Shown here piece after piece: positions 1 through 64,000 of a DNA stretch of 64,000 nucleotides. The stretch lies in NCBI RefSeq assembly GCF_037860835.1, contig NZ_JBBEOG010000002.1, positions 496,001-560,000 on the forward strand, in the 5' to 3' direction. Source of the DNA: Aquipuribacter nitratireducens. GTDB lineage: Bacteria > Actinomycetota > Actinomycetes > Actinomycetales > JBBAYJ01. The first letter of the stretch is position 1. Each line of letters begins with the position of its first letter. The notes below the pieces were generated by a model, which did not search any database, was not told where the DNA came from, and saw nothing but the letters and a program-made list of their open reading frames with translations. The translations under genes and the position numbers were made by a program.

Positions 1-1
1 C

Positions 2-1183
2 GAGGCCGGGCAGCTCTACGAGTCGTTCTCCACCCCCGCGGAGGTCGAGCAGCGCCACCGCGACCACGGCCGCGACCCCAAGCTCGGCTACGACAACCAC
101 GACCGGTACCTCACCGACGAGGCCCGCGCGGCGTTCCTCGCCGAGGGCCGCTCGCCGGTGCTGCGCTTCCGGATGCCCGACGCCGACGTCGTCGTCGACG
201 ACCTGGTCCGCGGCGAGATCCGCTTCGCGCAGGGCAGCGTGCCCGACTTCGCCGTCGTGCGCGCCAACGGGGACCCGCTCTACACCCTCGTCAACCCCGT
301 CGACGACGCCCACATGGGCATCACCCACGTGCTGCGGGGGGAGGACCTGCTGAGCTCGACGCCCCGGCAGGTCGCGCTCTACGACGCGCTCGCCGCCGTC
401 GGGGTCGGGACGGGCGTCCCGCGCTTCGGGCACCTGCCGTACGTCATGGGCGAGGGCAACAAGAAGCTGTCGAAGCGCGACCCCGAGTCCAACCTCCTCC
501 TGCACCGCGAGCGCGGCTTCCTGCCCGAGGGGCTCCTCAACTACCTCGCGCTGCTCGGCTGGGGCATCGCCGACGACCGCGACGTCTTCACCCTCCCCGA
601 GATGGTCGCGGCGTTCGACGTCGCCGACGTCAACGCCAACCCCGCGCGCTTCGACGTCGCGAAGGCCGAGGCGATCAACGCCCAGCACCTGAGGGCGCTG
701 CCGCCCGAGGAGCTCGGCCGGCGGGTCGTGCCGTACCTCGCCGGGCTCGTCGCCGACCCGCCGACCCCGGCCCAGGCGGAGGTGCTCGCGGCGGCCGTGC
801 CGCTCGTGCAGGAGCGGATGACGCTGCTCGGGCAGGCCCGCGACATGCTCGGCTTCCTCTTCGTCGACGACGACGCCCTCCGCCACGACGAGGAGTCGGT
901 CGCGGCGCTGCGGCCCGAGGCGCCCGAGGTGCTCGCTGCGGCCCGCGAGGCCCTCGCCGGGCTCGGGAGCTGGGACACCGCGGGCATCGAGGCGGCCCTC
1001 CGTGCGGCTCTCGTCGACGGTCTCGGCGTCAAGCCGAAGTTCGCCTTCGCGCCCGTGCGGGTGGCGGTGACGGGCCGACGGGTGTCCCCGCCGCTCTTCG
1101 AGTCCATGGAGCTCGTCGGTCGGGAGTCGTCGCTCGCCCGGCTCGACCGCCTCGCCGCCCGGCTCGGACCCGCGCCGGGCTGA
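2..1183 (+). CDS. gltX: glutamyl-tRNA synthetase, C-terminal part (5' truncated)
   Basis: Charges tRNA-Glu with glutamate in the cytoplasm. The frame is open from base 2, so the gene begins upstream of the window; about 393 residues are present, and the N-terminal Rossmann half with the HIGH motif is missing. The class I signature appears as KKLSKRD near base 462 (KMSKS-type lysine loop), preceded by the [13 protein letters not shown] region typical of GltX, and followed by an alpha-helical anticodon-binding half. It ends 21 bases before a convergent gene. A tRNA-Glu gene lies about 2.5 kb downstream, so enzyme and substrate are encoded close together. Identity is clear; only the start is unknown. 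Confidence 0.96.
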
Positions 1184-1204
1184 CGGTCGAGGCGGTCTCG
1201 CGGC

Positions 1205-3361
1205 TCAGGGTGACGTCAGGGGCACGACCCACGCCTGGACCGTGAGCGGCCGGCTGCTCGTCGGCGGCTCCTCGAGCAGCCTCGCAGGCTCGCTCGTCGC
1301 GAGGTCGACGACAGGCTGGGCGGTCACCCCGGTGGCGTCGGCGACCTGCTGCGCGCTCGCCTGGTCCCCGACGAGCACGACAGGTGTGGCGCCGTTCGCC
1401 CGCGCTCCGGCCGCGGCGCGCGCGAGGACGGAGCCGAGGTCCTCCCCACCACCCGGCTCGGCCGGCGGCTCGATACCGACGAGCGGGACCCCGCACAGGG
1501 CCCGGACCACCGGGGCCCACTCCACGCGCGCCCGGAAACCGACCGTGAGGACGGCAGGGTCCGGCCCCGCGGCCTCGAGGGCCCCGCACACCTGCCGGGC
1601 GGCGTCGACCTGACCCACCTCGGTGCGCTCGAGCGCGACCGGTGCCGTCGCGAGGGCGGTCGGGACCAGGAACGACAGCGCGAGGCCGCTCGCCAGCAGG
1701 GGCCGGGCCGCGCCACCCCCGGCTCGTCGTGGCAGCCAGCGGGTGAACGCGACGAGGGCCGCGACCGCGCACAGGACGACGAACGGGTACGTGACGGTGA
1801 CGTAGCGCCGGTCCGCCCACGGGTGGTCCGGCGTGATCGCCGGGCGGTAGAGGCTGACGAGGGTGACGGCGAGCCCGACGACGAAGGGCAGCACCCACCC
1901 CGGCAGCGGCCGGCGTGTCAGCACCGCCCGGGCGCCGACCACGGTGAGCGCGACGGAGGCGACGGCCGCGGCGAGGACGGTCGCGGGACCCAGCCACCAC
2001 ACGAGCCACGTCACCGAGTCCTCGGCGTAGGTCCGCGTGCCGTCGAGCACGAGGCCCTGCTGCTGCTGGAGCGCCTCGACGAACGTGTCCTGCCCCGGCA
2101 GGTAGGGCTCGCGGGTGTCGACGAGCCACAGGGGTCGGCTCGCGAGAACCAGCCAGGCGGCGGCGACGACACCGCCGGACGCGAGCGGCAGCCGGACCGC
2201 GGCCCACGAGGCCCAGGTGGGCGGTCCCGCGTGCCAGCGGTCGGCGAGCACCCGCCCCGCCGCGAGCGCGAGCAGCGACACCGCCAGCAGGAGCGCTCCG
2301 GCGACGACGAGCGGTCCCAGCGAGCTCATGACGGAGGCGATGTAGGGCGAGGACCACCACCTCGTGGCCAGCGCGGCGGGGACGCCGCTCGCGAGGGCCC
2401 CGACCGCCAGGGGCACGGCGGCCGGGTGCCGCCTCCCGGCGAGCAGCGCGACCGCGGGCACGAGCAGCACGAGCTCCCGGACGGCGTCGATGCGGACGAG
2501 GAGGTTGGCGCCGAGCAGCACACCGGCCACGAGGCCGAGGAGGCGCCCGTCGCGGGCCCGCGTCGCGTCGACCGCCGCGACGAGCAGCGCGGCGCCCGTC
2601 ATGAGGTAGAGCAGGGAGAACGGCTCGGAGAAGGTCTGCCGGGCGACGAGCGCCACGGGCTGCGCGAGCGCGAGCAGCGCGACCGCGAGCGCCGCGCCCC
2701 ACCCGCCGAGCAGCCGGTGGCCGAGCGCCCCCACCGCGCACAGGGCGAGACCCGTCGCGAGGGCCGGCAGGAAGGCCATCGCAGGCCACCCGGCCACCCA
2801 CCAGCCGAGCGACAGCAGGGCGGGGACGCCGACGAGGAACTGGGGCTCGACCCGGAGGGTCGGCTGCCCGTCGACGACCGGTCCGGCGACGGAGTAGTTG
2901 GCGGCGGCGCTCACGCGCACCCAGGGGTCGGTGGCCTGGAGCCCGAACACCTCGAGCCCGGGGTCGAGCGGCACGCCACCGACGCGCGCGAGGGCGAGGG
3001 CGTACGTCGCGTACGCCCCGGGGTCGCGCCGGACCACGACGTGCTCCCCCGAGGCGGCGACGCCCCACACCACGGTCAGGACGGCGACCGCGGCGACGGC
3101 CGCCGCCACCGGCCAGGGGACGCGGGGCAGCCGGAGCGCGGGCAGGACCGCGGCGGCGAGCGCCGCCCCCGCGAGCACCCCCGCGGTGGCCGTCCACCAG
3201 GACCACGCCCCGACCTGCTGCGCGAAGGCGGCCGCCAGCATCACCGGGAGCGCGACCAGCGCGACCCCCGCCGGCACCAGGAGGAGAGCCGTCGTGCCGG
3301 CCCGGTCGGTGCCTCCGGTGCGGGCCGCCGCCGCGCCGTGAACCGGCGTCCCAGTCGCCAC
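1205..3361 (-). CDS. polytopic membrane protein, GT-C/GT39-like
   Basis: A 718-residue protein with a GTG start, preceded by a purine-rich stretch (GGTGGGGA) 5-12 bases upstream. About ten hydrophobic segments are spread over residues 20-560, followed by a soluble C-terminal region of about 120 residues. After the second hydrophobic segment a loop carries RRDPGAYATYALAL, an acidic-aromatic arrangement like the first extracytoplasmic loop of GT-C glycosyltransferases that use polyprenyl-phosphate sugars. I do not recognise a specific family and infer only a membrane glycosyltransferase-like role. It is convergent with gltX and divergent from the tRNA promoter. The long open frames on the opposite strand are GC-driven shadows. 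Confidence 0.8.
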   Translation of the reverse strand: MATGTPVHGAAAARTGGTDRAGTTALLLVPAGVALVALPVMLAAAFAQQVGAWSWWTATAGVLAGAALAAAVLPALRLPRVPWPVAAAVAAVAVLTVVWGVAASGEHVVVRRDPGAYATYALALARVGGVPLDPGLEVFGLQATDPWVRVSAAANYSVAGPVVDGQPTLRVEPQFLVGVPALLSLGWWVAGWPAMAFLPALATGLALCAVGALGHRLLGGWGAALAVALLALAQPVALVARQTFSEPFSLLYLMTGAALLVAAVDATRARDGRLLGLVAGVLLGANLLVRIDAVRELVLLVPAVALLAGRRHPAAVPLAVGALASGVPAALATRWWSSPYIASVMSSLGPLVVAGALLLAVSLLALAAGRVLADRWHAGPPTWASWAAVRLPLASGGVVAAAWLVLASRPLWLVDTREPYLPGQDTFVEALQQQQGLVLDGTRTYAEDSVTWLVWWLGPATVLAAAVASVALTVVGARAVLTRRPLPGWVLPFVVGLAVTLVSLYRPAITPDHPWADRRYVTVTYPFVVLCAVAALVAFTRWLPRRAGGGAARPLLASGLALSFLVPTALATAPVALERTEVGQVDAARQVCGALEAAGPDPAVLTVGFRARVEWAPVVRALCGVPLVGIEPPAEPGGGEDLGSVLARAAAGARANGATPVVLVGDQASAQQVADATGVTAQPVVDLATSEPARLLEEPPTSSRPLTVQAWVVPLTSP

Positions 3362-3423
3362 TGCGTCCCCACCCGTCGTCCGTCCGGCGTGCGGGCCGAG
3401 CGTAGGGGCACGGGACGGCGGTT

Positions 3424-3452
3424 TTGGACCGCCCCCCGCGGTCGGCTACCCT
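3424..3452 (+). promoter_or_regulatory. tRNA promoter (-35 TTGGAC, -10 TACCCT)
   Basis: TTGGAC at 3424-3429 and TACCCT at 3447-3452 are separated by 17 bases, a near-consensus housekeeping sigma promoter. It faces tRNA-Gln, whose first base is at 3489. The stretch 3362-3488 otherwise holds only the 5' region of the divergent membrane-protein gene. Confidence 0.75.
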
Positions 3453-3488
3453 CGTGCACGTCGCGCCCGCCCGTCGGGACGGCACCCA

Positions 3489-3560
3489 TGGGGTATGGGG
3501 TAATTGGCAGCCCGGCTGATTCTGGTTCAGCTAGTCTAGGTTCGAGTCCTGGTACCCCAG
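3489..3560 (+). tRNA. tRNA-Gln (anticodon CTG)
   Basis: A cloverleaf of 72 bases. The acceptor TGGGGTA (3489-3495) pairs fully with TACCCCA (3553-3559), and the discriminator is G at 3560. The anticodon stem GCTGA/TCAGC (3515-3519/3527-3531) holds the loop TTCTGGT with CTG at 3522-3524. The T arm contains GGTTCGAGTCC. No CCA is encoded. Confidence 0.95.
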
Positions 3561-3599
3561 CTCAGGAGGGCACCGCCCGGGGCATGGTCCCGCGTGCGG

Positions 3600-3605
3600 T
3601 AGTCT
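3600..3605 (+). promoter_or_regulatory. possible -10 element before tRNA-Glu
   Basis: TAGTCT lies 25 bases before the tRNA-Glu 5' end, in the 70-base spacer between the two tRNA genes. I see no good -35, so tRNA-Glu may be transcribed mainly from the stronger promoter before tRNA-Gln. Confidence 0.3.
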
Positions 3606-3630
3606 TCACCGGCCCGGTCAGGGCACCTAG

Positions 3631-3703
3631 GGCCCCGTCGTCTAGCGGCCTAGGACGCCGCCCTCTCAAGGCGGTAGCGCCGGTTCGAATCCGGTCGGGG
3701 CTA
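3631..3703 (+). tRNA. tRNA-Glu (anticodon CTC)
   Basis: A cloverleaf of 73 bases. The acceptor GGCCCCG (3631-3637) pairs with CGGGGCT (3696-3702), including a G1-U72 wobble that I recall from actinobacterial tRNA-Glu; the discriminator is A at 3703. The anticodon stem CCGCC/GGCGG holds the loop CTCTCAA with CTC at 3665-3667. The T loop is TTCGAAT. No CCA is encoded. Confidence 0.95.
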
Positions 3704-3709
3704 CACGGG

Positions 3710-3743
3710 ACGAAGGCCCGCTCCAGCCGGAGCGGGCCTTCGT
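3710..3743 (+). terminator. strong hairpin after the tRNA pair
   Basis: A perfect 15-bp stem (3710-3724 with 3729-3743) and a 4-base loop lie 6 bases after tRNA-Glu. No U tract follows, as is common in GC-rich actinobacteria. It ends just before the 3' end of the convergent ndgR gene and may serve both directions. Confidence 0.85.
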
Positions 3744-3758
3744 GCGTCCGGGGGGCTC

Positions 3759-4640
3759 TCAGCGGGCGAGCGGCCGGACGACGCCGGCTGCCGGCCGGGG
3801 AGCCAGGGTGGCCGGGTGCTCGGGGCGGTGCTCGGGGCGGACGGTGCGCGCGGTCCGGTACGCCGGCGGTGCAGGGGGCAGGGGGCCGACGCTCGCGGTC
3901 TGCGGCGCCGCCGCGACGCCCTCGCCGCCGGCGCGGCGCAGCGCCTCGGTGAGCCGGTTCGCGGCGGCCATGACCGCGGCGGCGTGCATGCGGCCGGGCT
4001 GGCGCGAGAGGCGCTCGATGGGACCGGACACCGAGATCGCGGCGATGACGCGACCCTGCGACCCGCGGACCGGCGCCGACACGGACGCGACGCCGGGCTC
4101 GCGCTCGCCGACGGACTGAGCCCAGCCCCGCCGCCGCACCTGCGACAGCGTGGTCGCCGTGAAGCGGGCTCCGATGAGGCCCTTGTGGAGGCGGTCCGGC
4201 TCCTCCCACGCGAGGAGCACCTGGGCGGCAGAGCCGGCGAGCATCGTGAGGGTCGCGCCGACGGGGACGCTGTCGCGCAGGCCGCTCGGCCGCTCGGCGG
4301 CCGCGACGCACACGCGGTGCTCGCCCTGGCGCCGGTACACCTGCGCGGACTCGCCCGTGTGGTCGCGCAGCGCCGCCAGCACGGGCTGCGACACGGCGAA
4401 CAGCCGGTCCTCGCCCGCCGCGGCGGCGAGCTCCGCCACCCGGGGGCCGAGGACGAAGCGGCCGTTGCCGTCGCGGGCGACGAGCCGGTGGTGCTCGAGC
4501 GCGACCGCGAGGCGGTGGGCGGTCGGGCGTGCGAGGCCCGTGCTCTCGACGAGCTGGGCGAGGGTCACGGGGCCGCCCTCGAGGGCGCCCAGGACGACGG
4601 CGGCCTTGTCGAGGACGCCGACTCCGCTACTCTTGTCCAC
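3759..4640 (-). CDS. ndgR: IclR-family regulator, NdgR-like
   Basis: A transcriptional regulator of leucine and other amino-acid biosynthesis genes in Streptomyces and relatives. The chosen start is GTG at 4640 ([14 protein letters not shown]), the usual NdgR N-terminus; an ATG at 4676 would add 12 unusual residues. An N-terminal winged helix (recognition part [14 protein letters not shown]) is followed by the IclR effector domain ([35 protein letters not shown]). It is divergent from leuC across a gap of about 100 bases, the classical NdgR-leuCD arrangement. Unusual: about 55 extra Pro/Ala/Arg-rich residues after the normal C-terminus (EALRRAGGE), giving 293 residues where I expect about 240. 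Confidence 0.9.
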
Positions 4641-4667
4641 GAGTCGATACTGCCGTCTCGTCACGTG

Positions 4668-4683
4668 GGATGGCAAGGCATCC
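4668..4683. promoter_or_regulatory. possible operator in the ndgR-leuC intergenic region
   Basis: The inverted repeat GGATG-N6-CATCC sits centrally between the divergent starts of ndgR and leuC. IclR proteins bind short pseudo-palindromes in such regions. Five-base arms are weak evidence, and I cannot confirm a match to a published NdgR motif. Confidence 0.3.
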
Positions 4684-4741
4684 TGCCGAAGACGTCAGGA
4701 CAGGACGACAGCGACCGGGACGGTCGCGGGAGGTGGCACCG

Positions 4742-6154
4742 ATGGGCCGGACGCTCGCAGAGAAGCTGTGGGACGCGCACGTCGTCCGCAAGGGGGAGGG
4801 CGACGAGCCGGACCTGCTCTACATCGACCTCCACCTCGTCCACGAGGTGACGAGCCCGCAGGCCTTCGAGGGCCTGCGCCTCGCAGGTCGGCAGGTGCGT
4901 CGCCCGGACCTCACGATCGCGACCGAGGACCACAACGTCCCGACCGACCTCGGCGTCACCCGCCAGACGCTCATCGCCGACCCCGTCAGCCGCACCCAGG
5001 TCGACACGCTGCGCAGCAACTGCGAGGAGTTCGGGATCCGGCTGCACCCGCTCGGCGACGTCGACCAGGGCATCGTCCACGTCGTCGGCCCGCAGCTCGG
5101 CCTCACCATGCCGGGGATCACCGTCGTGTGCGGCGACAGCCACACCTCCACCCACGGTGCGTTCGGGGCGCTGGCCTTGGGTATCGGCACGAGCGAGGTC
5201 GAGCACGTCCTCGCCACCCAGACCCTGCCGCTGCGGCCGTTCCGCACCATGGCGATCACCGTCGACGGCGCGCTGCCCGAGGGCTCGACGGCGAAGGACG
5301 TCATCCTCGCCGTCATCGCCCGGATCGGGACCGGCGGCGGCCAGGGCTACGTGCTGGAGTACCGCGGCGAGGCGATCCGCAGCCTGTCGATGGAGGCGCG
5401 GATGACGATCTGCAACATGTCGATCGAGGCCGGCGCCCGGGCGGGCGTGATCGCCCCGGACGACACGACGTTCGCCTACCTCCAGGGCCGCCCGCACGCG
5501 CCGCAGGGCGCGGACTGGGACGCCGCCGTCGAGTACTGGCGGACGCTGCGGACCGACGACGACGCCGTCTTCGACGAGGAGGTCGTGCTCGACGCCGCCG
5601 ACATCGAGCCGTTCGTCACGTGGGGCACGAACCCGGGGCAGGGCGTCCCGCTGTCGGGGTCGGTGCCCGACCCCGAGCAGATGAGCGAGCCGACGGCGCG
5701 TGCGTCGGCGGAGAAGGCGCTCGCCTACATGGCGCTGGAGCCCGGCACGCCGATGCGGGAGGTCAAGGTCGACACCGTGTTCATCGGCTCGTGCACGAAC
5801 GGGCGCATCGAGGACCTGCGCGCCGCGGCCGCGGTCGTGCAGGGGCGGCACAAGCACCCGGACCTGCGGGTCATGGTCGTCCCGGGGTCGGCGCGCGTCC
5901 GGTTGCAGGCCGAGGAGGAGGGCCTCGACGTCGTCTTCAAGGAGTTCGGCGCCGACTGGCGCGGCGCCGGCTGCTCGATGTGCCTCGGCATGAACCCGGA
6001 CCAGCTGTCGCCGGGGGAGCGGAGCGCGTCGACGTCGAACCGCAACTTCGAGGGCCGGCAGGGCCGGGGCGGCCGCACCCACCTCGTGAGTCCTCTCGTG
6101 GCGGCCGCCACGGCCGTCCGCGGCACGCTGTCCAGCCCCGCCGACCTCGACTGA
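4742..6154 (+). CDS. leuC: 3-isopropylmalate dehydratase, large subunit
   Basis: Together with LeuD it isomerises 2-isopropylmalate to 3-isopropylmalate in leucine biosynthesis. It is 470 residues long, the usual size. The aconitase-type signature [17 protein letters not shown] is near residue 135, and the 4Fe-4S ligands are in GSCTNGR (about residue 349) and CSMCLGMN (about 410). The ATG at 4742 is chosen because GGGAGG lies 9 bases upstream and [15 protein letters not shown] is the conserved N-terminus; the frame is open further upstream but without homology. leuD follows 35 bases later. Confidence 0.98.
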
Positions 6155-6189
6155 CCCCGCCCGTTCCCGGACCGACCGGAGGCACCGCG

Positions 6190-6786
6190 ATGGAACCGTT
6201 CACCACCCACACCGGCACGGGCGTCCCGCTGCGCGCGAGCAACGTCGACACCGACCAGATCATCCCCGCCGTCTACCTCAAGCGGGTGTCCCGCACGGGC
6301 TTCGAGGACGGGCTCTTCTCCGCCTGGCGGCAGGACCCGGGCTTCGTCCTCAACCAGGAGGCGTACCGCACGGGCAGCGTCCTGGTCGCCGGCCCCGACT
6401 TCGGCACGGGGTCCTCCCGCGAGCACGCGGTGTGGGCCCTCAAGGACTACGGCTTCCGCGCCGTGCTGTCGTCGCGGTTCGCCGACATCTTCCGAGGCAA
6501 CGCCGGCAAGCAGGGCCTGGTCGCGGGCCGGCTCGCGCAGGAGGACGTCGAGCTGCTGTGGAAGCTGCTCGAGGAGCAGCCGGGCCTCGAGGTGACGGTG
6601 GACCTCGAGGCGCGCCAGGTGCGCTGCGCCGACGTCGTCGCGACGATGGAGGTCGACGACTACACGCGCTGGCGGCTCATGGAGGGCCTCGACGACATCG
6701 GTCTGACGCTGCGGCACGAGGCAGAGGTCGCGGACTTCGAGGGGCGCCGCGAGGCCTGGCGCCCGACCACGACGCCGGTCGGGTGA
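6190..6786 (+). CDS. leuD: 3-isopropylmalate dehydratase, small subunit
   Basis: The small subunit of isopropylmalate isomerase; it closes the active site over the LeuC iron-sulfur cluster. It has 198 residues, with [16 protein letters not shown] near the N-terminus and the conserved [21 protein letters not shown] block. GGAGG at 6178-6182 supports the ATG at 6190. Its stop overlaps the GTG of the next gene by four bases (GTGA), so that gene is probably translationally coupled. Confidence 0.98.
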
Positions 6787-7592
6787 GCCGGGGCGCCGGC
6801 ACGACGGACCCGGCGTTCGACGGGGCGCTCTACGCCGCCCACACCGCCCACCACCGCGCCCACGACGACGAGGTGCTCGACGCGGTCCCCTGGCGGACCG
6901 GGCTGCGGGTGCTCGACGTCGGGTGCGGCGTGGGCGACCTCACCCGGCACGTGGCGGACCGCGTCGCGCCCGGTGGTGAGGTGCTCGGGATCGACGCGTC
7001 CTCGTCCCAGGTCGCGGTGGCGCGGGACGGCGATGCCGTGGCCGGGCTGCGCTTCGAGGTGGCGCGGGCGCAGGAGCTGGACGCCGTGGTGCCCGACGGG
7101 TGGGCGGACGTCGTGCTGAGCGTCGCGACGCTGCACTGGGTGCCGGAAACCGACCAGGCGCTCGTCCACCGTCGCCTCGCGACGGCTCTGGCCCCGGGCG
7201 GCCTGCTGCGCATCGACATGGGCGGGGCGGGCCAGGTGGCGGCGGCCCGCGCGGTCCTCGACGAGGTCGCGGCCGGGCACGGCGTCGCGCCGGCGACGTG
7301 GTTCTTCCCCGAGGCGGAGGAGCTGGCGGGGCTCGTGCGAGGGGCGGGGCTCGAGCCGCTCGACGTCGAGCTGGTCCGCCAGCGCCGACGGCTGCCCGAC
7401 GCGCGCGCCGTCGAGGGCTGGCTGCGGAGCCAGGTGCTCGTGGGCTACGGGCGGGGCGACGTCCGGCCGGAGGCCGTGGAGGCGTTCGCGGCGGACGCGG
7501 TCGCGCGCGCGGTCGCGCGGCTGCGGCGCGCGGACGGCAGCTACGACCAGGACTACGTGCGCGCACGGGCGCTCGCGCGACGCCCCGCCTGA
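6783..7592 (+). CDS. class I SAM-dependent methyltransferase, substrate unknown
   Basis: A 269-residue protein starting at a GTG inside the leuD stop (GTGA overlap). Motif I is [17 protein letters not shown], the acidic end of strand beta2 is [11 protein letters not shown], and the post-motif region [19 protein letters not shown] resembles UbiE/type 11 methyltransferases. The coupling to leuD suggests co-expression but not a role in leucine synthesis. The substrate cannot be inferred. Confidence 0.85.
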
Positions 7593-7670
7593 CCCGGATG
7601 CCGTGGACCGGGCGACGCCCGGGCCGTAGCGTGACCCGGGCCAGCCCACCGTCGACGCCAGGAGGCACCC

Positions 7671-8873
7671 GTGAACAGGAGCGACCTCGTCGCCGCGATC
7701 GCCGAGCGGATCGGCGACAAGAAGAAGGCCAAGCAGGCCGTCGACGCATTCGTCGAGTCCGTCACGGATGCCGTCGCCCGCGGCGAGAAGGTCGCCGTCA
7801 GCGGCCTCGGCACCTTCGAGCGCGCCTACCGGGCGGCGTCCGAGGGCGAGCCCGTCGACGTGGCGGGCGTCCAGGTCCCGCGCTTCGAGCCGGCCAAGGG
7901 CTTCCGCGTCCTCGTCGACGAGGCCCGCCACCTGGGCGAGCAGGCCATCGCCGTGGCCGCTGCCGCCGTGGCTGAGGGCAAGAAGGGCGGCAAGGTCTCC
8001 AAGATCGCGAAGAAGGCGCAGGTCAAGGCCGAGAAGCAGTACGGCGCGAAGGCGCGTCCGAAGCCGTCGACGCAGCCCGTGCCCGTCGTCGCCACCGAGG
8101 CCTCGCCCGCGCGGAAGGCGGCCGAGGCCCGCGACGGCGGAGCGCCCGGAGGTGGCCCGGTCGCGACCGGCGACACCACGCCCGCGAAGAAGGCGACGGC
8201 GAAGAGGACGACGGCGACGAAGGCCACGCCCGCGAAGAAGGCGACGGCGAAGAAGACGACGGCGAAGAAGACGACGGCCACGAAGGCCACGCCCGCGAAG
8301 AAGTCGACCACGAAGAAGACGACGGCGACGAAGGCCACGCCCGCGAAGAAGACGACGGCGACGAAGGCCGCGCCCGCGAAGAGGTCGACCACGAAGAAGT
8401 CGACAGCGAAGAAGACGACCGCGAGGACGACCGCGGCGGCCGCTCCTGCGACGGCGACCGGGACGGCGCGGGCCACGGAGGCGGCGACCACCGACTCCGC
8501 GACCGCGACGCGCCCGCCCGTCCCGTCCTCGTCGGGTGGGAGCCCGGCGACGTCCTCGACCGCGACGCGCAGCTCGGCGAAGCGCACGCCCACGACACGC
8601 ACCCCCGCGAAGCAGACGGCCGCGAAGCAGACGGCCGCGAAGCAGACGGCCGCGAAGCAGACGGCCGCGAAGCGGACCACCGCCACGCGCACTCCTGCGA
8701 AGCGGACCCCGGCGACACGGACCGGCGCCCCGGCCCGTCGCCCGGCCGTCCGCCCGGCGGCGCAGCCGTCCTCGAGCCCGGCGGCCGCGACCGGTGAGGA
8801 CGACACCCCGTCGTCCACCCCGTCGTCCACCCCGTCGTCCACCCCGACCGCCGGCACCGGCGGGGGCGCCTGA
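7671..8873 (+). CDS. HU-family nucleoid protein with lysine-rich H1-like tail
   Basis: A 400-residue DNA-binding protein. Residues 1-95 are a complete HU domain (MNRSDLVAAIAERIGDKKKA, GEKVAVSGLGTFERAYRAA, the arm VQVPRFEPAKGFRV). The remaining 300 residues are low complexity, built mainly of A-T-K-K/P-A-K-K repeats like the C-terminus of histone H1, then AKQTA repeats and a Pro/Ser end. GTG start with AGGAGG 6-11 bases upstream. Actinobacterial two-domain HUs (mycobacterial HupB, Streptomyces HupS) share this design but are usually about 210-220 residues, so this tail is long. A possible -10 TAGCGT lies at 7627-7632. Confidence 0.93.
   Translation: MNRSDLVAAIAERIGDKKKAKQAVDAFVESVTDAVARGEKVAVSGLGTFERAYRAASEGEPVDVAGVQVPRFEPAKGFRVLVDEARHLGEQAIAVAAAAVAEGKKGGKVSKIAKKAQVKAEKQYGAKARPKPSTQPVPVVATEASPARKAAEARDGGAPGGGPVATGDTTPAKKATAKRTTATKATPAKKATAKKTTAKKTTATKATPAKKSTTKKTTATKATPAKKTTATKAAPAKRSTTKKSTAKKTTARTTAAAAPATATGTARATEAATTDSATATRPPVPSSSGGSPATSSTATRSSAKRTPTTRTPAKQTAAKQTAAKQTAAKQTAAKRTTATRTPAKRTPATRTGAPARRPAVRPAAQPSSSPAAATGEDDTPSSTPSSTPSSTPTAGTGGGA
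8607..8666 (+). repeat. 4 x 15-bp perfect tandem repeat within the HU tail
   Basis: Four identical units of GCGAAGCAGACGGCC encode AKQTA repeats in the lysine-rich tail. Identical DNA, not only identical amino acids, points to recent slippage-type expansion. Three copies of a 12-bp unit (CGTCGTCCACCC) lie further on near 8811-8846. The count may vary between strains. Confidence 0.9.
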
Positions 8874-8952
8874 GGCCGCCGCTGTGCCGGTCCGGACGGA
8901 CACGGGAGCGGTCGCGGTCGGCGGGCGGGCGCCGATGGTCCACCATGGGACC

Positions 8953-10269
8953 GTGACCGACACGCTCATCGTCCACGGGGGCTCGCCCCTCAACGGGCGC
9001 ATCCGCCTGCGGGGTGCCAAGAACTTCGTGTCGAAGGCGATGGTGGCCTCGCTGCTCGGGCACACGCCGAGCCGGCTCCGCAACGTGCCGGCGATCCGCG
9101 ACGTCGGCGTGGTCACGGGTCTCCTCGAGCTGCACGGCGTCTCGGTCCACGACCAGGGCGAGGACGGCCTCCTGCTCGACCCCAGCGAGGTCGAGCGCGC
9201 CCACAGCGCCGACATCGACGCCCACGCCGGCACGAGCCGCATCCCGATCCTCCTGTGCGGCCCGCTGCTGCACCGCCTCGGGGAGGCGTTCATCCCCGAC
9301 CTCGGCGGCTGCCGCATCGGCGACCGGCCCATCAACTACCACCTCGAGTCGCTGCGGCGCTTCGGCGCCGTCGTCGACAAGCTCCCGGGTGGCGGCATCC
9401 GCATCACGGCCCCGGACGGGCTGCGCGGCACCAAGATCGAGCTGGAGTACCCCAGCGTCGGGGCGACCGAGCAGGTCCTGCTCACCGCCGTGCGCGCGGA
9501 GGGCGTCACCGAGCTCAAGAACTCCGCCATCGAGCCGGAGATCCTCGACCTCATCGCGGTGCTCCAGAAGATGGGCGCCATCATCAGCGTCGACACCGAC
9601 CGGGTCATCCGCATCGAGGGCGTCGACCGCCTCGAGGGCTACGACCACTACGCGCTCACCGACCGGATCGAGGCCGCGTCCTGGGCGTGCGCCGCGCTCG
9701 CGACGAAGGGTGACGTCTTCCTCGAGGGCGCCACGCAGCCCGAGATGATGACGTTCCTCAACGTCTTCCGGAAGGTCGGGGGCCGCTTCGACGTGCGGCA
9801 GGACGGCATCCGCTTCTGGCACCCCGGCGGCGACCTGTCGTCCATCGTCCTCGAGACCGACGTCCACCCCGGCTTCATGACCGACTGGCAGCAGCCGCTC
9901 GTGGTGGCGCTCACGCAGGCCAGCGGGCTCAGCATCGTCCACGAGACCGTGTACGAGCAGCGCTTCGGGTTCACCGACGCGCTGCGGGAGATGGGCGCGA
10001 CGATCCAGGTGTACCGGGAGTGCCTCGGCGGCGCGCCGTGCCGGTTCGGGCAGCGGAACTTCCTCCACAGCGCCGTCGTCTCGGGCCCGTCGAAGCTCCA
10101 CAGCGCCGAGATCACCGTCCCGGACCTGCGCGGGGGCTTCAGCCACCTCATCGCGGCACTCGCGGCCGAGGGCACGTCGAAGGTCCACGGCATCGGGCTC
10201 ATCGACCGCGGCTACGAGCACTTCGGCGACAAGCTCGCCGCGCTCGGGGCGATGGTGGAGCGCGGCTGA
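8953..10269 (+). CDS. murA: UDP-N-acetylglucosamine 1-carboxyvinyltransferase
   Basis: Catalyses the first committed step of peptidoglycan precursor synthesis, adding enolpyruvate to UDP-GlcNAc. It is 438 residues long. The N-terminus VTDTLIVHGGSPLNG matches MurA; the GTG at 8953 is preferred over the in-frame ATG at 8935 and GTG at 8884 for that reason, though none has a strong ribosome site. The substrate loop RGAKNFVSKAMVASLLG carries the conserved Lys-Asn pair. The catalytic-loop region reads CLGGAPCRFG, where the familiar Cys is in a C-x5-C context. It converges with cofC three bases away. Confidence 0.93.
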   Translation: MTDTLIVHGGSPLNGRIRLRGAKNFVSKAMVASLLGHTPSRLRNVPAIRDVGVVTGLLELHGVSVHDQGEDGLLLDPSEVERAHSADIDAHAGTSRIPILLCGPLLHRLGEAFIPDLGGCRIGDRPINYHLESLRRFGAVVDKLPGGGIRITAPDGLRGTKIELEYPSVGATEQVLLTAVRAEGVTELKNSAIEPEILDLIAVLQKMGAIISVDTDRVIRIEGVDRLEGYDHYALTDRIEAASWACAALATKGDVFLEGATQPEMMTFLNVFRKVGGRFDVRQDGIRFWHPGGDLSSIVLETDVHPGFMTDWQQPLVVALTQASGLSIVHETVYEQRFGFTDALREMGATIQVYRECLGGAPCRFGQRNFLHSAVVSGPSKLHSAEITVPDLRGGFSHLIAALAAEGTSKVHGIGLIDRGYEHFGDKLAALGAMVERG

Positions 10270-10272
10270 CGG

Positions 10273-10929
10273 TCAGCCCGCGTCGCGGGCGGGACCGGCG
10301 ACGACCGCGCGGGTGCGCGGCCCGGCGCCGTGCGCGAGGACGGCGTCGAGCTGGTGGGCGGTGTCGACGTCGTGCCGCAGGGCCCACGGCACGTCGGTGA
10401 GCACGTGCGCGACCACGGCGTGACGGCCCGCCGAGCCCGCACCGAACGACGGGGTGAGCACGGCGGGGGACGCCGCGGCCAGCAGCGTCGTCCCCGTTCC
10501 GTCCGCGTCGGGCACCGTCACCTGACGCGCCCCCGAGGCCAGGGCGTCGGCACACGCCGCGAGCCCCAGGCGCACGTCGTCCGCCGTCAGCGCCGGCAGG
10601 TCGGCGAGCAGCACGGCGCAGGGCCGCTCGGGCGCCTGCCGGCCCGCTGCCTCCAGCCCCGCCCGGAGCGCCGCCGCGAGGTCGGGTCCGGGATCGGCGA
10701 CGACGGTCGCCCCGAGGGCCGCGTGCTCCGCGGCCGCTCGCGCGTCGCCCGTCACCACCAGGACGCGCTGCACGACCCCGTCCGCGGCGGTGACGGCGGC
10801 GACGGTGTCGAGCGCGACGGCGCGGGCCAGGGAGATGCGGTCGGGGACGGCGAGCCGCGACTTCGCGGAGTCGCCGCCCTTGACGGGCAGGACGACCGTC
10901 CAGCCGGGAGCCGCGCGGTCCGTCGCCAT
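10273..10929 (-). CDS. cofC: 2-phospho-L-lactate / phosphoenolpyruvate guanylyltransferase (F420 synthesis)
   Basis: A 218-residue nucleotidyltransferase of coenzyme F420 synthesis (CofC, called FbiD in mycobacteria). It starts WTVVLPVKGGDSAKSRLAVPDR, the conserved GTP-binding N-terminus, followed by ERPCAVLLADLPALTADDV and the GTTLLAAA block. The ATG at 10929 is the natural start; the open frame runs far upstream without homology. It is divergent from plsC across 51 bases. No other F420 gene is in the window, so the other steps must be encoded elsewhere. Confidence 0.9.
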   Translation of the reverse strand: MATDRAAPGWTVVLPVKGGDSAKSRLAVPDRISLARAVALDTVAAVTAADGVVQRVLVVTGDARAAAEHAALGATVVADPGPDLAAALRAGLEAAGRQAPERPCAVLLADLPALTADDVRLGLAACADALASGARQVTVPDADGTGTTLLAAASPAVLTPSFGAGSAGRHAVVAHVLTDVPWALRHDVDTAHQLDAVLAHGAGPRTRAVVAGPARDAG

Positions 10930-10968
10930 CGCCGCGCATCGTCCCACCCGCCCGAGCGCACGGGTGGT

Positions 10969-10974
10969 TAGGGT
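10969..10974 (+). promoter_or_regulatory. -10 box of leaderless plsC
   Basis: TAGGGT ends 6 bases before the GTG of plsC, with no ribosome-binding site between. The transcript would start at or next to the start codon. Confidence 0.5.
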
Positions 10975-10980
10975 GACGGC

Positions 10981-11745
10981 GTGAGCACCCGCCGCGAGAC
11001 CGACACGCGGCTGGGGTGGGGCTACCGGCTCGTCCTCGCCGTCTGCATCCCCCTCCTGCGCCTCACGACACGCCGCGACTGGCGCGGTGCGGAGAACCTG
11101 CCGGCCGAGGGGGGCCTCGTCCTCGTCTCGACGCACGCGAGCGAGGTCGACCCCCTCACCCTCGGTCACTGGGTGCACGCGCACGGCCGGGTCATGCGCT
11201 ACCTCGTGAAGTCGAGCCTGTTCCGGGTGCCGCTGCTCGGGGCGATCCTCCGCGACGCGGAGCAGATCCCCGTCCACCGCGGGGGTGGTGACGCCGCCGA
11301 GGCGTTCCGCTCGGCGGTCGCCGCGGTGCGCCGGGGCCTCATGGTCGTCGTGTTCCCGGAGGGCACGCTCACGCGGGACCCCGACCTGTGGCCGATGCGC
11401 GGGAAGACCGGCGCGGCCCGCATCGCGCTGGAGACCGGCGCCCCCGTCGTCCCCGTGGGGCAGTGGGGCCCGCACCGTCTGCTGCCCCGGTACGGCCGGG
11501 TGCCGCGCCCGTTCCCCCGGAAGACCGTCCACGTGTGGGCCGGCCCGCCCGTCGACCTCGACGACCTGCGCGGTCGCCCGCTCGACCAGGCCGTCCTCAC
11601 CGAGGCGACCGACCGCATCATGCGCGCGCTCACCGCCATCGTCGCCGAGCAGCGGGGCGAGACGCCACCGACCGTCCCCTTCGACCCGAAGGCGGCAGGG
11701 GTGCCGGAGACGGGCCGCTGGACCGGCCGCGAGGAGCGAAGATGA
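10981..11745 (+). CDS. plsC: 1-acyl-sn-glycerol-3-phosphate acyltransferase
   Basis: Makes phosphatidic acid by acylating lysophosphatidate at the membrane. It has 254 residues, with an N-terminal hydrophobic anchor (YRLVLAVCIPLLRL), the catalytic HX4D box in STHASEVDPLT, and the acceptor motif FPEGTLTRD. The GTG start is preceded by TAGGGT and no Shine-Dalgarno. It overlaps gpsA by four bases (ATGA), linking acylation of glycerol 3-phosphate derivatives with production of glycerol 3-phosphate. Confidence 0.92.
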   Translation: MSTRRETDTRLGWGYRLVLAVCIPLLRLTTRRDWRGAENLPAEGGLVLVSTHASEVDPLTLGHWVHAHGRVMRYLVKSSLFRVPLLGAILRDAEQIPVHRGGGDAAEAFRSAVAAVRRGLMVVVFPEGTLTRDPDLWPMRGKTGAARIALETGAPVVPVGQWGPHRLLPRYGRVPRPFPRKTVHVWAGPPVDLDDLRGRPLDQAVLTEATDRIMRALTAIVAEQRGETPPTVPFDPKAAGVPETGRWTGREERR

Positions 11746-12752
11746 GCGCACGGCCGCGCGTCTGCGTGCTCGGCAGCGGGTCGTGGGGCACCACCTTCGC
11801 CGCCGTCACCACCGACGCCGGCTGCCCGACCACGGTGTGGGGGCGGGACCCCGAGATCGTCCGCTCGATCGCGAGCGACCACGCCAACCCCCGCTACCTG
11901 CCCGGTGTCGAGCTGCCGGAGGCGCTCACGGCCACCACCGACGCGGTCGGCGCGGTGTCGGGAGCCGACGTCGTCGTCGTCGCGCTGCCGTCGAAGGTGC
12001 TGCGTCGGACGGTCGCCCCGCTCGCGGCCCACGTTCGTCCCGACGCCGTCCTCGTCTCGCTCTCCAAGGGCGTCGAGCACGGCAGCGACCGGCGCATGAG
12101 CGAGGTCGTCGCCGAGGCCGCCGGCGTCGGGCGCGACCGGGTCGCCGTGGTGAGCGGACCCAACCTCGCCCGCGAGATCGCCGCGCGGCAGCCGACCGCG
12201 ACCGTCGTCGCGGCGACGACGCCGGAGGTCGCGGAGCAGGTGGCCGCGGCCTGCTCGACCGACTACTTCCGCCCGTACACGAACACCGACGTCGTCGGGG
12301 TCGAGATCGCCGGGGCGATGAAGAACGTCATCGCCCTCGCCGTCGGCATGGCCGTGGGGCTCGGGATGGGCGACAACTCCCGGGCCTCGATCATCACGCG
12401 GGGCCTCGCCGAGACGGCGCGGCTCGGCGCCGCGCTCGGCGCCGACCCGCAGACGTTCGCCGGGCTCGCGGGCATGGGCGACCTCGTCGCGACGTGCACC
12501 TCGCCGCTCAGCCGCAACCGCACGTTCGGGGAGGAGCTCGGCCGCGGCTCGACCGTCGAGGAGGTCGTCGCCCGAACCCGGCAGACCGCCGAGGGCGTCG
12601 TGTCGTGCGGGTCGCTGCTGCACCTCGCCCGCTCCCTCGGCGTCGACGTCCCCATCACCGAGGCGGTGACGGCCGTGGTCTCGGGTGGCCTGCGCCCGGA
12701 GGACCTCGCGAGGCTGCTGCTCTCGCGGGCCCGCAAGCCCGAGGTCGAGTAG
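11742..12752 (+). CDS. gpsA: NAD(P)H-dependent glycerol-3-phosphate dehydrogenase
   Basis: Reduces dihydroxyacetone phosphate to sn-glycerol 3-phosphate for phospholipids. It is 336 residues long. The dinucleotide fold is VCVLGSGSWGTTFAAV; then VSLSKGVEHG, VSGPNLAREIA, the catalytic lysine region AGAMKNVIALAVGM, and GMGDLVATCTSPLSRNR. Its ATG lies in the plsC stop, so translation is coupled. GAGGAGCGAAG just upstream is an acceptable ribosome site. Confidence 0.97.
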   Translation: MSARPRVCVLGSGSWGTTFAAVTTDAGCPTTVWGRDPEIVRSIASDHANPRYLPGVELPEALTATTDAVGAVSGADVVVVALPSKVLRRTVAPLAAHVRPDAVLVSLSKGVEHGSDRRMSEVVAEAAGVGRDRVAVVSGPNLAREIAARQPTATVVAATTPEVAEQVAAACSTDYFRPYTNTDVVGVEIAGAMKNVIALAVGMAVGLGMGDNSRASIITRGLAETARLGAALGADPQTFAGLAGMGDLVATCTSPLSRNRTFGEELGRGSTVEEVVARTRQTAEGVVSCGSLLHLARSLGVDVPITEAVTAVVSGGLRPEDLARLLLSRARKPEVE

Positions 12753-12756
12753 CAGC

Positions 12757-12773
12757 CGGGGCCCTCAGCCCCG
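12757..12773. terminator. weak hairpin between convergent gpsA and the PLP-enzyme gene
   Basis: CGGGGC and GCCCCG (12757-12762, 12768-12773) form a 6-bp stem with a 5-base loop in a 12-base intergenic gap, overlapping the 3' end of the convergent gene. Possible two-way terminator. Confidence 0.35.
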
Positions 12774-13976
12774 CTCGAGCGACCGGTCGAGGGCCTGCTC
12801 GAGGTCCCGCCACAGGTCCTCGACGTCCTCGATGCCCACCGACAGCCGCAGCAGCCCCTCGGGCACGCCCAGCGGCTCCGCAGGGTGCCGGCGGCGTCGC
12901 TCGACGAGAGACTCCACCCCGCCGAGGCTCGTCGCGTGCACCCACAACCGCGTCGCGGCCGCCACCCGCTCCGCGGCGGCGGCGTCGGCGAGGTCGAGGG
13001 CGAGCAGCGTCCCGGGGCCGCGCATCTGCTCCGTCGCGAGCGCGTGGCCGGGGTCGTCGGCCAGCCCCGGGTAGCGGACCCGGCGGACCGCGCGGTGGCC
13101 GCGCGCCCGTCCGGCGAGCACGTGGGCGCTCGCCTGGGCCCGCTGGAGCCGGACGTCGAGGGTGCGCAGGCCCCGCAGGCCGAGCCACGCCTCGAAGGGC
13201 CCCGGCACGGCGCCCGTGCGGGTGCGGTGCTCCCGCAGGCGCTCCGCGAGGTCGCCGTCGCCGGCCACGACGGCGCCGAGCAGGACGTCGCTGTGGCCCG
13301 ACACCGCCTTCGTCAGGGAGTGGACGGCGAGGTCCGCGCCGAGGGCGAGCGGGTTCTGCAGGAGCGGGGTCGCGAAGGTGCTGTCGACGGCGACCAGCGC
13401 ACGGCGGCCGTCCGCCGCCGTGGTGGCGGCCCGCTCGACGGCCGCGCGGACGGCGCGCACATCGGTGAGCTCCATCGTGGGGTTCACCGGGGTCTCGAGC
13501 CACACGAGGTCCGCGCCCTGGGCCGCCGCCGCCTCGAGCGCGCCGGGGAGGGCGGGGTCCACCTCGACGACGTCGACGCCGCGGGTGTCCCGCAGGTGGC
13601 GCAGGAGCGCGACCGTGCCGGAGTACGCACGGGACGGCACGACGACGCGGGGCCGGTGCGCGCCGGGTGCGGTCGTGTCGGCTGCACGTGCGGCGGCGCG
13701 CGCGAGCGCGACCTCGACCCCGGCGGTGACGGCGGCGATGCCGGACGCCAGCAGCACGGCCTCGCCACCCTCGAGCTCCCCGAGCGCCGCCTCGAGCGCC
13801 TGCCACGTCCCGGTGCCGCCGCGGGCGTAGCTGCGGACCGAGGGGTCGGCCATCCCGTCGGGCCCGGTGAGGGCGTGGTACGTGCTCGACAGCTCGACGG
13901 ACGGGTTGAGAGGTCCCCCGCCGACAGCAGGCGGGCGACCGGCGTGCACGAGTCGGGTGGCGGGGGAGTCGGGCAC
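12765..13976 (-). CDS. Cys/Met metabolism PLP enzyme (cystathionine gamma-synthase/lyase family)
   Basis: A trans-sulfuration enzyme with pyridoxal phosphate. Family features: SVRSYARGGTGTWQALEAALGELEGGEA near the N-terminus, DLVWLETPVNPTMELTD, VAVDSTFATPLLQNPLALGAD, and the PLP-lysine motif HSLTKAVSGHSD. The C-terminal motif ATSLGGVESLVERR suggests gamma-elimination or replacement chemistry. Synthase (MetB), lyase (MegL) or O-acetylhomoserine enzyme cannot be separated here. Start GTG 13976 (VPDSPATRLVHAG) is chosen because TACGCT sits exactly 7 bases upstream, a leaderless layout; GTG 14009 would add 11 residues. Confidence 0.88.
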   Translation of the reverse strand: MPDSPATRLVHAGRPPAVGGGPLNPSVELSSTYHALTGPDGMADPSVRSYARGGTGTWQALEAALGELEGGEAVLLASGIAAVTAGVEVALARAAARAADTTAPGAHRPRVVVPSRAYSGTVALLRHLRDTRGVDVVEVDPALPGALEAAAAQGADLVWLETPVNPTMELTDVRAVRAAVERAATTAADGRRALVAVDSTFATPLLQNPLALGADLAVHSLTKAVSGHSDVLLGAVVAGDGDLAERLREHRTRTGAVPGPFEAWLGLRGLRTLDVRLQRAQASAHVLAGRARGHRAVRRVRYPGLADDPGHALATEQMRGPGTLLALDLADAAAAERVAAATRLWVHATSLGGVESLVERRRRHPAEPLGVPEGLLRLSVGIEDVEDLWRDLEQALDRSLERG

Positions 13977-13983
13977 GGGCGCC

Positions 13984-13989
13984 AGCGTA
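13984..13989 (-). promoter_or_regulatory. -10 box of a leaderless PLP-enzyme gene
   Basis: TACGCT on the minus strand lies 7 bases before GTG 13976, with no ribosome site between. Confidence 0.5.
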
Positions 13990-14024
13990 GGTGGCGCCTC
14001 GCCGGGCACGGCCGCCCCGGCCGT

Positions 14025-14030
14025 TAGCCT
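14025..14030 (+). promoter_or_regulatory. -10 box of leaderless ddl
   Basis: TAGCCT ends 8 bases before the ATG of ddl. With the minus-strand box at 13984-13989 it makes a compact divergent promoter. Confidence 0.5.
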
Positions 14031-14038
14031 CGCCGTCC

Positions 14039-15229
14039 ATGAGCGACAGCGGTACCCGGCGGCCTCGCGTCGCCGTCCTGTTCGGTGGCCGCTCCGGCGA
14101 GCACGGCATCTCGTGCGTCACCGCGTCGGGCGTCCTCGCCGCACTCGACCGTGACCGCTACGACGTCGTCGCCGTCGGCATCACGCGCAGCGGCGCCTGG
14201 CTGCTCGTCGACGACGACCCGTCGGCCTGGCGACTGCGGGGCCGTGAGCTCCCGGAGGTGACGGCGGCCTCCGCGGTCGCGCCCGGGCACGTGCTGAGCG
14301 CGACCGACACCGAGCGCCAGGGGCTCGTGCGGGTGCCCGAGTCCGGGTCACCGGTCGCGGTGGGCGACGTCGACGTCGTGCTGCCGCTGCTCCACGGGCC
14401 CTACGGCGAGGACGGCACCCTCCAGGGCCTCCTCGAGCTCGCGGGCACCCGGTACGTCGGCTCGGGTGTGCTCGCGAGCGCCGCGGGGATGGACAAGCAC
14501 ACGATGAAGGTCCTGCTCGCGCACGCGGGCTTCGAGGTCGCCGACTGGGTGCTGCTGCACCCGCGGGACTGGCGCACCGACCCCGCAGGCGTCCTCGGGC
14601 AGGTACGCGACGTGGTCCTCGGTCGCGCGGCTCCCGGCACACCCGTCTTCGTCAAGCCGTCCCGTGCCGGCAGCAGCCTCGGCATCGGCCGGGTCGCCCT
14701 CGACGGGCCCGACGCGCAGGCCGCGCTCGTCGCGGCGCTCGAGGCGGCGGCGGAGCACGACCCGCGGGTCGTCGTCGAGGTCGGCGTCGCCGGGCGCGAG
14801 ATCGAGTGCGGGGTCCTGGGGGCGCCGGACGGGGGGACGCCGCGGGCCAGCGTGTGCGGGGAGATCGTCGTGCACGGCGACGGCTTCTACGACTTCGAGG
14901 CCAAGTACCTCGACGGGTCGCGGGTCGACCTCGTCGCGCCGGCGGACCTGCCCGACGAGGTCGCAGCGGCGGTCCGCGACCGGTCCGTCGAGGCGTTCGA
15001 GGCCCTCGGCTGCGAGGGGCTCGCGCGCGTCGACTGGTTCGTCGAGCCCGGTGGGGACGCGGCGGGCCCGGGCGGGGCACGCCTGCTGCTCAACGAGGTC
15101 AACACGATGCCGGGGTTCACGTCGACGTCGATGTACCCCGTGCTGTGGGAGCGGACCGGCGTGACGTACCCCGAGCTCGTCGACCGCCTCGTCCGGTTGG
15201 CGCTCGAGCGGCCGGTCGGCCTGCGGTAG
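14039..15229 (+). CDS. ddl: D-alanine--D-alanine ligase
   Basis: Joins two D-alanines with ATP for the peptidoglycan pentapeptide. It has 396 residues. The N-terminal motif VLFGGRSGEHGISCVTASGV, the ATP-grasp block VFVKPSRAGSSLGIGRV, and the Mg-binding and substrate end LLNEVNTMPGFTSTSMYP are all present. The ATG at 14039 follows a TAGCCT box by 8 bases. With murA it is one of two cell-wall precursor enzymes in the window. Converges with the lipoprotein gene 3 bases away. Confidence 0.96.
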   Translation: MSDSGTRRPRVAVLFGGRSGEHGISCVTASGVLAALDRDRYDVVAVGITRSGAWLLVDDDPSAWRLRGRELPEVTAASAVAPGHVLSATDTERQGLVRVPESGSPVAVGDVDVVLPLLHGPYGEDGTLQGLLELAGTRYVGSGVLASAAGMDKHTMKVLLAHAGFEVADWVLLHPRDWRTDPAGVLGQVRDVVLGRAAPGTPVFVKPSRAGSSLGIGRVALDGPDAQAALVAALEAAAEHDPRVVVEVGVAGREIECGVLGAPDGGTPRASVCGEIVVHGDGFYDFEAKYLDGSRVDLVAPADLPDEVAAAVRDRSVEAFEALGCEGLARVDWFVEPGGDAAGPGGARLLLNEVNTMPGFTSTSMYPVLWERTGVTYPELVDRLVRLALERPVGLR

Positions 15230-15231
15230 CC

Positions 15232-15702
15232 CTAGGACGACAGGCAGGCCGCCTCGACGGGTAGCGCGGCCACCGCGGGACCGACGTCCGGCAGCACGGA
15301 CAGCGTCGCGGGGCCGTAGGTGGCGGGCACCTCGACCTCGACCGCCGGTCGGCGGCCGTACGTCGTGAGGATCGCGCCGCTGTCGTCGGAGGCGAGCAGC
15401 ACCCAGTCGACCACCGAGCCGTCGGACGCCTCCACGCTCACGCACTCCCGGGACGTCGGACCGGTCGGCGTGACGCCGCAGCGCAGCAGCACGGCCGGCT
15501 CGCCCCACGCGGCGGTGCCGGCGCCGCTCGTCTGCCTCGCCTGGGCGTCCGCGACGGTCCGGGGGAGGGCCGCGAGGAGCTCGGCGCAGGCCGGGTCGGT
15601 GGCCTCCGGTCCGGCCTCGACGGCGAGCGGGCCGGTGCAGCCGGCGAGGACCAGCGCGGCGAGCGCGGCGAGCGGCAGCCTCAGACGTGGACCACGGGGC
15701 AC
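15232..15702 (-). CDS. small lipoprotein, DUF3515-type
   Basis: A 156-residue secreted lipoprotein of unknown function. The signal peptide is Arg-rich, then a hydrophobic run, with the lipobox LVLAGC near residue 20. The mature part has four further cysteines, probably two disulfides outside the cytoplasm. Size, sequence style and position next to ddl, the AsnC-type protein and thiL match the DUF3515 family of actinobacteria. Its GTG start lies inside the 3' end of the upstream AsnC-type gene (22-base overlap), so it is probably co-translated. Confidence 0.8.
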   Translation of the reverse strand: MPRGPRLRLPLAALAALVLAGCTGPLAVEAGPEATDPACAELLAALPRTVADAQARQTSGAGTAAWGEPAVLLRCGVTPTGPTSRECVSVEASDGSVVDWVLLASDDSGAILTTYGRRPAVEVEVPATYGPATLSVLPDVGPAVAALPVEAACLSS

Positions 15703-15914
15703 GTGAGGGTGCGGGTGATGCCGGCGAGCTCCTGGATGCGCGCGACGACGAGCCGGCCCAGCTCGTCGAGCGTCTCCGCCTGGACCTTCGCGACGACGTC
15801 GTAGGGACCCGTCACGTTCTCCACCGACACCGTCTCCGCCATGTCGCGGATGGCGTCGGACACGCTGCCGGCCTTGCCGACCTCTGTCTGCACGAGGATG
15901 TACGCCTGGACCAC
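15681..15914 (-). CDS. stand-alone Lrp/AsnC ligand-binding domain protein
   Basis: A 77-residue protein that is only the RAM effector domain of Lrp/AsnC regulators, without the DNA-binding helix-turn-helix. It begins VVQAYILVQTEVGKAG and contains ENVTGPYDVVAKVQAETLDELGRLV, the classical beta-alpha-beta core with the PYD turn. Stand-alone RAM proteins assemble as dimers or octamers and may bind amino acids or modulate full-length Lrp. GTG 15914 is chosen because homology begins there. It is divergent from thiL across 68 bases. Confidence 0.88.
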   Translation of the reverse strand: MVQAYILVQTEVGKAGSVSDAIRDMAETVSVENVTGPYDVVAKVQAETLDELGRLVVARIQELAGITRTLTCPVVHV

Positions 15915-15982
15915 GCGCCGACCGTACCGCGACCGACCAACGCCGGCCCCACGGTGCCGACCGCCCACCCGAGGAGCCGCCC

Positions 15983-17062
15983 GTGCCCGAGCCGACCGTC
16001 GCCGACGTCGGGGAGGACGCCCTCGTCTCCGCCGTGCTCCGGACCCTCACCGCCTCGGGGTCCCGCGACCCGGAGCCCGGCCCCCGGGTGGTCGTGCCGC
16101 CGGGGGACGACGCGGCCGTCGTCGCCGACGCGGGTCCCGTCGTCGTCACGACGGACACGCTGGTGGTGGGCGTCGACTTCCGGCTCGACTGGTCGTCGGC
16201 CGCCGACGTCGGCCGCAAGACGGTCGTCCAGGTGCTCGCCGACGTCGAGGCGATGGGGGCGCGCCCCACGGGCCTCGTCGTCTCGCTGACGGCACCGGGC
16301 GACCTGCCGCTGTCGTGGGCGACCGGCCTCGCCGCGGGGCTCGGGGAAGGGGCGGCGGCCGCGGGTGCCGCGGTGCTGGGCGGAGACGTCGCGGAGGGCC
16401 CGGTCACCGTCGTGACAGGCACGGGTCTCGGCGTGCTCGACGGTCCGGCGCCGCCGGTGACCCGCGCCGGAGCCCGGCCGGGGGACGTCGTCGCGCTGCT
16501 GCCGCTGCCGGGGCGGCCCCTCGGGGCGTCCGCGGCGGGGCTGGCCGCGCTCTCGGCCGGTGTCGGGACGCTCGCCTCGCCGGAGGCGCCGGCGGACTGG
16601 GACGCCGGGGCGAGGGAGGCCCTCACGACGTGCCTGGCGGCCCACCGCGCGCCCGTGGTCGACCACCGTGCAGGCGCCGTCGCGCGCGCTGCGGGGGCCA
16701 CGAGCATGATCGACGTGAGCGACGGCCTCGTGAGGGACGTGCTGCGGGTGGCGCAGGCCTCCGGGGTCGTCGTCGACCTCGACGGCGCCGCCCTCTCGCC
16801 CGGGGACGACCTGCGGGCGCTCGCGACGGCCCTCGACCCCGCCGACCGCGACCTGGCGCGGCGGTGGGTGCTGACGAGCGGGGAGGAGCACGCCATGCTC
16901 GCGACCTTCCCCGCCGGCGCCCTGCCGCCGGGGGCGCACGTCGTGGGCGCGTGCCGCGAGCCCGCCGCGGGGGAGCAGCCGGGCGTGCTCGTCGACGGCG
17001 CCGACCCCGCGCCCCTCGCCGGCGCGACCGGGGGCTGGACGCACTACGGCCGCCGTCCCTGA
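15983..17062 (+). CDS. thiL: thiamine-monophosphate kinase
   Basis: Phosphorylates thiamine monophosphate to thiamine pyrophosphate. It has 359 residues in the PurM/SelD fold. Motifs: VVPPGDDAAVVADAG, VVTTDTLVVGVDFRLDW, AAVLGGDVAEGPVTV, MIDVSDGLVRDVLRVA, and VLTSGEEHAMLATFP. GTG start with GAGGAG 7-12 bases upstream. The stop codon forms the loop of a hairpin shared with convergent rpmB. Confidence 0.93.
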   Translation: MPEPTVADVGEDALVSAVLRTLTASGSRDPEPGPRVVVPPGDDAAVVADAGPVVVTTDTLVVGVDFRLDWSSAADVGRKTVVQVLADVEAMGARPTGLVVSLTAPGDLPLSWATGLAAGLGEGAAAAGAAVLGGDVAEGPVTVVTGTGLGVLDGPAPPVTRAGARPGDVVALLPLPGRPLGASAAGLAALSAGVGTLASPEAPADWDAGAREALTTCLAAHRAPVVDHRAGAVARAAGATSMIDVSDGLVRDVLRVAQASGVVVDLDGAALSPGDDLRALATALDPADRDLARRWVLTSGEEHAMLATFPAGALPPGAHVVGACREPAAGEQPGVLVDGADPAPLAGATGGWTHYGRRP

Positions 17063-17077
17063 GGGAGCGGCGGCCGT
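17046..17077. terminator. bidirectional terminator overlapping the thiL stop codon
   Basis: ACGGCCGCCG+TCCC (17046-17059) pairs with GGGA+CGGCGGCCGT (17063-17066, 17068-17077) with one bulged G. The 3-base loop is the TGA stop of thiL. Convergent rpmB ends at 17097. Confidence 0.7.
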
Positions 17078-17096
17078 GGAGCGGGTGGCGCTGGGG

Positions 17097-17282
17097 TCAG
17101 CGCGCGACCTTTCCGGCCTTGAGGCAGGAGGTGCAGACGTTCATCCGCTTCGGCGTCGCGCCCACGAGCGCACGGACCCGCTGGATGTTCGGGTTCCAGC
17201 GCCGCTTCGTGCGGCGGTGCGAGTGGGAGATCGAGTGTCCGAAGCCGGGGCCCTTGCCGCAGACGTCGCAGGTGGCAGCCAC
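17097..17282 (-). CDS. rpmB: 50S ribosomal protein L28
   Basis: A 61-residue L28 of the large ribosomal subunit. It reads [20 protein letters not shown], then [14 protein letters not shown], and ends [16 protein letters not shown]. The two CxxC pairs (CDVC, CTSC) make it the zinc-containing form. GTG at 17282 is preceded by GAGGAG at 6-11 bases. The isolated position between thiL and yloV is conserved in actinobacteria. Confidence 0.97.
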
Positions 17283-17505
17283 GGGATTCTCCTCGAGTAC
17301 AGGTGTCAGGGGCCCGCGTCGGGCCTCCTCGGGCGGTTCCGGTCCTCCCCGTGGGACCGGGGGCCGGTGCATGAGCCCCCCGGGGTCCGGCAGGCAACCA
17401 CGACAGGGTAGCGGACGCGCAGCCCGTGTCCGAACCCGCGGACCCGCCGAGGCCCGGGGCTCGCCGGGGACCGCGGACCACAGGGGACGTGTCCCACCCG
17501 GTCCG

Positions 17506-17511
17506 TATCCT
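17506..17511 (+). promoter_or_regulatory. -10 box of leaderless yloV; palindrome just upstream
   Basis: TATCCT ends 7 bases before ATG 17519. About 10 bases before the -10, at 17484-17495, is GGGAC-GT-GTCCC, an interrupted palindrome at the -35 position that may be an operator. Confidence 0.5.
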
Positions 17512-17518
17512 GCCGGGC

Positions 17519-19120
17519 ATGGCGGACGGCGCGGTGCGACCCGACGCCGTGGGGGCGGGTGAGGCCGCCGGGCTCGGACCCGTGCGGCTCCTCGACTGGG
17601 CGCACCTCGTCGCCGACCGGCTCGAGGCGGCCCGGCCGCGCCTCGACGCGCTCAACGTCTTCCCGGTCGCCGACGCCGACACCGGCACGAACCTCTCCCT
17701 CACCGTCTCCCGGGGCCTCGCGCGGGCCCTCGCGGGCGACGACGTCGACCCGCGGCGCGCGCTCCTGCTCGAGGCGCGCGGCAGCTCGGGCGCCATCGCG
17801 AGCCAGCTCGTGCGCGGCTGGGCGGACGTCCTGCTCACGCCCGAGGACGGGGTGCGTCCGCTCGACGCGCCCGGTGGGCTGGTCCCGCGCGTGGTGGCGG
17901 CCGCCCTCGCCCGGGGTGACGAGCTCGCCCGGCAGGCCGTCGCCTCCCCCGTCGAGGGGACGGTCCTCAGCGTCTCGCGGGCCGCGGCCGACGCGGCGGG
18001 CCACGTGGCGACGTCGGCGGGCGCCACGACGCACGAGGTCGTCGCCGCCGCCGTCGCCGCTGCCCGCGAGGCTCTCGCGCGCACCCCGTCGCAGCTGCCC
18101 GTCCTCGCCGCCGCCGGCGTCGTCGACTCGGGTGCGGCCGCTCTCGTCCTCGCCCTCGAGGCCCTCGAGGAGGTGGTCACCGGCGCCGCTGCCCCCTCAG
18201 CGGACGCCGCACCGCGGCTCCCGCACGCGCACGGGGCACCCGGTGCCGACCTCGACCCGGACGGCCCGGCCTACGAGGTGATGTACCTGCTCGAGGGCGA
18301 CGGGTCCGGCGACGGGTCCGGCGACGGGTCGGGCGACGGGTCGGGTGTCGGCGACCGCCTGCGGGAGCTGCTGTCGGCGCTCGGCGACAGCGTCGTCGTC
18401 GTGGGCGGGGGTGGTCTGTGGCACGCCCACGTCCACACCGACGAGCCCGGCGCCGCCGTCGAGACCGCCCTGCCCCTCGGCCGACCCGCCGAGATCCGCA
18501 TCACGCACTTCCTCGCGGCGTCGCGGTCGACCCCGGGGCCGGCACCGGTCGGGGGCGAGCGGGACGAGCCCGGGCCGCGGGTCGACGTGCCGCGGGACGT
18601 CGTCGTGGTCGCGTGCGTGCGGGGCGGGGCGACGGCCGCCGCGTGCCGCGACGCGGGCGCCGTCGCGTGCTCGCCCGAGGAGCTCGACGGCACCGTCCGG
18701 GGGCTGACCGAGCGGTCCGGGGCCCACGTCGTGGTGCTCCCCGGCGATCCCGACGTCCCCGCCCCGGACGGCGTCGAGTCGCTGCCGACGTCGTCGCCGG
18801 TGCAGGTCCTGGCCGCCCTCGCGGAGGGCGTGCCGACCGGGTCGGAGGACGTCGGCCGCCTGCGTGCGGCGGTCGCGGCCACGCGCCACGCGCGCGTCGA
18901 CACCGACGACGTCGACGCCGCGGCGGCGCTCGTCGCCTCGCTGCTGCCGGGTGAGGGCCCGGCCGCCGAGCTCGTCGTCCTCGTCCCTGCCGAGGGGCGG
19001 CGCGAGCTGGCCGACGCGGTCGCCGACGCGGTCCGCGTGGGGCGCGAGGTCGAGGTCCACGTGCTCGGTGGTGGCCACCCGGCCCCGCCCGGGCCGCTGC
19101 TGTGGGCGGGAGCCGAGTGA
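17519..19120 (+). CDS. DAK2-domain (YloV/FakA-like) protein
   Basis: A 533-residue protein. The N-terminal 200 residues form a DAK2 nucleotide-binding domain ([48 protein letters not shown]). The C-terminal part resembles the YloV fold. The B. subtilis/S. aureus relative FakA is the kinase subunit of fatty-acid kinase and works with a DegV protein; none is seen here, so the role is by family only. ATG 17519 is chosen because TATCCT lies 7 bases upstream. A Gly/Asp-rich repeat interrupts the middle. recG overlaps by 4 bases. Confidence 0.88.
18299..18346 (+). repeat. 4 x 12-bp tandem repeat within yloV
   Basis: Four near-identical units of GACGGGTCCGGC (the last two with small changes) encode GDGS repeats, a flexible linker in the middle of the YloV-like protein. 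Probably slippage-derived. Confidence 0.85.
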
Positions 19121-21387
19121 GCGCGTCCGCCGCCCCGGGCCCGCCGCGCTCGCGGCTCGACACGCCGCTGTCCCGGGAGCTCGGGAAGAAGGCCGCCGAC
19201 CGGCTGGAGACCCTCGGGCTGCGCAGCGTCGCCGACCTGCTCGAGCACTACCCGCGGCGCTGGACGCGGCGGGGCGACCTCACGTCGTTCGACGGCCTGC
19301 GCGAGGGAGAGCACGTCACGGTCCAGGCGACGGTCGCGAAGGCGTCGACACGGGCGATGCGCCACCGCAGGGGGACGATCACGGAGATCGTCGTCCGCGA
19401 CGGTGCGGGTCGCGAGATCGACCTCGTGTTCTTCAACCAGAGCTGGCGGAAGGAGCAGCTCGCTGCGGGGACGGTCGGCTTCTTCTCCGGCAAGGTGAGC
19501 CGGCGCGCCCGCCGGCTGCAGCTGCTGCAGCCGGACCTCCTCCTCGGTCGGGGCGCCGCCGGCGCGGCGGACGGCGAGGCCGACGCCTTCGCTGCGGCGT
19601 TCGCGGGCGGGCTCGCGCCGGTGTACCCGGCCAGCGCCCGGGCCCAGACGTGGCACATCGGCAAGGCCGTCGGGCAGGTCCTCGACACGCTGCGCGACGA
19701 GGACGTCCCCGACCCGGTGCCCGCCGACGTCCGCGCCCGTCACGGGCTGCTGCCGCGGGCGGCTGCGGTGCGGGCCATCCACCGACCCGCCGACGAGGCC
19801 GAGCGCGACGCCGGCGAGCGCACCCTGCGGTTCACCGAGGCCTACGTGCTGCAGGCCGGCCTGCTGCGGGCCCGGGCCCGGGCGCGACTCGTGCCGGCCA
19901 CCCGGTACGGGCGCCACGCCGACGACCTCCTCGCCCGCTTCGACGCCGCCCTGCCGTTCCCGCTCACGGCGGGGCAGGAGCGGGTCGGGCACGACCTCGA
20001 GGCGGAGCTCTCGTCCGGCACGCCCATGCAGCGGCTCCTGCAGGGCGACGTCGGCTCGGGGAAGACCCTCGTCGCACTGCGGGCGATGCTCACCGTGGTG
20101 GGGGCGGGGGGACAGGCGGCGCTCCTCGCGCCCACCGAGGTGCTGGCCGCACAGCACCACCGGTCCCTCACCGCCCTCCTCGGCCCGCTCGGGCGCGCCG
20201 GCACCCTCGACGGCGACCCGGACGGCACCCGCGTCACCCTCCTCACGGGGTCGATGCCCGTCGCCGCCCGGCGGAAGGCGCTGCTGGAGATCGTCACCGG
20301 CGAGGCGGGCATCGTCGTCGGCACGCACGCGCTGCTGTCGGAGACCGTCGAGTTCGCCGACCTCGGCATCGTCGTCGTCGACGAGCAGCACCGGTTCGGC
20401 GTCGAGCAGCGCGACACCCTGCGCGCCCGCGGGGTGAGCGTGCACGTCCTCGTCATGACGGCCACCCCGATCCCGCGGACCGTCGCGATGACGGTCTTCG
20501 GTGACCTCGACACCTCCGTCCTCGACGAGCTCCCGGCCGGGCGGCAGCCGGTCGCCACGCACGTCGTCGCCGTCGCCGACCACCCGGCGTGGATCGAGCG
20601 GGTGTGGGCCCGGGTGCGGGAGGAGGTCGACGAGGGCCGGCAGGCCTTCGTCGTGTGCCAGCGCATCGGCGCCGACGGCGGTGTGGAGGACGGCGACCAG
20701 GAGCCTGCGGTCGCCGAGCGCGGCGAGCGCGCCGAGCGCGACGAGAACGACGAGGACGACGCGCCGAGGCCGCCCGCGGCCGCGGCCGTCGACGTCCACG
20801 AGGCGCTGCAGGCCGAGCCCGCGCTCGCCGGTCTGCGGATCGGTCTGCTGCACGGGCGCATGAGCAGCGAGGACAAGGACGCCGTCATGACCGCCGTCCT
20901 CGCCGGTGAGGTCGACGTGCTCGTCGCGACGACCGTCGTCGAGGTCGGCGTCGACGTCCCCAACGCCTCGGTCATGGTCGTGCTCGACGCCGACCGCTTC
21001 GGCGTCAGCCAGCTCCACCAGCTGCGCGGCCGGATCGGGCGCGGGGGGCACGCCGGGGTCTGCCTCCTCGTCACCGGCCTCCCGGCGCCGTCCGACGGGC
21101 GTGAACGGCTCGACGCCGTCGCCTCGACCACCGACGGCTTCGCCCTCGCCCGCTTCGACCTGCAGGCGCGCCGGGAGGGTGACGTGCTCGGCTCCGCGCA
21201 GTCGGGGGCGCGCTCGTCGCTGCGGCTCCTGCGGGTCGTCGACGACGTCGACGTCATCACGACGGCCCGCGAGGAGGTGGCCGCGCTGCTCGTCGAGGAC
21301 CCCGAGCTCGACCGGCACCCCGAGCTGCGCGAGGCCGTCGACATCGCGCTCGCGGGCGGGCGCGAGGAGTGGCTGGCGAGGGGATGA
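19117..21387 (+). CDS. recG: ATP-dependent DNA helicase RecG
   Basis: A branch-migration helicase that remodels stalled forks and Holliday junctions. It is 756 residues long. An N-terminal wedge (LLEHYPRRWTRRGDLTSF) precedes Walker A LLQGDVGSGKTLVALRA, the box DEQHRFGVEQRDTLR, MTATPIPRTVAMT and a conserved C-terminal GRIGRGGHAGVCLL. GTG 19117 lies in the yloV stop (GTGA). Odd: residues about 523-571, between the helicase lobes, are a strongly acidic insert (ERGERAERDENDEDDAPRPP) not typical of RecG. rsmD is coupled downstream by ATGA. Confidence 0.95.
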   Translation: MSASAAPGPPRSRLDTPLSRELGKKAADRLETLGLRSVADLLEHYPRRWTRRGDLTSFDGLREGEHVTVQATVAKASTRAMRHRRGTITEIVVRDGAGREIDLVFFNQSWRKEQLAAGTVGFFSGKVSRRARRLQLLQPDLLLGRGAAGAADGEADAFAAAFAGGLAPVYPASARAQTWHIGKAVGQVLDTLRDEDVPDPVPADVRARHGLLPRAAAVRAIHRPADEAERDAGERTLRFTEAYVLQAGLLRARARARLVPATRYGRHADDLLARFDAALPFPLTAGQERVGHDLEAELSSGTPMQRLLQGDVGSGKTLVALRAMLTVVGAGGQAALLAPTEVLAAQHHRSLTALLGPLGRAGTLDGDPDGTRVTLLTGSMPVAARRKALLEIVTGEAGIVVGTHALLSETVEFADLGIVVVDEQHRFGVEQRDTLRARGVSVHVLVMTATPIPRTVAMTVFGDLDTSVLDELPAGRQPVATHVVAVADHPAWIERVWARVREEVDEGRQAFVVCQRIGADGGVEDGDQEPAVAERGERAERDENDEDDAPRPPAAAAVDVHEALQAEPALAGLRIGLLHGRMSSEDKDAVMTAVLAGEVDVLVATTVVEVGVDVPNASVMVVLDADRFGVSQLHQLRGRIGRGGHAGVCLLVTGLPAPSDGRERLDAVASTTDGFALARFDLQARREGDVLGSAQSGARSSLRLLRVVDDVDVITTAREEVAALLVEDPELDRHPELREAVDIALAGGREEWLARG

Positions 21388-21965
21388 GGATCGTCGCGGG
21401 CACGGCGCGCGGCCGGCGGCTGGCCGCGCCACGGGGCTCGGGCACCCGCCCGACGAGCGACCGGACCCGGGAGGCGCTCTTCGCCCGGCTCGACGCATGG
21501 GGAGCGGTCGAGGGGGCCCGGGTGCTCGACCTGTTCTGCGGGTCCGGGGCGCTCGCGCTGGAGGCCCTGAGCCGCGGTGCGGCCGAGGCGACGGGCGTCG
21601 AGGCCGACCGGGCCGCCGCGCGCCTGGCCCGCGACAACGCCGCCGGTCTCGGGCTGCCGCTCGTCGTCGTCGCCGATCGGGCGGAGCGCTGGCTCGGCGG
21701 CGCGCAGGCCGAGGGGCCGTGGGACCTCGTCCTCCTCGACCCGCCGTACGACCTCGGCGAGGGTGCGCTCGCCGCGGTGCTCGGGGCCGTCGCGGAGCGG
21801 TGTTCCCCGGGGGCCGTGGTCGTCGTCGAGCGGTCCGCTCGCAGCCCCGAGCCGACGTGGCCCGCCGGGCTCACGCCGCTCGAGCCGCGCACGTACGGGG
21901 AGACGACCGTGTGGTTCGCCGAGCCGCCGGACGCGGACCGGTCGGCGCCGCCCGGCGACGGGTAG
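21384..21965 (+). CDS. rsmD: 16S rRNA (guanine-966-N2)-methyltransferase
   Basis: Methylates G966 of 16S rRNA in the assembled small subunit. It has 193 residues, with MRIVAGTARGRRLAAPRGSG, RPTSDRTREALFARL, motif I VLDLFCGSGALALEALSRGA, and the catalytic DLVLLDPPYDLG (DPPY). It overlaps the recG stop by 4 bases and is followed by coaD 11 bases later, the usual rsmD-coaD pair. Confidence 0.95.
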   Translation: MRIVAGTARGRRLAAPRGSGTRPTSDRTREALFARLDAWGAVEGARVLDLFCGSGALALEALSRGAAEATGVEADRAAARLARDNAAGLGLPLVVVADRAERWLGGAQAEGPWDLVLLDPPYDLGEGALAAVLGAVAERCSPGAVVVVERSARSPEPTWPAGLTPLEPRTYGETTVWFAEPPDADRSAPPGDG

Positions 21966-21968
21966 CGT
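21963..21968 (+). promoter_or_regulatory. -10 box of leaderless coaD
   Basis: TAGCGT overlaps the rsmD stop codon and ends 8 bases before GTG 21977. There is no ribosome site in between, so coaD may have its own leaderless transcript besides read-through from rsmD. Confidence 0.4.
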
Positions 21969-21976
21969 CGGCGCAC

Positions 21977-22477
21977 GTGGACGCCGCCCCCCGCCTCGCC
22001 GTCTGCCCCGGCAGCTACGACCCCGTGACCGTCGGGCACGTCGACGTCATCACCCGCGCGAGCCGGCTGTTCGGCGTCGTCGTCGCGGCCGTCGTGCACA
22101 ACCCCGCGAAGGGCGGGCTGTTCGACATCGACGAGCGAGCCGCGCTGCTGCGGGAGGTGCTCGGCGCGGACGCCGCGACCGCGGCCGTCCGGGTCGACGT
22201 CGTCAGCGGCGGCCTGCTCGTCGACTACTGCCGTTCGGTGGGGGCCGACGCGGTCGTCAAGGGGCTCCGCAGCGGCACCGACTTCACGTACGAGCTGCCG
22301 ATGGCCCTCATGAACCGTCACCTCAGCGGCCTGGAGACGGTGTTCCTGCCGGGCGAGCCCCGGTTCGAGCACGTGTCGTCCTCCCTCGTGAAGGAGGTCG
22401 CCCGGCACGGCGGGGACGTCTCCGACCTCGTGCCGGCACCCGTCCTCCGGCCGATGCTCGAGCGGCTGCGGGCCTGA
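21977..22477 (+). CDS. coaD: phosphopantetheine adenylyltransferase
   Basis: Catalyses the penultimate step of coenzyme A synthesis, adenylating 4'-phosphopantetheine. It has 166 residues. The nucleotidyltransferase signature is AVCPGSYDPVTVGHVDVITR (TxGH-type), then VHNPAKGGLFDIDER, the substrate loop VKGLRSGTDFTYELPMALMN and SSSLVKEVARHGGDVSDLV. GTG 21977 is the first start after the rsmD stop. Confidence 0.96.
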   Translation: MDAAPRLAVCPGSYDPVTVGHVDVITRASRLFGVVVAAVVHNPAKGGLFDIDERAALLREVLGADAATAAVRVDVVSGGLLVDYCRSVGADAVVKGLRSGTDFTYELPMALMNRHLSGLETVFLPGEPRFEHVSSSLVKEVARHGGDVSDLVPAPVLRPMLERLRA

Positions 22478-22502
22478 CCTCGGGAGGACGCCGACGACGG
22501 GT

Positions 22503-22532
22503 TTGGGACGTCGGCCCCCCGGGCGGTACCTT
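22503..22532 (+). promoter_or_regulatory. promoter of yceD-rpmF (-35 TTGGGA, -10 TACCTT)
   Basis: TTGGGA at 22503-22508 and TACCTT at 22527-22532 are 18 bases apart in the 157-base gap after coaD. The start site would be about 22540, giving a leader of roughly 95 bases before the GTG at 22635. Confidence 0.65.
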
Positions 22533-22634
22533 TGGCGGCTGGACCTTCGCCTGCCACGTGCGCGGGGGCACCACGTGCTGCGCCGGAGGTGCAGCCCACC
22601 AGCACCGACGCCCCCGTCCCAGGAAGGCACCACT

Positions 22635-23261
22635 GTGACACCGACGGTGCGGCAGCCGCGGCTCGACCCGCGCGCGCCGCTTGTCCTCGACACGCGCGAG
22701 CTCGGCCGACGGCCGGGCACGATGCGCGAGGTCCGGCGCACCGTGCCCGCGCCCACCGACCTCGGCAACGGCGTCATCGGCGTCCCGCAGGAGGGCAGCC
22801 TCGAGCTCGACCTCCGGCTCGAGTCCGTCATGGACGGGGTCCTCGTGAGCGGGACGGTGTCGACGGTCGCCGAAGGCGAGTGCGTCCGCTGCCTCGACCC
22901 GGTCCGCGAGGACGTCGTCGTCGACGTGCAGGAGCTGTTCCTCCACGAGCCGCCGGAGGAGGGCGACGAGGCCGAGCTCCCCCTGCTCGACGGGGACCTC
23001 CTCGACCTCGAGCCGACGGTCCGCGACGCGCTCGTGCCCGCCCTGCCGTTCCAGCCCGTCTGCGAGCCGGACTGCCCGGGGCTGTGCTCCCGCTGCGGCG
23101 CCCGGCTGAAGGACGACCCCGACCACGGCCACGAGGAGCTCGACCCCCGGTGGTCCGCCCTCGCCGGCCTCACCGACACACTGGGCGGCACCGACGCCCA
23201 GGCCGACACCGCGGCGGCAGCCCCTGCCGACCCGGACCGCCCACAGGAAGAGAAGAGCTGA
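22635..23261 (+). CDS. DUF177/YceD-family protein
   Basis: A 208-residue protein of the YceD family, which in most bacteria sits directly before rpmF; relatives are linked to 23S rRNA handling. It contains ECVRCLDPVREDVVVDVQEL, then CEPDCPGLCSRCGARL, a four-cysteine probably zinc-binding cluster, and an acidic tail. The GTG at 22635 is supported by AGGAAGG about 8 bases upstream. rpmF follows one base after its stop. Confidence 0.93.
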   Translation: MTPTVRQPRLDPRAPLVLDTRELGRRPGTMREVRRTVPAPTDLGNGVIGVPQEGSLELDLRLESVMDGVLVSGTVSTVAEGECVRCLDPVREDVVVDVQELFLHEPPEEGDEAELPLLDGDLLDLEPTVRDALVPALPFQPVCEPDCPGLCSRCGARLKDDPDHGHEELDPRWSALAGLTDTLGGTDAQADTAAAAPADPDRPQEEKS

Positions 23262-23262
23262 C

Positions 23263-23460
23263 ATGGCCGTCCCGAAGCGCAAGATGTCCCGCAGCAACAC
23301 CCGCTCGCGCCGGGCCAACTGGAAGGCGGCCCCGATCACGCTGACCACGTGCCCCCAGTGCCGCTCCGCGCGTCGCCCGCACCAGGCGTGCCCGACGTGC
23401 GGCGCCTACGACCAGCGCCGGTACACGGAGGCGCTGCGCGGCGAGTCCGAGCAGGCCTGA
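23263..23460 (+). CDS. rpmF: 50S ribosomal protein L32
   Basis: A 65-residue L32. MAVPKRKMSRSNTRSRRANW is the typical start and the zinc ribbon is CPQCRSARRPHQACPTCG. GGAAGAGAAG just upstream serves as ribosome site. It is co-transcribed with yceD, giving the conserved yceD-rpmF-rnc-mutM chain. Confidence 0.98.
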   Translation: MAVPKRKMSRSNTRSRRANWKAAPITLTTCPQCRSARRPHQACPTCGAYDQRRYTEALRGESEQA

Positions 23461-23504
23461 GGCAGGGGACGACGGGCGGTCCCCGCGCGGTCGGCGGGCC
23501 GGCC

Positions 23505-24230
23505 GTGGCCCCCGACGGCGCCGGGCTGCCCCGGACGCTGAGCCCCGGGCAGCGGTCGCTCGCCGACGCCCTCGGCGTCGAGGTGAGCGCGCCGGGGCTC
23601 CTGCGTGCCCTCGTCCACCGCTCGTGGGCGTACGAGAACGGTCCCGCCGGCACCAACGAGCGCCTCGAGTACCTCGGCGACGCCGTGCTCCAGCTCGCGG
23701 TCACCGAGGAGCTGTACGCCCGTCACCCCGACGCCGACGAGGGGCTCCTGTCCCGCATGCGCATCGCCGTGGTGAGCCGGCCCGCGCTCGCCGAGGTCGG
23801 TCGCACCCTCGGCGTCGGCGAGGCCATGCTCCTGGGGCGCGGCGAGGAGCGGACCGGGGGACGCGATCGCGACTCGCTGCTCGCCGACACCGTGGAGGCG
23901 CTCATCGGGCTGGTGCACGTCGAGCGCGGCCGGGAGGCGTCCCGCGAGCTCGTGCTCCGCATCATGGCGCCGCTCCTCGCCACCGCCCACGACACCGGGG
24001 TCGAGCACGACCACAAGACGACCCTGCAGGTGCTCGCGGCGGAGCGCGGGCTGACCCCACCCCGCTACGAGCTCGAGCACGAGGGCCCGCCCCACGACCC
24101 GCGCTTCCGCGCACAGGTGCGCTGCGGCGACGACGCCGACCCGCTCGGCGTGGGCGAGGGGCGCAGCAAGAAGGTCGCCGAGCAGAGGGCGGCCGCGGCG
24201 GCCGTGGCGGCGCTGCGCGCGGCGGACTGA
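23505..24230 (+). CDS. rnc: ribonuclease III
   Basis: A double-strand-specific endonuclease for rRNA processing and RNA decay, 241 residues. The catalytic signature [20 protein letters not shown] is near residue 50, [15 protein letters not shown] provides the second acidic cluster, and a dsRBD follows ([38 protein letters not shown]). GTG 23505 is the best start between the rpmF stop and the domain, but there is no clear ribosome site. mutM begins 1 base after the stop. Confidence 0.93.
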
Positions 24231-24231
24231 C

Positions 24232-25152
24232 GTGCCGGAGCTGCCCGAGGTCGAGAGCGTCCGGCGTGGCCTCGCCGGGCTCGTGGTCGGTCGCCGCGTG
24301 GTCGATGTCGAGGTGCTGCACCCGCGGCTGGTGCGCCGCCAGCCCGAGGGTCCGGCGGGGTTCGCCGGGCTGCTGCGAGGTCGGGCGCTGGGGGAGCCGC
24401 GGCGCCGCGGCAAGTTCCTGTGGCTGCCGCTGCGGCCCGGGCACGGGACGGGGTCGCCGACCGGGCCGGACGGGTCGTCGGGCCGGCACGACGCGCTGGT
24501 CGTCCACCTGGGGATGTCGGGGCAGGTGCGGGTGGTCCCGGCCGACGACCCCGTGCACCCCCACACGCGCGTCGTCGTGCGGCTCGACGACGGCGCCGGG
24601 CTCCGCTTCGTCGACATGCGGATGTTCGGTCGGCTCGAGGTGGACGAGCTCGTCCCGACGGTCGACGTCGTGGGCGACACCGTGCCGTCGCTCGCCGTCC
24701 ACATCGGTCGGGACCCGCTCGACCCCGCCTTCGACGACGCCGCGTGGGTGGAGCGCCTGCGCGTGCGTCGTACCGGTCTCAAGCGGGCGCTGCTCGACCA
24801 GACGCTCGCCTCGGGCATCGGCAACATCTACGCGGACGAGGCGCTGTGGCGTTCGCGGCTCCACTGGGCGCGGCCCACCGAGACGCTGCCGCGCGCTCGG
24901 GCGCGGGAGCTGCTGGGGCACGTCCGCGACGTCATGAGCGCCTCGATGGCCTCGGGCGGGACGTCGTTCGACGCGCTGTACGTCGACGTCAACGGGGAGT
25001 CGGGGTACTACGCGCGCGACCTCGCCGTGTACGGCCGCGAGGGGCAGCCATGCCTGCGCTGCGGCTCCCCGGTGCGCCGCGACGCGTGGACGAACCGCTC
25101 GTCCTTCACGTGCCCGGCGTGCCAGCCGCGCCCGCGGCGCGCGCGTCCCTGA
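24232..25152 (+). CDS. mutM: formamidopyrimidine-DNA glycosylase
   Basis: A base-excision repair enzyme that removes 8-oxoguanine and FapyG. It has 306 residues. The N-terminal [13 protein letters not shown] supplies the catalytic Pro (after Met removal) and Glu; [10 protein letters not shown] and [10 protein letters not shown] follow; the helix-two-turn-helix is [13 protein letters not shown]; the C-terminal zinc finger has CLRC and CPAC pairs. It starts at GTG, one base after rnc. Confidence 0.97.
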
Positions 25153-25249
25153 CCGGCGGCTCCTCGGCGCCGGCGGGGGTTGTGTCCGGGGGGTGGGGGA
25201 GCGTCCGTGGTGTCCGGCAGGGCGTCGGACGGGGCCGCGGGGGTGAGGC

Positions 25250-26806
25250 ATGACGGGTGGTGCACGCGTCGCGGTGCCGGTCGTCGACGGCCCGGTCGTC
25301 GACGGGCCGGTCCTCGACGGGCCGGTCGTCGACGGCGACGACCTCGCCGACTCGGTCGCAGCAGGCGCCCTGCGGACCGCGAGCGCGTCGGTACGGGCGC
25401 GAGCCGCCGTCGAGGCCGCCGAGCTGCAGGCCCTCGCGACGCTCGTCCGCGTCCGTCGCGAGCAGGCGCTGGCCGAGGACCCGCGCGTCGACCTGGAGCT
25501 CGTCGAGCAGTGCGTGGCCACCGAGGTGTCGCTCGCCCTGTCGTTGTCGCAGGGCGGCGCCCGGGGCCGCGTGGCGCTCGCGGAGGAGCTCCTGCGCCGC
25601 AGGCCCGCGACCTTCGCGGCGATGCTCGCCGGCCGTGTCGACCTGGTCCGTGCCCGTCGGGTCTGCGACGCCGTGCGGCACCTGCCGCTGACGCCCGTGC
25701 GTGGTGACGCGGCGCTGGGCATGGCCGGCCACGAGACCCTCGCCGAGGCGGTGGAGGCGGAGGTCCTGGAACCGGGCAGCGTCCCTGCCCTCGCGGACGC
25801 CCGACCCGGTCGGCCCGCCGGCGAGCTGAGCCCGCCGCAGCTCACCGCGCGGTTGGCCCGTCTCGTCCACCGCGCCGACGCCGCCGGTGCCGCCGAGCGC
25901 TGCGAGCAGGCGCAGGAGCGCCGCCGCTGCACCCTCGTCCCGGTCGAGGACGGCATGGCGCTGCTCCAGGTGCTGGGTCGGGCGGACCTCATGGCCGCGG
26001 CGTACTCCCGCCTCGACGGGACGGCCCGACAGCTCCAGCGGGAGGTGGCCGCGGCGGGCGGACCGAGGCGCACCCTGGACCAGACCCGCGTCGACGTGCT
26101 GACCGCGATGCTGCTCGGCGAGTCCGACACCCTCGCCCGGGCGCGCGGGGTGCAGGTCGAGCTCGCCGTCGTCGCCCCGGCGGCCACGGTGCTCGGCGAG
26201 GCCCGCACGCAGGGGCCGGATCACTACGAGGATCCCGGTGAGCTGCTCGGTGTCGGCCCGCTGCCGGCGCCGCTCGTCCGCGAGCTCGCCACGACGACGT
26301 CGTGGCGCCGCTGGCTCGCAGACCCGCACGACGGCCACGTCACCGGGGTCGGGCGCCGCACCTACCGACCGAGCGCGGCCGTCGCCCGCTTCGTCAGGGC
26401 TCGCGACGGCGGGTGCGGCATGCCGCACTGCCGTCGGGCCGGGCCCAGGTCGCTCGACCTCGACCACGTGGTGCCGTTCGCCGCGGGCGGTGAGACCACG
26501 AAGGAGAACCTGCGGGGCGGCTGCCGCTGCCACCACCGGGTGAAGCACGCCCGCCACGCCGGCAGCGGGTTCACTGCGTCCCTCGCCCCCGACGGCACGC
26601 TGACGTGGACCACGCCGACGGGAAGCGTGCACGTCGAGCCGCCGACGTGCTGGCTCCGCGCCCCGTCGACCGGTCCGGAGCCCGGCGCTCTCGTCGGCCG
26701 TGACGTCGGCCGTGACGTCGGCCCTGCGGCCGGGTCGGTCGCTCGACCCCCGCCCGCGTCGCCGGCCCTCGAGCCGACCACCGACCCGGACCCACCGCCC
26801 TTCTGA
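25250..26806 (+). CDS. DUF222/HNH endonuclease-domain protein (13E12-repeat type)
   Basis: A 518-residue protein. Residues about 40-300 are the all-alpha DUF222 region; the C-terminal HNH domain reads GGCGMPHCRRAGPRSLDLDH, then VVPFAAGG and NLRGGCRCHHRVKH, with the CxxxC, DH and CHHRVKH elements. These proteins are abundant and variable in actinobacteria (mycobacterial 13E12 family) and are often linked to mobile or phase-variable loci, but their function is unknown. N- and C-termini carry short repeats (VVDGPVVDGPVLDG; GRDVGRDVG). It is the first of the genes separating mutM from smc. Confidence 0.85.
   Translation: MTGGARVAVPVVDGPVVDGPVLDGPVVDGDDLADSVAAGALRTASASVRARAAVEAAELQALATLVRVRREQALAEDPRVDLELVEQCVATEVSLALSLSQGGARGRVALAEELLRRRPATFAAMLAGRVDLVRARRVCDAVRHLPLTPVRGDAALGMAGHETLAEAVEAEVLEPGSVPALADARPGRPAGELSPPQLTARLARLVHRADAAGAAERCEQAQERRRCTLVPVEDGMALLQVLGRADLMAAAYSRLDGTARQLQREVAAAGGPRRTLDQTRVDVLTAMLLGESDTLARARGVQVELAVVAPAATVLGEARTQGPDHYEDPGELLGVGPLPAPLVRELATTTSWRRWLADPHDGHVTGVGRRTYRPSAAVARFVRARDGGCGMPHCRRAGPRSLDLDHVVPFAAGGETTKENLRGGCRCHHRVKHARHAGSGFTASLAPDGTLTWTTPTGSVHVEPPTCWLRAPSTGPEPGALVGRDVGRDVGPAAGSVARPPPASPALEPTTDPDPPPF
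25277..25336 (+). repeat. 4 imperfect 15-bp repeats at the 5' end of the HNH gene
   Basis: Units close to CCGGTCGTCGACGGG repeat four times and encode PVVDG-type pentapeptides at the N-terminus of the DUF222/HNH protein. Confidence 0.7.
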
Positions 26807-26811
26807 CGTGA

Positions 26812-26828
26812 CGCGGGCGTCGCCCGCG
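26812..26828 (+). terminator. short hairpin after the HNH gene
   Basis: A 7-bp perfect stem, CGCGGGC with GCCCGCG, and a 3-base loop directly after the HNH stop codon. Small; may end that transcript before the regulator promoter. Confidence 0.4.
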
Positions 26829-26838
26829 GGCTCGTCGC

Positions 26839-26862
26839 TAGTGTGGGCGGGGACAGACTGTC
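26839..26862 (+). promoter_or_regulatory. -10 box and small palindrome before the DosR-like gene
   Basis: TAGTGT at 26839-26844 would start transcription near 26851. GACAG-A-CTGTC at 26852-26862 sits on the predicted start site, a position where a repressor or autoregulator could act. The leader carries GGAGGAGG about 5-12 bases before GTG 26881. Confidence 0.4.
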
Positions 26863-26880
26863 GGACTCGGAGGAGGGGCC

Positions 26881-27519
26881 GTGGCTCTCGACGGTGACGG
26901 TCCCGTGCGCGTCATGGTCATCGACGACCACGAGGTGGTGCGTCGTGGTGTCGTCGACGTGTGCGACGCCGACGACCGACTCGACGTCGTCGCCGAGGCC
27001 GCGAGCGTGGCCGAGGGGCTGCGGCGGGCGGCGGCCGTGCGTCCGGACGTCGCCCTCGTGGACCTGCACCTGCCCGACGGCACCGGGATCGACCTCATGC
27101 GCGGGCTCCACGACGTGACCCCCCACACGCGCTACGTCGTGCTGACGAGCTTCGACGACGACGACTACGCCGAGGCGGCGCTCGAGGTGGGGGCGGCGGC
27201 CTTCGTGCTCAAGACCGTCCGCGGCAGCCAGATCGCCGACACCGTCCACGCCGTCGCGGGCGGCCGTGTGCTCCTCGACGACCGCGCGCTCCAACGCCGA
27301 CGCGAGTCGCACGAGGACCCCCTCGCCGTGCTGACACCGACCGAGCGGCTCGTCCTCGAGTGCATCGGCGACGGGCTCAGCAACCGCGAGAGCGGTGAGC
27401 GGCTCGGCGTGAGCGAGAAGACCGTGAAGAACCACGTGACCGCGGTCATGGCGAAGCTCGGCTTCAAGCGGCGCACGCAGGCCGCGGCGTGGGTGGCCGC
27501 CCACCGCAGACGCGACTGA
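26881..27519 (+). CDS. LuxR/NarL-type response regulator, DevR(DosR)-like
   Basis: A 212-residue regulator. The receiver reads VMVIDDHEVVRRGVVDV, with phospho-acceptor Asp in ALVDLHLPDGTGIDL and switch residues Thr (VVLTSFDDDD) and Lys (FVLKTVRG). The C-terminal LuxR helix-turn-helix is DPLAVLTPTERLVLECIGDG and SEKTVKNHVTAVMAKLGFKRRTQ. DHEVVRRG, LPDG-GI, EKTVKN and AKLG-RRTQAA are, from memory, hallmarks of the DosR/DevR hypoxia regulator of mycobacteria. The gene converges with a DosS-like kinase 66 bases away, so they look like partners though not one operon. GTG start with GGAGGAGG upstream. Confidence 0.88.
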   Translation: MALDGDGPVRVMVIDDHEVVRRGVVDVCDADDRLDVVAEAASVAEGLRRAAAVRPDVALVDLHLPDGTGIDLMRGLHDVTPHTRYVVLTSFDDDDYAEAALEVGAAAFVLKTVRGSQIADTVHAVAGGRVLLDDRALQRRRESHEDPLAVLTPTERLVLECIGDGLSNRESGERLGVSEKTVKNHVTAVMAKLGFKRRTQAAAWVAAHRRRD

Positions 27520-27585
27520 CGCGACCTCTGACGCCGGCGGTCAGGATCGGCCGCACCGCACCCGGTCCCGGCGTGCGCGGGCGGC

Positions 27586-29094
27586 TCAGCGCAGCGGCAC
27601 GACCCACTCCACCCTCGTACCACCGTCCTCGCGCGGGGCCACGGTGCAGCCACCGCCGTGGAGCACCGCGCGCGCGTGCATGTTCGACAGGCCCGAGGAG
27701 CGCTGCGGCCGCTCCGGCACGCCGACGCCGTCGTCCTCCACGACCAGGTGGAGGCGGTCGTCGTGGACCGCGAGCCGCACGTGGACCGAGGTGGCGTGCG
27801 CGTGCCGGGTGACGTTGGCGAGCGCCTCGGCGAGCGCGGCGAGCAGGTCGTGGACGAGGTTGGCGTCCCAGGCGGCCGCCGCGGCCGGGTCCGTGGTGTC
27901 GACGAGCGAGGGTGTGAAGCCGAGCGCGACCGCGGACTCCCGCACCGTGCGGGCGACCTGCTCGCCCGGGGTCGCCGGTCGCGGCGCGGGCTTGAGCGGG
28001 CGCAGGGTGGCGCGGATGTGGTCGACGGCGGTGTCGAGGCCGTCGAGGGCGGAGTCGACGTGCGCGCGGACCGGCTCGGCGAGGTCGTCACGCTCCTTGA
28101 GGCGCCCGAGCTCGATGCCGACGGCGAACAGCTGCTGCACCGCGAGGTCGTGGAGGTCCCGCGCGATGCGGGCGCGCTCGTCGAGCAGCACCCGGCCCTC
28201 GCCGCGCCGCCGCTCGGCGGCCAGGCGCAGCGACAACGACGCCTGCGCGGCGAAGCCCTCGGCGCCCGTCACCGCGTCCGGGCCGAAGCGGCCGCCGCCG
28301 TCCACCCGGACGAGGGCGAGGACACCGGCCTCGCCGTCCCCGTCGGCGAGGGGGCACGACACGGTGTCGCCGAGCGCCCGCACCGCCGCGAGGCCCAGCC
28401 CGACGAGGTCGTGCCCCCCGACGTCCCCCACGACCACCTCGACGACCGGTGTCCCCTCGATGCCGGGCAGGGCGACGACCGCGACGTCGGCGCCGGAGAC
28501 GCGGCGGGCGTGCGAGGCGACGACCTCGAGGGCCTCCTCCTCGTCCAGGCCGCGCAGCAGCGCGCTCGTGACGGCGGCAGCCGCCTCGGCCCACTGCTGC
28601 CGGTCACGCGCGCTGCGGTACAGCCGGGCGTTGTCCACGGCGACGGACGCGGCGGCGGCGAGCGCCTCCACCGTGCCCTGGTCGGCCTCGGTGAAGCCGC
28701 CGGGCTTGTCCGTGAGGTAGAGGTTGCCGAAGACCGTGCCGCGGACCTTGAGCGGCACCCCGAGGAACGTGTGCATCGGCGGGTGCCCGGGCGGGAAGCC
28801 CACCGACGCCGGGTGCGAGGCGATGTCGTCGGTGACGACGGCCGTCCTCTCCCGCGTGATGAGACCGAGGACACCGTGCCCACGGGGCAGGTGCCCCATC
28901 CGGGCGACCTGCTCGGGGCTCATCCCGACGTGGCGGAACTCCTCGTGCAGCCCGTCCGGTCCGAGGACGCCGATGGCGGCGTACCGGGCCCCGGTCGTCT
29001 CGCGCGCGGCGTCGATGAGCCGGTCGAGCACCACCGGGAGGTCGAGACCCTCGGCGATCTGCGACACGACGCGGACGAGCTGGTCGTTCACCAC
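27586..29094 (-). CDS. GAF-domain sensor histidine kinase, DevS(DosS)-like
   Basis: A 502-residue cytoplasmic kinase without membrane segments. GAF 1 spans about residues 18-165 and contains GFPPGHPPMHTFLGVPLKVR and FGNLYLTDKPGGF; GAF 2 about 185-300; the HisKA_3 H-box is ARIARDLHDLAVQQLFAVG (His near 310); the ATPase domain ends VEDDGVGVPE and GGTRVEWVVPL. The His in HPPM aligns, from memory, with the heme-ligand His of M. tuberculosis DosS (45 residues shorter N-terminus here), so an O2/NO/CO sensor is likely. GTG 29094 follows TACCCT by 6 bases: leaderless and divergent from smc. Confidence 0.88.
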   Translation of the reverse strand: MVNDQLVRVVSQIAEGLDLPVVLDRLIDAARETTGARYAAIGVLGPDGLHEEFRHVGMSPEQVARMGHLPRGHGVLGLITRERTAVVTDDIASHPASVGFPPGHPPMHTFLGVPLKVRGTVFGNLYLTDKPGGFTEADQGTVEALAAAASVAVDNARLYRSARDRQQWAEAAAAVTSALLRGLDEEEALEVVASHARRVSGADVAVVALPGIEGTPVVEVVVGDVGGHDLVGLGLAAVRALGDTVSCPLADGDGEAGVLALVRVDGGGRFGPDAVTGAEGFAAQASLSLRLAAERRRGEGRVLLDERARIARDLHDLAVQQLFAVGIELGRLKERDDLAEPVRAHVDSALDGLDTAVDHIRATLRPLKPAPRPATPGEQVARTVRESAVALGFTPSLVDTTDPAAAAAWDANLVHDLLAALAEALANVTRHAHATSVHVRLAVHDDRLHLVVEDDGVGVPERPQRSSGLSNMHARAVLHGGGCTVAPREDGGTRVEWVVPLR

Positions 29095-29100
29095 GAGGGC

Positions 29101-29106
29101 AGGGTA
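29101..29106 (-). promoter_or_regulatory. -10 box of the leaderless DosS-like gene
   Basis: TACCCT on the minus strand lies 6 bases before GTG 29094; a second in-frame GTG follows at once at 29091. Confidence 0.5.
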
Positions 29107-29145
29107 GGTCGGCCCCGCCTCGCCCGTGGCGCCCTCGCCGGCGGC

Positions 29146-29151
29146 TAGCCT
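29146..29151 (+). promoter_or_regulatory. -10 box of leaderless smc
   Basis: TAGCCT ends 7 bases before the ATG of smc and no Shine-Dalgarno is present. Confidence 0.5.
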
Positions 29152-29158
29152 GCCGACG

Positions 29159-32100
29159 ATGTACCTGTCCTCGTTGACCCTGCGCGGGTTCAAGTCGTTC
29201 GCGTCGTCGACGACGCTGCGGCTGGAGCCGGGGATCACGTGCGTGGTCGGGCCGAACGGCTCGGGCAAGTCGAACGTCGTCGACGCCATCGCGTGGGTGC
29301 TGGGGGAGCAGGGGGCGCGGTCGCTGCGCGGCGGCAGCATGGCCGACGTCGTCTTCGCGGGCACCGCCACACGCGCCCCGTTGGGTCGGGCCGAGGTCGT
29401 CCTCACGTTCGACAACGCCGACGGCGCCATCGGCGAGGGCACCGCCGAGGTGTCCGTCACCCGGACCATGTTCCGCACCGGCGGCAGCGAGTACGCCATC
29501 AACGGACGCTCCTGCCGCCTGCTCGACGTCCAGGAGATGCTCGGTGACGCCGGCATCGGACGCGAGCTCCACGTCGTCGTGGGGCAGGGTCGCGTCGACG
29601 CCGTCCTCCAGGCCACCCCGGAGGACCGGCGGGCCTTCGTCGAGGAGGCGGCCGGCGTCCTCAAGCACCGCAAGCGCAAGGAGAAGGCCCTGCGCAAGCT
29701 GGCGGCCATGGACGGCAACCTCGTCCGGCTCGCCGACCTCACCTCGGAGATCTCCCGGCAGCTCAAGCCGCTCGGCCGGCAGGCGCGGACGGCGCGCCGC
29801 GCGCGGCAGATCGCCGCGGACGCCCGGGACGCGCGGCTGCGCCTGCTCGCCGACGACATCGCGACCGCGCGTGCCGCGCTCGGCGGCTCCGACGGTCCCG
29901 GGCCCTCGGCCCGACGTCTCACCGAGGTGGCCTCCCGGCTCACCGCGGCCGGGGTCGCCCGCAGCCGCGCCGAGGCGGAGCTCGCGCGCGTGCGGCCCCG
30001 CGCGGCGGCATGGGCCGAGCAGCTGGGCCGCGCCCGCACCGCGACCGACCGGCTGCGCGCGATCGCCCGGGTCGCCGACGAGCGGGCCCGGCTCCTCGCC
30101 GAGCCCGTCGACGGTCCCGACGCCGACCTCGACGCCCTCGGCGAGGCTGCCTCCCAGGCGCGCTCGGAGGCCGACCGGCTCGCCGCCGAGGTGGTCGTGC
30201 TCCAGGACCGGCTCGCCGCTGCCACGGCTGCGCGGGCCGCGGCCGAGGACGCGCACGAGCAGGCGGACCGAACCGCCCGCGAGCTCGCGGCCGACCGGGC
30301 CCGGCGCTCGGAGGCGGTCGCCCGCGCCCGTGGCCAGGTGGCGGCGCTGCGGGGCCGGGTCGAGGCGGCGGAGGCGGAGGCGGAGCGCGTCGTCGGCACG
30401 CTGGCGGCGGCGGAGGCCCGCCGCGCCGAGGCCGCCGCCGAGCTCGACCGGCTACGCCGTGACGCGGCTGCGTCGCCCGGCACCGACGGCACCGACGGCG
30501 CCGACGACGCCGACGACGCCGACGAGACCGGCGACGGGCAGGACCCGGTCGCGGCCGCCGTCGCCGCCCACGAGCACGCCCTCGGGGCCCACGCGGCGCT
30601 GCTCGAGGAGCTGCGGGAGGTGGAGGGCCACGAGCGGGTCGCCGAGCGCGAGCGCGCCGCGCTCCTCGCCCGGCGCGACGCCCTCGCCTCGACCACCGTC
30701 CCGGTCGACGCCACCGCCGCCGTCCTCGAGCACGGTGAGGGGGTCCTCGGTCTCCTGTCCACCATGCTCCGGGTCGAGCCCGGGCACGAGCACGCGCTGG
30801 CCGCCGCCCTCGGTCCCGACGCCGACGCGGTCGCCGTCCGCACCCTCGAGGACGCCACCGACGCCGTCGAACGCCTCCACGACGCCGACGGCGGCCGGGT
30901 CGCGCTCGTCGTCCCCGGGGCGACCCCCCACGCGGGCGAGCGCACGCTGCCGGGGCTGGGGGAGCTCGACGGGCTGGCGCTGCCCGACCACGTGCGCCCG
31001 GCGGCCGGGCTCGTCCTGGGTGAGGGTCCGGTCGCCGACTGGGCCCGTCACCGGCTCGCCCGCACCGTCGTCGTCGACGACCTCGCGGTGGCCCGCGACG
31101 TGCTCGGCAAGGCGGGCCCCGGAGCCGACGCGGTCGTCGTCGTCACCCTCCTCGGGGACGTCCTGACGGTCGACGCCCTGCGGGGCGGCTCGAGCGCCGC
31201 CCCGTCGCTCATCGAGCGACAGGCCGTCCTCGACGAGGCGGAGCGCGGGGTCGCCGACGCGGAGCGCGTGCTCGCGTCCGCCCGTGCCGACGTGGCGGCC
31301 GCCCGGAGCCGCGTCGACGTCGCCAGGGTTGCCCTCGAGGAGGCCGAGACGGTCCGCACCGGCCTCGACGCCCGGATGAGCGCTCTCGCGGAGGAGCTCG
31401 GCTCGGTCGCGGCGCAGGTCCGGGCTGCGGGCGACGAGGCCGACCGCGCCCGTGCCCAGCACGAGCAGGTGACTGCCCGCCGTGACGGGTACGCCCGTGA
31501 GCTCGAGGCCGCCGAGGCCGCGCTCGTCGCCGCCGAGACGCGGGTCGGTGCGGGGGACGACGCCGGCGAGGCGGGGCACGACCACCCCGACGACGCGGCC
31601 GCGGACCTCCCGCTGCTCGCGACGCGGGCGCGGGAGGCGCGCCAGGGGGAGACCGAGGCCCGGCTCGCCGTGCGCACCGGAGAGGAGCGCGCCCGGACCG
31701 CCGCGGAGCGGGCGGAGGCCGCCGGCGAGGCGCTCGAGCGCGGTCGTCGCGAGCTCGATGCCGCGGCCCGGCGCCGGGCGCAGCGGACGGCCGCCGCGAC
31801 GGAGGCCCGTGCCGTCCTCACCGACGCCACCGCTGCCGTGGAGACCGCCACCGTCGTCCTGTCGCGGGTGACGGCGGGGGAGCAGGCGGTGCGCGCCGCC
31901 CGGGACACCGCCCAGGCCGCGCTGCGGGACGCGGGCGCCGCCGAGCAGGCCCTCGCCGCAGAGCACGCCCGGCTCGTGGAGGCCGCCCACGCGGAGGAGC
32001 TCGCGCGGACCGAGCAGCGGCTGCGGCTCGAGCAGCTCGTGGAGGTCGCCCGGGACGAGCACGGCTTCGACGCCGACGCCCTCGTCGAGCAGTACGGCCC

Positions 32101-32893
32101 CGACGTGGCGGTGCCCGTGCTGGAGGAGCAGGCGACGGACCCGACGGCCCCGACGGACCCGATGGACCCGACGGACACGACCCGTGCGCCGGAGCCCGAG
32201 CCCGTGCCCGAGCCCGAGCCCGCGACCGAGCCGTACGACCGCGCACGGCAGCAGCGCCGGCTCCGGGCGGCCGAGCGCGCGCTCGCCGACCTCGGCACCG
32301 TCAACCCCCTCGCGATGGAGGAGTACACGGCGCTGGAGGAGCGCCACCGCTTCCTCCTCCAGCAGCAGCACGACCTCACGACGAGCAAGAAGGACCTGCT
32401 CGGCATCATCCGCGACGTCGACGAGCGCGTGGAGCAGGTGGTGACGGCGGCGTTCGCCGACACCGCGCGCGAGTTCGAGCAGATCATCCCGCGGCTGTTC
32501 CCGGGCGGGGTCGGACGGCTCGTCCTCACCGACCCCGACGACATGCTCGCGACGGGCATCGAGGTGGAGGCCCGTCCCGCGGGCAAGACCGTCAAGCGCA
32601 TGAGCCTGCTGAGCGGCGGTGAGCGCACCCTCGTCGCCCTCGCCTTCCTCGTCGCCCTGTTCAAGGCGCGTCCGAGCCCGTTCTACGTGCTCGACGAGAT
32701 CGAGGCGGCGCTCGACGACGCGAACCTCGGGCGCCTCCTGGTCCTCCTCGAGGAGCTGCGGCAGTCGAGCCAGCTCATCGTCGTCACCCATCAGAAGCGG
32801 ACGATGGAAGCGGCCGACGCACTGTACGGCGTCACGATGCGGGGCGACGGCGTGAGCACGGTCGTGAGCCAGCGGCTCCGCGAGGTCTCCTGA
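29159..32893 (+). CDS. smc: chromosome segregation ATPase SMC
   Basis: A DNA-organising ATPase acting with ScpAB. It is 1244 residues long, against about 1190 in most bacteria. Walker A GPNGSGKSNVVDAI is near residue 31; two long Ala/Glu/Arg-rich coiled coils flank a hinge at about 520-650; the signature SLLSGGERTLVALAFLVALF is near 1149, and Walker B FYVLDEIEAALDD near 1175. The extra length is two disordered acidic inserts: residues about 440-462 (Gly/Asp/Thr-rich) and about 990-1025 (TDPMDPTD, then a Pro/Glu run), placed symmetrically in the two coiled-coil arms. ATG 29159 opens 7 bases after TAGCCT. Confidence 0.97.
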   Translation: MYLSSLTLRGFKSFASSTTLRLEPGITCVVGPNGSGKSNVVDAIAWVLGEQGARSLRGGSMADVVFAGTATRAPLGRAEVVLTFDNADGAIGEGTAEVSVTRTMFRTGGSEYAINGRSCRLLDVQEMLGDAGIGRELHVVVGQGRVDAVLQATPEDRRAFVEEAAGVLKHRKRKEKALRKLAAMDGNLVRLADLTSEISRQLKPLGRQARTARRARQIAADARDARLRLLADDIATARAALGGSDGPGPSARRLTEVASRLTAAGVARSRAEAELARVRPRAAAWAEQLGRARTATDRLRAIARVADERARLLAEPVDGPDADLDALGEAASQARSEADRLAAEVVVLQDRLAAATAARAAAEDAHEQADRTARELAADRARRSEAVARARGQVAALRGRVEAAEAEAERVVGTLAAAEARRAEAAAELDRLRRDAAASPGTDGTDGADDADDADETGDGQDPVAAAVAAHEHALGAHAALLEELREVEGHERVAERERAALLARRDALASTTVPVDATAAVLEHGEGVLGLLSTMLRVEPGHEHALAAALGPDADAVAVRTLEDATDAVERLHDADGGRVALVVPGATPHAGERTLPGLGELDGLALPDHVRPAAGLVLGEGPVADWARHRLARTVVVDDLAVARDVLGKAGPGADAVVVVTLLGDVLTVDALRGGSSAAPSLIERQAVLDEAERGVADAERVLASARADVAAARSRVDVARVALEEAETVRTGLDARMSALAEELGSVAAQVRAAGDEADRARAQHEQVTARRDGYARELEAAEAALVAAETRVGAGDDAGEAGHDHPDDAAADLPLLATRAREARQGETEARLAVRTGEERARTAAERAEAAGEALERGRRELDAAARRRAQRTAAATEARAVLTDATAAVETATVVLSRVTAGEQAVRAARDTAQAALRDAGAAEQALAAEHARLVEAAHAEELARTEQRLRLEQLVEVARDEHGFDADALVEQYGPDVAVPVLEEQATDPTAPTDPMDPTDTTRAPEPEPVPEPEPATEPYDRARQQRRLRAAERALADLGTVNPLAMEEYTALEERHRFLLQQQHDLTTSKKDLLGIIRDVDERVEQVVTAAFADTAREFEQIIPRLFPGGVGRLVLTDPDDMLATGIEVEARPAGKTVKRMSLLSGGERTLVALAFLVALFKARPSPFYVLDEIEAALDDANLGRLLVLLEELRQSSQLIVVTHQKRTMEAADALYGVTMRGDGVSTVVSQRLREVS

Positions 32894-32934
32894 GCGTCGC
32901 GTTTGAGGGGACCGGCCCCGGGTAGGGCCCGCTC

Positions 32935-33885
32935 GTGCGCACTCGACGAGCCGTCGTCACCGGCGGGGCAGGGTTCCTCGGCAGCCACATCTGCGAGGAG
33001 CTCCTGCGCCGCGGCACGGAGGTCGTGTGCCTCGACAACCTGCTGACCGGCAGCGCCGACAACGTCGCCCACCTGCTGGAGCACGACGGCTTCCGCATGC
33101 AGCGCTGCGACGTCACGGAGTTCGTCCACGTCCCCGGGCCGGTCGACCTCGTGCTCCACTTCGCCTCGCCCGCCTCACCGGTGGACTACCTCGCACTGCC
33201 GCTGCAGACGCTCAAGGTCGGCAGCATCGGCACGTGGCACGCCCTCGGGCTCGCGAAGGACAAGGGCGCACGGTTCGTCCTCGCCTCCACCAGCGAGGTG
33301 TACGGCGACCCGCAGGTGCACCCGCAGCCCGAGGACTACTGGGGCCACGTCAACCCCGTGGGTCCGCGCGGTGTCTACGACGAGGCCAAGCGGTACGCGG
33401 AGGCCATGACGATGGCGTACCGGCGTGCCGAGGGTCTCGACACGGGCATCGTCCGGCTCTTCAACACGTACGGCCCGCGGATGCGCGCCCGCGACGGCCG
33501 CGCGGTGCCGACGTTCGTGCGGCAGGCCCTCGCGGGCGAGCCGCTCACGGTCGCCGGTGACGGCCGGCAGACCCGGTCGCTGTGCTACATCGACGACACC
33601 GTCGCCGGGGTCCTCGCGCTCGCGGACAGCGACCTGCCGGGCCCGGTGAACATCGGCAACCCGGACGAGCGGACGGTCCTGCAGATCGCCGAGGACGTCC
33701 TCGCCGTCACCGGGTCCGCCTCCCGCGTCCAGCACGTCGACCGTCCCGTCGACGACCCGCTCGTCCGCAGACCCGACACCACGCTCGCCCGCGAGGCGCT
33801 CGGGTGGGAGCCCCGGGTGCCGTGGCTCGAGGGTCTCGCCGACACCGTCGCGTGGTTCCGTCGGACCGAGAGCCTCAGCGCCTGA
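32935..33885 (+). CDS. UDP-glucuronate decarboxylase-like NAD-dependent epimerase (UDP-xylose synthase type)
   Basis: A 316-residue extended short-chain dehydrogenase. The NAD motif is [52 protein letters not shown] and [18 protein letters not shown] are signature blocks of UXS/UDP-glucuronate decarboxylases, with the Y-x3-K pair in YDEAK. It would turn UDP-glucuronate into UDP-xylose or the 4-keto-pentose, a donor for the glycan genes beside it. It starts at GTG 32935, 6 bases after TAGGGC. Its 3' end overlaps the convergent GT9 gene by 11 bases. Confidence 0.87.
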
Positions 33886-34942
33886 CGGCGTCGGCCGCGG
33901 CGAGCTGGGCCGTGGCCGCGTCGAGGACCTCGTCGAGCGTGATGCTCAGCAGGTCGGGGTCGGCGCTGGTGCCGTGCGGGTCACCGCGCCCCTCGAGCCC
34001 CTCGCCGCGCCAGAGGACGGTGTGGCGGTCGACGTCGACGGCGGGACCCCACCGGGACGGCGGCACCGGCCCGAAGAGGACGACGGACCGTGTGCCGAGC
34101 GCCGTGGCGAGATGGGCGACTCCCGTGTCGCCGCAGACGACGACCGCGGCAGCGCCGACCAGCCCGGCGAGCCCGTCGAGGTCGGTGCGCCCGGCGAGCA
34201 GGGCAGCGGCGGGCAGGTCGGCCGCCGCGACGACGGCGTTCGCGAGCGGGCGCTCGCCCGCGGAGCCCGTGACGACGACCCGGTGACCCGCGGCGACGAG
34301 CGCACGGGCCAGCAGCGCCCAGCGCCGCACGGGCCAGCAGCGGGCGGGGCTGGCCGCGCCCGGGTGGAGGACGACGGGACGGTCCCCGAGGCCGCCCGTC
34401 CCGGGGCGGACGGGCAGGCGGAGGTCCCCGGCGTCCGCGTCGGCCCCCACCGCCGCGACGAGCCGGCACCAGCGGGCGACCTCGTGCTCGTCGGGGTCCC
34501 ATGCGGGCCCCGCGAGCCGCGTGCCGTCGGCGGTCGTCGTCGCGTACCCCAGGAGCAGGCGCGGCCCGGCCGCGAGCAGCGCGGCGTGGCTGCGCGGACC
34601 CCTGCCGTGCAGGCACACGGCGTCGTGCTCGCCGAGGCGGAGACCCGGGGGCACGTCACCGACCGCTCGCACCCACCGGGTGTCGACGACGTCGTCGACG
34701 ACCCCGAGCCCCTGCAGCCACCGTCCGAGCGGCGCGGGGGCCGCGAGGACGAGAGGACGACCGGGGAAGCGTCGCCGCAGGCCGCGCAGGGCCGGGACGG
34801 CGGTGAGGGCGTCACCGAGGCCGAGCGCCCGGAGCACGAGCAGCGGGGTCCCCGGCGGGCGACGGTCCCAGTCGTCGGCCCGCCACCGCGTGGCGGGCGC
34901 GACCCGACCCCCGCCGCCGGGCCCGCTGTCGAGGAGCCTCAC
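33875..34942 (-). CDS. GT9 glycosyltransferase (heptosyltransferase-like), operon gene 8
   Basis: A 355-residue protein of the WaaC/WaaF family. It shows [28 protein letters not shown] at the N-terminus, [19 protein letters not shown] (ADP-sugar site) and [31 protein letters not shown] in the C-terminal domain, the classical GT9 blocks. Known GT9 enzymes transfer heptose from ADP-heptose; acceptors here are unknown. GTG 34942 overlaps the SDR stop (GTGA), making it the last gene of the eight-gene chain. Its 3' end overlaps the convergent decarboxylase-like gene. Confidence 0.87.
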
Positions 34943-35652
34943 GGCCAGGACGGCTCCCCCGAGGACACGAGGACGAGCTCGCGGAGCTCGACCCCCGCCG
35001 GCCGGGACAGCGCGTACACGACGGCGTCGGCGACCTCGGCCGGGTCGAGGAGGTCCGCGTCGGGCCCCGGCCGGTACTGCTCGGTCCGGCCGTCGAAGAA
35101 CGCGGTCCGCATGCCGCCGGGCACGAGCATCGTGACGCCCACCTCGCCGGCGAGCTCGGTGGCGAGGGCGCGGCTGAAGCCGACGACACCGAACTTCGAC
35201 GCGCAGTACGCCGTCGCGTCCGAGACGCCCTTGAGGCCGAGGGTCGAGGCGACCGTGACGAGTCGCCCGCGGGTGCGGCGCAGGTGCGGCACCGCGGCCT
35301 TCGCGACGGCTGCCGTCCCGACGAGGTTGACGGCGACGACGCGCGCCCACGTCGCGACGTCGAGGTCCTCGAGCCGGCCGCACGCGTCGGTCCCGGCCGC
35401 CGTGACGACGCCGGTGACGCCCGCCTCCCCGGCCTCGGCGGCGACCGCGTCGACGGCGGCGACGGCGGCCTCGGGGTCGGCGAGGTCGACTTCGTGCCAG
35501 GCGAGGGAGCGGTCCGGCGGCGGCTGGCGGTCGAGGACCACAGGGCGCCGGCCCGCCTTCTCGACGGCCGCGGCGACGGCGGCGCCGAGCCCGCTCGCAC
35601 CGCCGGTGACGAGCACGGTGCCGGTCGGCGGGGTGGTGGGGTCGATGGTCAC
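34939..35652 (-). CDS. classical short-chain dehydrogenase/reductase, operon gene 7
   Basis: A 237-residue classical SDR. The cofactor motif is VLVTGGASGLGAAVAAAVE, then VVTAAGTDACG (NNAG-like), LVTVASTLGLKGVS (Ser) and the catalytic Y-x3-K in TAYCASKFGVVGFSRALATEL. The size and motif set fit 3-oxoacyl-ACP reductase-like or sugar/polyol dehydrogenases, not the larger extended-SDR HldD heptose epimerase. GTG 35652 has a strong site (AGAAGGAGAAG). It overlaps both neighbours by four bases. I infer a sugar-modifying oxidoreduction in the glycan pathway; the substrate is unknown. Confidence 0.85.
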   Translation of the reverse strand: MTIDPTTPPTGTVLVTGGASGLGAAVAAAVEKAGRRPVVLDRQPPPDRSLAWHEVDLADPEAAVAAVDAVAAEAGEAGVTGVVTAAGTDACGRLEDLDVATWARVVAVNLVGTAAVAKAAVPHLRRTRGRLVTVASTLGLKGVSDATAYCASKFGVVGFSRALATELAGEVGVTMLVPGGMRTAFFDGRTEQYRPGPDADLLDPAEVADAVVYALSRPAGVELRELVLVSSGEPSWP

Positions 35653-37130
35653 GATGCTTCTCCTTCTCCCAGGCCGTCCCCGGGGTGGGTGGGGCGCGCG
35701 GACGCGGCGCCGCGCGCGAGGATCGAGGTGGTGGAGCGGCCGCTGACGACGGGCACGACCGCGACGCGGCCGCCCCGCTCGCGCACGGTCGGGGTCTCGG
35801 GCAGGGCGTCGGGGTCGTAGTCGCCGCCCTTCACCCACACGTCGGGCCGGAGCCGGGCCAGCACCTCGGTGGGGGTGTCCTCGTCGAACACGACGACCTC
35901 GTCGACGCAGCGCAGCGCCGCGAGCAGCCGCACCCGGTCCTCCTGCGCCTGGACGGGGCGACCCGGTCCCTTGAGGCGGCGGACGCTGTCGTCGGAGTTG
36001 ACGAGGACGACGAGGCGGTCGCCCATCCCGGCCGCCGCCTGGAGGAGGGCGAGGTGACCGGCGTGGAGGACGTCGAAGCAGCCTCCCGTCGCGACGACCC
36101 GGGGCCGCGGGGCCGGGGGCAGCGAGCCCGGGAGGGGGTCCTGTCCGGCCGGGCCGAGGGGGAGCGTGGTGACACCACCCGCCGCCAGCCACCGTGACGT
36201 CGCGGCTGCCGCGGCCGACACGGCTCCGACGGTGTCGGCGCCGCCCGCGAGGGCGGCGGCGACCCCTCCGGCGAAGCGGTCGCCCGCTCCGCACGGGTCG
36301 AGCGGGGCCGAGCTGTCGACGGCCGGTGCGGGGCAGTGGACGGTCCCGTTCCGACCGGTGAGCGCCGTCGTGGCCCCTGCGGCGCCGTCCGTCACCGTCA
36401 CCCCCGCCACCCGCCACCGACGCAGCAGGGCGCGGGCGAGGTCGTCCGCGGGGGTGCCGGCGGGCAGGTCCGTGGTCCGCTCGGCCTCCGCGCGGTTCGG
36501 GGTCGCGACCGCGACGGTAGGGACGGGCGGGAGGCCGCGCGGGTGCGGGTCCCACACGACCGGGACGGTGCGCCCGGCGGCCTCGACGGCGGCGCGGACG
36601 GCCGGGTGGCGGGTGACGGCGCCGCCGTAGTCGGCGACGAGGACCGCGTCGGCACCCCGCAGCACCGTCCGCAGGGTCGCCTCCTCGACACCACCGATCG
36701 GGCGGACGGACCCGGCGGAGCCGTCGGAGCCGTCGGAGTCCGAGGAGTCCGTGGAGCCGGGGGACGCGGGACCCAGCAGGTGACCGGCGTCGTCGAGCCG
36801 GACGAGGGACGTGCCGGCGTGCCGGACGCGCGTCTTGCCGACGGTCGTCGCCGTCCGGAGCACGGGGCGGAGCCGGACCCGCCCCCGCAGCGCCGCGGCG
36901 ACCCGCGCTCCCGCCGCGTCGTCCCCCAGTCCCGTCGCGAGCGTCACCTCGACGCCCGGCGCCGCGCAGAGCAGGGCGGCGAGCCCTGCCCCGCCGGGTC
37001 GGTCGTGGACGGTCTCGACGTCGAGCACCGGCGCGTCGGGCGCGTCGGGGCACGTCCGCTCGACCCGGCCCGTGACGTCGCGGTCGAGCAGCGTGTCGCC
37101 GACGACGACGAGGCGCACCGGCCGGGTCAC
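35649..37130 (-). CDS. hldE: bifunctional heptose-7-P kinase / heptose-1-P adenylyltransferase, operon gene 6
   Basis: 493 residues with the HldE (RfaE) layout. The N-terminal PfkB-type kinase (residues 1-325) has VVVGDTLLDRDVTGRV and the catalytic DPCGAGDRFAGGVAAAL near 280; the C-terminal nucleotidyltransferase (about 340-470) has VVATGGCFDVLHAGHLALLQ (HxGH), VRRLKGPGRPVQAQEDRV and WVKGGDYDPDALPE. It would make heptose 1,7-bisphosphate from heptose 7-phosphate and later ADP-heptose from heptose 1-phosphate. An insert of Ser/Asp/Gly (about 150-168) interrupts the kinase. GTG 37130 and the stop at 35649 form GTGA overlaps with both neighbours. Confidence 0.93.
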   Translation of the reverse strand: MTRPVRLVVVGDTLLDRDVTGRVERTCPDAPDAPVLDVETVHDRPGGAGLAALLCAAPGVEVTLATGLGDDAAGARVAAALRGRVRLRPVLRTATTVGKTRVRHAGTSLVRLDDAGHLLGPASPGSTDSSDSDGSDGSAGSVRPIGGVEEATLRTVLRGADAVLVADYGGAVTRHPAVRAAVEAAGRTVPVVWDPHPRGLPPVPTVAVATPNRAEAERTTDLPAGTPADDLARALLRRWRVAGVTVTDGAAGATTALTGRNGTVHCPAPAVDSSAPLDPCGAGDRFAGGVAAALAGGADTVGAVSAAAAATSRWLAAGGVTTLPLGPAGQDPLPGSLPPAPRPRVVATGGCFDVLHAGHLALLQAAAGMGDRLVVLVNSDDSVRRLKGPGRPVQAQEDRVRLLAALRCVDEVVVFDEDTPTEVLARLRPDVWVKGGDYDPDALPETPTVRERGGRVAVVPVVSGRSTTSILARGAASARPTHPGDGLGEGEAS

Positions 37131-39163
37131 CCGGCGACCTCCGCGGACGGGCGCAGGTCGACGACCCGCGAGCGCTCGGCGCTCGCGAGGTGCCGCTCGA
37201 CGGCTGCGCACACCGCGTGGACGGCCACGAGGTGGCCCTCCTGCACCGCCGACGTCGACCGGCCACCCACGGCGAGGGTGCGGTCGGCGATCGCCGCGAG
37301 GGGGTTGGGCAGCGCTCCCGTCATGGCCCACACCTCGAGTCCCCGCTCGCGGGCGCGAGCGGCGGCCCGGAGCACGTTGGGGCTGCGGCCGCTCGTCGAC
37401 AGCAGGAGGACGACGTCCCCCGGCCGCCCGTGCGCCTCGACCTGCCGGGCGAACACCTCGTCGCCGCCGTAGTCGTTGCCGACGGCGGTGACGGTCGAGG
37501 TGTCACCGTGGAGCGGGATGGCCGACAGGGGCCGCCGCTCCCCCTCGAAGCGCCCGACGAGCTCGGCCGTGAGGTGCTGGGCCTCGGCGGCGCTGCCGCC
37601 GTTCCCGGCGACGAGCAGACGACCCCCGTCGAGGCACGCCGCGAGGCGGCGGCCCCACCGCTCGATCTCCGCCTCCTGCGCGACGAGGCTGTCGACGGCC
37701 AGCGAGAGGTCGGCGACGTGCTCGCGCACCGTCCCGAAGCCGGCCTTCGCCGCGGGCGCCGCCGTAGAAGTCGTCGTAGGGGTCGTCGCAGGGGTCGTCG
37801 CCGTCGCAGGGGGTCCGATCGGGCCCGAGGGGAGGACGAGGACGTCCTCGGCCTCCTCGGCGGGGCCCCTCCCGGGTGCGCCACCGACGAGGCCCGCGTA
37901 CACCTGCTCGGTCCGCTCGGCCACCGACTCCCACGTGAACGCCCGCCGGGCCCGGTCGACCCCCGCGGCGCCCGCCCGACGCAGGAGCGCGGGGTCCTCG
38001 AGCAGCCGGCCGATGCGCTCGGCGAGGGCGTGCGGGTCGCGGGGCGGGACCAGGGCACCGGTGCCGTCGACCGGGTCGTCCTCGACGTCGACGACCGTGT
38101 CGAGCATGCCCCCGACCGCGGAGGCGACCACCGGGGTGCCGCACGCCATGGCCTCGAGCGGCACGATCCCGAACGGCTCGTACCAGGGGACCGTGACGAG
38201 GACGTCCGCGGCCCGCAGCAGCCGTGCCGCGCCGCCCTGGTCGACGCGGCCCACGACGTGCACCCGCTCGGCCACCCCGTGCGCCGCGGCGGTGGCGCGC
38301 AGGCGCCGCACGTCGGGGTCGTCGGACAGCCCCGAGGCGTCCGGCCCCCCGGCCACGACGAGCTCGGCGTGCGGCAGGCGCGCGAGCGCGGCGACGACGG
38401 TGTCGACGCCCTTGCGCTCCACGAGCCGGCCGAGGCTCAGCAGCCGGGCGGTACCGGGTCGCCACGGACCGTCGGCGGGACCGTCCGGTGCGAAGCGGGC
38501 GACGTCGACGCCGCACGGCACGACGTGGAGCCGCTCGGCCTCCGCCCCCGACCCCAGGAGCTCCCGGACCTCGTCGCGGCACGTCGCGACGACGCCGTCG
38601 AGGTCGTGGAGCAGCTCCCGCTCGACGTCGAGGCGGTCCGGCGGGCTCGTGTCCGCGCCGCCCTGGAACCGGCGCTTCACGGCGCCGAGTGCGTGGAACG
38701 TCACGACGGTGACGGGCGCCGCGAGGTGCTCCTCGCGGAGGCGGCGTACGGCGTGGCGCACGGCGACGGCGGACATCCAGAAGTGGGCGTGCACGACGTC
38801 CGGGACGCCGTCGTCGCGCCAGCGACGCGCGAGCTCGTCCCCGAAGCGGCGCATGTGGGGGAGCAGGTCGTCCTTCGGCAGCGGCCGGGGCGGCCCGGCG
38901 AAGGAGTGGACGACGTCGACGCCGTCGGCGAAGGGCACCGTCTCCGGCGCCCTCGGGTCGTCGCGCCGGGTGTGGACGACGACACGGTGACCGCGGGCGG
39001 CGAGCGCCCGGGCGAGAGCGGCGACGTGGACGTTCTGGCCACCCGCGTCGGTCCCGCCGAGCACCGCGAGCGGGCTCGCGTGCTCGCTCACGAGGTCGAC
39101 CCGTAGCGGACGGGTCGCGGGCGGACCGCCGCGGCGGCCGTCGAGGTCGTGGGTGTGTCTCAT
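37127..39163 (-). CDS. fusion: GT4 glycosyltransferase + phosphoheptose isomerase (GmhA), operon gene 5
   Basis: 678 residues in one uninterrupted frame. Residues about 20-435 are a GT4 enzyme: LAVLGGTDAGGQNVHVAALA, VVHAHFWMSA, LLSLGRLVERKGVDTV and the donor motif WYEPFGIVPLEAMACGTPVV (E-x7-E). A Pro/Thr linker (about 440-475) leads to a SIS domain (about 480-678) with the GmhA blocks LLVAGNGGSAAEAQHLTAEL, PLHGDTSTVTAVGNDYGGDE, LLLSTSGRSPNVLRAA and TSAVQEGHLVAVHAVCAAVE. The SIS half should turn sedoheptulose 7-phosphate into D-glycero-D-manno-heptose 7-phosphate, feeding HldE next door. ATG 39163 overlaps the upstream stop (ATGA). Confidence 0.9.
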   Translation of the reverse strand: MRHTHDLDGRRGGPPATRPLRVDLVSEHASPLAVLGGTDAGGQNVHVAALARALAARGHRVVVHTRRDDPRAPETVPFADGVDVVHSFAGPPRPLPKDDLLPHMRRFGDELARRWRDDGVPDVVHAHFWMSAVAVRHAVRRLREEHLAAPVTVVTFHALGAVKRRFQGGADTSPPDRLDVERELLHDLDGVVATCRDEVRELLGSGAEAERLHVVPCGVDVARFAPDGPADGPWRPGTARLLSLGRLVERKGVDTVVAALARLPHAELVVAGGPDASGLSDDPDVRRLRATAAAHGVAERVHVVGRVDQGGAARLLRAADVLVTVPWYEPFGIVPLEAMACGTPVVASAVGGMLDTVVDVEDDPVDGTGALVPPRDPHALAERIGRLLEDPALLRRAGAAGVDRARRAFTWESVAERTEQVYAGLVGGAPGRGPAEEAEDVLVLPSGPIGPPATATTPATTPTTTSTAAPAAKAGFGTVREHVADLSLAVDSLVAQEAEIERWGRRLAACLDGGRLLVAGNGGSAAEAQHLTAELVGRFEGERRPLSAIPLHGDTSTVTAVGNDYGGDEVFARQVEAHGRPGDVVLLLSTSGRSPNVLRAAARARERGLEVWAMTGALPNPLAAIADRTLAVGGRSTSAVQEGHLVAVHAVCAAVERHLASAERSRVVDLRPSAEVAG

Positions 39164-40143
39164 GCGGCTCCTTCCAGCACCCGGTCCCACTCCCGGTGGA
39201 ACCGCTCCATGCCGAACCTGTCGAGGGCGTGCGCCCGCGCGGCCTTGCCGCGCCACGCCGCCTCCTCGTGGTCGTGGGCGAGGACGCGGGCCGCCCGGGC
39301 GAGGGCGTCGACGTCGCTCGTCACGAGACCCGCCTCCGGCGGGACGGACTCCCCGGCCGCCGTGGTGGCGAGGACGAGGACCGGGCTGCCGAGGGTCATC
39401 GCCTCGACGAGCGCGAGGCCGAGGCTCGTCCAGCGGTACGCGTGGAGGTACGCCCGGTGGGCGGCGACCCGCGCGTGCATCGCCGCCTGCGGCAGGTCCT
39501 CGTGCAGCCCCGTCGACAGCGCGGGGAACGCGTCGGGCAGCGCCTCGACGCCCATGCCGTACACGTCGACCGGGACGCTGACCGCGACCCTGGCGAGCAG
39601 GTCCGTCCCCGCGACGCGCGTGCGGCGGACGGGCTCGTTGACCACGGCGGACAGGCGGGGCTCGCTGCCGTGCCACAGCGGACCGGGATCGGGGACCGCG
39701 TGCTCGACGACGTCGGTCGGCGCGCGCCCGGTGTCCCACACCGCGGCGTTGAAGTGGGTGACGTGGACGACCCGCACCCGGTCCTGGTCGGCCAGCGGGT
39801 GCCGCCAGTCGTCGACGTCACCTCGGGGCGTGTTGTGCTCGACGTGGACGGCGGGCACGTCGACCCCCGCCCGGAGCCCGGTCCACGCCTCGAGGAGCGC
39901 GGCGTCGTGCGGGCGCTGGAGGACGACGACGTCGGGGCGGTGGGGGTGCCCGCCGCCCGCTCGCGCAGCCGCTGCGAGCTGCTGCGGGGTCACCTCGACG
40001 GTGCTCGACGGCCAGTCCCACGTCTGCGCGCGGCCGCGCCCGTCGGGACCGCGGTCGGGGACCACGGGGACGAGGTAGTCGTGCCGGCCGTGGACGAACG
40101 ACGTCGTCCACGAGCCGTGGACGTGCCACAGGAGGACCTTCAC
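39160..40143 (-). CDS. glycosyltransferase, GT-B type, operon gene 4
   Basis: A 327-residue protein beginning VKVLLWHVHGSWTTSFVHGR. It contains VPAVHVEHNTPRGDVDDWRH, VVHVTHFNAAVWDT, VDVYGMGVEALPDAFP and the C-terminal donor-site-like SLGLALVEAMTLGSPVLVLATT (GLALVEAM-GSPV as in GT4), followed by ARAHALDRFGMERFHREWDR. It looks like a compact GT-B glycosyltransferase, with the TW-D region near residue 45 poorly conserved. The sugar is unknown. GTG 40143 overlaps the previous gene (GTGA) and its stop overlaps the GT4-GmhA start (ATGA). Confidence 0.82.
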   Translation of the reverse strand: MKVLLWHVHGSWTTSFVHGRHDYLVPVVPDRGPDGRGRAQTWDWPSSTVEVTPQQLAAAARAGGGHPHRPDVVVLQRPHDAALLEAWTGLRAGVDVPAVHVEHNTPRGDVDDWRHPLADQDRVRVVHVTHFNAAVWDTGRAPTDVVEHAVPDPGPLWHGSEPRLSAVVNEPVRRTRVAGTDLLARVAVSVPVDVYGMGVEALPDAFPALSTGLHEDLPQAAMHARVAAHRAYLHAYRWTSLGLALVEAMTLGSPVLVLATTAAGESVPPEAGLVTSDVDALARAARVLAHDHEEAAWRGKAARAHALDRFGMERFHREWDRVLEGAA

Positions 40144-41234
40144 GCCGGCACCACGTCCTCCAGGAGGACGTCGCGGTCGCCGAGGGGGGCGAGCGCGTCG
40201 ACGGCGCGCACGACGTCGGCCGGGTCGAGCCCGTCGAGGCACGGGTGCCCCGGTACGGGGCAGGTGCGCGCGCGGGACGCCGCGCACGGCGCCGTGACGT
40301 CGCCGAGGAGGCGGACCGGCACCCCCCACGGGTGCCAGGCGGCGGGGTCGACGACGGGTGCGAACAGGGACACGACGGGTGTGCCGACGGCTGCGGCGAG
40401 GTGGGCCGGGCCGGTGTTGGGCGCGACGACGCACGCCGCGTCCCGGAGGACGACCGCCAGCTCGTCGAAGCGCGTCCGACCCGTCAGGTCGACGCAGCGG
40501 CCGCCTGACCCGTCGACCGCCGGCGCGTGCCCGGCCGCACGGGCGGCGGCGGTGACGACGGCGCCGGTCGCGGTGTCGGCGGGCCCGCCGGTGACGACGA
40601 CGTCCCGTCCCGCGGCGACGAGCGCCGCGGCGACGCGGCCCGCGACCCCGGGCGACGGCGAGCGGGCCGGGACCGACGCGCACGGGTGGAGGACGACGTA
40701 GCCGTCGGGGACCCCGACATCGCCGTGGCGCTCGGGCACGCCCCGGACCCGGAGGCGGCGGTCGTCGTCGGCCGGGAGGGGGAGGCCCGCGGCCGCGGCG
40801 AGGGACAGCCCCCGCTCGACCTCGTGCGGGCCGCCGGGTGGGTGGCGGACGTCGAGGAGGGAGCCGGGGTAGTCGGTGCTGTGCCCCACGACCCACGGCA
40901 CCCCGGCGAGCCGGAGCAGCAGCGCGGTCGGCAGCGCGCTCTGGTGGAACGACGTGAGGACGACGGCGACGTCGACGCGGAGCGTCCGGACGCGCTCGAC
41001 GACGTCGGCGACCGAGGTCGCGTCGACCGGCGGCGGGGCGAACCCGCTCCACGGGCACGACCAGACGAGGACGTCGTCGACGCCCGGCAGGAGGCGGGCC
41101 GCCTGCTCGCCCTGCGGGGACACGAGCAGCGACGTCCGGGCGCTGCCGGCGGCGACGGCGCGCACGGCAGGACCGGCGAGCAGCACGTCACCGTCGCTGT
41201 CGAGGCGCACGACGAGCGTGCGGGGCGCGCTCAC
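40140..41234 (-). CDS. GT9 glycosyltransferase (heptosyltransferase-like), operon gene 3
   Basis: A 364-residue WaaC/WaaF-like protein. TLVVRLDSDGDVLLAGPAVRAV is the acceptor-side N-terminus; VAVVLTSFHQSALPTALLLRLAGVP, VVLHPCASVPARSP, the DLTGRTRFDELAVVLRDA stretch and VAPNTGPAHLAAAVGTPVVSLFAP follow. A C-terminal cysteine cluster (CAASRARTCPVPGHPCLDG) is common in heptosyltransferase II-type proteins. It probably uses the ADP-heptose made by the neighbouring enzymes. GTG 41234; GTGA overlaps on both sides. Confidence 0.9.
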   Translation of the reverse strand: MSAPRTLVVRLDSDGDVLLAGPAVRAVAAGSARTSLLVSPQGEQAARLLPGVDDVLVWSCPWSGFAPPPVDATSVADVVERVRTLRVDVAVVLTSFHQSALPTALLLRLAGVPWVVGHSTDYPGSLLDVRHPPGGPHEVERGLSLAAAAGLPLPADDDRRLRVRGVPERHGDVGVPDGYVVLHPCASVPARSPSPGVAGRVAAALVAAGRDVVVTGGPADTATGAVVTAAARAAGHAPAVDGSGGRCVDLTGRTRFDELAVVLRDAACVVAPNTGPAHLAAAVGTPVVSLFAPVVDPAAWHPWGVPVRLLGDVTAPCAASRARTCPVPGHPCLDGLDPADVVRAVDALAPLGDRDVLLEDVVPA

Positions 41235-42760
41235 CGGACACCCGCCAGCAGCAGGTCGAGCGCCGCCGCGAGGTCGGGGGCGGTGTGCCGCGCGTCCCGG
41301 ACCTCGTCGGCGCGGGTTTCCGAGGTCGGGACCAGCACGCCGACCGCTCCCGCGGCCTCGGCGGCGGCGACGTCCGCGCCGATGTCGCCGACCACGGCGA
41401 CGCTCTCGACGGGGACGCCGAGCGCCTCCGCCGCCGCCTTCACCATGCCGGGGGCGGGCTTGCGGCACGCGCAGCCGTCGCGGGGGCCGTGGGGGCACAC
41501 CTGCCACGTGTCGAACGGGCCGACGAGGGCGTCGACCCGGGCGTCGACGGCGTCGACCTGCTCCCGCGTCAGCAGCCCGCGGGCGATGCCCGACTGGTTC
41601 GTCACGACCCCGACGGCGAGCCCGGCCGCGCGGGCCCGGCCGACGACCGCGGCTGCTCCCGCGACCGGCCTCACCCGGGCGGGGTCGCCGTTGTACGGCA
41701 CGTCGTGGACGAGCGTCCCGTCCCGGTCGAAGAGCACCGCACGGAGGCCGGAGGTCGTCGGGCTGCACCACGGGCGCGCGCCGCGGTGGCGCAGCATCCC
41801 GGCCGCCCGGTGCCACGTGGCGAGGAACGGCAGCGCCGCGGTCGTCAGCGTCATGTCGGCGAGCTCGGCGGGGGTGCGGGGCCCGCGCGACGCGCGCCGC
41901 CACAGCAGCTCGAGGAACAGCGCCAGCCACGCGAGGGCGCCCGACCGGGCGGCGGTCCGGCGCCGGGTGAGCGACCCGACGAGCGTCGTGGCGGCGGCGA
42001 CGACGACCGCGACGTGGGCCGGGAGCCGGCCGCGCGGGCACCGCGCGCGCTCCCGCCACCGCGGCCCGTGCAGGCTCCGCATGAGGGCGTCGTCGGCGGC
42101 GCCGCGCTGCCGGGTGAGGCTGCTCGCGAACCGGCCGGGGCGCAGCGGGTGGACGCCGAGGCGCCGCCCGTGGACGAGCCGCCACCCTCGCTGCTGCACC
42201 CGCAGGGCGAGGTCGGCGTCCTCCCGGAAGGCCCGCGGGAACCGCTCGTCCATGCCGCCGACCTCGACGAGGGCGTCGCGCCGGTACGCCATCTCGGCGG
42301 TGATCCAGTCGGCCCCGACGAGGCCGAGCGTCGCGCGTTCCTCGTCGGTGGGGGCGCGGTCCGGGGGCGGGGGGACCGCGAGGAGCGCCTGGCTGCCGGC
42401 GACGTCGTCCGGCAGCCCGGTGAGGTCGGTGACCAGCGCCGTCGACCACCCGTCGGGCAGCACGACGTCGTCGTCGACGAGCACGACCCACTCCGCCTCC
42501 GCCGGGGCGACGGCCCGCCACCCGACGTTGCGCGCGTGCGCCGGCCCGCGTCCGCCCCCGACGAGGACACGTGCACCGGGCACGGCGGAGACGTCGAGCG
42601 GGGCCGGGTCGCCGGCAGGGTCCCGGTCGTCGACGACGACGACGGCCGCGGGACGCTCGGGCTGGGCCGCGAGGGAGTGCAGGAGCACGTCCAGGCTCGG
42701 GCGCCCGACCGTGGGCACGACAACGGCCCACGTCGGCGCGCCCGCCGGTGCGGCGCTCAC
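41231..42760 (-). CDS. fusion: GT2 glycosyltransferase + heptose-bisphosphate phosphatase (GmhB), operon gene 2
   Basis: 509 residues. Residues 1-290 are a GT2 enzyme: WAVVVPTVGRPSLDVLLHSL, AVVVVDDRDP, GPAHARNVGWRA, VLVDDDVVLP (DxD), GMDERFPRAFREDADLALRV. A hydrophobic stretch (about 245-260) suggests membrane attachment. Residues about 335-509 are a HAD phosphatase of GmhB type: RAVLFDRDGTLVHDVPYNGD, VGVVTNQSGIARGLLT, the zinc loop CPHGPRDGCACRKPAPGM and VGDIGADVAAAEAAG. It should remove the 7-phosphate of heptose 1,7-bisphosphate between the two HldE reactions. GTG 42760; GTGA overlaps at both ends. Confidence 0.9.
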   Translation of the reverse strand: MSAAPAGAPTWAVVVPTVGRPSLDVLLHSLAAQPERPAAVVVVDDRDPAGDPAPLDVSAVPGARVLVGGGRGPAHARNVGWRAVAPAEAEWVVLVDDDVVLPDGWSTALVTDLTGLPDDVAGSQALLAVPPPPDRAPTDEERATLGLVGADWITAEMAYRRDALVEVGGMDERFPRAFREDADLALRVQQRGWRLVHGRRLGVHPLRPGRFASSLTRQRGAADDALMRSLHGPRWRERARCPRGRLPAHVAVVVAAATTLVGSLTRRRTAARSGALAWLALFLELLWRRASRGPRTPAELADMTLTTAALPFLATWHRAAGMLRHRGARPWCSPTTSGLRAVLFDRDGTLVHDVPYNGDPARVRPVAGAAAVVGRARAAGLAVGVVTNQSGIARGLLTREQVDAVDARVDALVGPFDTWQVCPHGPRDGCACRKPAPGMVKAAAEALGVPVESVAVVGDIGADVAAAEAAGAVGVLVPTSETRADEVRDARHTAPDLAAALDLLLAGVR

Positions 42761-44475
42761 GCGACGCCCTCGAGCGCCGCCGTCGCCACCTCCGCGGGCG
42801 CCACGTCGGGAACCGTCACCTCCGCGGGCGCCACGTCCCAGCGGCGCACGACGAACGGCCCGACGACGAGCACGTCGACCGGGGAGGAGCCGAACAGCTC
42901 GAGGACGTCGTGCGGGCTGTCGACGATCGGCCGCCCGGCGGTGTTGAGGCTCGTGTTGACGAGCACCGGCAGCCCGGTGCGCGCCTCGAACTCCTCGAGG
43001 ACGGCCGCCAGCAGCGGCTGCGTGCGACGGTCGACGGTCTGCGCGCGGGCGGTCCCGTCGACGTGGACGACTGCGGGCACGAGGTCCCGCCACTGCTCGT
43101 GGACCTCGTGGACGAACAGCATGAACGGGCTCGGCACCTGCCCCGTCATCACGTCCTCGGCCCGCTCGAGCAGCACGAGGGGGGCGACGGGACGGAACTG
43201 CTCGCGGCCCTTGATGTCGTTGAGCCGCTCGAGGTTCTCCGCCCGCCCGGGGTGGGCGAGCAACGAGCGCTGCCCGAGGGCCCTCGGCCCGTACTCGGCG
43301 CGTCCCTGGAACCACGCGACGACGCGGTCGGCGGCGAGCTCGGCGCCCACGGTGGCGGCCAGCGACGCCGGTCGCTCGAACGGGAGGCGGGCCGTGGTGA
43401 GCGCGGCCTCGACGTCGTCGTCGGAGAACGAGCGCCCCAGTGCGGCGCTCGTCATGGGGGCGCCGAGCTCGCCGTGCGCTCGGGCGACGTGGAGCGCGGC
43501 GCCGAGCGCCGTCCCGGCGTCGCCGGCGGCCGGCTGCACCCACAGGTCCTCGAACGGACCGTCCCGCAGCACGACGGCGTTGGCGACGCAGTTGAGCGCG
43601 GTGCCGCCCGCCATCGTGAGGTGGCGCTCGCCCGTGCGCTCGTGGAGCCAGCGGGCGAGGTCGAGGAGCACCTCCTCGAGCCGGCGCTGGACGGTCGCGG
43701 CGAGGTCGGCGTGCGCCCGGCTCACCTGCCGCCCCTCCTGGGACTCCCGGCGTGACCGGGCGGGCGCGAACGACGACCAGTCGACGGGCTCGACGACGAA
43801 CCCGCCGTCCGGGGTGGTGCGCACCAGCTCGCGGAAGGCGTCGAGGTGCGCGGGCCGGCCGTACGAGGCCAGCGCCATCACCTTGTACTCGTCGCTGGAG
43901 CGGTGGAAGCCGAGGTGCGCGGTGAGGTCCTCGTACAGCAGCCCGAGCGACGACGGCAGGCGCTGGGCCGCCAGGGGCGTCAGCTCCCCGTCGACGTAGT
44001 GCGCCGACAGGTGGCTCGCCCGCTCGCCGCGCCCGTCGAGCACGAGGCACGCGCTCGTCCGGTACGGCCCGGCCAGGGCCGCCGAGGCGGCGTGGGCGAC
44101 GTGGTGGGCGACCATGTGCGCCCGGTCGGGGTCGAGACCCGGCAGCGCGGTCGCGAGCAGGTACGGCGCGCGCCGGGCGTACTCCTGCCGCAGGTGGTCC
44201 CACGGGTCGTCGAGCCCGAGCTGCACCGCCGGCTCGCACAGGGCCGGGTCGAAGGAGAAGGCGACGGCGTCGACGTCGGAGGGGGTGAGCCCGGCCCGCT
44301 CGAGGCACCACCGGGCGGCGGCCGACGGCATCTCCCAGCCGGAGAACGCGACGTTCTCCTTGCCGTGCTTGCGCCGGTTGAAGCGCTCCTCCTCGGCGGC
44401 GGCGACGATCTCGCCGTCGACGACGAGGGCGGCGGCCGGGTCGTGGAAGACCGCGTTGACACCGAGAACCCGCAC
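42757..44475 (-). CDS. carbamoyltransferase, NodU/CmcH family, operon gene 1
   Basis: A 572-residue O-carbamoyltransferase that transfers a carbamoyl group from carbamoyl phosphate with ATP. The N-terminal YrdC/Kae1-like domain has GVNAVFHDPAAALVVDGEIV, EEERFNRRKHG, VAHHVAHAASAAL (metal histidines), SSDEYKVMALASYG and MAGGTALNCVANAVV; the C-terminal domain has FQGRAEYGPRALGQRSLLAH, DIKGREQFRPVAP and LVNTSLNTAGRPIVDSPHD. NodU carbamoylates a sugar of Nod factors, so a sugar of the glycan is the likely acceptor. It is first in the operon, facing a 170-base divergent promoter region; no ribosome site is very clear, and TGCTCC/GGAGGAGGAGCAC precedes GTG 44475. Confidence 0.92.
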   Translation of the reverse strand: MRVLGVNAVFHDPAAALVVDGEIVAAAEEERFNRRKHGKENVAFSGWEMPSAAARWCLERAGLTPSDVDAVAFSFDPALCEPAVQLGLDDPWDHLRQEYARRAPYLLATALPGLDPDRAHMVAHHVAHAASAALAGPYRTSACLVLDGRGERASHLSAHYVDGELTPLAAQRLPSSLGLLYEDLTAHLGFHRSSDEYKVMALASYGRPAHLDAFRELVRTTPDGGFVVEPVDWSSFAPARSRRESQEGRQVSRAHADLAATVQRRLEEVLLDLARWLHERTGERHLTMAGGTALNCVANAVVLRDGPFEDLWVQPAAGDAGTALGAALHVARAHGELGAPMTSAALGRSFSDDDVEAALTTARLPFERPASLAATVGAELAADRVVAWFQGRAEYGPRALGQRSLLAHPGRAENLERLNDIKGREQFRPVAPLVLLERAEDVMTGQVPSPFMLFVHEVHEQWRDLVPAVVHVDGTARAQTVDRRTQPLLAAVLEEFEARTGLPVLVNTSLNTAGRPIVDSPHDVLELFGSSPVDVLVVGPFVVRRWDVAPAEVTVPDVAPAEVATAALEGVA

Positions 44476-44558
44476 CCGTGCTCCTCCTCCCGGGCGCACG
44501 TCACGCCCGTCTCTCCGGGTGCTCCTGCCCCGGCAGCGGTCGACCAAACGTGCCGAGT

Positions 44559-44581
44559 CGCTTCTCTGAGTAGCGCTTCTC
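44559..44581. repeat. direct repeat CGCTTCTC x2 in the divergent glycan promoter region
   Basis: Two copies of CGCTTCTC, 15 bases apart (44559-44566, 44574-44581), lie between the divergent carbamoyltransferase operon and the GT2 gene. They are the AT-richest part of this 170-base gap and could bind a regulator; no clear -10/-35 pair toward the operon was found. Confidence 0.35.
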
Positions 44582-44645
44582 GCCCGGGGCCCCCCGCCCG
44601 GGCGGCCCACGTGTCGGGTCCGGTGACCCTGGGTAGGGGTCTCGT

Positions 44646-45539
44646 GTGACGCACCGGAGCTACGGACCGGCGACGGCGACGCGGTCGAGCGGGGACGGCC
44701 CGCCGCCGTGGACGGTCGTCGTCATGACGCGCGACAGGCTGCCCGGCCTCGAGGGGTCCCTGCCGCACCACGAGGGTCCCGTCGTGGTCGTGGACAACGG
44801 CTCCCGCGACGGCACGGTGGAGGCGCTCGCGGGCCGCGAGGGCGTCAGGGTGCTCGCGCTCGGCGAGAACCGGGGGGCGACCGCGCGGACGGTCGGTGCG
44901 CGGGCGGCCGGCACCGAGCTCGTCGCCTTCGCCGACGACGACTCGTGGTGGGCGCCCGGTGCCCTCGCCCGGGCCGCCGAGCACTTCGCCGCGCACCCGC
45001 GGCTCGGGCTGCTCGCCGCCCGGGTCCTCGTCGGACCCGAGGAGCGACCCGACCCCGTGAACGCGGTCATGGCCGCCTCCCCGCTGGGCCGTACGCGCGC
45101 CGGCGACGTGCTGCCCGGTCCCGCGGTCCTCGGCTTCCTCGCGTGCGGGGCGGTGGTACGGCGGGAGGCGTTCCTCTCCGTCGGCGGCTTCGACCCCGTC
45201 GTCTTCTTCCGGGGCGAGGAGGAGCGGGTCGCCCTCGACCTCGCCGCGGCCGGCTGGGCGTGCGCGTACGTCGACGACGTCGTCGCCCACCACCACCCGT
45301 CGTCCAGTCGCGCTCCCCGCCCGGCGGCGCTCGCGGAGGAGGCCCGCAACGACGTCCTCACCGCCGTGATGCGCCGGCCGTGGCGGGTGGTCGTGCGACG
45401 GGCGGTGCGGGCGTGGCGCGCGGGCGGGCCGCGCCGGCGCGGCGTGGCGGCGACGCTGCCCCGTCTCCCGGCCGCGCTGCGTGCCAGGCGCCGGCTGCCC
45501 GCGGACGTCGAACGGCAGGCCGCGCTGCTCGACCCGTGA
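44646..45539 (+). CDS. GT2 family glycosyltransferase
   Basis: A 297-residue inverting glycosyltransferase. WTVVVMTRDRLPGLEGSL, VVVVDNGSRDGTVEALA, GENRGATARTVGARA and VAFADDDSWWAPGALARAA (DxD region) define the GT-A fold; VGGFDPVVFFRGEEERVALDLAAAG carries the ED-type acceptor motif. It is divergent from the eight-gene heptose operon and probably contributes one more sugar transfer to the same glycan. GTG 44646 comes 6 bases after TAGGGG, a weak leaderless layout. Confidence 0.87.
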   Translation: MTHRSYGPATATRSSGDGPPPWTVVVMTRDRLPGLEGSLPHHEGPVVVVDNGSRDGTVEALAGREGVRVLALGENRGATARTVGARAAGTELVAFADDDSWWAPGALARAAEHFAAHPRLGLLAARVLVGPEERPDPVNAVMAASPLGRTRAGDVLPGPAVLGFLACGAVVRREAFLSVGGFDPVVFFRGEEERVALDLAAAGWACAYVDDVVAHHHPSSSRAPRPAALAEEARNDVLTAVMRRPWRVVVRRAVRAWRAGGPRRRGVAATLPRLPAALRARRRLPADVERQAALLDP

Positions 45540-45549
45540 CCGGTGGGCG

Positions 45550-46218
45550 CTACCCCCGGCCGAGGCCCGCGTCCCGCGCCCGCACGATGGCCTCGGCCCG
45601 GTCGGCGACGTGGAGCTTGGCGAAGACGTTCGACACGCAGTTGCGCACGGTCTTCGGGCTGAGGAACAGCAGCTCGGCGATCTGGGGGTTCGAGCGGCCG
45701 GCGGCGACGAGGTCGAGCACCTCCCGCTCCCGCGCCGTGAGGTGCGGGAACGGGTCGCCGGTCCCGGCGTCCGGCGCCGGGGCGGCGCGCCCGGCGAAGT
45801 ACTCCGCGATCCGCACCGCGAGCGACGCGCCGAACACCGCCCCGCCCGCCGCGACGGTGCGCAGGGCCTGCACGACCTCGTCGGCGTCGGCGCCCTTGAG
45901 CAGGTAGCCGCGGGCCCCGGCCCGCAGGGCCGCGAAGACGGTGTCGTCGTCCTCGGACATCGTGAGGACGACCACCCCGGTCGACGGCGACTCCGCCGTC
46001 AGCCGCCGGGTCGCCTCCACGCCGTCGAGGACGGGCATCTGGACGTCCATGACGACGACGTCGGGTGCGAGCTCCCGGGCCCGGTCGAGGGCTGCGGCGC
46101 CGTCCGCGGCCGTCCCGACGACGACCACCTCCTCGACGGTCGCGAGGAGGGCGGCCAGGCCGTCCCGGTAGACGGGGTGGTCGTCGACGACGAGGACCCG
46201 CAGCCGCGTGTCGGTCAC
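45550..46218 (-). CDS. LuxR/NarL-type response regulator
   Basis: A 222-residue regulator: receiver RVLVVDDHPVYRDGLAALLA, phospho-acceptor Asp in VVVMDVQMPVLDGVEA, VVVLTMSEDDDT (Thr) and GYLLKGADADEV (Lys); HTH LTAREREVLDLVAAGRSNPQIAELLFLSPKTVRNCVSNV-type, given here as LTAREREVLDLVAAGRS and SPKTVRNCVSNVFAKL. GTG 46218 overlaps the stop of the upstream kinase (GTGA), so the two form a cognate pair. Targets are unknown; the palindrome and repeats upstream of the kinase gene are candidate sites. Confidence 0.92.
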   Translation of the reverse strand: MTDTRLRVLVVDDHPVYRDGLAALLATVEEVVVVGTAADGAAALDRARELAPDVVVMDVQMPVLDGVEATRRLTAESPSTGVVVLTMSEDDDTVFAALRAGARGYLLKGADADEVVQALRTVAAGGAVFGASLAVRIAEYFAGRAAPAPDAGTGDPFPHLTAREREVLDLVAAGRSNPQIAELLFLSPKTVRNCVSNVFAKLHVADRAEAIVRARDAGLGRG

Positions 46219-48425
46219 GAGGGCACCTCGCGGGTCTCGCGGGACAGGTTGGCCTCGGCAGCGGGCTCCGGGCCCGGCTCGGGGCTCGTGGTGGGGGCAG
46301 GGCCGGTGGGGAGGACGACGTGCACCGTGGTGCCGCCGGAGGACGGGCACGCGACGTGCGCGGTGCCGCCGAGCTCCGCCGCCCGCTCCCGCAGCGACAG
46401 CAGCCCGACGCCGGCGGGCGCGTCGGGCCGGATGCCCCGCCCGTCGTCGACCACGAGGACGTGGAGGGCGTCCGGCAGGCGGCGGAGCGTGACGCGCACG
46501 TGCTGCGCGTCGGCGTGCCGGGCCACGTTGACGAGCGCCTCGCCCGCGACCCGCAGGGCCGCGACCTCGACGGCCGCGGGCAGCCCGGGCAGCTCCTCCG
46601 GTGCCCCCTCGACGACGACTGCGGCCTCGGGACCGCCGGGCGCCGCCGAGAGGCGGCTCGCCTGCTGCCGCAGCGCCCCCACGAGACCGACGTCGTCGAG
46701 CGCGGGCGGGCGCAGGTCGTGCACGAGTCGCCGGACCTCCGCGAGACCGCCGGAGACCTCGTCCCGCGCCTCCCGCAGGGTCGCGTCCGCCTCCTGGGTG
46801 CGCCCGGCCGCCGCGAGCCGCCGTGCGGTGTCGACCCGCAGGACGACGGCGCCGAGCAGCGGTCCCAGACCGTCGTGGAGGTCTCGGCGCAGCCGGCGGC
46901 GCTCCTCCTCGCGCGCGCCCACGAGCAGCTCGCGGTGCCGCTGCAGCTGCCCGGCGAGCAGCGCGGCGCGCGCTGCGGCCGCGCCCTGCCGGACGACGTC
47001 CGCGAGCAGCCGCGCGTCCCGGCTGCCCGGCCTCGGCCCGCCGGTGCCGGCCGGGAGCAGGAGCCGTCCGATGGGCTCGCCGCGGTACACCAGCGGCTGC
47101 TCGGCGAGCGCGCCCGGCGCCCGCTCCCCGTGGTGGGCCTCGACCGACGTGCCGTCGGGGGCGTCGAGGACGACCCCGACGTACGGCAGGCGGAAGGCGT
47201 CCGCGACCGCGGCCACGAGTGCCCGCAGCTCCTGGCCCACGTCCGGGGCCGCCTCGAGGCGCTCCGCCAGCCGCGACACCACCCGGTACGGGTCCTCCCG
47301 CTCGCCGAGGACGAGGCGCCGGGCGAGCCGGAACACCCGGTCGCGCAGCGGCAGGTAGGCCGCGGCGACGACGGCGAGCGCGAGCACCGCCGCCTCCCGC
47401 TCGCCCAGCCCGCCGGACAGCAGCGCCCCGGCGGCGGTGAGGACCCCGAGGTCGACGGCGACGAGCGCCACGGCGAGGGCGGCGTAGACGACGGTGCCCG
47501 ACAGCAGCGCGTCGATGTCGAGCACCCGCGGCCGGACGATGCCGGCCGCGACCGCGAGGGCGCACACCCCGACGGCGACCACGAGCGCAGCGGACGTGAG
47601 GGCGTCGGGCAGGACGAGCGTCGCGAGCATGACGAGCGTCGCGACCAGACCCGCCCACAGCAGCCACCGCAGCGTGCGGCGCTCCTCCGCGCCGCCCCGC
47701 CGGTAGCGCTGCACGAGCGCCGCGAACGGCACGACGAGGCTGAGGGGCACCGCCGCGTACGCGACGCCGAGCGCCGCCGACCACACCGGCTCCGGCACCC
47801 CGACGAGGCTCGTGAGGTCGCGGTCGACCGGGCCGAGGGCCGTCGCGCCGATCCCCTCCGCGCCGCCCGCGGCGCGGTCGGCGACCGCCGCCGGGACGAC
47901 GAGCAGCAGCAGCGGCAGCAGGCACGTCGCGGCGAGGCTCGCGAGCGCGCCCACCCGCCACGCCCGTCCTGCCGGCAGCCTGCCGTCGGGGAACAGGAGC
48001 AGCAGGAGCGGCAGCGTCAGCAGGAGCCACGCGCCGAGCCGCTGGAACACCCAGAACGCCGGCGCCGCCCCGGGCAGCGGGTCGCCACCGGCGAGGACCG
48101 GCTCGACGGCCCGCACGAGCCACGCCGCGGCGAGGGCGTCCCCGGCCCAGTGCACGCCGGCGACGACGAGCACCCACCCAAGCAGGTGCCGGGGCGCCCG
48201 GCGCAGGACGAGCAGCCCGGCGACGGCCAGGAGGCTGCCGGACACGCCGGCGGGCCACGCGGGGCCGTCGGTGAGCGCGGCGGCGAGCGCGGGGTCGTTG
48301 CCGGCGTCGAGACCGGCGCTCGCGACCGTGGCGGCGACGGCGGCGGCCACCCCTGGGGACGGCAGCCACCGCGAGAGGGTTCCCGCCCGGGGTCGTGGGC
48401 CCGCGGGGCGATCGTCGTCCGGCAC
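46215..48425 (-). CDS. membrane sensor histidine kinase
   Basis: A 736-residue kinase with about nine or ten hydrophobic segments in residues 20-400 (including LLTLPLLLLLFPDGRLPAGR and AALAVALVAVDLGVLTA), a GAF-like region (about 430-510), the HisKA_3 H-box REEERRRLRRDLHDGLGP (His near 519), and an ATPase with VLVVDDGRGIRPDAPAGVG and LLSLRERAAELGGTA. The multi-pass sensor suggests detection within or at the membrane. GTG 48425 follows CACACT by 6 bases with no ribosome site. Coupled to the response regulator by GTGA. Confidence 0.9.
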   Translation of the reverse strand: MPDDDRPAGPRPRAGTLSRWLPSPGVAAAVAATVASAGLDAGNDPALAAALTDGPAWPAGVSGSLLAVAGLLVLRRAPRHLLGWVLVVAGVHWAGDALAAAWLVRAVEPVLAGGDPLPGAAPAFWVFQRLGAWLLLTLPLLLLLFPDGRLPAGRAWRVGALASLAATCLLPLLLLVVPAAVADRAAGGAEGIGATALGPVDRDLTSLVGVPEPVWSAALGVAYAAVPLSLVVPFAALVQRYRRGGAEERRTLRWLLWAGLVATLVMLATLVLPDALTSAALVVAVGVCALAVAAGIVRPRVLDIDALLSGTVVYAALAVALVAVDLGVLTAAGALLSGGLGEREAAVLALAVVAAAYLPLRDRVFRLARRLVLGEREDPYRVVSRLAERLEAAPDVGQELRALVAAVADAFRLPYVGVVLDAPDGTSVEAHHGERAPGALAEQPLVYRGEPIGRLLLPAGTGGPRPGSRDARLLADVVRQGAAAARAALLAGQLQRHRELLVGAREEERRRLRRDLHDGLGPLLGAVVLRVDTARRLAAAGRTQEADATLREARDEVSGGLAEVRRLVHDLRPPALDDVGLVGALRQQASRLSAAPGGPEAAVVVEGAPEELPGLPAAVEVAALRVAGEALVNVARHADAQHVRVTLRRLPDALHVLVVDDGRGIRPDAPAGVGLLSLRERAAELGGTAHVACPSSGGTTVHVVLPTGPAPTTSPEPGPEPAAEANLSRETREVPS

Positions 48426-48461
48426 GCAGGCAGTGTGACGGCTGGGGGCTCCGCGGGGGCA

Positions 48462-48515
48462 GGGACACGTGTCCCTGGTCGTGTCCCGACCCGTGTCCCG
48501 GCTCGTGTCCCGGGC
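48462..48515. promoter_or_regulatory. 14-bp palindrome plus four 12-bp tandem half-site repeats
   Basis: GGGACACGTGTCCC (48462-48475) is a perfect palindrome. Its right half starts a tandem array CGTGTCCC-N4 with exact 12-base period at 48468, 48480, 48492 and 48504. The array lies about 40-90 bases before the kinase GTG and about 130-185 before the membrane-protein GTG. Regularly spaced half-sites on near-helical phase look like a regulator-binding array. Confidence 0.6.
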
Positions 48516-48647
48516 GCGCCGCCTCGAGGTCGTGACACCGGACGGGACCTGCGCCCCTGCCGGCCCGGGACGCGGCCACGGCACCGTCCTGCTCGTCGGC
48601 ACCGACCGGTGCCCGCGACGGACCCACCACACCCCAGGAGGCTCCCC

Positions 48648-49406
48648 GTGAGCAGCACGACCGGCTTCGTCACCACCGTCACGTCGACGGGCACGTCGAC
48701 GGGCACGTCGACGGGCACCGCCCGCGACGACGTCCGCACGACCGCCCCGGCACCCGTCACCCCGCGGCAGGCCCGCCGCGCCGAGCGGGCCCGCGTCACG
48801 GCGGAGCGGGCTGCGGCGCTGCCGCCGGTCCCGCTGCGGCACGCCCGGCTCACCGGCGCGGCCGTCGCCGTCGGGTCGCTGTCGTTCGCCGGCAGCTTCT
48901 TCCTCGTCGGCGCGACGCCGGACACGTCCCTCGGCGTCACGGTCGGCGACCTCATGGCCCTGCCGTTCCAGCTGTCGCTCGTCGCGCTCGTCGTCCACCA
49001 GCTGCGGACGCGCGCCGCGGGCCTCGGTCGCGGGACGGTCGGCTTCATGCGGGTCGAGCTCGGGTTCCTCGCCCTCGCGATGGCGTGGACGGTGCTCCAC
49101 GGCCTCGTCCCGTCCTTCCGCGACGACTTCTGGCTGGCGGTCCTCGACGTGTTCTGGCCCGTGTCCATGCTCGGCATGGCCGTCATCGGCATCAAGATCG
49201 CTGTCGCCGGCCGCTGGCGCGGCACCGCCCGGGCGTGGCCGGCCGTCGCCGAGAGCTGGGCGCCGGTGTGCATCCCGGTGTTCGGCGCCACCGGCGGCGC
49301 ACCGGTCGCCGACCTCGTCGCCGGGGGTCACGTCCTCGTCGGCTACGTCGTCCTCGGTCTCGTCCTGCTCCGCGCCCCCCACCTCACGGGCGCCCGGGAC
49401 GCCTGA
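48648..49406 (+). CDS. membrane protein of unknown function (five predicted helices)
   Basis: 252 residues. A Thr/Ser/Gly-rich N-terminus (TSTG repeats, then RQARRAERARVTAERAA) precedes about five membrane segments, including AAVAVGSLSFAGSFFLVGA, DLMALPFQLSLVALVVHQL, GFLALAMAWTVLHGLVP, FWPVSMLGMAVIGIKIAVAG and HVLVGYVVLGLVLL. I do not recognise the family. GTG 48648 has AGGAGG 7-12 bases upstream. Its promoter region is shared with the divergent kinase gene and contains the palindrome/repeat array, so it may be a target or partner of that two-component system. A strong terminator follows. Confidence 0.8.
   Translation: MSSTTGFVTTVTSTGTSTGTSTGTARDDVRTTAPAPVTPRQARRAERARVTAERAAALPPVPLRHARLTGAAVAVGSLSFAGSFFLVGATPDTSLGVTVGDLMALPFQLSLVALVVHQLRTRAAGLGRGTVGFMRVELGFLALAMAWTVLHGLVPSFRDDFWLAVLDVFWPVSMLGMAVIGIKIAVAGRWRGTARAWPAVAESWAPVCIPVFGATGGAPVADLVAGGHVLVGYVVLGLVLLRAPHLTGARDA
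48681..48716 (+). repeat. 3 x 12-bp perfect tandem repeat at the 5' end of the membrane-protein gene
   Basis: Three identical units of ACGTCGACGGGC encode TSTG repeats at residues 12-23. Copy number could vary. Confidence 0.85.
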
Positions 49407-49425
49407 GCCCACCTCCCACCGGCCC

Positions 49426-49455
49426 GGCCCGGCGCCCCCGAGGGCGCCGGGCCGT
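49426..49455 (+). terminator. terminator hairpin before ftsY
   Basis: A 13-bp perfect stem (49426-49438 with 49443-49455) and 4-base loop, 20 bases after the membrane-protein stop. It separates this gene from ftsY. Confidence 0.8.
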
Positions 49456-49510
49456 CGCCGCGTCGCCCGGGGGTTCGTGCCCACCCGCCGGGGCACGACA
49501 GACTGGGCGG

Positions 49511-50803
49511 GTGACAGCGACCCCCTTCGCCGACCCGAGCACCGCCGAGGCCGTCCTCGCCCTGTCCGCGCTCAGCCCGGACGAGACGACGTGGGTCGTC
49601 GTCGGCGGTGCCCTCGGGGTCCCGATCCTCGTCGGTCTTGTCGTCGGTCTCCTGCGGCGCGGCCGGCGGGGTCCCGACACGGCGGCACCGCCGGAGCAGC
49701 GGCGCCCGGAGCCCGGCGTCGACTACCGGCCGGGTGTCGGCGACGACGCCGAGGAGCCGCGGGACACCCTCGTCCGCGACGTCGAGACCGTCCGGCTGCC
49801 GGACTCCGTCACCGAGCCCCCGGCCGTCGAGGACGTGCCGGTCGCCCCGGAGGTCGAGCGCCCGGCCCCGGCCGCCGGGCGCCTCGCGCGGCTGCGTGCC
49901 CGCCTCGCCCGGTCCAACACCGCCCTCGGGCGCGGTCTGCTCCAGCTGCTGAGCCGCGACACCGTCGACGAGGCGACGTGGGAGGAGATCGAGGAGACCC
50001 TCATCGCCGCTGACCTCGGCACCGGGCCGAGCCTCGAGATCGTCGAGCGGCTGCGCACCCGGATCGGCGTCGACGGCGGCGGGGACCCCCGCGCCGTCCT
50101 GCGCGACGAGCTCCTCCGCGCGGTCGACCCCACGCTCGACCGCTCCCTGGCCGTGGCGCCGACCGCGACCGAGGCGGGCGTGCACCGCCCCGCCGTCGTC
50201 CTCGTCGTCGGCGTCAACGGCGTCGGCAAGACGACGACCGTCGGCAAGCTCGCACGGGTGCTCGTCGCGGAGGACAAGGACGTCGTCCTCGGTGCCGCCG
50301 ACACCTTCCGCGCCGCGGCCGCCGAGCAGCTGTCGACGTGGGGGGAGCGGGTGGGGGTCCCGACGGTCCGCTCGGACGTGGAGGGCGCCGACCCCGCGTC
50401 CGTCGCCTTCGACGCCGTCAAGGCGGGCGCGGACCTCGGCGCGGACGTCGTCCTCGTCGACACCGCCGGCCGGTTGCAGAACAAGCGCGACCTCATGGAC
50501 GAGCTGGGCAAGGTGAAGCGGGTCGTGGAGCGGCACGGCCCCGTCGACGAGGTCCTCCTCGTCCTCGACGCCACCACCGGGCAGAACGGGCTCAACCAGG
50601 CCCGCGTGTTCGCCGAGGCCGTCGACATCACCGGCATCGTCCTCACGAAGCTCGACGGGACCGCCAAGGGCGGCATCGTCGTCGCCGTCCAGCGGGAGCT
50701 CGGGGTGCCCGTCAAGCTCGTGGGTCTCGGCGAGGGCGCCGACGACCTCGCCCCGTTCGAGCCGGACGCGTTCGTCGACGCGATCCTCGAGCCCGCCGGC
50801 TGA
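49511..50803 (+). CDS. ftsY: signal recognition particle receptor FtsY
   Basis: A 430-residue SRP-receptor GTPase. An N-terminal hydrophobic segment (TTWVVVGGALGVPILVGLVVGLL) anchors it to the membrane, then an acidic A region, an N domain, and the G domain: VVGVNGVGKTTTVGKLAR (G1), GAADTFRAAAAEQL, VVLVDTAGRLQNKRDLMDEL (G3), VLTKLDGTAKGG (G4), VGLGEGADDLAPFEPDAFVD. GTG 49511 is chosen to include the anchor; there is no Shine-Dalgarno. Here it is 16.6 kb from smc, its usual neighbour. Partner ffh lies at 60.4 kb. Confidence 0.95.
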   Translation: MTATPFADPSTAEAVLALSALSPDETTWVVVGGALGVPILVGLVVGLLRRGRRGPDTAAPPEQRRPEPGVDYRPGVGDDAEEPRDTLVRDVETVRLPDSVTEPPAVEDVPVAPEVERPAPAAGRLARLRARLARSNTALGRGLLQLLSRDTVDEATWEEIEETLIAADLGTGPSLEIVERLRTRIGVDGGGDPRAVLRDELLRAVDPTLDRSLAVAPTATEAGVHRPAVVLVVGVNGVGKTTTVGKLARVLVAEDKDVVLGAADTFRAAAAEQLSTWGERVGVPTVRSDVEGADPASVAFDAVKAGADLGADVVLVDTAGRLQNKRDLMDELGKVKRVVERHGPVDEVLLVLDATTGQNGLNQARVFAEAVDITGIVLTKLDGTAKGGIVVAVQRELGVPVKLVGLGEGADDLAPFEPDAFVDAILEPAG

Positions 50804-50815
50804 GCGCGGCCCGGC

Positions 50816-51106
50816 GTGGGCGAGGGCGAGCCGGACCGTCGGCCCGAGCGACCGCCGGTGCCGGGTGAGGTCCTCGGCTCCCGCCGGGAGAGCGAGCCCC
50901 TGCTCGGCGGCGCCCCCCGCGGGCAGATGCTCCGGCTCGTGGCCGGCTGCGCGGTGCTCGGCCTCGTGGCGGCGGTCCTGCTCGTCGCCCTCGCCGACGG
51001 CCCGGGCTGGGCCGTCGCCCGTGCCGGGGTCGGGGTCGCCGTCGTCGCGTTCACCGTCGGCTGGCGCGTCCTGCGGGTGCGTCACCGCGGGGGCCGGCTG
51101 CCGTAG
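50816..51106 (+). CDS. small two-helix membrane protein, hypothetical
   Basis: 96 residues, GTG start 12 bases after the ftsY stop. A charged N-terminus (GEGEPDRRPERPP) is followed by two hydrophobic segments, LRLVAGCAVLGLVAAVLLVALA and ARAGVGVAVVAFTVGWRVL. I do not recognise it. The charged-then-hydrophobic layout and tight spacing to ftsY argue that it is real, but there is no convincing ribosome site. Confidence 0.55.
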   Translation: MGEGEPDRRPERPPVPGEVLGSRRESEPLLGGAPRGQMLRLVAGCAVLGLVAAVLLVALADGPGWAVARAGVGVAVVAFTVGWRVLRVRHRGGRLP

Positions 51107-51133
51107 CCGCGCCCCCGCGGCGGGCGTCCCGCG

Positions 51134-52891
51134 TCAGGCGGCCGGGTCCACGCGCGCCGCAGCGCAGCCGCTGAGGTCGCGGACGTCGACGGCCTCGTCG
51201 CGACCGACGCTGCTCGGCGGCTCCGCGAGCGTGACGAGGTGCCGGGCGTACGCCGTCGTCGTGAGGAAGGACGGGAGCCGCTCGGCGAGGAGCGCCTCCC
51301 GCAGCAGCTCGGCGGCGTCGACGAACCGCGCGGTGCGGGCGTCGTCGCCGGCGACCGGCTCCCGCGCTGCGGCCAGCTCCTCGGCGAGGACCTGCTCGAC
51401 GAGGTCCCGGCTCACGGCCCGGCCGTCGGTGAGCCGCACCTCCTCGCGCAGCCACTGCCACACCTGCGAGCGGGAGATCTCCGCGGTGGCGGCGTCCTCC
51501 ATGAGGCCGTGGAGCGCGACCGCACCCCGCCCGCCGAGCCACGCCTCGAGGTAGTGCAGCGCGACGGAGACGTTCGTGCGGAGCCCCTCGGCGCTCACCT
51601 CGCCCGGTGTCGCGCCGAGGTCGAGGAGGTCCGCCGCCGTCACGGCGACCTCGGGGCGGTGGCGGTGCACCTGGTTGGGACGGCTCCCGAGGACGGCGTC
51701 GAAGACCTCGCGGCACGTCCCGACGAGGCCGGGGTGGGCGACCCACGACCCGTCGAAGCCGTCCCGGGCCTCCCGCTCCTTGTCGGCGCGGACCTTCGCG
51801 ACCGCCGCGGCGGTGCGCTCGGGGTCGCCGCGGTCGGGGATCGCGGCCGCCATGCCGCCGACGGCGTGGGCGCCGCGCCGGTGGCACGTCGCGACGAGGA
51901 GCTCGGTGTAGGCGCGCATGAAGGGCGCCGTCATGGTGACGTCCGCGCGGTCCGGCAGCAGGTAGTCGTGCCCCCGCGTGCCGTACGTCTTGATGGCGCT
52001 GAAGATGTAGTCCCAGCGGCCCGCGTTGAGCCCCGCGGCGTGCTCGCGGAGCTCGTAGAGGATCTCCTCCATCTCGAAGGCGGCGGGCAGCGTCTCGACG
52101 AGGACCGTCGCGCGGATCGTGCCGCGCGGCAGGCCGAGCATCTGCTGGGCGCGGACGAACACGTCGTTCCACAGCCGAGCCTCGAGGTGGCTCTCGAGCT
52201 TCGGCAGGTAGAAGTACGGCCCGCGTCCGGCGTCGAGCTGCAGCCGCGCGCAGTGGAAGAGGTAGAGCCCGAAGTCGACGATGCTGCCCGACATCGGCCG
52301 CCCGTCGACCCGGAGGTGCTTCTCCGGCAGGTGCCAGCCGCGGGGCCGGACGACGACCGTCGGCGTCGCACCGTCGGCGTCCCCCGTCACCCGGTAGTGC
52401 CGGCCGTCCGGCGACGTCCACTCGAGCGTCCCGAGACTCGCGTCGAGCAGCGTGAGCTGACCGCCGACGACGTTGTCCCACGTCGGGCTCGTCGCGTCCT
52501 CCTGGTCCGCGAGCCACACCTTCGCGCCGGAGTTGAGCGCGTTGATCGCCATCTTCCGGTCCGTGGGGCCGGTGATCTCGACTCGGCGGTCCTCCAGGCC
52601 GGGCGCGGGCGGGGCGACCTTCCAGCTGGGGTCCGTGCGGATCCACCGGGTGTCGGAGCGGAAGCCGAGGTCGGCGCCCGACGCGACCTCGGCACGGCGG
52701 GCCGCGCGCGCCTCGAGCAGCTCGCAGCGTCGCTCGGCGAACGCCTGGTCGAGCCGCCCGACGAAGGCGAGCGCCTCCGGGGTGAGGACGCGCTCGTAGC
52801 CCTCGCGGACGGGACCGAGGACCTGCACCTCCGCACCGGAGGAGGTGAGGGTGACGCGGGTGCTCGCTCGCTGGGTGCTGACGGGTGTCAT
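51134..52891 (-). CDS. aceB: malate synthase A
   Basis: Condenses glyoxylate with acetyl-CoA to malate in the glyoxylate shunt. 585 residues, of the A (about 530-residue) type with some extra length at the C-terminus. Blocks: ALAFVGRLDQAFAERR, KVWLADQEDATSPTWDNVV, VRPRGWHLPEKHLRVDGRP (catalytic Arg), GSIVDFGLYLFH, RATVLVETLPAAFEMEEILY (Glu), YIFSAIKTYG and AVGGMAAAIPDRGD. ATG 52891 has GAGGAGAC upstream. It follows aceA after 62 bases; a palindrome lies between them. Confidence 0.95.
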   Translation of the reverse strand: MTPVSTQRASTRVTLTSSGAEVQVLGPVREGYERVLTPEALAFVGRLDQAFAERRCELLEARAARRAEVASGADLGFRSDTRWIRTDPSWKVAPPAPGLEDRRVEITGPTDRKMAINALNSGAKVWLADQEDATSPTWDNVVGGQLTLLDASLGTLEWTSPDGRHYRVTGDADGATPTVVVRPRGWHLPEKHLRVDGRPMSGSIVDFGLYLFHCARLQLDAGRGPYFYLPKLESHLEARLWNDVFVRAQQMLGLPRGTIRATVLVETLPAAFEMEEILYELREHAAGLNAGRWDYIFSAIKTYGTRGHDYLLPDRADVTMTAPFMRAYTELLVATCHRRGAHAVGGMAAAIPDRGDPERTAAAVAKVRADKEREARDGFDGSWVAHPGLVGTCREVFDAVLGSRPNQVHRHRPEVAVTAADLLDLGATPGEVSAEGLRTNVSVALHYLEAWLGGRGAVALHGLMEDAATAEISRSQVWQWLREEVRLTDGRAVSRDLVEQVLAEELAAAREPVAGDDARTARFVDAAELLREALLAERLPSFLTTTAYARHLVTLAEPPSSVGRDEAVDVRDLSGCAAARVDPAA

Positions 52892-52932
52892 GGTCGTCTC
52901 CTCGTGGTCTGGTCGTCGTGTCGTCTCGTCGT

Positions 52933-52952
52933 CCCGCGCAGCGCTGCGCGGG
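52933..52952 (-). terminator. 20-bp perfect palindrome between aceA and aceB
   Basis: CCCGCGCAGC followed by its exact complement, one base after the aceA stop on the minus strand. A 10-bp stem (8 with a 4-base loop) could act as a partial terminator or mRNA stabiliser that sets aceA above aceB. Confidence 0.5.
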
Positions 52953-52953
52953 C

Positions 52954-54318
52954 TCAGTGGAACTGCTCGGACTCGGTGGACCCCGCGAGCGCGAGCGTCG
53001 AGCCCCCGGGGTTGAGGGCCGTCGCGACGGCGTCGAAGTAGCCGGTGCCGACCTCCGCCTGGTGCCGGACCGCCGTGTAGCCGCGGTCGGCCGCGGCGAA
53101 CTCCGCCTGCTGCAGCTCGACGTACGCGCTCATGCCGCGCCGGGCGTAGCCGTGTGCGAGGTCGAACATCGAGTGGTTGAGGGCGTGGAAGCCGGCGAGG
53201 GTGATGAACTGGAAGCGGTAGCCCATCGCGGCGAGCTCGCGCTGGAAGCGCGCGATCTCGTCGTCGTCGAGGTGGGCCCGCCAGTTGAAGCTCGGCGAGC
53301 AGTTGTAGGCGAGCATCTTGTCCGGGTGCTCGGCCGTGAGCGCCTCGGCGAACACGCGGGCCTGCTCGAGGTCCGGGGTGCCCGTCTCGACCCAGAACAG
53401 GTCGGCGTACGGCGCGTAGGCGAGGAGCCGGCTGATGACCGGCTCCGGCCCGTTCTGCACCCGGAAGAAGCCCTCGGCGGTGCGCTCGCCGGTGCAGAAG
53501 CGGCGGTCGCGCTCGTCGACGTCGCTCGTCAGCAGGTCGGCGGCGAGGGCGTCGGTCCGCGCGACGACGAGGGTCCGCGTGCCGGAGACGTCCGCGGCCA
53601 GCCGCGCCGCGTTGAGGGTCCGCACGTGCTGCTGGGTGGGCACGAGCACCTTGCCGCCGAGGTGCCCGCACTTCTTCTCGCTGGCGAGCTGGTCCTCCCA
53701 GTGCACGCCCGCGGCGCCCGCCGCGATCATCTGCTTCATGAGCTCGAAGGCGTTGAGCGGGCCGCCGAAGCCGGCCTCGGCGTCGGCGACGATCGGCACG
53801 AGCCACTCCTGCGGGCCGTCCGTCTCGCCGTCGGCGTGCGCGATCTGGTCCGCGCGCAGCAGGGCGTTGTTGATGCGGCGGACGACGGCCGGCACCGAGT
53901 TCGCCGGGTACAGCGACTGGTCGGGGTACGTGTGCCCGGACAGGTTCGCGTCGGCCGCGACCTGCCAGCCCGACAGGTAGATCGCCTCGAGCCCCGCCTT
54001 CACCATCTGGGTGGCCTGGTTGCCGGTGAGGGCGCCGAGGGCGGGCACGTGCGTGCGGGTGCGCAGCAGGTCCCACAGCCGCTCGGCGCCCCGCCGGGCG
54101 AGCGTGTGCTCCTCGACGACACGGCCCCGGAGGCGGACGACGTCCTCCGCGGAGTACGTGCGCTCGACGCCGGCCCAGCGCGGGTCGGTCGCCCACTCGT
54201 GCGCGAGCGCCGCGGCGTCGGGCAGCTCGCTGCCCGGTGCCGCGGGACGGGGGACCCGGCCCACCGCGACGTCGGCCGCGGTGCGCTCGTCGGTCGGGGA
54301 GGGGAGGGTCTGCGTCAT
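52954..54318 (-). CDS. aceA: isocitrate lyase
   Basis: Splits isocitrate into succinate and glyoxylate. 454 residues. The catalytic loop is [20 protein letters not shown] (KKCGH), with [12 protein letters not shown] before it, [34 protein letters not shown] and [23 protein letters not shown] 54318 has AAGGAG 8 bases upstream. It heads an aceA-aceB operon divergent from the RamB-like regulator. Confidence 0.97.
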
Positions 54319-54405
54319 CGGAGGGCTCCTTCGGTGTCGACACGGGCGCCGTGCCCGCTGTGAGGACGACGGTGACGGCCGACGGAACGGAGGATCCAGA
54401 GGACT

Positions 54406-54418
54406 TTCCTCGAAGGAA
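54406..54418. promoter_or_regulatory. possible operator in the aceA-ramB intergenic region
   Basis: TTCCT-CGA-AGGAA, a palindrome with 5-base arms, lies 28 bases before the -10 of the RamB-like gene and 88 bases before aceA. It is not the RamB consensus I recall from Corynebacterium (a TTTGCAAA core), so assignment to RamB is open. Confidence 0.35.
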
Positions 54419-54433
54419 TCGCGGTTCTTTCGC

Positions 54434-54439
54434 TAATGT
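54434..54439 (+). promoter_or_regulatory. -10 box of the leaderless RamB-like gene
   Basis: TAATGT ends 7 bases before GTG 54447. This is the best -10 match in the window and there is no ribosome site between. Confidence 0.6.
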
Positions 54440-54446
54440 GAGGTTC

Positions 54447-55919
54447 GTGGCCGACCTCGACGTGACGCCCGACACAGCCGACGCCATCGCCGTCGGTCGA
54501 CGCATCCGGTACCTGCGGCGCGAGCGCGGCCTCACGCTCGACGAGCTCGGCGCCCGGGTCGGGCGCGCGGGGTCACAGCTGTCGCTGGTGGAGAACGGCC
54601 GCCGGGAGCCGAAGCTGTCGCTCCTGCGCGCGCTCGCCGACGCCCTCGGTGTGCAGGTGCAGGAGCTCGTGGGCGCCGAACCGCCGAGCCGGCGTGCGGC
54701 GCTGGAGATCGCGTGGGAGCGCGTGCAGCGCAGCCCGTCGTACGCGGCGCTGCGCCTGCCGGAGGTGCGGGTGGGGCCGCGGACGCCGACCGAGGTCCTC
54801 GAGGCGCTGCTCGGCCTCCACGGCGAGCTCGTCCGCCGCGCGACCGAGACCGCCGCCACCCCGGAGGAGGCCCGCCGGGCCAACCGCGAGCTGCGGGAGG
54901 AGATGCGCCGGCGCGACAACTACTACCCCGACATCGAGGCCGCCGCCGACGACCTGCTGCGCGCTGTCGGGCACGGCGCCGGGCCGCTGAGCCAGCGGGT
55001 GATCGGCGAGCTGGCGGCGCACCTCGGGTTCACGGTCCACCGGGTGGAGGACCTGCCGCGGTCGGTGCGCTCGGTCACCGACATGCGCCACCGCCGGCTC
55101 TACGTGCCGCTCGAGGGCAGCCTCGCCGGGCACGACGCCCGCACCGTCGTGCTGCAGACCGTCGGGCACCAGGTCCTCGGGCACGCCGAGCCGACGAGCT
55201 ACGCGGACTTCCTCCGCCAGCGCGTCGAGGTCAACTACTTCGCCGCCGCGCTCCTCGTGCCGGAGCGGACGGCCGTCCCGCTCCTGCAGGGGGCGAAGGC
55301 CCACCGCGAGCTCGACGTCGAGGACCTCCGCGACCACTTCGCGGTGTCGCAGGAGACCGCCGCGCACCGATTCACCAACCTCGCGACCCGCCACCTCGGC
55401 CTGCCCGTCCACTTCATGCGGGTGCACCGCAGCGGCGTCGTCCACAAGGCGTACGAGAACGACGGCGTCCGCTTCCCCACGGACGCCACGGGCGCGATCG
55501 AGGGCCAGACGGTCTGCCGGCACTGGACGGTCCGGGTCGTGTTCGGCGCGAGCGACGGCTCCGCCCCGTACCGGCAGTACACCGACACCCCGACCGGCAC
55601 GTACTGGTGCACGGCGCACCTCGACCGCCGTCCCGGGGCCGACGGCGCCGACGGCGACTTCTCCGTCGCCGTCGGCGTGCCGTACGCGCACGTCAGGTGG
55701 TTCCGCGGCCGGGAGACGACGGAGCGCTCCCGCTCCCGCTGCCCGGACCCCACGTGCTGCCGGCAGCCGCCCGCGGCCCTCGCGGAGCGGTGGGCGGGCA
55801 ACGCGTGGCCGAGCGCACGCGCGCACTCCCACCTGCTCGCGACCCTGCCGCCGGGCACGTTCCCGGGCGTCGACGACACCGAGGTGTACGAGTTCCTCGA
55901 GCAGCACGCGCCGCGCTGA
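54447..55919 (+). CDS. ramB: RamB-like XRE-family regulator with IrrE-type domain
   Basis: A 490-residue regulator of acetate/glyoxylate metabolism. An XRE helix-turn-helix (residues 12-66: AVGRRIRYLRRERGLTLDEL, AGSQLSLVENGRREPKLSLL) is followed by a central ImmA/IrrE-like region (TVVLQTVGHQVLGHAEPTSY, RVEVNYFAAALLVPE) and a Cys-containing C-terminus (CRHW, CTAH, CPDPTCC). The zinc-peptidase HExxH is absent: the region reads GHQVLGH, so no peptidase activity is expected. Divergence from aceA-aceB matches RamB in corynebacteria and mycobacteria. GTG 54447 is chosen because of the leaderless TAATGT box. Confidence 0.85.
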   Translation: MADLDVTPDTADAIAVGRRIRYLRRERGLTLDELGARVGRAGSQLSLVENGRREPKLSLLRALADALGVQVQELVGAEPPSRRAALEIAWERVQRSPSYAALRLPEVRVGPRTPTEVLEALLGLHGELVRRATETAATPEEARRANRELREEMRRRDNYYPDIEAAADDLLRAVGHGAGPLSQRVIGELAAHLGFTVHRVEDLPRSVRSVTDMRHRRLYVPLEGSLAGHDARTVVLQTVGHQVLGHAEPTSYADFLRQRVEVNYFAAALLVPERTAVPLLQGAKAHRELDVEDLRDHFAVSQETAAHRFTNLATRHLGLPVHFMRVHRSGVVHKAYENDGVRFPTDATGAIEGQTVCRHWTVRVVFGASDGSAPYRQYTDTPTGTYWCTAHLDRRPGADGADGDFSVAVGVPYAHVRWFRGRETTERSRSRCPDPTCCRQPPAALAERWAGNAWPSARAHSHLLATLPPGTFPGVDDTEVYEFLEQHAPR

Positions 55920-56001
55920 GACGCTCCGTCGCGCCCCCTCCGCGCCGCGGAGTTCCCGACCGCGCGGTCCGACACACACCTTTCACACGACGGGGCCGCT
56001 C

Positions 56002-56039
56002 GTCACGTGCCTGTAACGGACGGCGCGCGGTGAGGAAAC
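56002..56039 (+). promoter_or_regulatory. possible GlnR site upstream of amt
   Basis: GTCAC (56002), GTAAC (56013) and GAAAC (56035) sit on an 11-base period, matching the gTnAC-n6-GaAAC pattern of actinobacterial GlnR boxes with one of the four half-sites degenerate. They lie 80-117 bases before the amt ATG in a 199-base gap. Streptomyces amtB-glnK-glnD is a known GlnR target. Confidence 0.5.
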
Positions 56040-56111
56040 ACCGTCACCCCACGGTGGAGCCACTGATCGGCACGGGGCGGTCCTCCCGCCGTCCCGCGAC
56101 TCGGAAGGTGA

Positions 56112-57797
<1,686 letters not shown>

Positions 57798-57847
57798 GGC
57801 GTCCGGACCCGCGCACCGAGACGCACCACCCGACCGCACCGCCAGCA

Positions 57848-57884
57848 GCAGGTGCCCCCGGACCCCGCGTCCGGGGGCACCTGC
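57848..57884 (+). terminator. strong hairpin between glnK and glnD
   Basis: A perfect 16-bp stem (57848-57863 with 57869-57884) with a 5-base loop, 50 bases after the glnK stop and 22 before the glnD GTG. It should reduce read-through from amt-glnK into glnD. Confidence 0.85.
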
Positions 57885-57906
57885 CCGCCCACCGGGGGAC
57901 GACGAC

Positions 57907-60354
57907 GTGGACGCCACCGCGAGACCGACCACCGACCCGCCTTCTCGACCCGGTCCCGGACCGGACGGCACGTCCGCCCGGGGCCTCGGCCGCGACATCA
58001 TGCGCCGCGCGGTCCGACCCGACCTGCCGGGCCCGCAGCGACGCCGGCAGCACGCCGAGCTCGTCGTCGAGCGGCTCGGTGAGGTGTGGGCCGACGCCCT
58101 CGCCGCCACCGACCTCCCGCCCGAGGGCCCGCCGGGCGTCGCCCTCGCGATGGTGGGCAGCCTCGCCCGCGGGGACTTCGGTCCCGCCAGCGACGTCGAC
58201 CTCCTGCTGCTCCACGAGGGCCGTCGCCTGCCGACCGAGCGCCTCGCGGCCCTCGCCGACGCCCTCTGGTACCCGCTGTGGGACGCGGGCCTGCGCCTCG
58301 ACCACTCCGTCCGCACCATCGCCCAGTGCCGCGAGGTCGCCGCGGGCGACCTCGCCGCCGCGGTCGGGCTCCTCGACCTCGGCCTCGTCGCGGGCGACGA
58401 GCAGCTCGTCTCCCACGCCCGGACGGTCCTGCTGCAGGACTGGCGGCAGGGGGCGCGGCGCCGACTGCCCCAGGTCCTCGACGGGCTCGCCGAGCGGCAG
58501 CAGCGCCACGGGGACCTCGCCCACCTCCTCGAGCCGGACCTCAAGGAGGCCCGCGGGGGCCTCCGCGACGTCACGACGCTGCGCGCGCTCGCCGCGAGCT
58601 GGCTCACCGACCGCCCGCACGGGCCCGCGATCGACGACAGCCACGCGTGGCTGCTCGACGTGCGCGACGCCCTCCACGTCGTCACGGGGCGGCCCGGCGA
58701 CCGGCTCGCGCTCGCCGAGCAGGACGCCGTCGCCGCCGTCGTGGGGGAGGACGACGCCGACCGGCTGCTCGCCCGCGTGGCCGACGCGGGGCGGACGGTG
58801 GCCTACGCCGTCGACGTCACCGTCCGCCGGGCCCGGCAGTCCCTGCCGCAGCGCCGCTGGCGTCCGGGGCCGCGGCGGCCGCGGCTGCGCCCGCTCGGCC
58901 ACGGGCTCGTCGAGCACGACGGCGAGGTCGTGCTCGGCGTCGGCACCCACCCCGGTGACGACCCCTCCCTCGCGCTGCGCGCCGCCGCGACGGCCGCCCG
59001 CGCCGGGCTGCCCCTGAGCCCGGTCACGGCGCACCACCTCGCCGTCGACGGCGCGCCGCTGCCCGAGCCGTGGCCCGCGGCCGCCCGCGAGGCGTTCGTC
59101 GAGCTGCTGGGGGCCGGGGAGCACCTGCCGGGGGTGTGGGAGTCGCTCGACCTCGAGGGGCTCGTCGTCCGCTGGCTGCCGGGCTGGGACGCCGTCCGCA
59201 ACCGCCCCCAGCGCAACGCCGTCCACCGCTGGACCGTCGACCGGCACCAGGTCCAGACGTGCGTGGCCGCCCAGCGCTTCCTGCGCGACGTGTCCCGTCC
59301 CGACCTCCTCCTGCTCGCCGCGCTGCTCCACGACCTCGGCAAGCGACCGGGGGAGCAGGACCACGCGCGCGCCGGGGGGCCGCTCGCCCGCCGCGTCGTC
59401 GAGCGGCTCGGGCTGGTCCCCGCCGACCGCGACACGGTCGTGCGGCTGGTCGAGCAGCACCTCGCCCTCGTCGACCTCGCCACCCGGCGCGACCCCGACG
59501 ACCCCCGCACCGTCGAGGAGCTCGTCGCCGCGGTCGACGGGCGGCCCGACGTCCTCCAGCTCCTGCGGGCCCTCACGGAGGCCGACGCCCGGGCGGCCGG
59601 CCCGGCCGCGTGGAGCCCGTGGCGGGCCCGGCTCGTCGACGACCTCGTCCGCCGGGCCCTCGCCTCGATGCGCGGGGAGCCGCCCCGCGGGCCCGCGCCG
59701 CTCGCGGAGGCGGAGAGCGCCCTCGTCGAGCGGACGGCCGCCGACGGCAGCAGCCGGCTGTCCGTGCAGGCCGTCGACGGCCTCACGACCGTCACGGTCG
59801 TCGCGCCGGACCGTCCGGGGCTGTTCGCCGACATCGCCGGGGTGCTCGCAGTGCACCGGCTCGGCGTCCGGTCCGCGCTCGTCCGCACCGTCGACGGGAC
59901 GGCCGTCGACACGTGGTGGGTGGAGGCGTCCGGCGCGGTGCCGGACACCGCGGTGCTCCGCACCGACCTGCACCGCCTCGCCGACGGCGACACCGCCCTC
60001 CTGCAGCGCCTCGAGCGCCGCGACGCCTCCGCGCTCCTGCGGCGGCCCTCGACCGGCCGGCCCGGGCACGACCGCCCCGTCGTCGTGGTGGCACCCGGCG
60101 CAAGCGAGGCCGCCACCGTGCTCGAGGTGCGCTCCGCGGACCGGCCCGGGCTCCTGCACTCCCTCGGGCGCGCGCTCGTGCGGTGCGGCGTCGACATCCG
60201 CTCGGCGCACGTCGCCACCCACGCGGGCCAGGCCGTCGACGTCCTCTACGTCGCCGAGGCCGACGGGTCGGGCGCACTCGCACCGCCCCGGGTCGGGGAG
60301 GTCGTCGCCGCGCTCGTCGAGGCCGCCGACCCCGACCTGGCCGCCAGCACGTAG
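57907..60354 (+). CDS. glnD: PII nucleotidyltransferase (GlnD)
   Basis: The enzyme that modifies and demodifies PII in response to nitrogen status. 815 residues. The nucleotidyltransferase centre is [21 protein letters not shown] (GS-x-x-RG, DxD); the HD domain has [20 protein letters not shown]; two C-terminal ACT domains are [20 protein letters not shown] and [23 protein letters not shown] 57907 has GGGGGA 5-10 bases upstream; an in-frame ATG at 58000 would drop 31 poorly conserved residues. Separated from glnK by the terminator hairpin. Confidence 0.94.
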
Positions 60355-60362
60355 CCGACGGC

Positions 60363-60368
60363 TACCCT
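60363..60368 (+). promoter_or_regulatory. possible -10 element of ffh
   Basis: TACCCT lies 9 bases after the glnD stop, giving a leader of about 35-40 bases before the TTG start of ffh. The -35 would fall inside the end of glnD and is poor. Confidence 0.35.
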
Positions 60369-60409
60369 GGCGGGCACGCCACGACCGTCCCAGCCGTGAG
60401 GACCGCCGC

Positions 60410-61978
60410 TTGTTCGCCTCCCTCTCCGACCGCCTGACCTCGACGTTCAAGACCCTGCGCGGCAAGGGCCGGCTCTCGCCGGCCGACGTCGACGCGACCG
60501 TCCGGCAGATCCGGCTCGCCCTCCTCGACGCCGACGTCTCGCTGCCCGTCGTCCGGCAGTTCACCGCCGCGATCCGGGAGCGTGCCCTCGGCGAGGAGGT
60601 GAGCAAGGCCCTCAACCCCGGCCAGCAGGTCGTGAAGATCGTCCACGAGGAGCTCGTCCGGGTCCTCGGCGGGGAGTCCCGGCGCCTGCACCTGGCGAAG
60701 AACCCCCCGACGGTCATCATGCTCGCGGGCCTCCAGGGGGCGGGGAAGACGACCCTCGCCGGCAAGCTCGGGCACTGGCTCAAGGAGCAGGGCCACTCGC
60801 CGGTGCTCGTCGCCGCCGACCTCCAGCGCCCCAACGCCGTCACTCAGCTGCAGGTCACGGGGGAGCGGGCCGGCGTCCAGGTGTTCGCGCCCGAGCCGGG
60901 CAACGGGGTCGGGGACCCCGTGTCGGTCGCCCGGCGCGGCGTCGAGCACGCCCGCGCCCGCGGTCACGACGTCGTGGTCGTCGACACCGCCGGCCGGCTC
61001 GGCATCGACGAGGACCTCATGCGGCAGGCCGCGGACATCCGCGACGCCGTGCAGCCCGACGAGGTCCTCTTCGTCCTCGACGCGATGATCGGGCAGTCCG
61101 CGGTCGAGACCGCGAAGCAGTTCGACGAGGGTGTCTCCCTCACCGGCGTCGTCATGACGAAGCTCGACGGCGACGCCCGCGGCGGGGCGGCCCTGTCGGT
61201 CGTCACCGTCACCGGCTCGCCGATCCTCTTCGCCTCCACCGGCGAGAAGCTCACCGACTTCGAGGTGTTCCACCCCGACCGCATGGCCGGGCGGATCCTC
61301 GACATGGGCGACGTCCTCACGCTCATCGAGCAGGCCGAGAAGGCCTTCGACGCCGAGCAGACGGCGAAGCTCGCCGGCAAGGTCGAGCGCGGCGAGGACT
61401 TCACGCTGTCGGACTTCCTCGAGCAGATGCAGGCCGTGCGCCGCATGGGCCCGCTGAAGAACATGCTGAAGATGCTCCCCGGCATGGGTGACATGAAGGA
61501 GCAGCTCGAGCAGTTCGACGAGCGCGAGCTCGACCGCGTCGAGGCGATCGTCCGCTCGATGACGCCGGCCGAGCGGGACGACCTCAAGATCCTCAACGGC
61601 TCCCGCCGCGCCCGCATCGCCCGCGGCTCCGGAACGCAGGTGAGCGACGTCAACGGGCTCGTCGAGCGGTTCACCCAGGCCCAGAAGATGATGCGCCAGA
61701 TGCGCTCCGGCGGTGGGATGCCGGGGATGCCGGGGATGGGCGGCATGCCCGGCGGGATGCCCGGGGGCATCGGCCCCGGCAAGCGCGGCAAGGGCAAGAA
61801 GGCGAAGAACCAGCGCAAGGGCTCGAAGTCGGGCAACCCCGCCCGTCGCGCCGCCGAGGAGGCGGGCGTCGCCACCCGCGCCCCCGCGGCCGGCTCCGGT
61901 GCGGCGTTCGGTCTCGGCGGCGGCGAGGACCAGGCGTTCGACCCGGCACAGCTGCCCGACGCCTTCCGCGGGCGCTGA
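60410..61978 (+). CDS. ffh: signal recognition particle protein Ffh
   Basis: The SRP54 GTPase; with 4.5S RNA it targets membrane and secreted proteins to FtsY. 522 residues. N domain SLSDRLTSTFKTLRGKGRLS; G domain MLAGLQGAGKTTLAGKLGHW (G1), VVVVDTAGRLGIDEDLM (G3), VMTKLDGDARGGAALS (G4); Met-rich M domain with GPLKNMLKMLPGM, QAQKMMRQMRSGGGMPGM and a GKRGKGKKAKN tail. TTG start, unusual in this window, preceded by GTGAGGA; the N-terminus FASLSDRL aligns with other Ffh proteins. About 50 extra C-terminal residues. Confidence 0.96.
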   Translation: MFASLSDRLTSTFKTLRGKGRLSPADVDATVRQIRLALLDADVSLPVVRQFTAAIRERALGEEVSKALNPGQQVVKIVHEELVRVLGGESRRLHLAKNPPTVIMLAGLQGAGKTTLAGKLGHWLKEQGHSPVLVAADLQRPNAVTQLQVTGERAGVQVFAPEPGNGVGDPVSVARRGVEHARARGHDVVVVDTAGRLGIDEDLMRQAADIRDAVQPDEVLFVLDAMIGQSAVETAKQFDEGVSLTGVVMTKLDGDARGGAALSVVTVTGSPILFASTGEKLTDFEVFHPDRMAGRILDMGDVLTLIEQAEKAFDAEQTAKLAGKVERGEDFTLSDFLEQMQAVRRMGPLKNMLKMLPGMGDMKEQLEQFDERELDRVEAIVRSMTPAERDDLKILNGSRRARIARGSGTQVSDVNGLVERFTQAQKMMRQMRSGGGMPGMPGMGGMPGGMPGGIGPGKRGKGKKAKNQRKGSKSGNPARRAAEEAGVATRAPAAGSGAAFGLGGGEDQAFDPAQLPDAFRGR

Positions 61979-61980
61979 GG

Positions 61981-63084
61981 GTGGCCTCACCCGTCCTCCA
62001 CCTCACCGGTCCCGTCCGGGTGGATGCCGACGACGTCCGCGGGCAGGCGTGGGTCGTCGACGGGCGGGTGACGTTCGAGCGGCCCTCGGCCGCCCTGGCC
62101 TCGGGGCGCGAGGCACGCGTGCTCGACGGCTGGGCGGTGCCGGGGCTGGTCGACGCCCACTGCCACATCGGTCTCGACGCGCACGGCGCCGTCGACGAGG
62201 CGACGACGGAGCAGCAGGCGCTCACCGACCGGGACGCCGGCACCCTCCTGGCCCGGGACGCGGGCTCTCCCGCGGACACCCGCTGGCTCGACGACCGCGA
62301 CGACCTGCCGCGGGTCGTGCGCGCCGGCCGGCACGTCGCGCGGCCCCGACGCTACATCCGCAACTACGCCGCCGAGGTGGAGCCCGCCGACCTCGTCGCC
62401 GAGGTCCGCCGGCAGGCCCGCCGCGGTGACGGGTGGGTCAAGCTCGTCGGGGACTGGATCGACCGGGACCTCGGCGACCTCGCCCCGCTGTGGCCGGGCG
62501 ACGTCGTCGCCGCCGCGATCGACGCCGCCCACGAGGAGGGTGCCCGCGTCACCGCGCACTGCTTCTCCGAGGACGCGCTGCCCGACCTCCTCGCCGCCGG
62601 CATCGACGGCATCGAGCACGGAACCGGGTTCGGCCCGGACACCGTGACGGCGGCCGCCGACCAGCAGGTGGCCGTCGTCCCGACGCTCGTCAACATCGCG
62701 ACCTTCCCGCGCCTCGCCGAGCGCGGCGAGGAGAAGTTCCCCCGCTGGGCGGCCCACATGCGGGCGCTGCACGCCCGCCGGCTGCAGAACGTGCGGGACC
62801 TCCACGACGCCGGCGTCCCCCTCTACGTCGGCACCGACGCGGGCGGCAGCCTGCCGCACGGTCTCGTGGCCCACGAGGTCGCCGAGCTCGTCGGGGCCGG
62901 GCTGCCCCCGGTCGTCGCGGTCGGCGCCGGCGCGTGGGACGCCCGCCGCTGGCTCGGCCGGGACGGCCTCGGCGAGGGCGCCCCGGCCGACCTCCTCGTC
63001 CTCGGCGCCGACCCGGTCCTCGAGCCGGCGACCCTCCACGCACCCGTCGCGGTCGTGCTGCGCGGCCGGGTCGTCCGCGGCTGA
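61981..63084 (+). CDS. amidohydrolase-family metal-dependent hydrolase
   Basis: A 367-residue TIM-barrel amidohydrolase. The first metal motif is VPGLVDAHCHIGLDAHG (HxH); then GWVKLVGDWIDRD (Lys), VTAHCFSEDALPDLLAAGID (His), IEHGTG (His) and VGTDAGGSLPHGLVAHE (Asp). GAPADLLVLGADPVLEP closes the small beta domain. The substrate is unknown; relatives include imidazolonepropionase-like and prolidase-type enzymes. GTG 61981, two bases after ffh, so co-transcribed. Confidence 0.88.
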   Translation: MASPVLHLTGPVRVDADDVRGQAWVVDGRVTFERPSAALASGREARVLDGWAVPGLVDAHCHIGLDAHGAVDEATTEQQALTDRDAGTLLARDAGSPADTRWLDDRDDLPRVVRAGRHVARPRRYIRNYAAEVEPADLVAEVRRQARRGDGWVKLVGDWIDRDLGDLAPLWPGDVVAAAIDAAHEEGARVTAHCFSEDALPDLLAAGIDGIEHGTGFGPDTVTAAADQQVAVVPTLVNIATFPRLAERGEEKFPRWAAHMRALHARRLQNVRDLHDAGVPLYVGTDAGGSLPHGLVAHEVAELVGAGLPPVVAVGAGAWDARRWLGRDGLGEGAPADLLVLGADPVLEPATLHAPVAVVLRGRVVRG

Positions 63085-63252
63085 CCCGGCACGCGTCCGG
63101 GTGAGGGCCCCGGGCGTGGCACACTGGTCGGCTGTACCCGCCCGCCCGCGGCCCCTCTCTCCGCGGGGGTGCGAGTCCACCTGCCCACCCGGCCCGGCCC
63201 CCACCCGCGGACCAGGTGCGCGACCAGACCAGACTCAGGAGACCTTCCGCAC

Positions 63253-63768
63253 GTGGCAGTCAAGATCCGACTCAAGCGCCTGGGCAAGATCCGCGCGCCC
63301 TACTACCGCGTCGTCGTCGCCGACTCGCGCACCCGCCGTGACGGCCGCGCGATCGAGGAGATCGGCAAGTACCACCCGACCGAGGAGCCGTCGCGCATCG
63401 AGATCGACAGCGAGCGCGCGCAGTACTGGCTCGGTGTCGGCGCGCAGCCGACCGAGCAGGTCACCGCGCTGCTGAAGATCACGGGCGACTGGCAGAAGTT
63501 CCGCGGCGAGCCCGGTGCCGAGGGCACCCTGCGGGTCGCGGCGCCGAAGGCCGACAAGAAGGCCGCCTACGAGGCCGCCATGCGCGACGCCAAGGCCGAG
63601 CCGCCGGCGCCCGAGGCGACCACCCAGCGGTCGAAGGACCGGAAGCCCGCCGAGGCGTCCGCCGAGACGCCGGCCGCGACGCCGGCCGAGACGCCGGCCG
63701 AGACGCCGGCCGAGGCGACCGCCGAGGCCCCGGCCACCGAGGAGCAGGCGAAGGCCGAGGACGCCTGA
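63253..63768 (+). CDS. rpsP: 30S ribosomal protein S16 with long C-terminal tail
   Basis: 171 residues. [20 protein letters not shown] and [20 protein letters not shown] are the S16 core (about residues 1-85); the rest is an Ala/Pro/Glu/Thr-rich tail with ETPAETPAE repeats (63661-63717), longer than in most bacteria. GTG 63253 is preceded by CAGGAGACC, and VAVKIRLKR is the conserved N-terminus. khpA follows 1 base later. Confidence 0.96.
63661..63717 (+). repeat. GCCGAGACGCCG-type tandem repeats within rpsP
   Basis: Four to five near-identical 12-base units encode AETP repeats in the S16 tail. The DNA-level identity indicates slippage-type expansion. Confidence 0.75.
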
Positions 63769-63769
63769 C

Positions 63770-64000
63770 GTGCTGGCCGACGCCGTCGAGCACCTCGTGA
63801 CGGGCATCGTGTCCCACCCCGAGGACGTCACCGTCGTCGAGCGGAGCACCCGCCGCGGTCCGCTCGTCCAGGTGCGGGTGCACCCGGACGACATCGGCCG
63901 CGTCATCGGCCGGGCCGGGCGGACCGCCACGGCGATCCGCACCGTCGTCAACGCGCTGTCGGACGAGGGTCCCGTGCGCGTCGACATCGTCGACCTCGAC
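63770..64000 (+). CDS. khpA: KH-domain RNA-binding protein, N-terminal part (3' truncated)
   Basis: A small KH protein that follows rpsP in actinobacteria and firmicutes (KhpA/YlqC, about 80 residues). The visible 77 codons read VLADAVEHLVTGIVSHPEDV, then VQVRVHPDDIGRVIGRAGRT with the GxxG loop (GRAG), and AIRTVVNALSDEGPVRVDIV. The start codon GTG lies 1 base after the rpsP stop. The frame is still open at the window end, so only a few residues are missing. Confidence 0.93.
   Translation, partial: MLADAVEHLVTGIVSHPEDVTVVERSTRRGPLVQVRVHPDDIGRVIGRAGRTATAIRTVVNALSDEGPVRVDIVDLD

Follow-up and report, generated by a model that had tools for sequence, protein, structure and literature searches.

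What purpose is served by a perfect palindrome that leads into a row of identical half-sites, in the space between a sensor histidine kinase gene and a divergently oriented membrane-protein gene? In the window (the whole stretch of DNA analysed here, 64,000 nucleotides in length), the arrangement comprises the following features.

48460–48477, minus strand: proposed main operator, an 18-bp perfect palindrome; its core GGGAC-N4-GTCCC (48462–48475) lies at −50 to −37 of the kinase start
48476–48511, minus strand: three further GGGACACG half-sites in 12-bp steps (on the plus strand, CGTGTCCC starting at 48480, 48492 and 48504)
48432–48437, minus strand: −10-like hexamer CACACT, located 24 nt past the operator and separated from the kinase start by 6 nt
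46215–48425, minus strand: sensor histidine kinase (Pfam HisKA_3, HATPase_c), GTG start, probably leaderless
45550–46218, minus strand: LuxR/NarL-type response regulator (Pfam Response_reg, GerE) with recognition helix SPKTVRN; its start overlaps the kinase stop
48544–48557, plus strand: predicted second operator GGGACCTGCGCCCC, a weak match (p = 0.04)
48582–48587, plus strand: predicted −10-like hexamer CACCGT, 24 nt after the second operator; predicted transcription start at ∼48594
48648–49406, plus strand: divergent membrane-protein gene of no named family; homologs lie divergently upstream in 56 of 95 loci

We consider it quite likely, for the explanation taken as a whole, that the palindrome serves as an autoregulatory activator operator of the kinase–regulator operon, with a mirror-image partner at the divergent gene and the array as a set of auxiliary sites.

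The palindrome and its array

The first-pass annotation had recorded a perfect palindrome GGGACACGTGTCCC running into four copies of a half-site in exact 12-base steps, with the palindrome at about −50 to −37 from the kinase start codon, and each of these statements held. GGGACACGTGTCCC is found at 48462–48475 and extends to the 18-bp perfect palindrome CAGGGACACGTGTCCCTG at 48460–48477; the octamer CGTGTCCC starts at 48468, 48480, 48492 and 48504, the step being exactly 12 bases; and the kinase begins with GTG at 48425–48423. Chance was rejected as the origin of the array, for the octamer alone occurs in the window at chance level (10 matches compared to 9.8 expected) but the exact pair CGTGTCCC-N4-CGTGTCCC is found at this place only in the 3.83-Mb genome, where it forms three overlapping pairs. 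The genome scan proposed earlier has thus confined the exact 12-bp pair to the present locus. The pair recurs elsewhere in the genome at 2 places with 1 mismatch and at 25 with 2, and the exact 14-mer palindrome GGGACACGTGTCCC has a single occurrence.

A 12-bp repeat per se is not unusual here, given that Tandem Repeats Finder reports 93 rows in the window, many with a period of 9, 12 or 15. Within the array, the four octamers agree in 48 of 48 pairwise base comparisons and the spacers in 9 of 24. Recent slippage would have left the spacers alike and old neutral slippage would have changed half-sites and spacers both; we therefore infer constraint on the half-sites. The identity of the half-sites beside differing spacers is directly seen in the sequence, as are, in the sections below, where operator and hexamer lie, how they are spaced and conserved, and the partial covariation of helix and site. 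Among the genomes compared, the array in its exact form is present only in this one; its second arms are poor and its steps are 12 bp only. It appears as a lineage-specific and probably selected extension of a conserved operator.

Other repeats and elements of the window are observations in their own right. A perfect 12-bp tandem repeat of 3.2 copies (48680–48718) lies in the start of the divergent membrane gene and codes for a TSTG-like repeat. Tandem repeats with a period of 15 bp occupy 8175–8424 and 8577–8707, the first tract being GCGAAGAAGACGACG-like, and probably represent a lysine-rich coding repeat. An RNA element was considered and rejected, the Rfam matches in the window being two tRNAs only; two adjacent tRNA genes are located at 3489–3560 and 3631–3703.

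Conservation of operator position and promoter geometry

Kinase homologs at E ≤ 1e-60 were obtained from 21 of 396 whole genomes of the order, the window's own included (22 rows), and 80 further loci were kept from named genomes, among them Geodermatophilus, Blastococcus, Actinoplanes, Nonomuraea, Microbispora, Nocardioides, Actinomycetospora and Chloroflexi bins. The final set comprises 95 loci; seven rows (L134, L148, L153 and L155 of the 80; L018, L071 and L073 of the 22) were left out because their alignment starts deep within the kinase. L065 and L098 duplicate one locus, which is without palindrome, and the set includes near-duplicate upstream regions (L126 and L152 differ at 6 of 84 positions, two more pairs at 12 of 84).

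The core GGGAC-N4-GTCCC occurs 49–51 nt before an in-frame start in 17 of the 95 loci without mismatch, in 34 with at most one mismatch and in 55 with at most two. With at most one mismatch, distance 50 accounts for 22 loci, compared to a mean of 1.3 per distance between 14 and 150. Since the 55 loci were selected by a palindrome 49–51 nt before some in-frame start, that is, with the start chosen jointly with the palindrome, the spacing of the hexamer is the test that matters more. A hexamer xAnnnT follows the palindrome at exactly 24 nt in 41 of the 55; of the other spacings from 16 to 33, those of 23, 25 and 26 nt are found in 6, 4 and 5 loci, respectively, and the remainder in two or fewer. 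The hexamer is separated from the start codon by 6 nt in 42 loci and by 7 nt in 9; 4 loci have no hexamer. The best candidate for a ribosome site agrees with the expected word at 5 of 6 positions in 3 loci and at 3 or 4 in all others. We take this pattern to reflect an apparently leaderless kinase promoter, with the operator placed over its −35 region. If transcription begins at the start codon, the operator is centred at −43.5, close to the −42 expected of a class II activator operator. The centre and the fixed hexamer distance together fit activation better than repression, and the activator position assigned in the first-pass annotation is supported accordingly by the relatives. Also borne out is the claim that the locus encodes a LuxR-type regulator: directly after the kinase stands a protein with Response_reg and GerE domains, such that a GerE-domain regulator (Pfam) lies within the operon it is proposed to control, and a regulator match just after the kinase is present in 93 of the 95 homologous loci.

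The 45 named loci among the 55 with palindrome represent 17 genera. The operator is conserved in position in many actinobacteria, and probably has an autoregulatory role. Under a matrix that excludes the genus of the window, the window operator reaches 26.3 and the runner-up in the 64 kb 13.6. Scanning one strand over a few hundred bases upstream of each homolog yields a score of at least 12 in 43 of the 95; among 25 control loci whose kinases are unrelated, scanned on both strands (∼186,000 positions), 4 contain such a hit at some place. In the sister genome (L016), the palindrome GGGACAGCGGTCCC is kept together with one GGGACACG half-site 12 bp upstream, and there is no exact array; its matrix score of 1.7 is low because the spacer is 23 nt. 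By our rule the palindrome is missing in 40 of the 95 loci, including 29 with a KTVRN regulator. Sixteen palindrome-less loci form a group, mostly having YVSNKTVRN-like helices, with the kinase situated behind another gene where inspected. In five of these (L075, L108, L114, L115, L125) a motif GGGACA...GGCCC was observed 930–1040 bp before the kinase match, and in those paralogous systems it is perhaps the operator of the first gene.

Conservation of the array in relatives, on which the first-pass annotation had staked its reading, is found in part. A same-orientation pair of half-sites 12 bp apart is present in 18 of the 55 loci, but the upstream half-sites of the relatives are mostly in the other orientation than those of the array. 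Across the 55 regions, same-orientation distances peak at 12 (26 pairs), 22 (25) and 23 (24), followed by 47, 35 and 14, and 36 such pairs fall at 11–13 bp, compared to a shuffle mean of 0.3.

The divergent gene and the spacing of two proposed operators

Gene and palindrome largely occur together: across the 95 loci, both are present in 51, neither in 35, the gene only in 5 (L058, L059, L060, L077, L124) and the palindrome only in 4. Near-variant palindromes exist in four of the gene-only loci, and none is found at the start in L124. The divergent protein has no match in Pfam or NCBIfam, and its fold model (pLDDT 93) has no match in the PDB at E ≤ 0.001; a likeness to rhodopsin was rejected, as a TM of up to ∼0.4 with an rmsd of ∼14 is not meaningful.

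To the earlier reading of the locus we add a putative mirror-image operator–promoter that would serve the divergent gene; its signal is weak in the window and clearer in relatives. Several other places in the window score like its second operator. The second operator of L016, GGGACGCCGGACCC, is accompanied by CACCGT at a spacing of 24 nt. Among the 20 loci whose second palindrome has at most one mismatch, the hexamer is found at 24 nt in 9 and at 25 nt in 2, with none elsewhere from 16 to 33, and the kinase-side matrix places the second site above shuffles in 27 of the 55 loci, 23 of them with hexamer. Just past the point where transcription of the divergent gene is predicted to begin, an inverted repeat GGCACC-GACC-GGTGCC was observed (48598–48613); similar hairpins exist in several relatives, and with a mean fold z-score of −0.97 over 33 loci they constitute weak evidence.

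With the 28 of 55 loci having no significant second site, and the 4 of 27 having no hexamer, excluded, the distance between the two operators is available for 23 loci: 23, 25, 35, 35, 45–47 (14 loci), 58, 59, 82, 82 and 105. A period fit to these yields R = 0.94 at 11.7 bp, 0.91 at 12 bp and 0.63 at 10.5 bp. The six cluster values, which are our own averages, yield R = 0.997, a value that none of 5000 random sets attained; at 10.5 bp they yield 0.21. The period of 11.7 bp is suggestive and not proof, because the loci are related. Of the near-helical phasing ascribed to the array in the first-pass annotation, the 12-bp step stands, and the term near-helical is loose: relative to a 10.5-bp turn, the array is off by 1.5 bp per step, and the relatives follow ∼11.7 bp. 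The window distance of 82 is 46 + 36, and the outermost array unit, if it is counted as a site, lies at a distance of 46 bp from the proposed operator of the divergent gene; three added 12-bp units are therefore the best reading of the array.

A further-reaching proposal, which we regard as speculative and rather doubtful, is that of an intergenic scaffold in which a row of regulators, with approximately one subunit per 11.7 bp, joins the two divergent promoters and the protein lattice sets the register. The row would then evolve in length by whole subunit steps only, and the operators would therefore move apart by whole-unit insertions like the array. If true, a spacing of 11.7 bp in place of 10.5 bp would imply that a protein lattice, and not plain helix phase, determines the register.

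Recognition helix and site

The helix SPKTVRN has K, R and N at the positions of DosR K179, K182 and N183, as counted from match ranges of equal length. In the excerpt of PMC5999986, these three are core DNA-binding residues of DosR, with the K182R variant binding like wild type and K182Q showing reduced binding; according to a title cited in PMC12919924, binding is impaired when DevR carries K182G or the Dev box carries C8G. By our count, box base C8 is the C of GGGAC. Among the 55 loci with palindrome, 52 have a regulator helix reading KT[VI]R; one of the others is without regulator match and two have other helices. L068 combines the helix KTIAN with the site GGGAACACATTCCC, and L074 the helix KTVQN with an imperfect site, GGGAACCGGGCCCC. 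KTVSN in L206, L208 and L207 (the last being the same place as L072) is accompanied upstream of the kinase by GGGAA-N3-TTCCC, whose arms are separated by one base less than those of the GGGAC sites, with TATCGT or TATCTT 23–24 nt on, as counted by eye. No clear site was found in L210 (KTVAN). With R replaced by S, A or Q, the site is mostly GGGAA, in few cases, one of them unclear.

The pattern suggests a partial covariation of helix and site across few systems, and the palindrome is probably bound by the kinase's own partner regulator. The DosR-type recognition residues and the partial covariation thus lend support to the binder named in the first-pass annotation, the LuxR-type regulator of the locus. 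If the explanation we favour is right, they also suggest natural covariation between K182 and box base C8, a residue–base pair already described for DosR; such covariation would be of use in predicting the target sites of related regulators from sequence. A role in a defence system was rejected for the regulator, its matches to PADLOC models being weak, the best of them (E 5.1e-08) to part of a protein.

Proposed mechanism and alternatives

The explanation we favour may be formulated as follows. The cognate LuxR/NarL-type regulator, probably phosphorylated, would occupy the palindrome, which overlaps the −35 region, in the form of a head-to-head dimer; the bound dimer would activate the leaderless kinase–regulator operon in a positive feedback loop. 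A second operator–promoter of the same geometry would act in the opposite direction on the divergent membrane gene, and half-sites in ∼12-bp steps between the operators would provide auxiliary contacts for a cooperative rise in occupancy, with three extra 12-bp units between the two operators in this lineage. We infer regulator binding, phosphorylation, activation over repression, cooperativity and the use of the second operator in the window from sequence features. A simple row of head-to-head dimers is not compatible with same-direction half-sites every 12 bp.

Accepting the palindrome as a real operator, one could still regard the 12-bp array as a functionless neutral tandem duplication. 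Short tandem repeats are indeed common in the window (93 rows), many of period 12, with a perfect one just 170 bp away at 48680–48718, and the sister genome lacks the exact array, carrying a single good copy 12 bp upstream. Neutral decay, however, should affect half-sites and spacers both, and the half-sites are identical at 48 of 48 comparisons with the spacers at 9 of 24; moreover, 18 of 55 relatives have same-orientation half-sites at 12 bp, and pairs at 11–13 bp number 36 against 0.3 in shuffles. We hold a neutral array to be unlikely. Quite unlikely, in our estimation, is that another LuxR-type regulator (e.g., a DosR-like one) binds the palindrome, or that the cognate regulator represses. 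The genome does contain a second KTVRN regulator (L176) and one KTVKN (L189), among 20 helices read of 48 matches, as well as 36 GGGAC-N4-GTCCC sites, several of them 49–51 nt before a start. Yet the palindrome accompanies the kinase–regulator pair and the divergent gene across 17 genera, and in the few variant systems a change of helix goes with a change of site; as regards repression, a centre at −43.5 with a fixed hexamer distance suits activation better.

A coding origin of the repeats would require the kinase to extend upstream, the array then encoding a 4-residue repeat RDTx. The kinase frame is open through the array to 49496, and 12 bp correspond to 4 codons, RDTSRDTGRDTTRDT, but the GC-rich DNA here has many long open frames. 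The start-codon geometry (of 55 loci, 42 have a hexamer–start gap of 6 nt and 9 one of 7 nt), the in-frame stops of relatives (between operator and start in 5 of 55, within 100 nt upstream in 11 of 55) and operator distances that are mostly not multiples of 3 (23, 25, 35, 46, 47, 58, 59, 82) led us to set aside a coding repeat as highly improbable.

Relation to known systems and significance

No paper on this two-component system was found in the partial collection searched. The comparisons with related regulators extend as far as the excerpts of the papers cited. The DosR/DevR box of Mycobacterium tuberculosis has the 20-bp consensus TTSGGGACTWWAGTCCCSAA (PMC2275270) and shares with the window the GGGAC-N4-GTCCC core, the regulators having in common K, K/R and N at the contacts. 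Also common to both are close-packed sites, the proximal one overlapping −35 (PMC3029386), and two sites for divergent promoters. Unlike the DosR/DevR box, the window palindrome CAGGGACACGTGTCCCTG differs from TTSGGGACTWWAGTCCCSAA in the central ACGT and in bases outside GGGAC/GTCCC, and the window operator stands before the two-component operon it is proposed to control, next to a divergent membrane gene and with a half-site row in 12-bp steps. In the excerpts consulted, the DosR/DevR sensor DevS has GAF domains; no GAF domain was found in the window kinase, for which Pfam gives HisKA_3 and HATPase_c models only (E ≤ 0.001). Membership in the DosR regulon was rejected, and the system is not placed under DosR, because the locus has neither the full 20-bp consensus nor a GAF sensor.

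OsdR of Streptomyces coelicolor, with the sites AGGGCCGATCGGCCCT, offers the likeness of a 16-bp palindrome of a DevR-like regulator upstream of that regulator's own gene; its half-sites are GGGCC, whereas those of the window are GGGAC (PMC5069765). The proposed ladder of sites resembles that of BvgA, a NarL-type regulator that forms head-to-head dimers in a row, with about one monomer per turn and the proximal site at −35; BvgA differs by a 22-bp dimer spacing and weak inverted half-sites (PMC7250471); the window, by comparison, has identical same-direction half-sites every 12 bp, and the spacing period is 11.7 bp. The same direction of half-sites about one turn apart is seen with PolR of Microlunatus phosphovorus, a DevR-like actinobacterial regulator (sites GTTCACnnnnnGTTCaC), which is distinguished by another half-site, an 11-bp step and, in the sites of the excerpt, no palindrome (PMC6754071).

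If right, the explanation we favour would define the operator–promoter code for a two-component system present in many actinobacteria, along with a divergent membrane partner, and the operator distances, which range from 23 to 105 bp by whole units, would constitute a natural series for studying response-regulator cooperation along DNA. Regarding the regulon, six genome sites besides the operator lie 49–51 nt before a start. Four of these read GGGACC-NN-GGTCCC (L162, L172, L046 and L050 of the window's own genome, at position 1501 of each locus), and the genes behind them are two Pyridox_ox_2, one sodium/hydrogen exchanger and one without Pfam match; they perhaps form a separate, DosR-like regulon. 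As four of the six candidates look like such another set, no further target of the window regulator is established among the 36 genome sites with GGGAC-N4-GTCCC. The window also encodes a second LuxR-type response regulator (26899–27486), whose helix KTVKN is like that of DosR.
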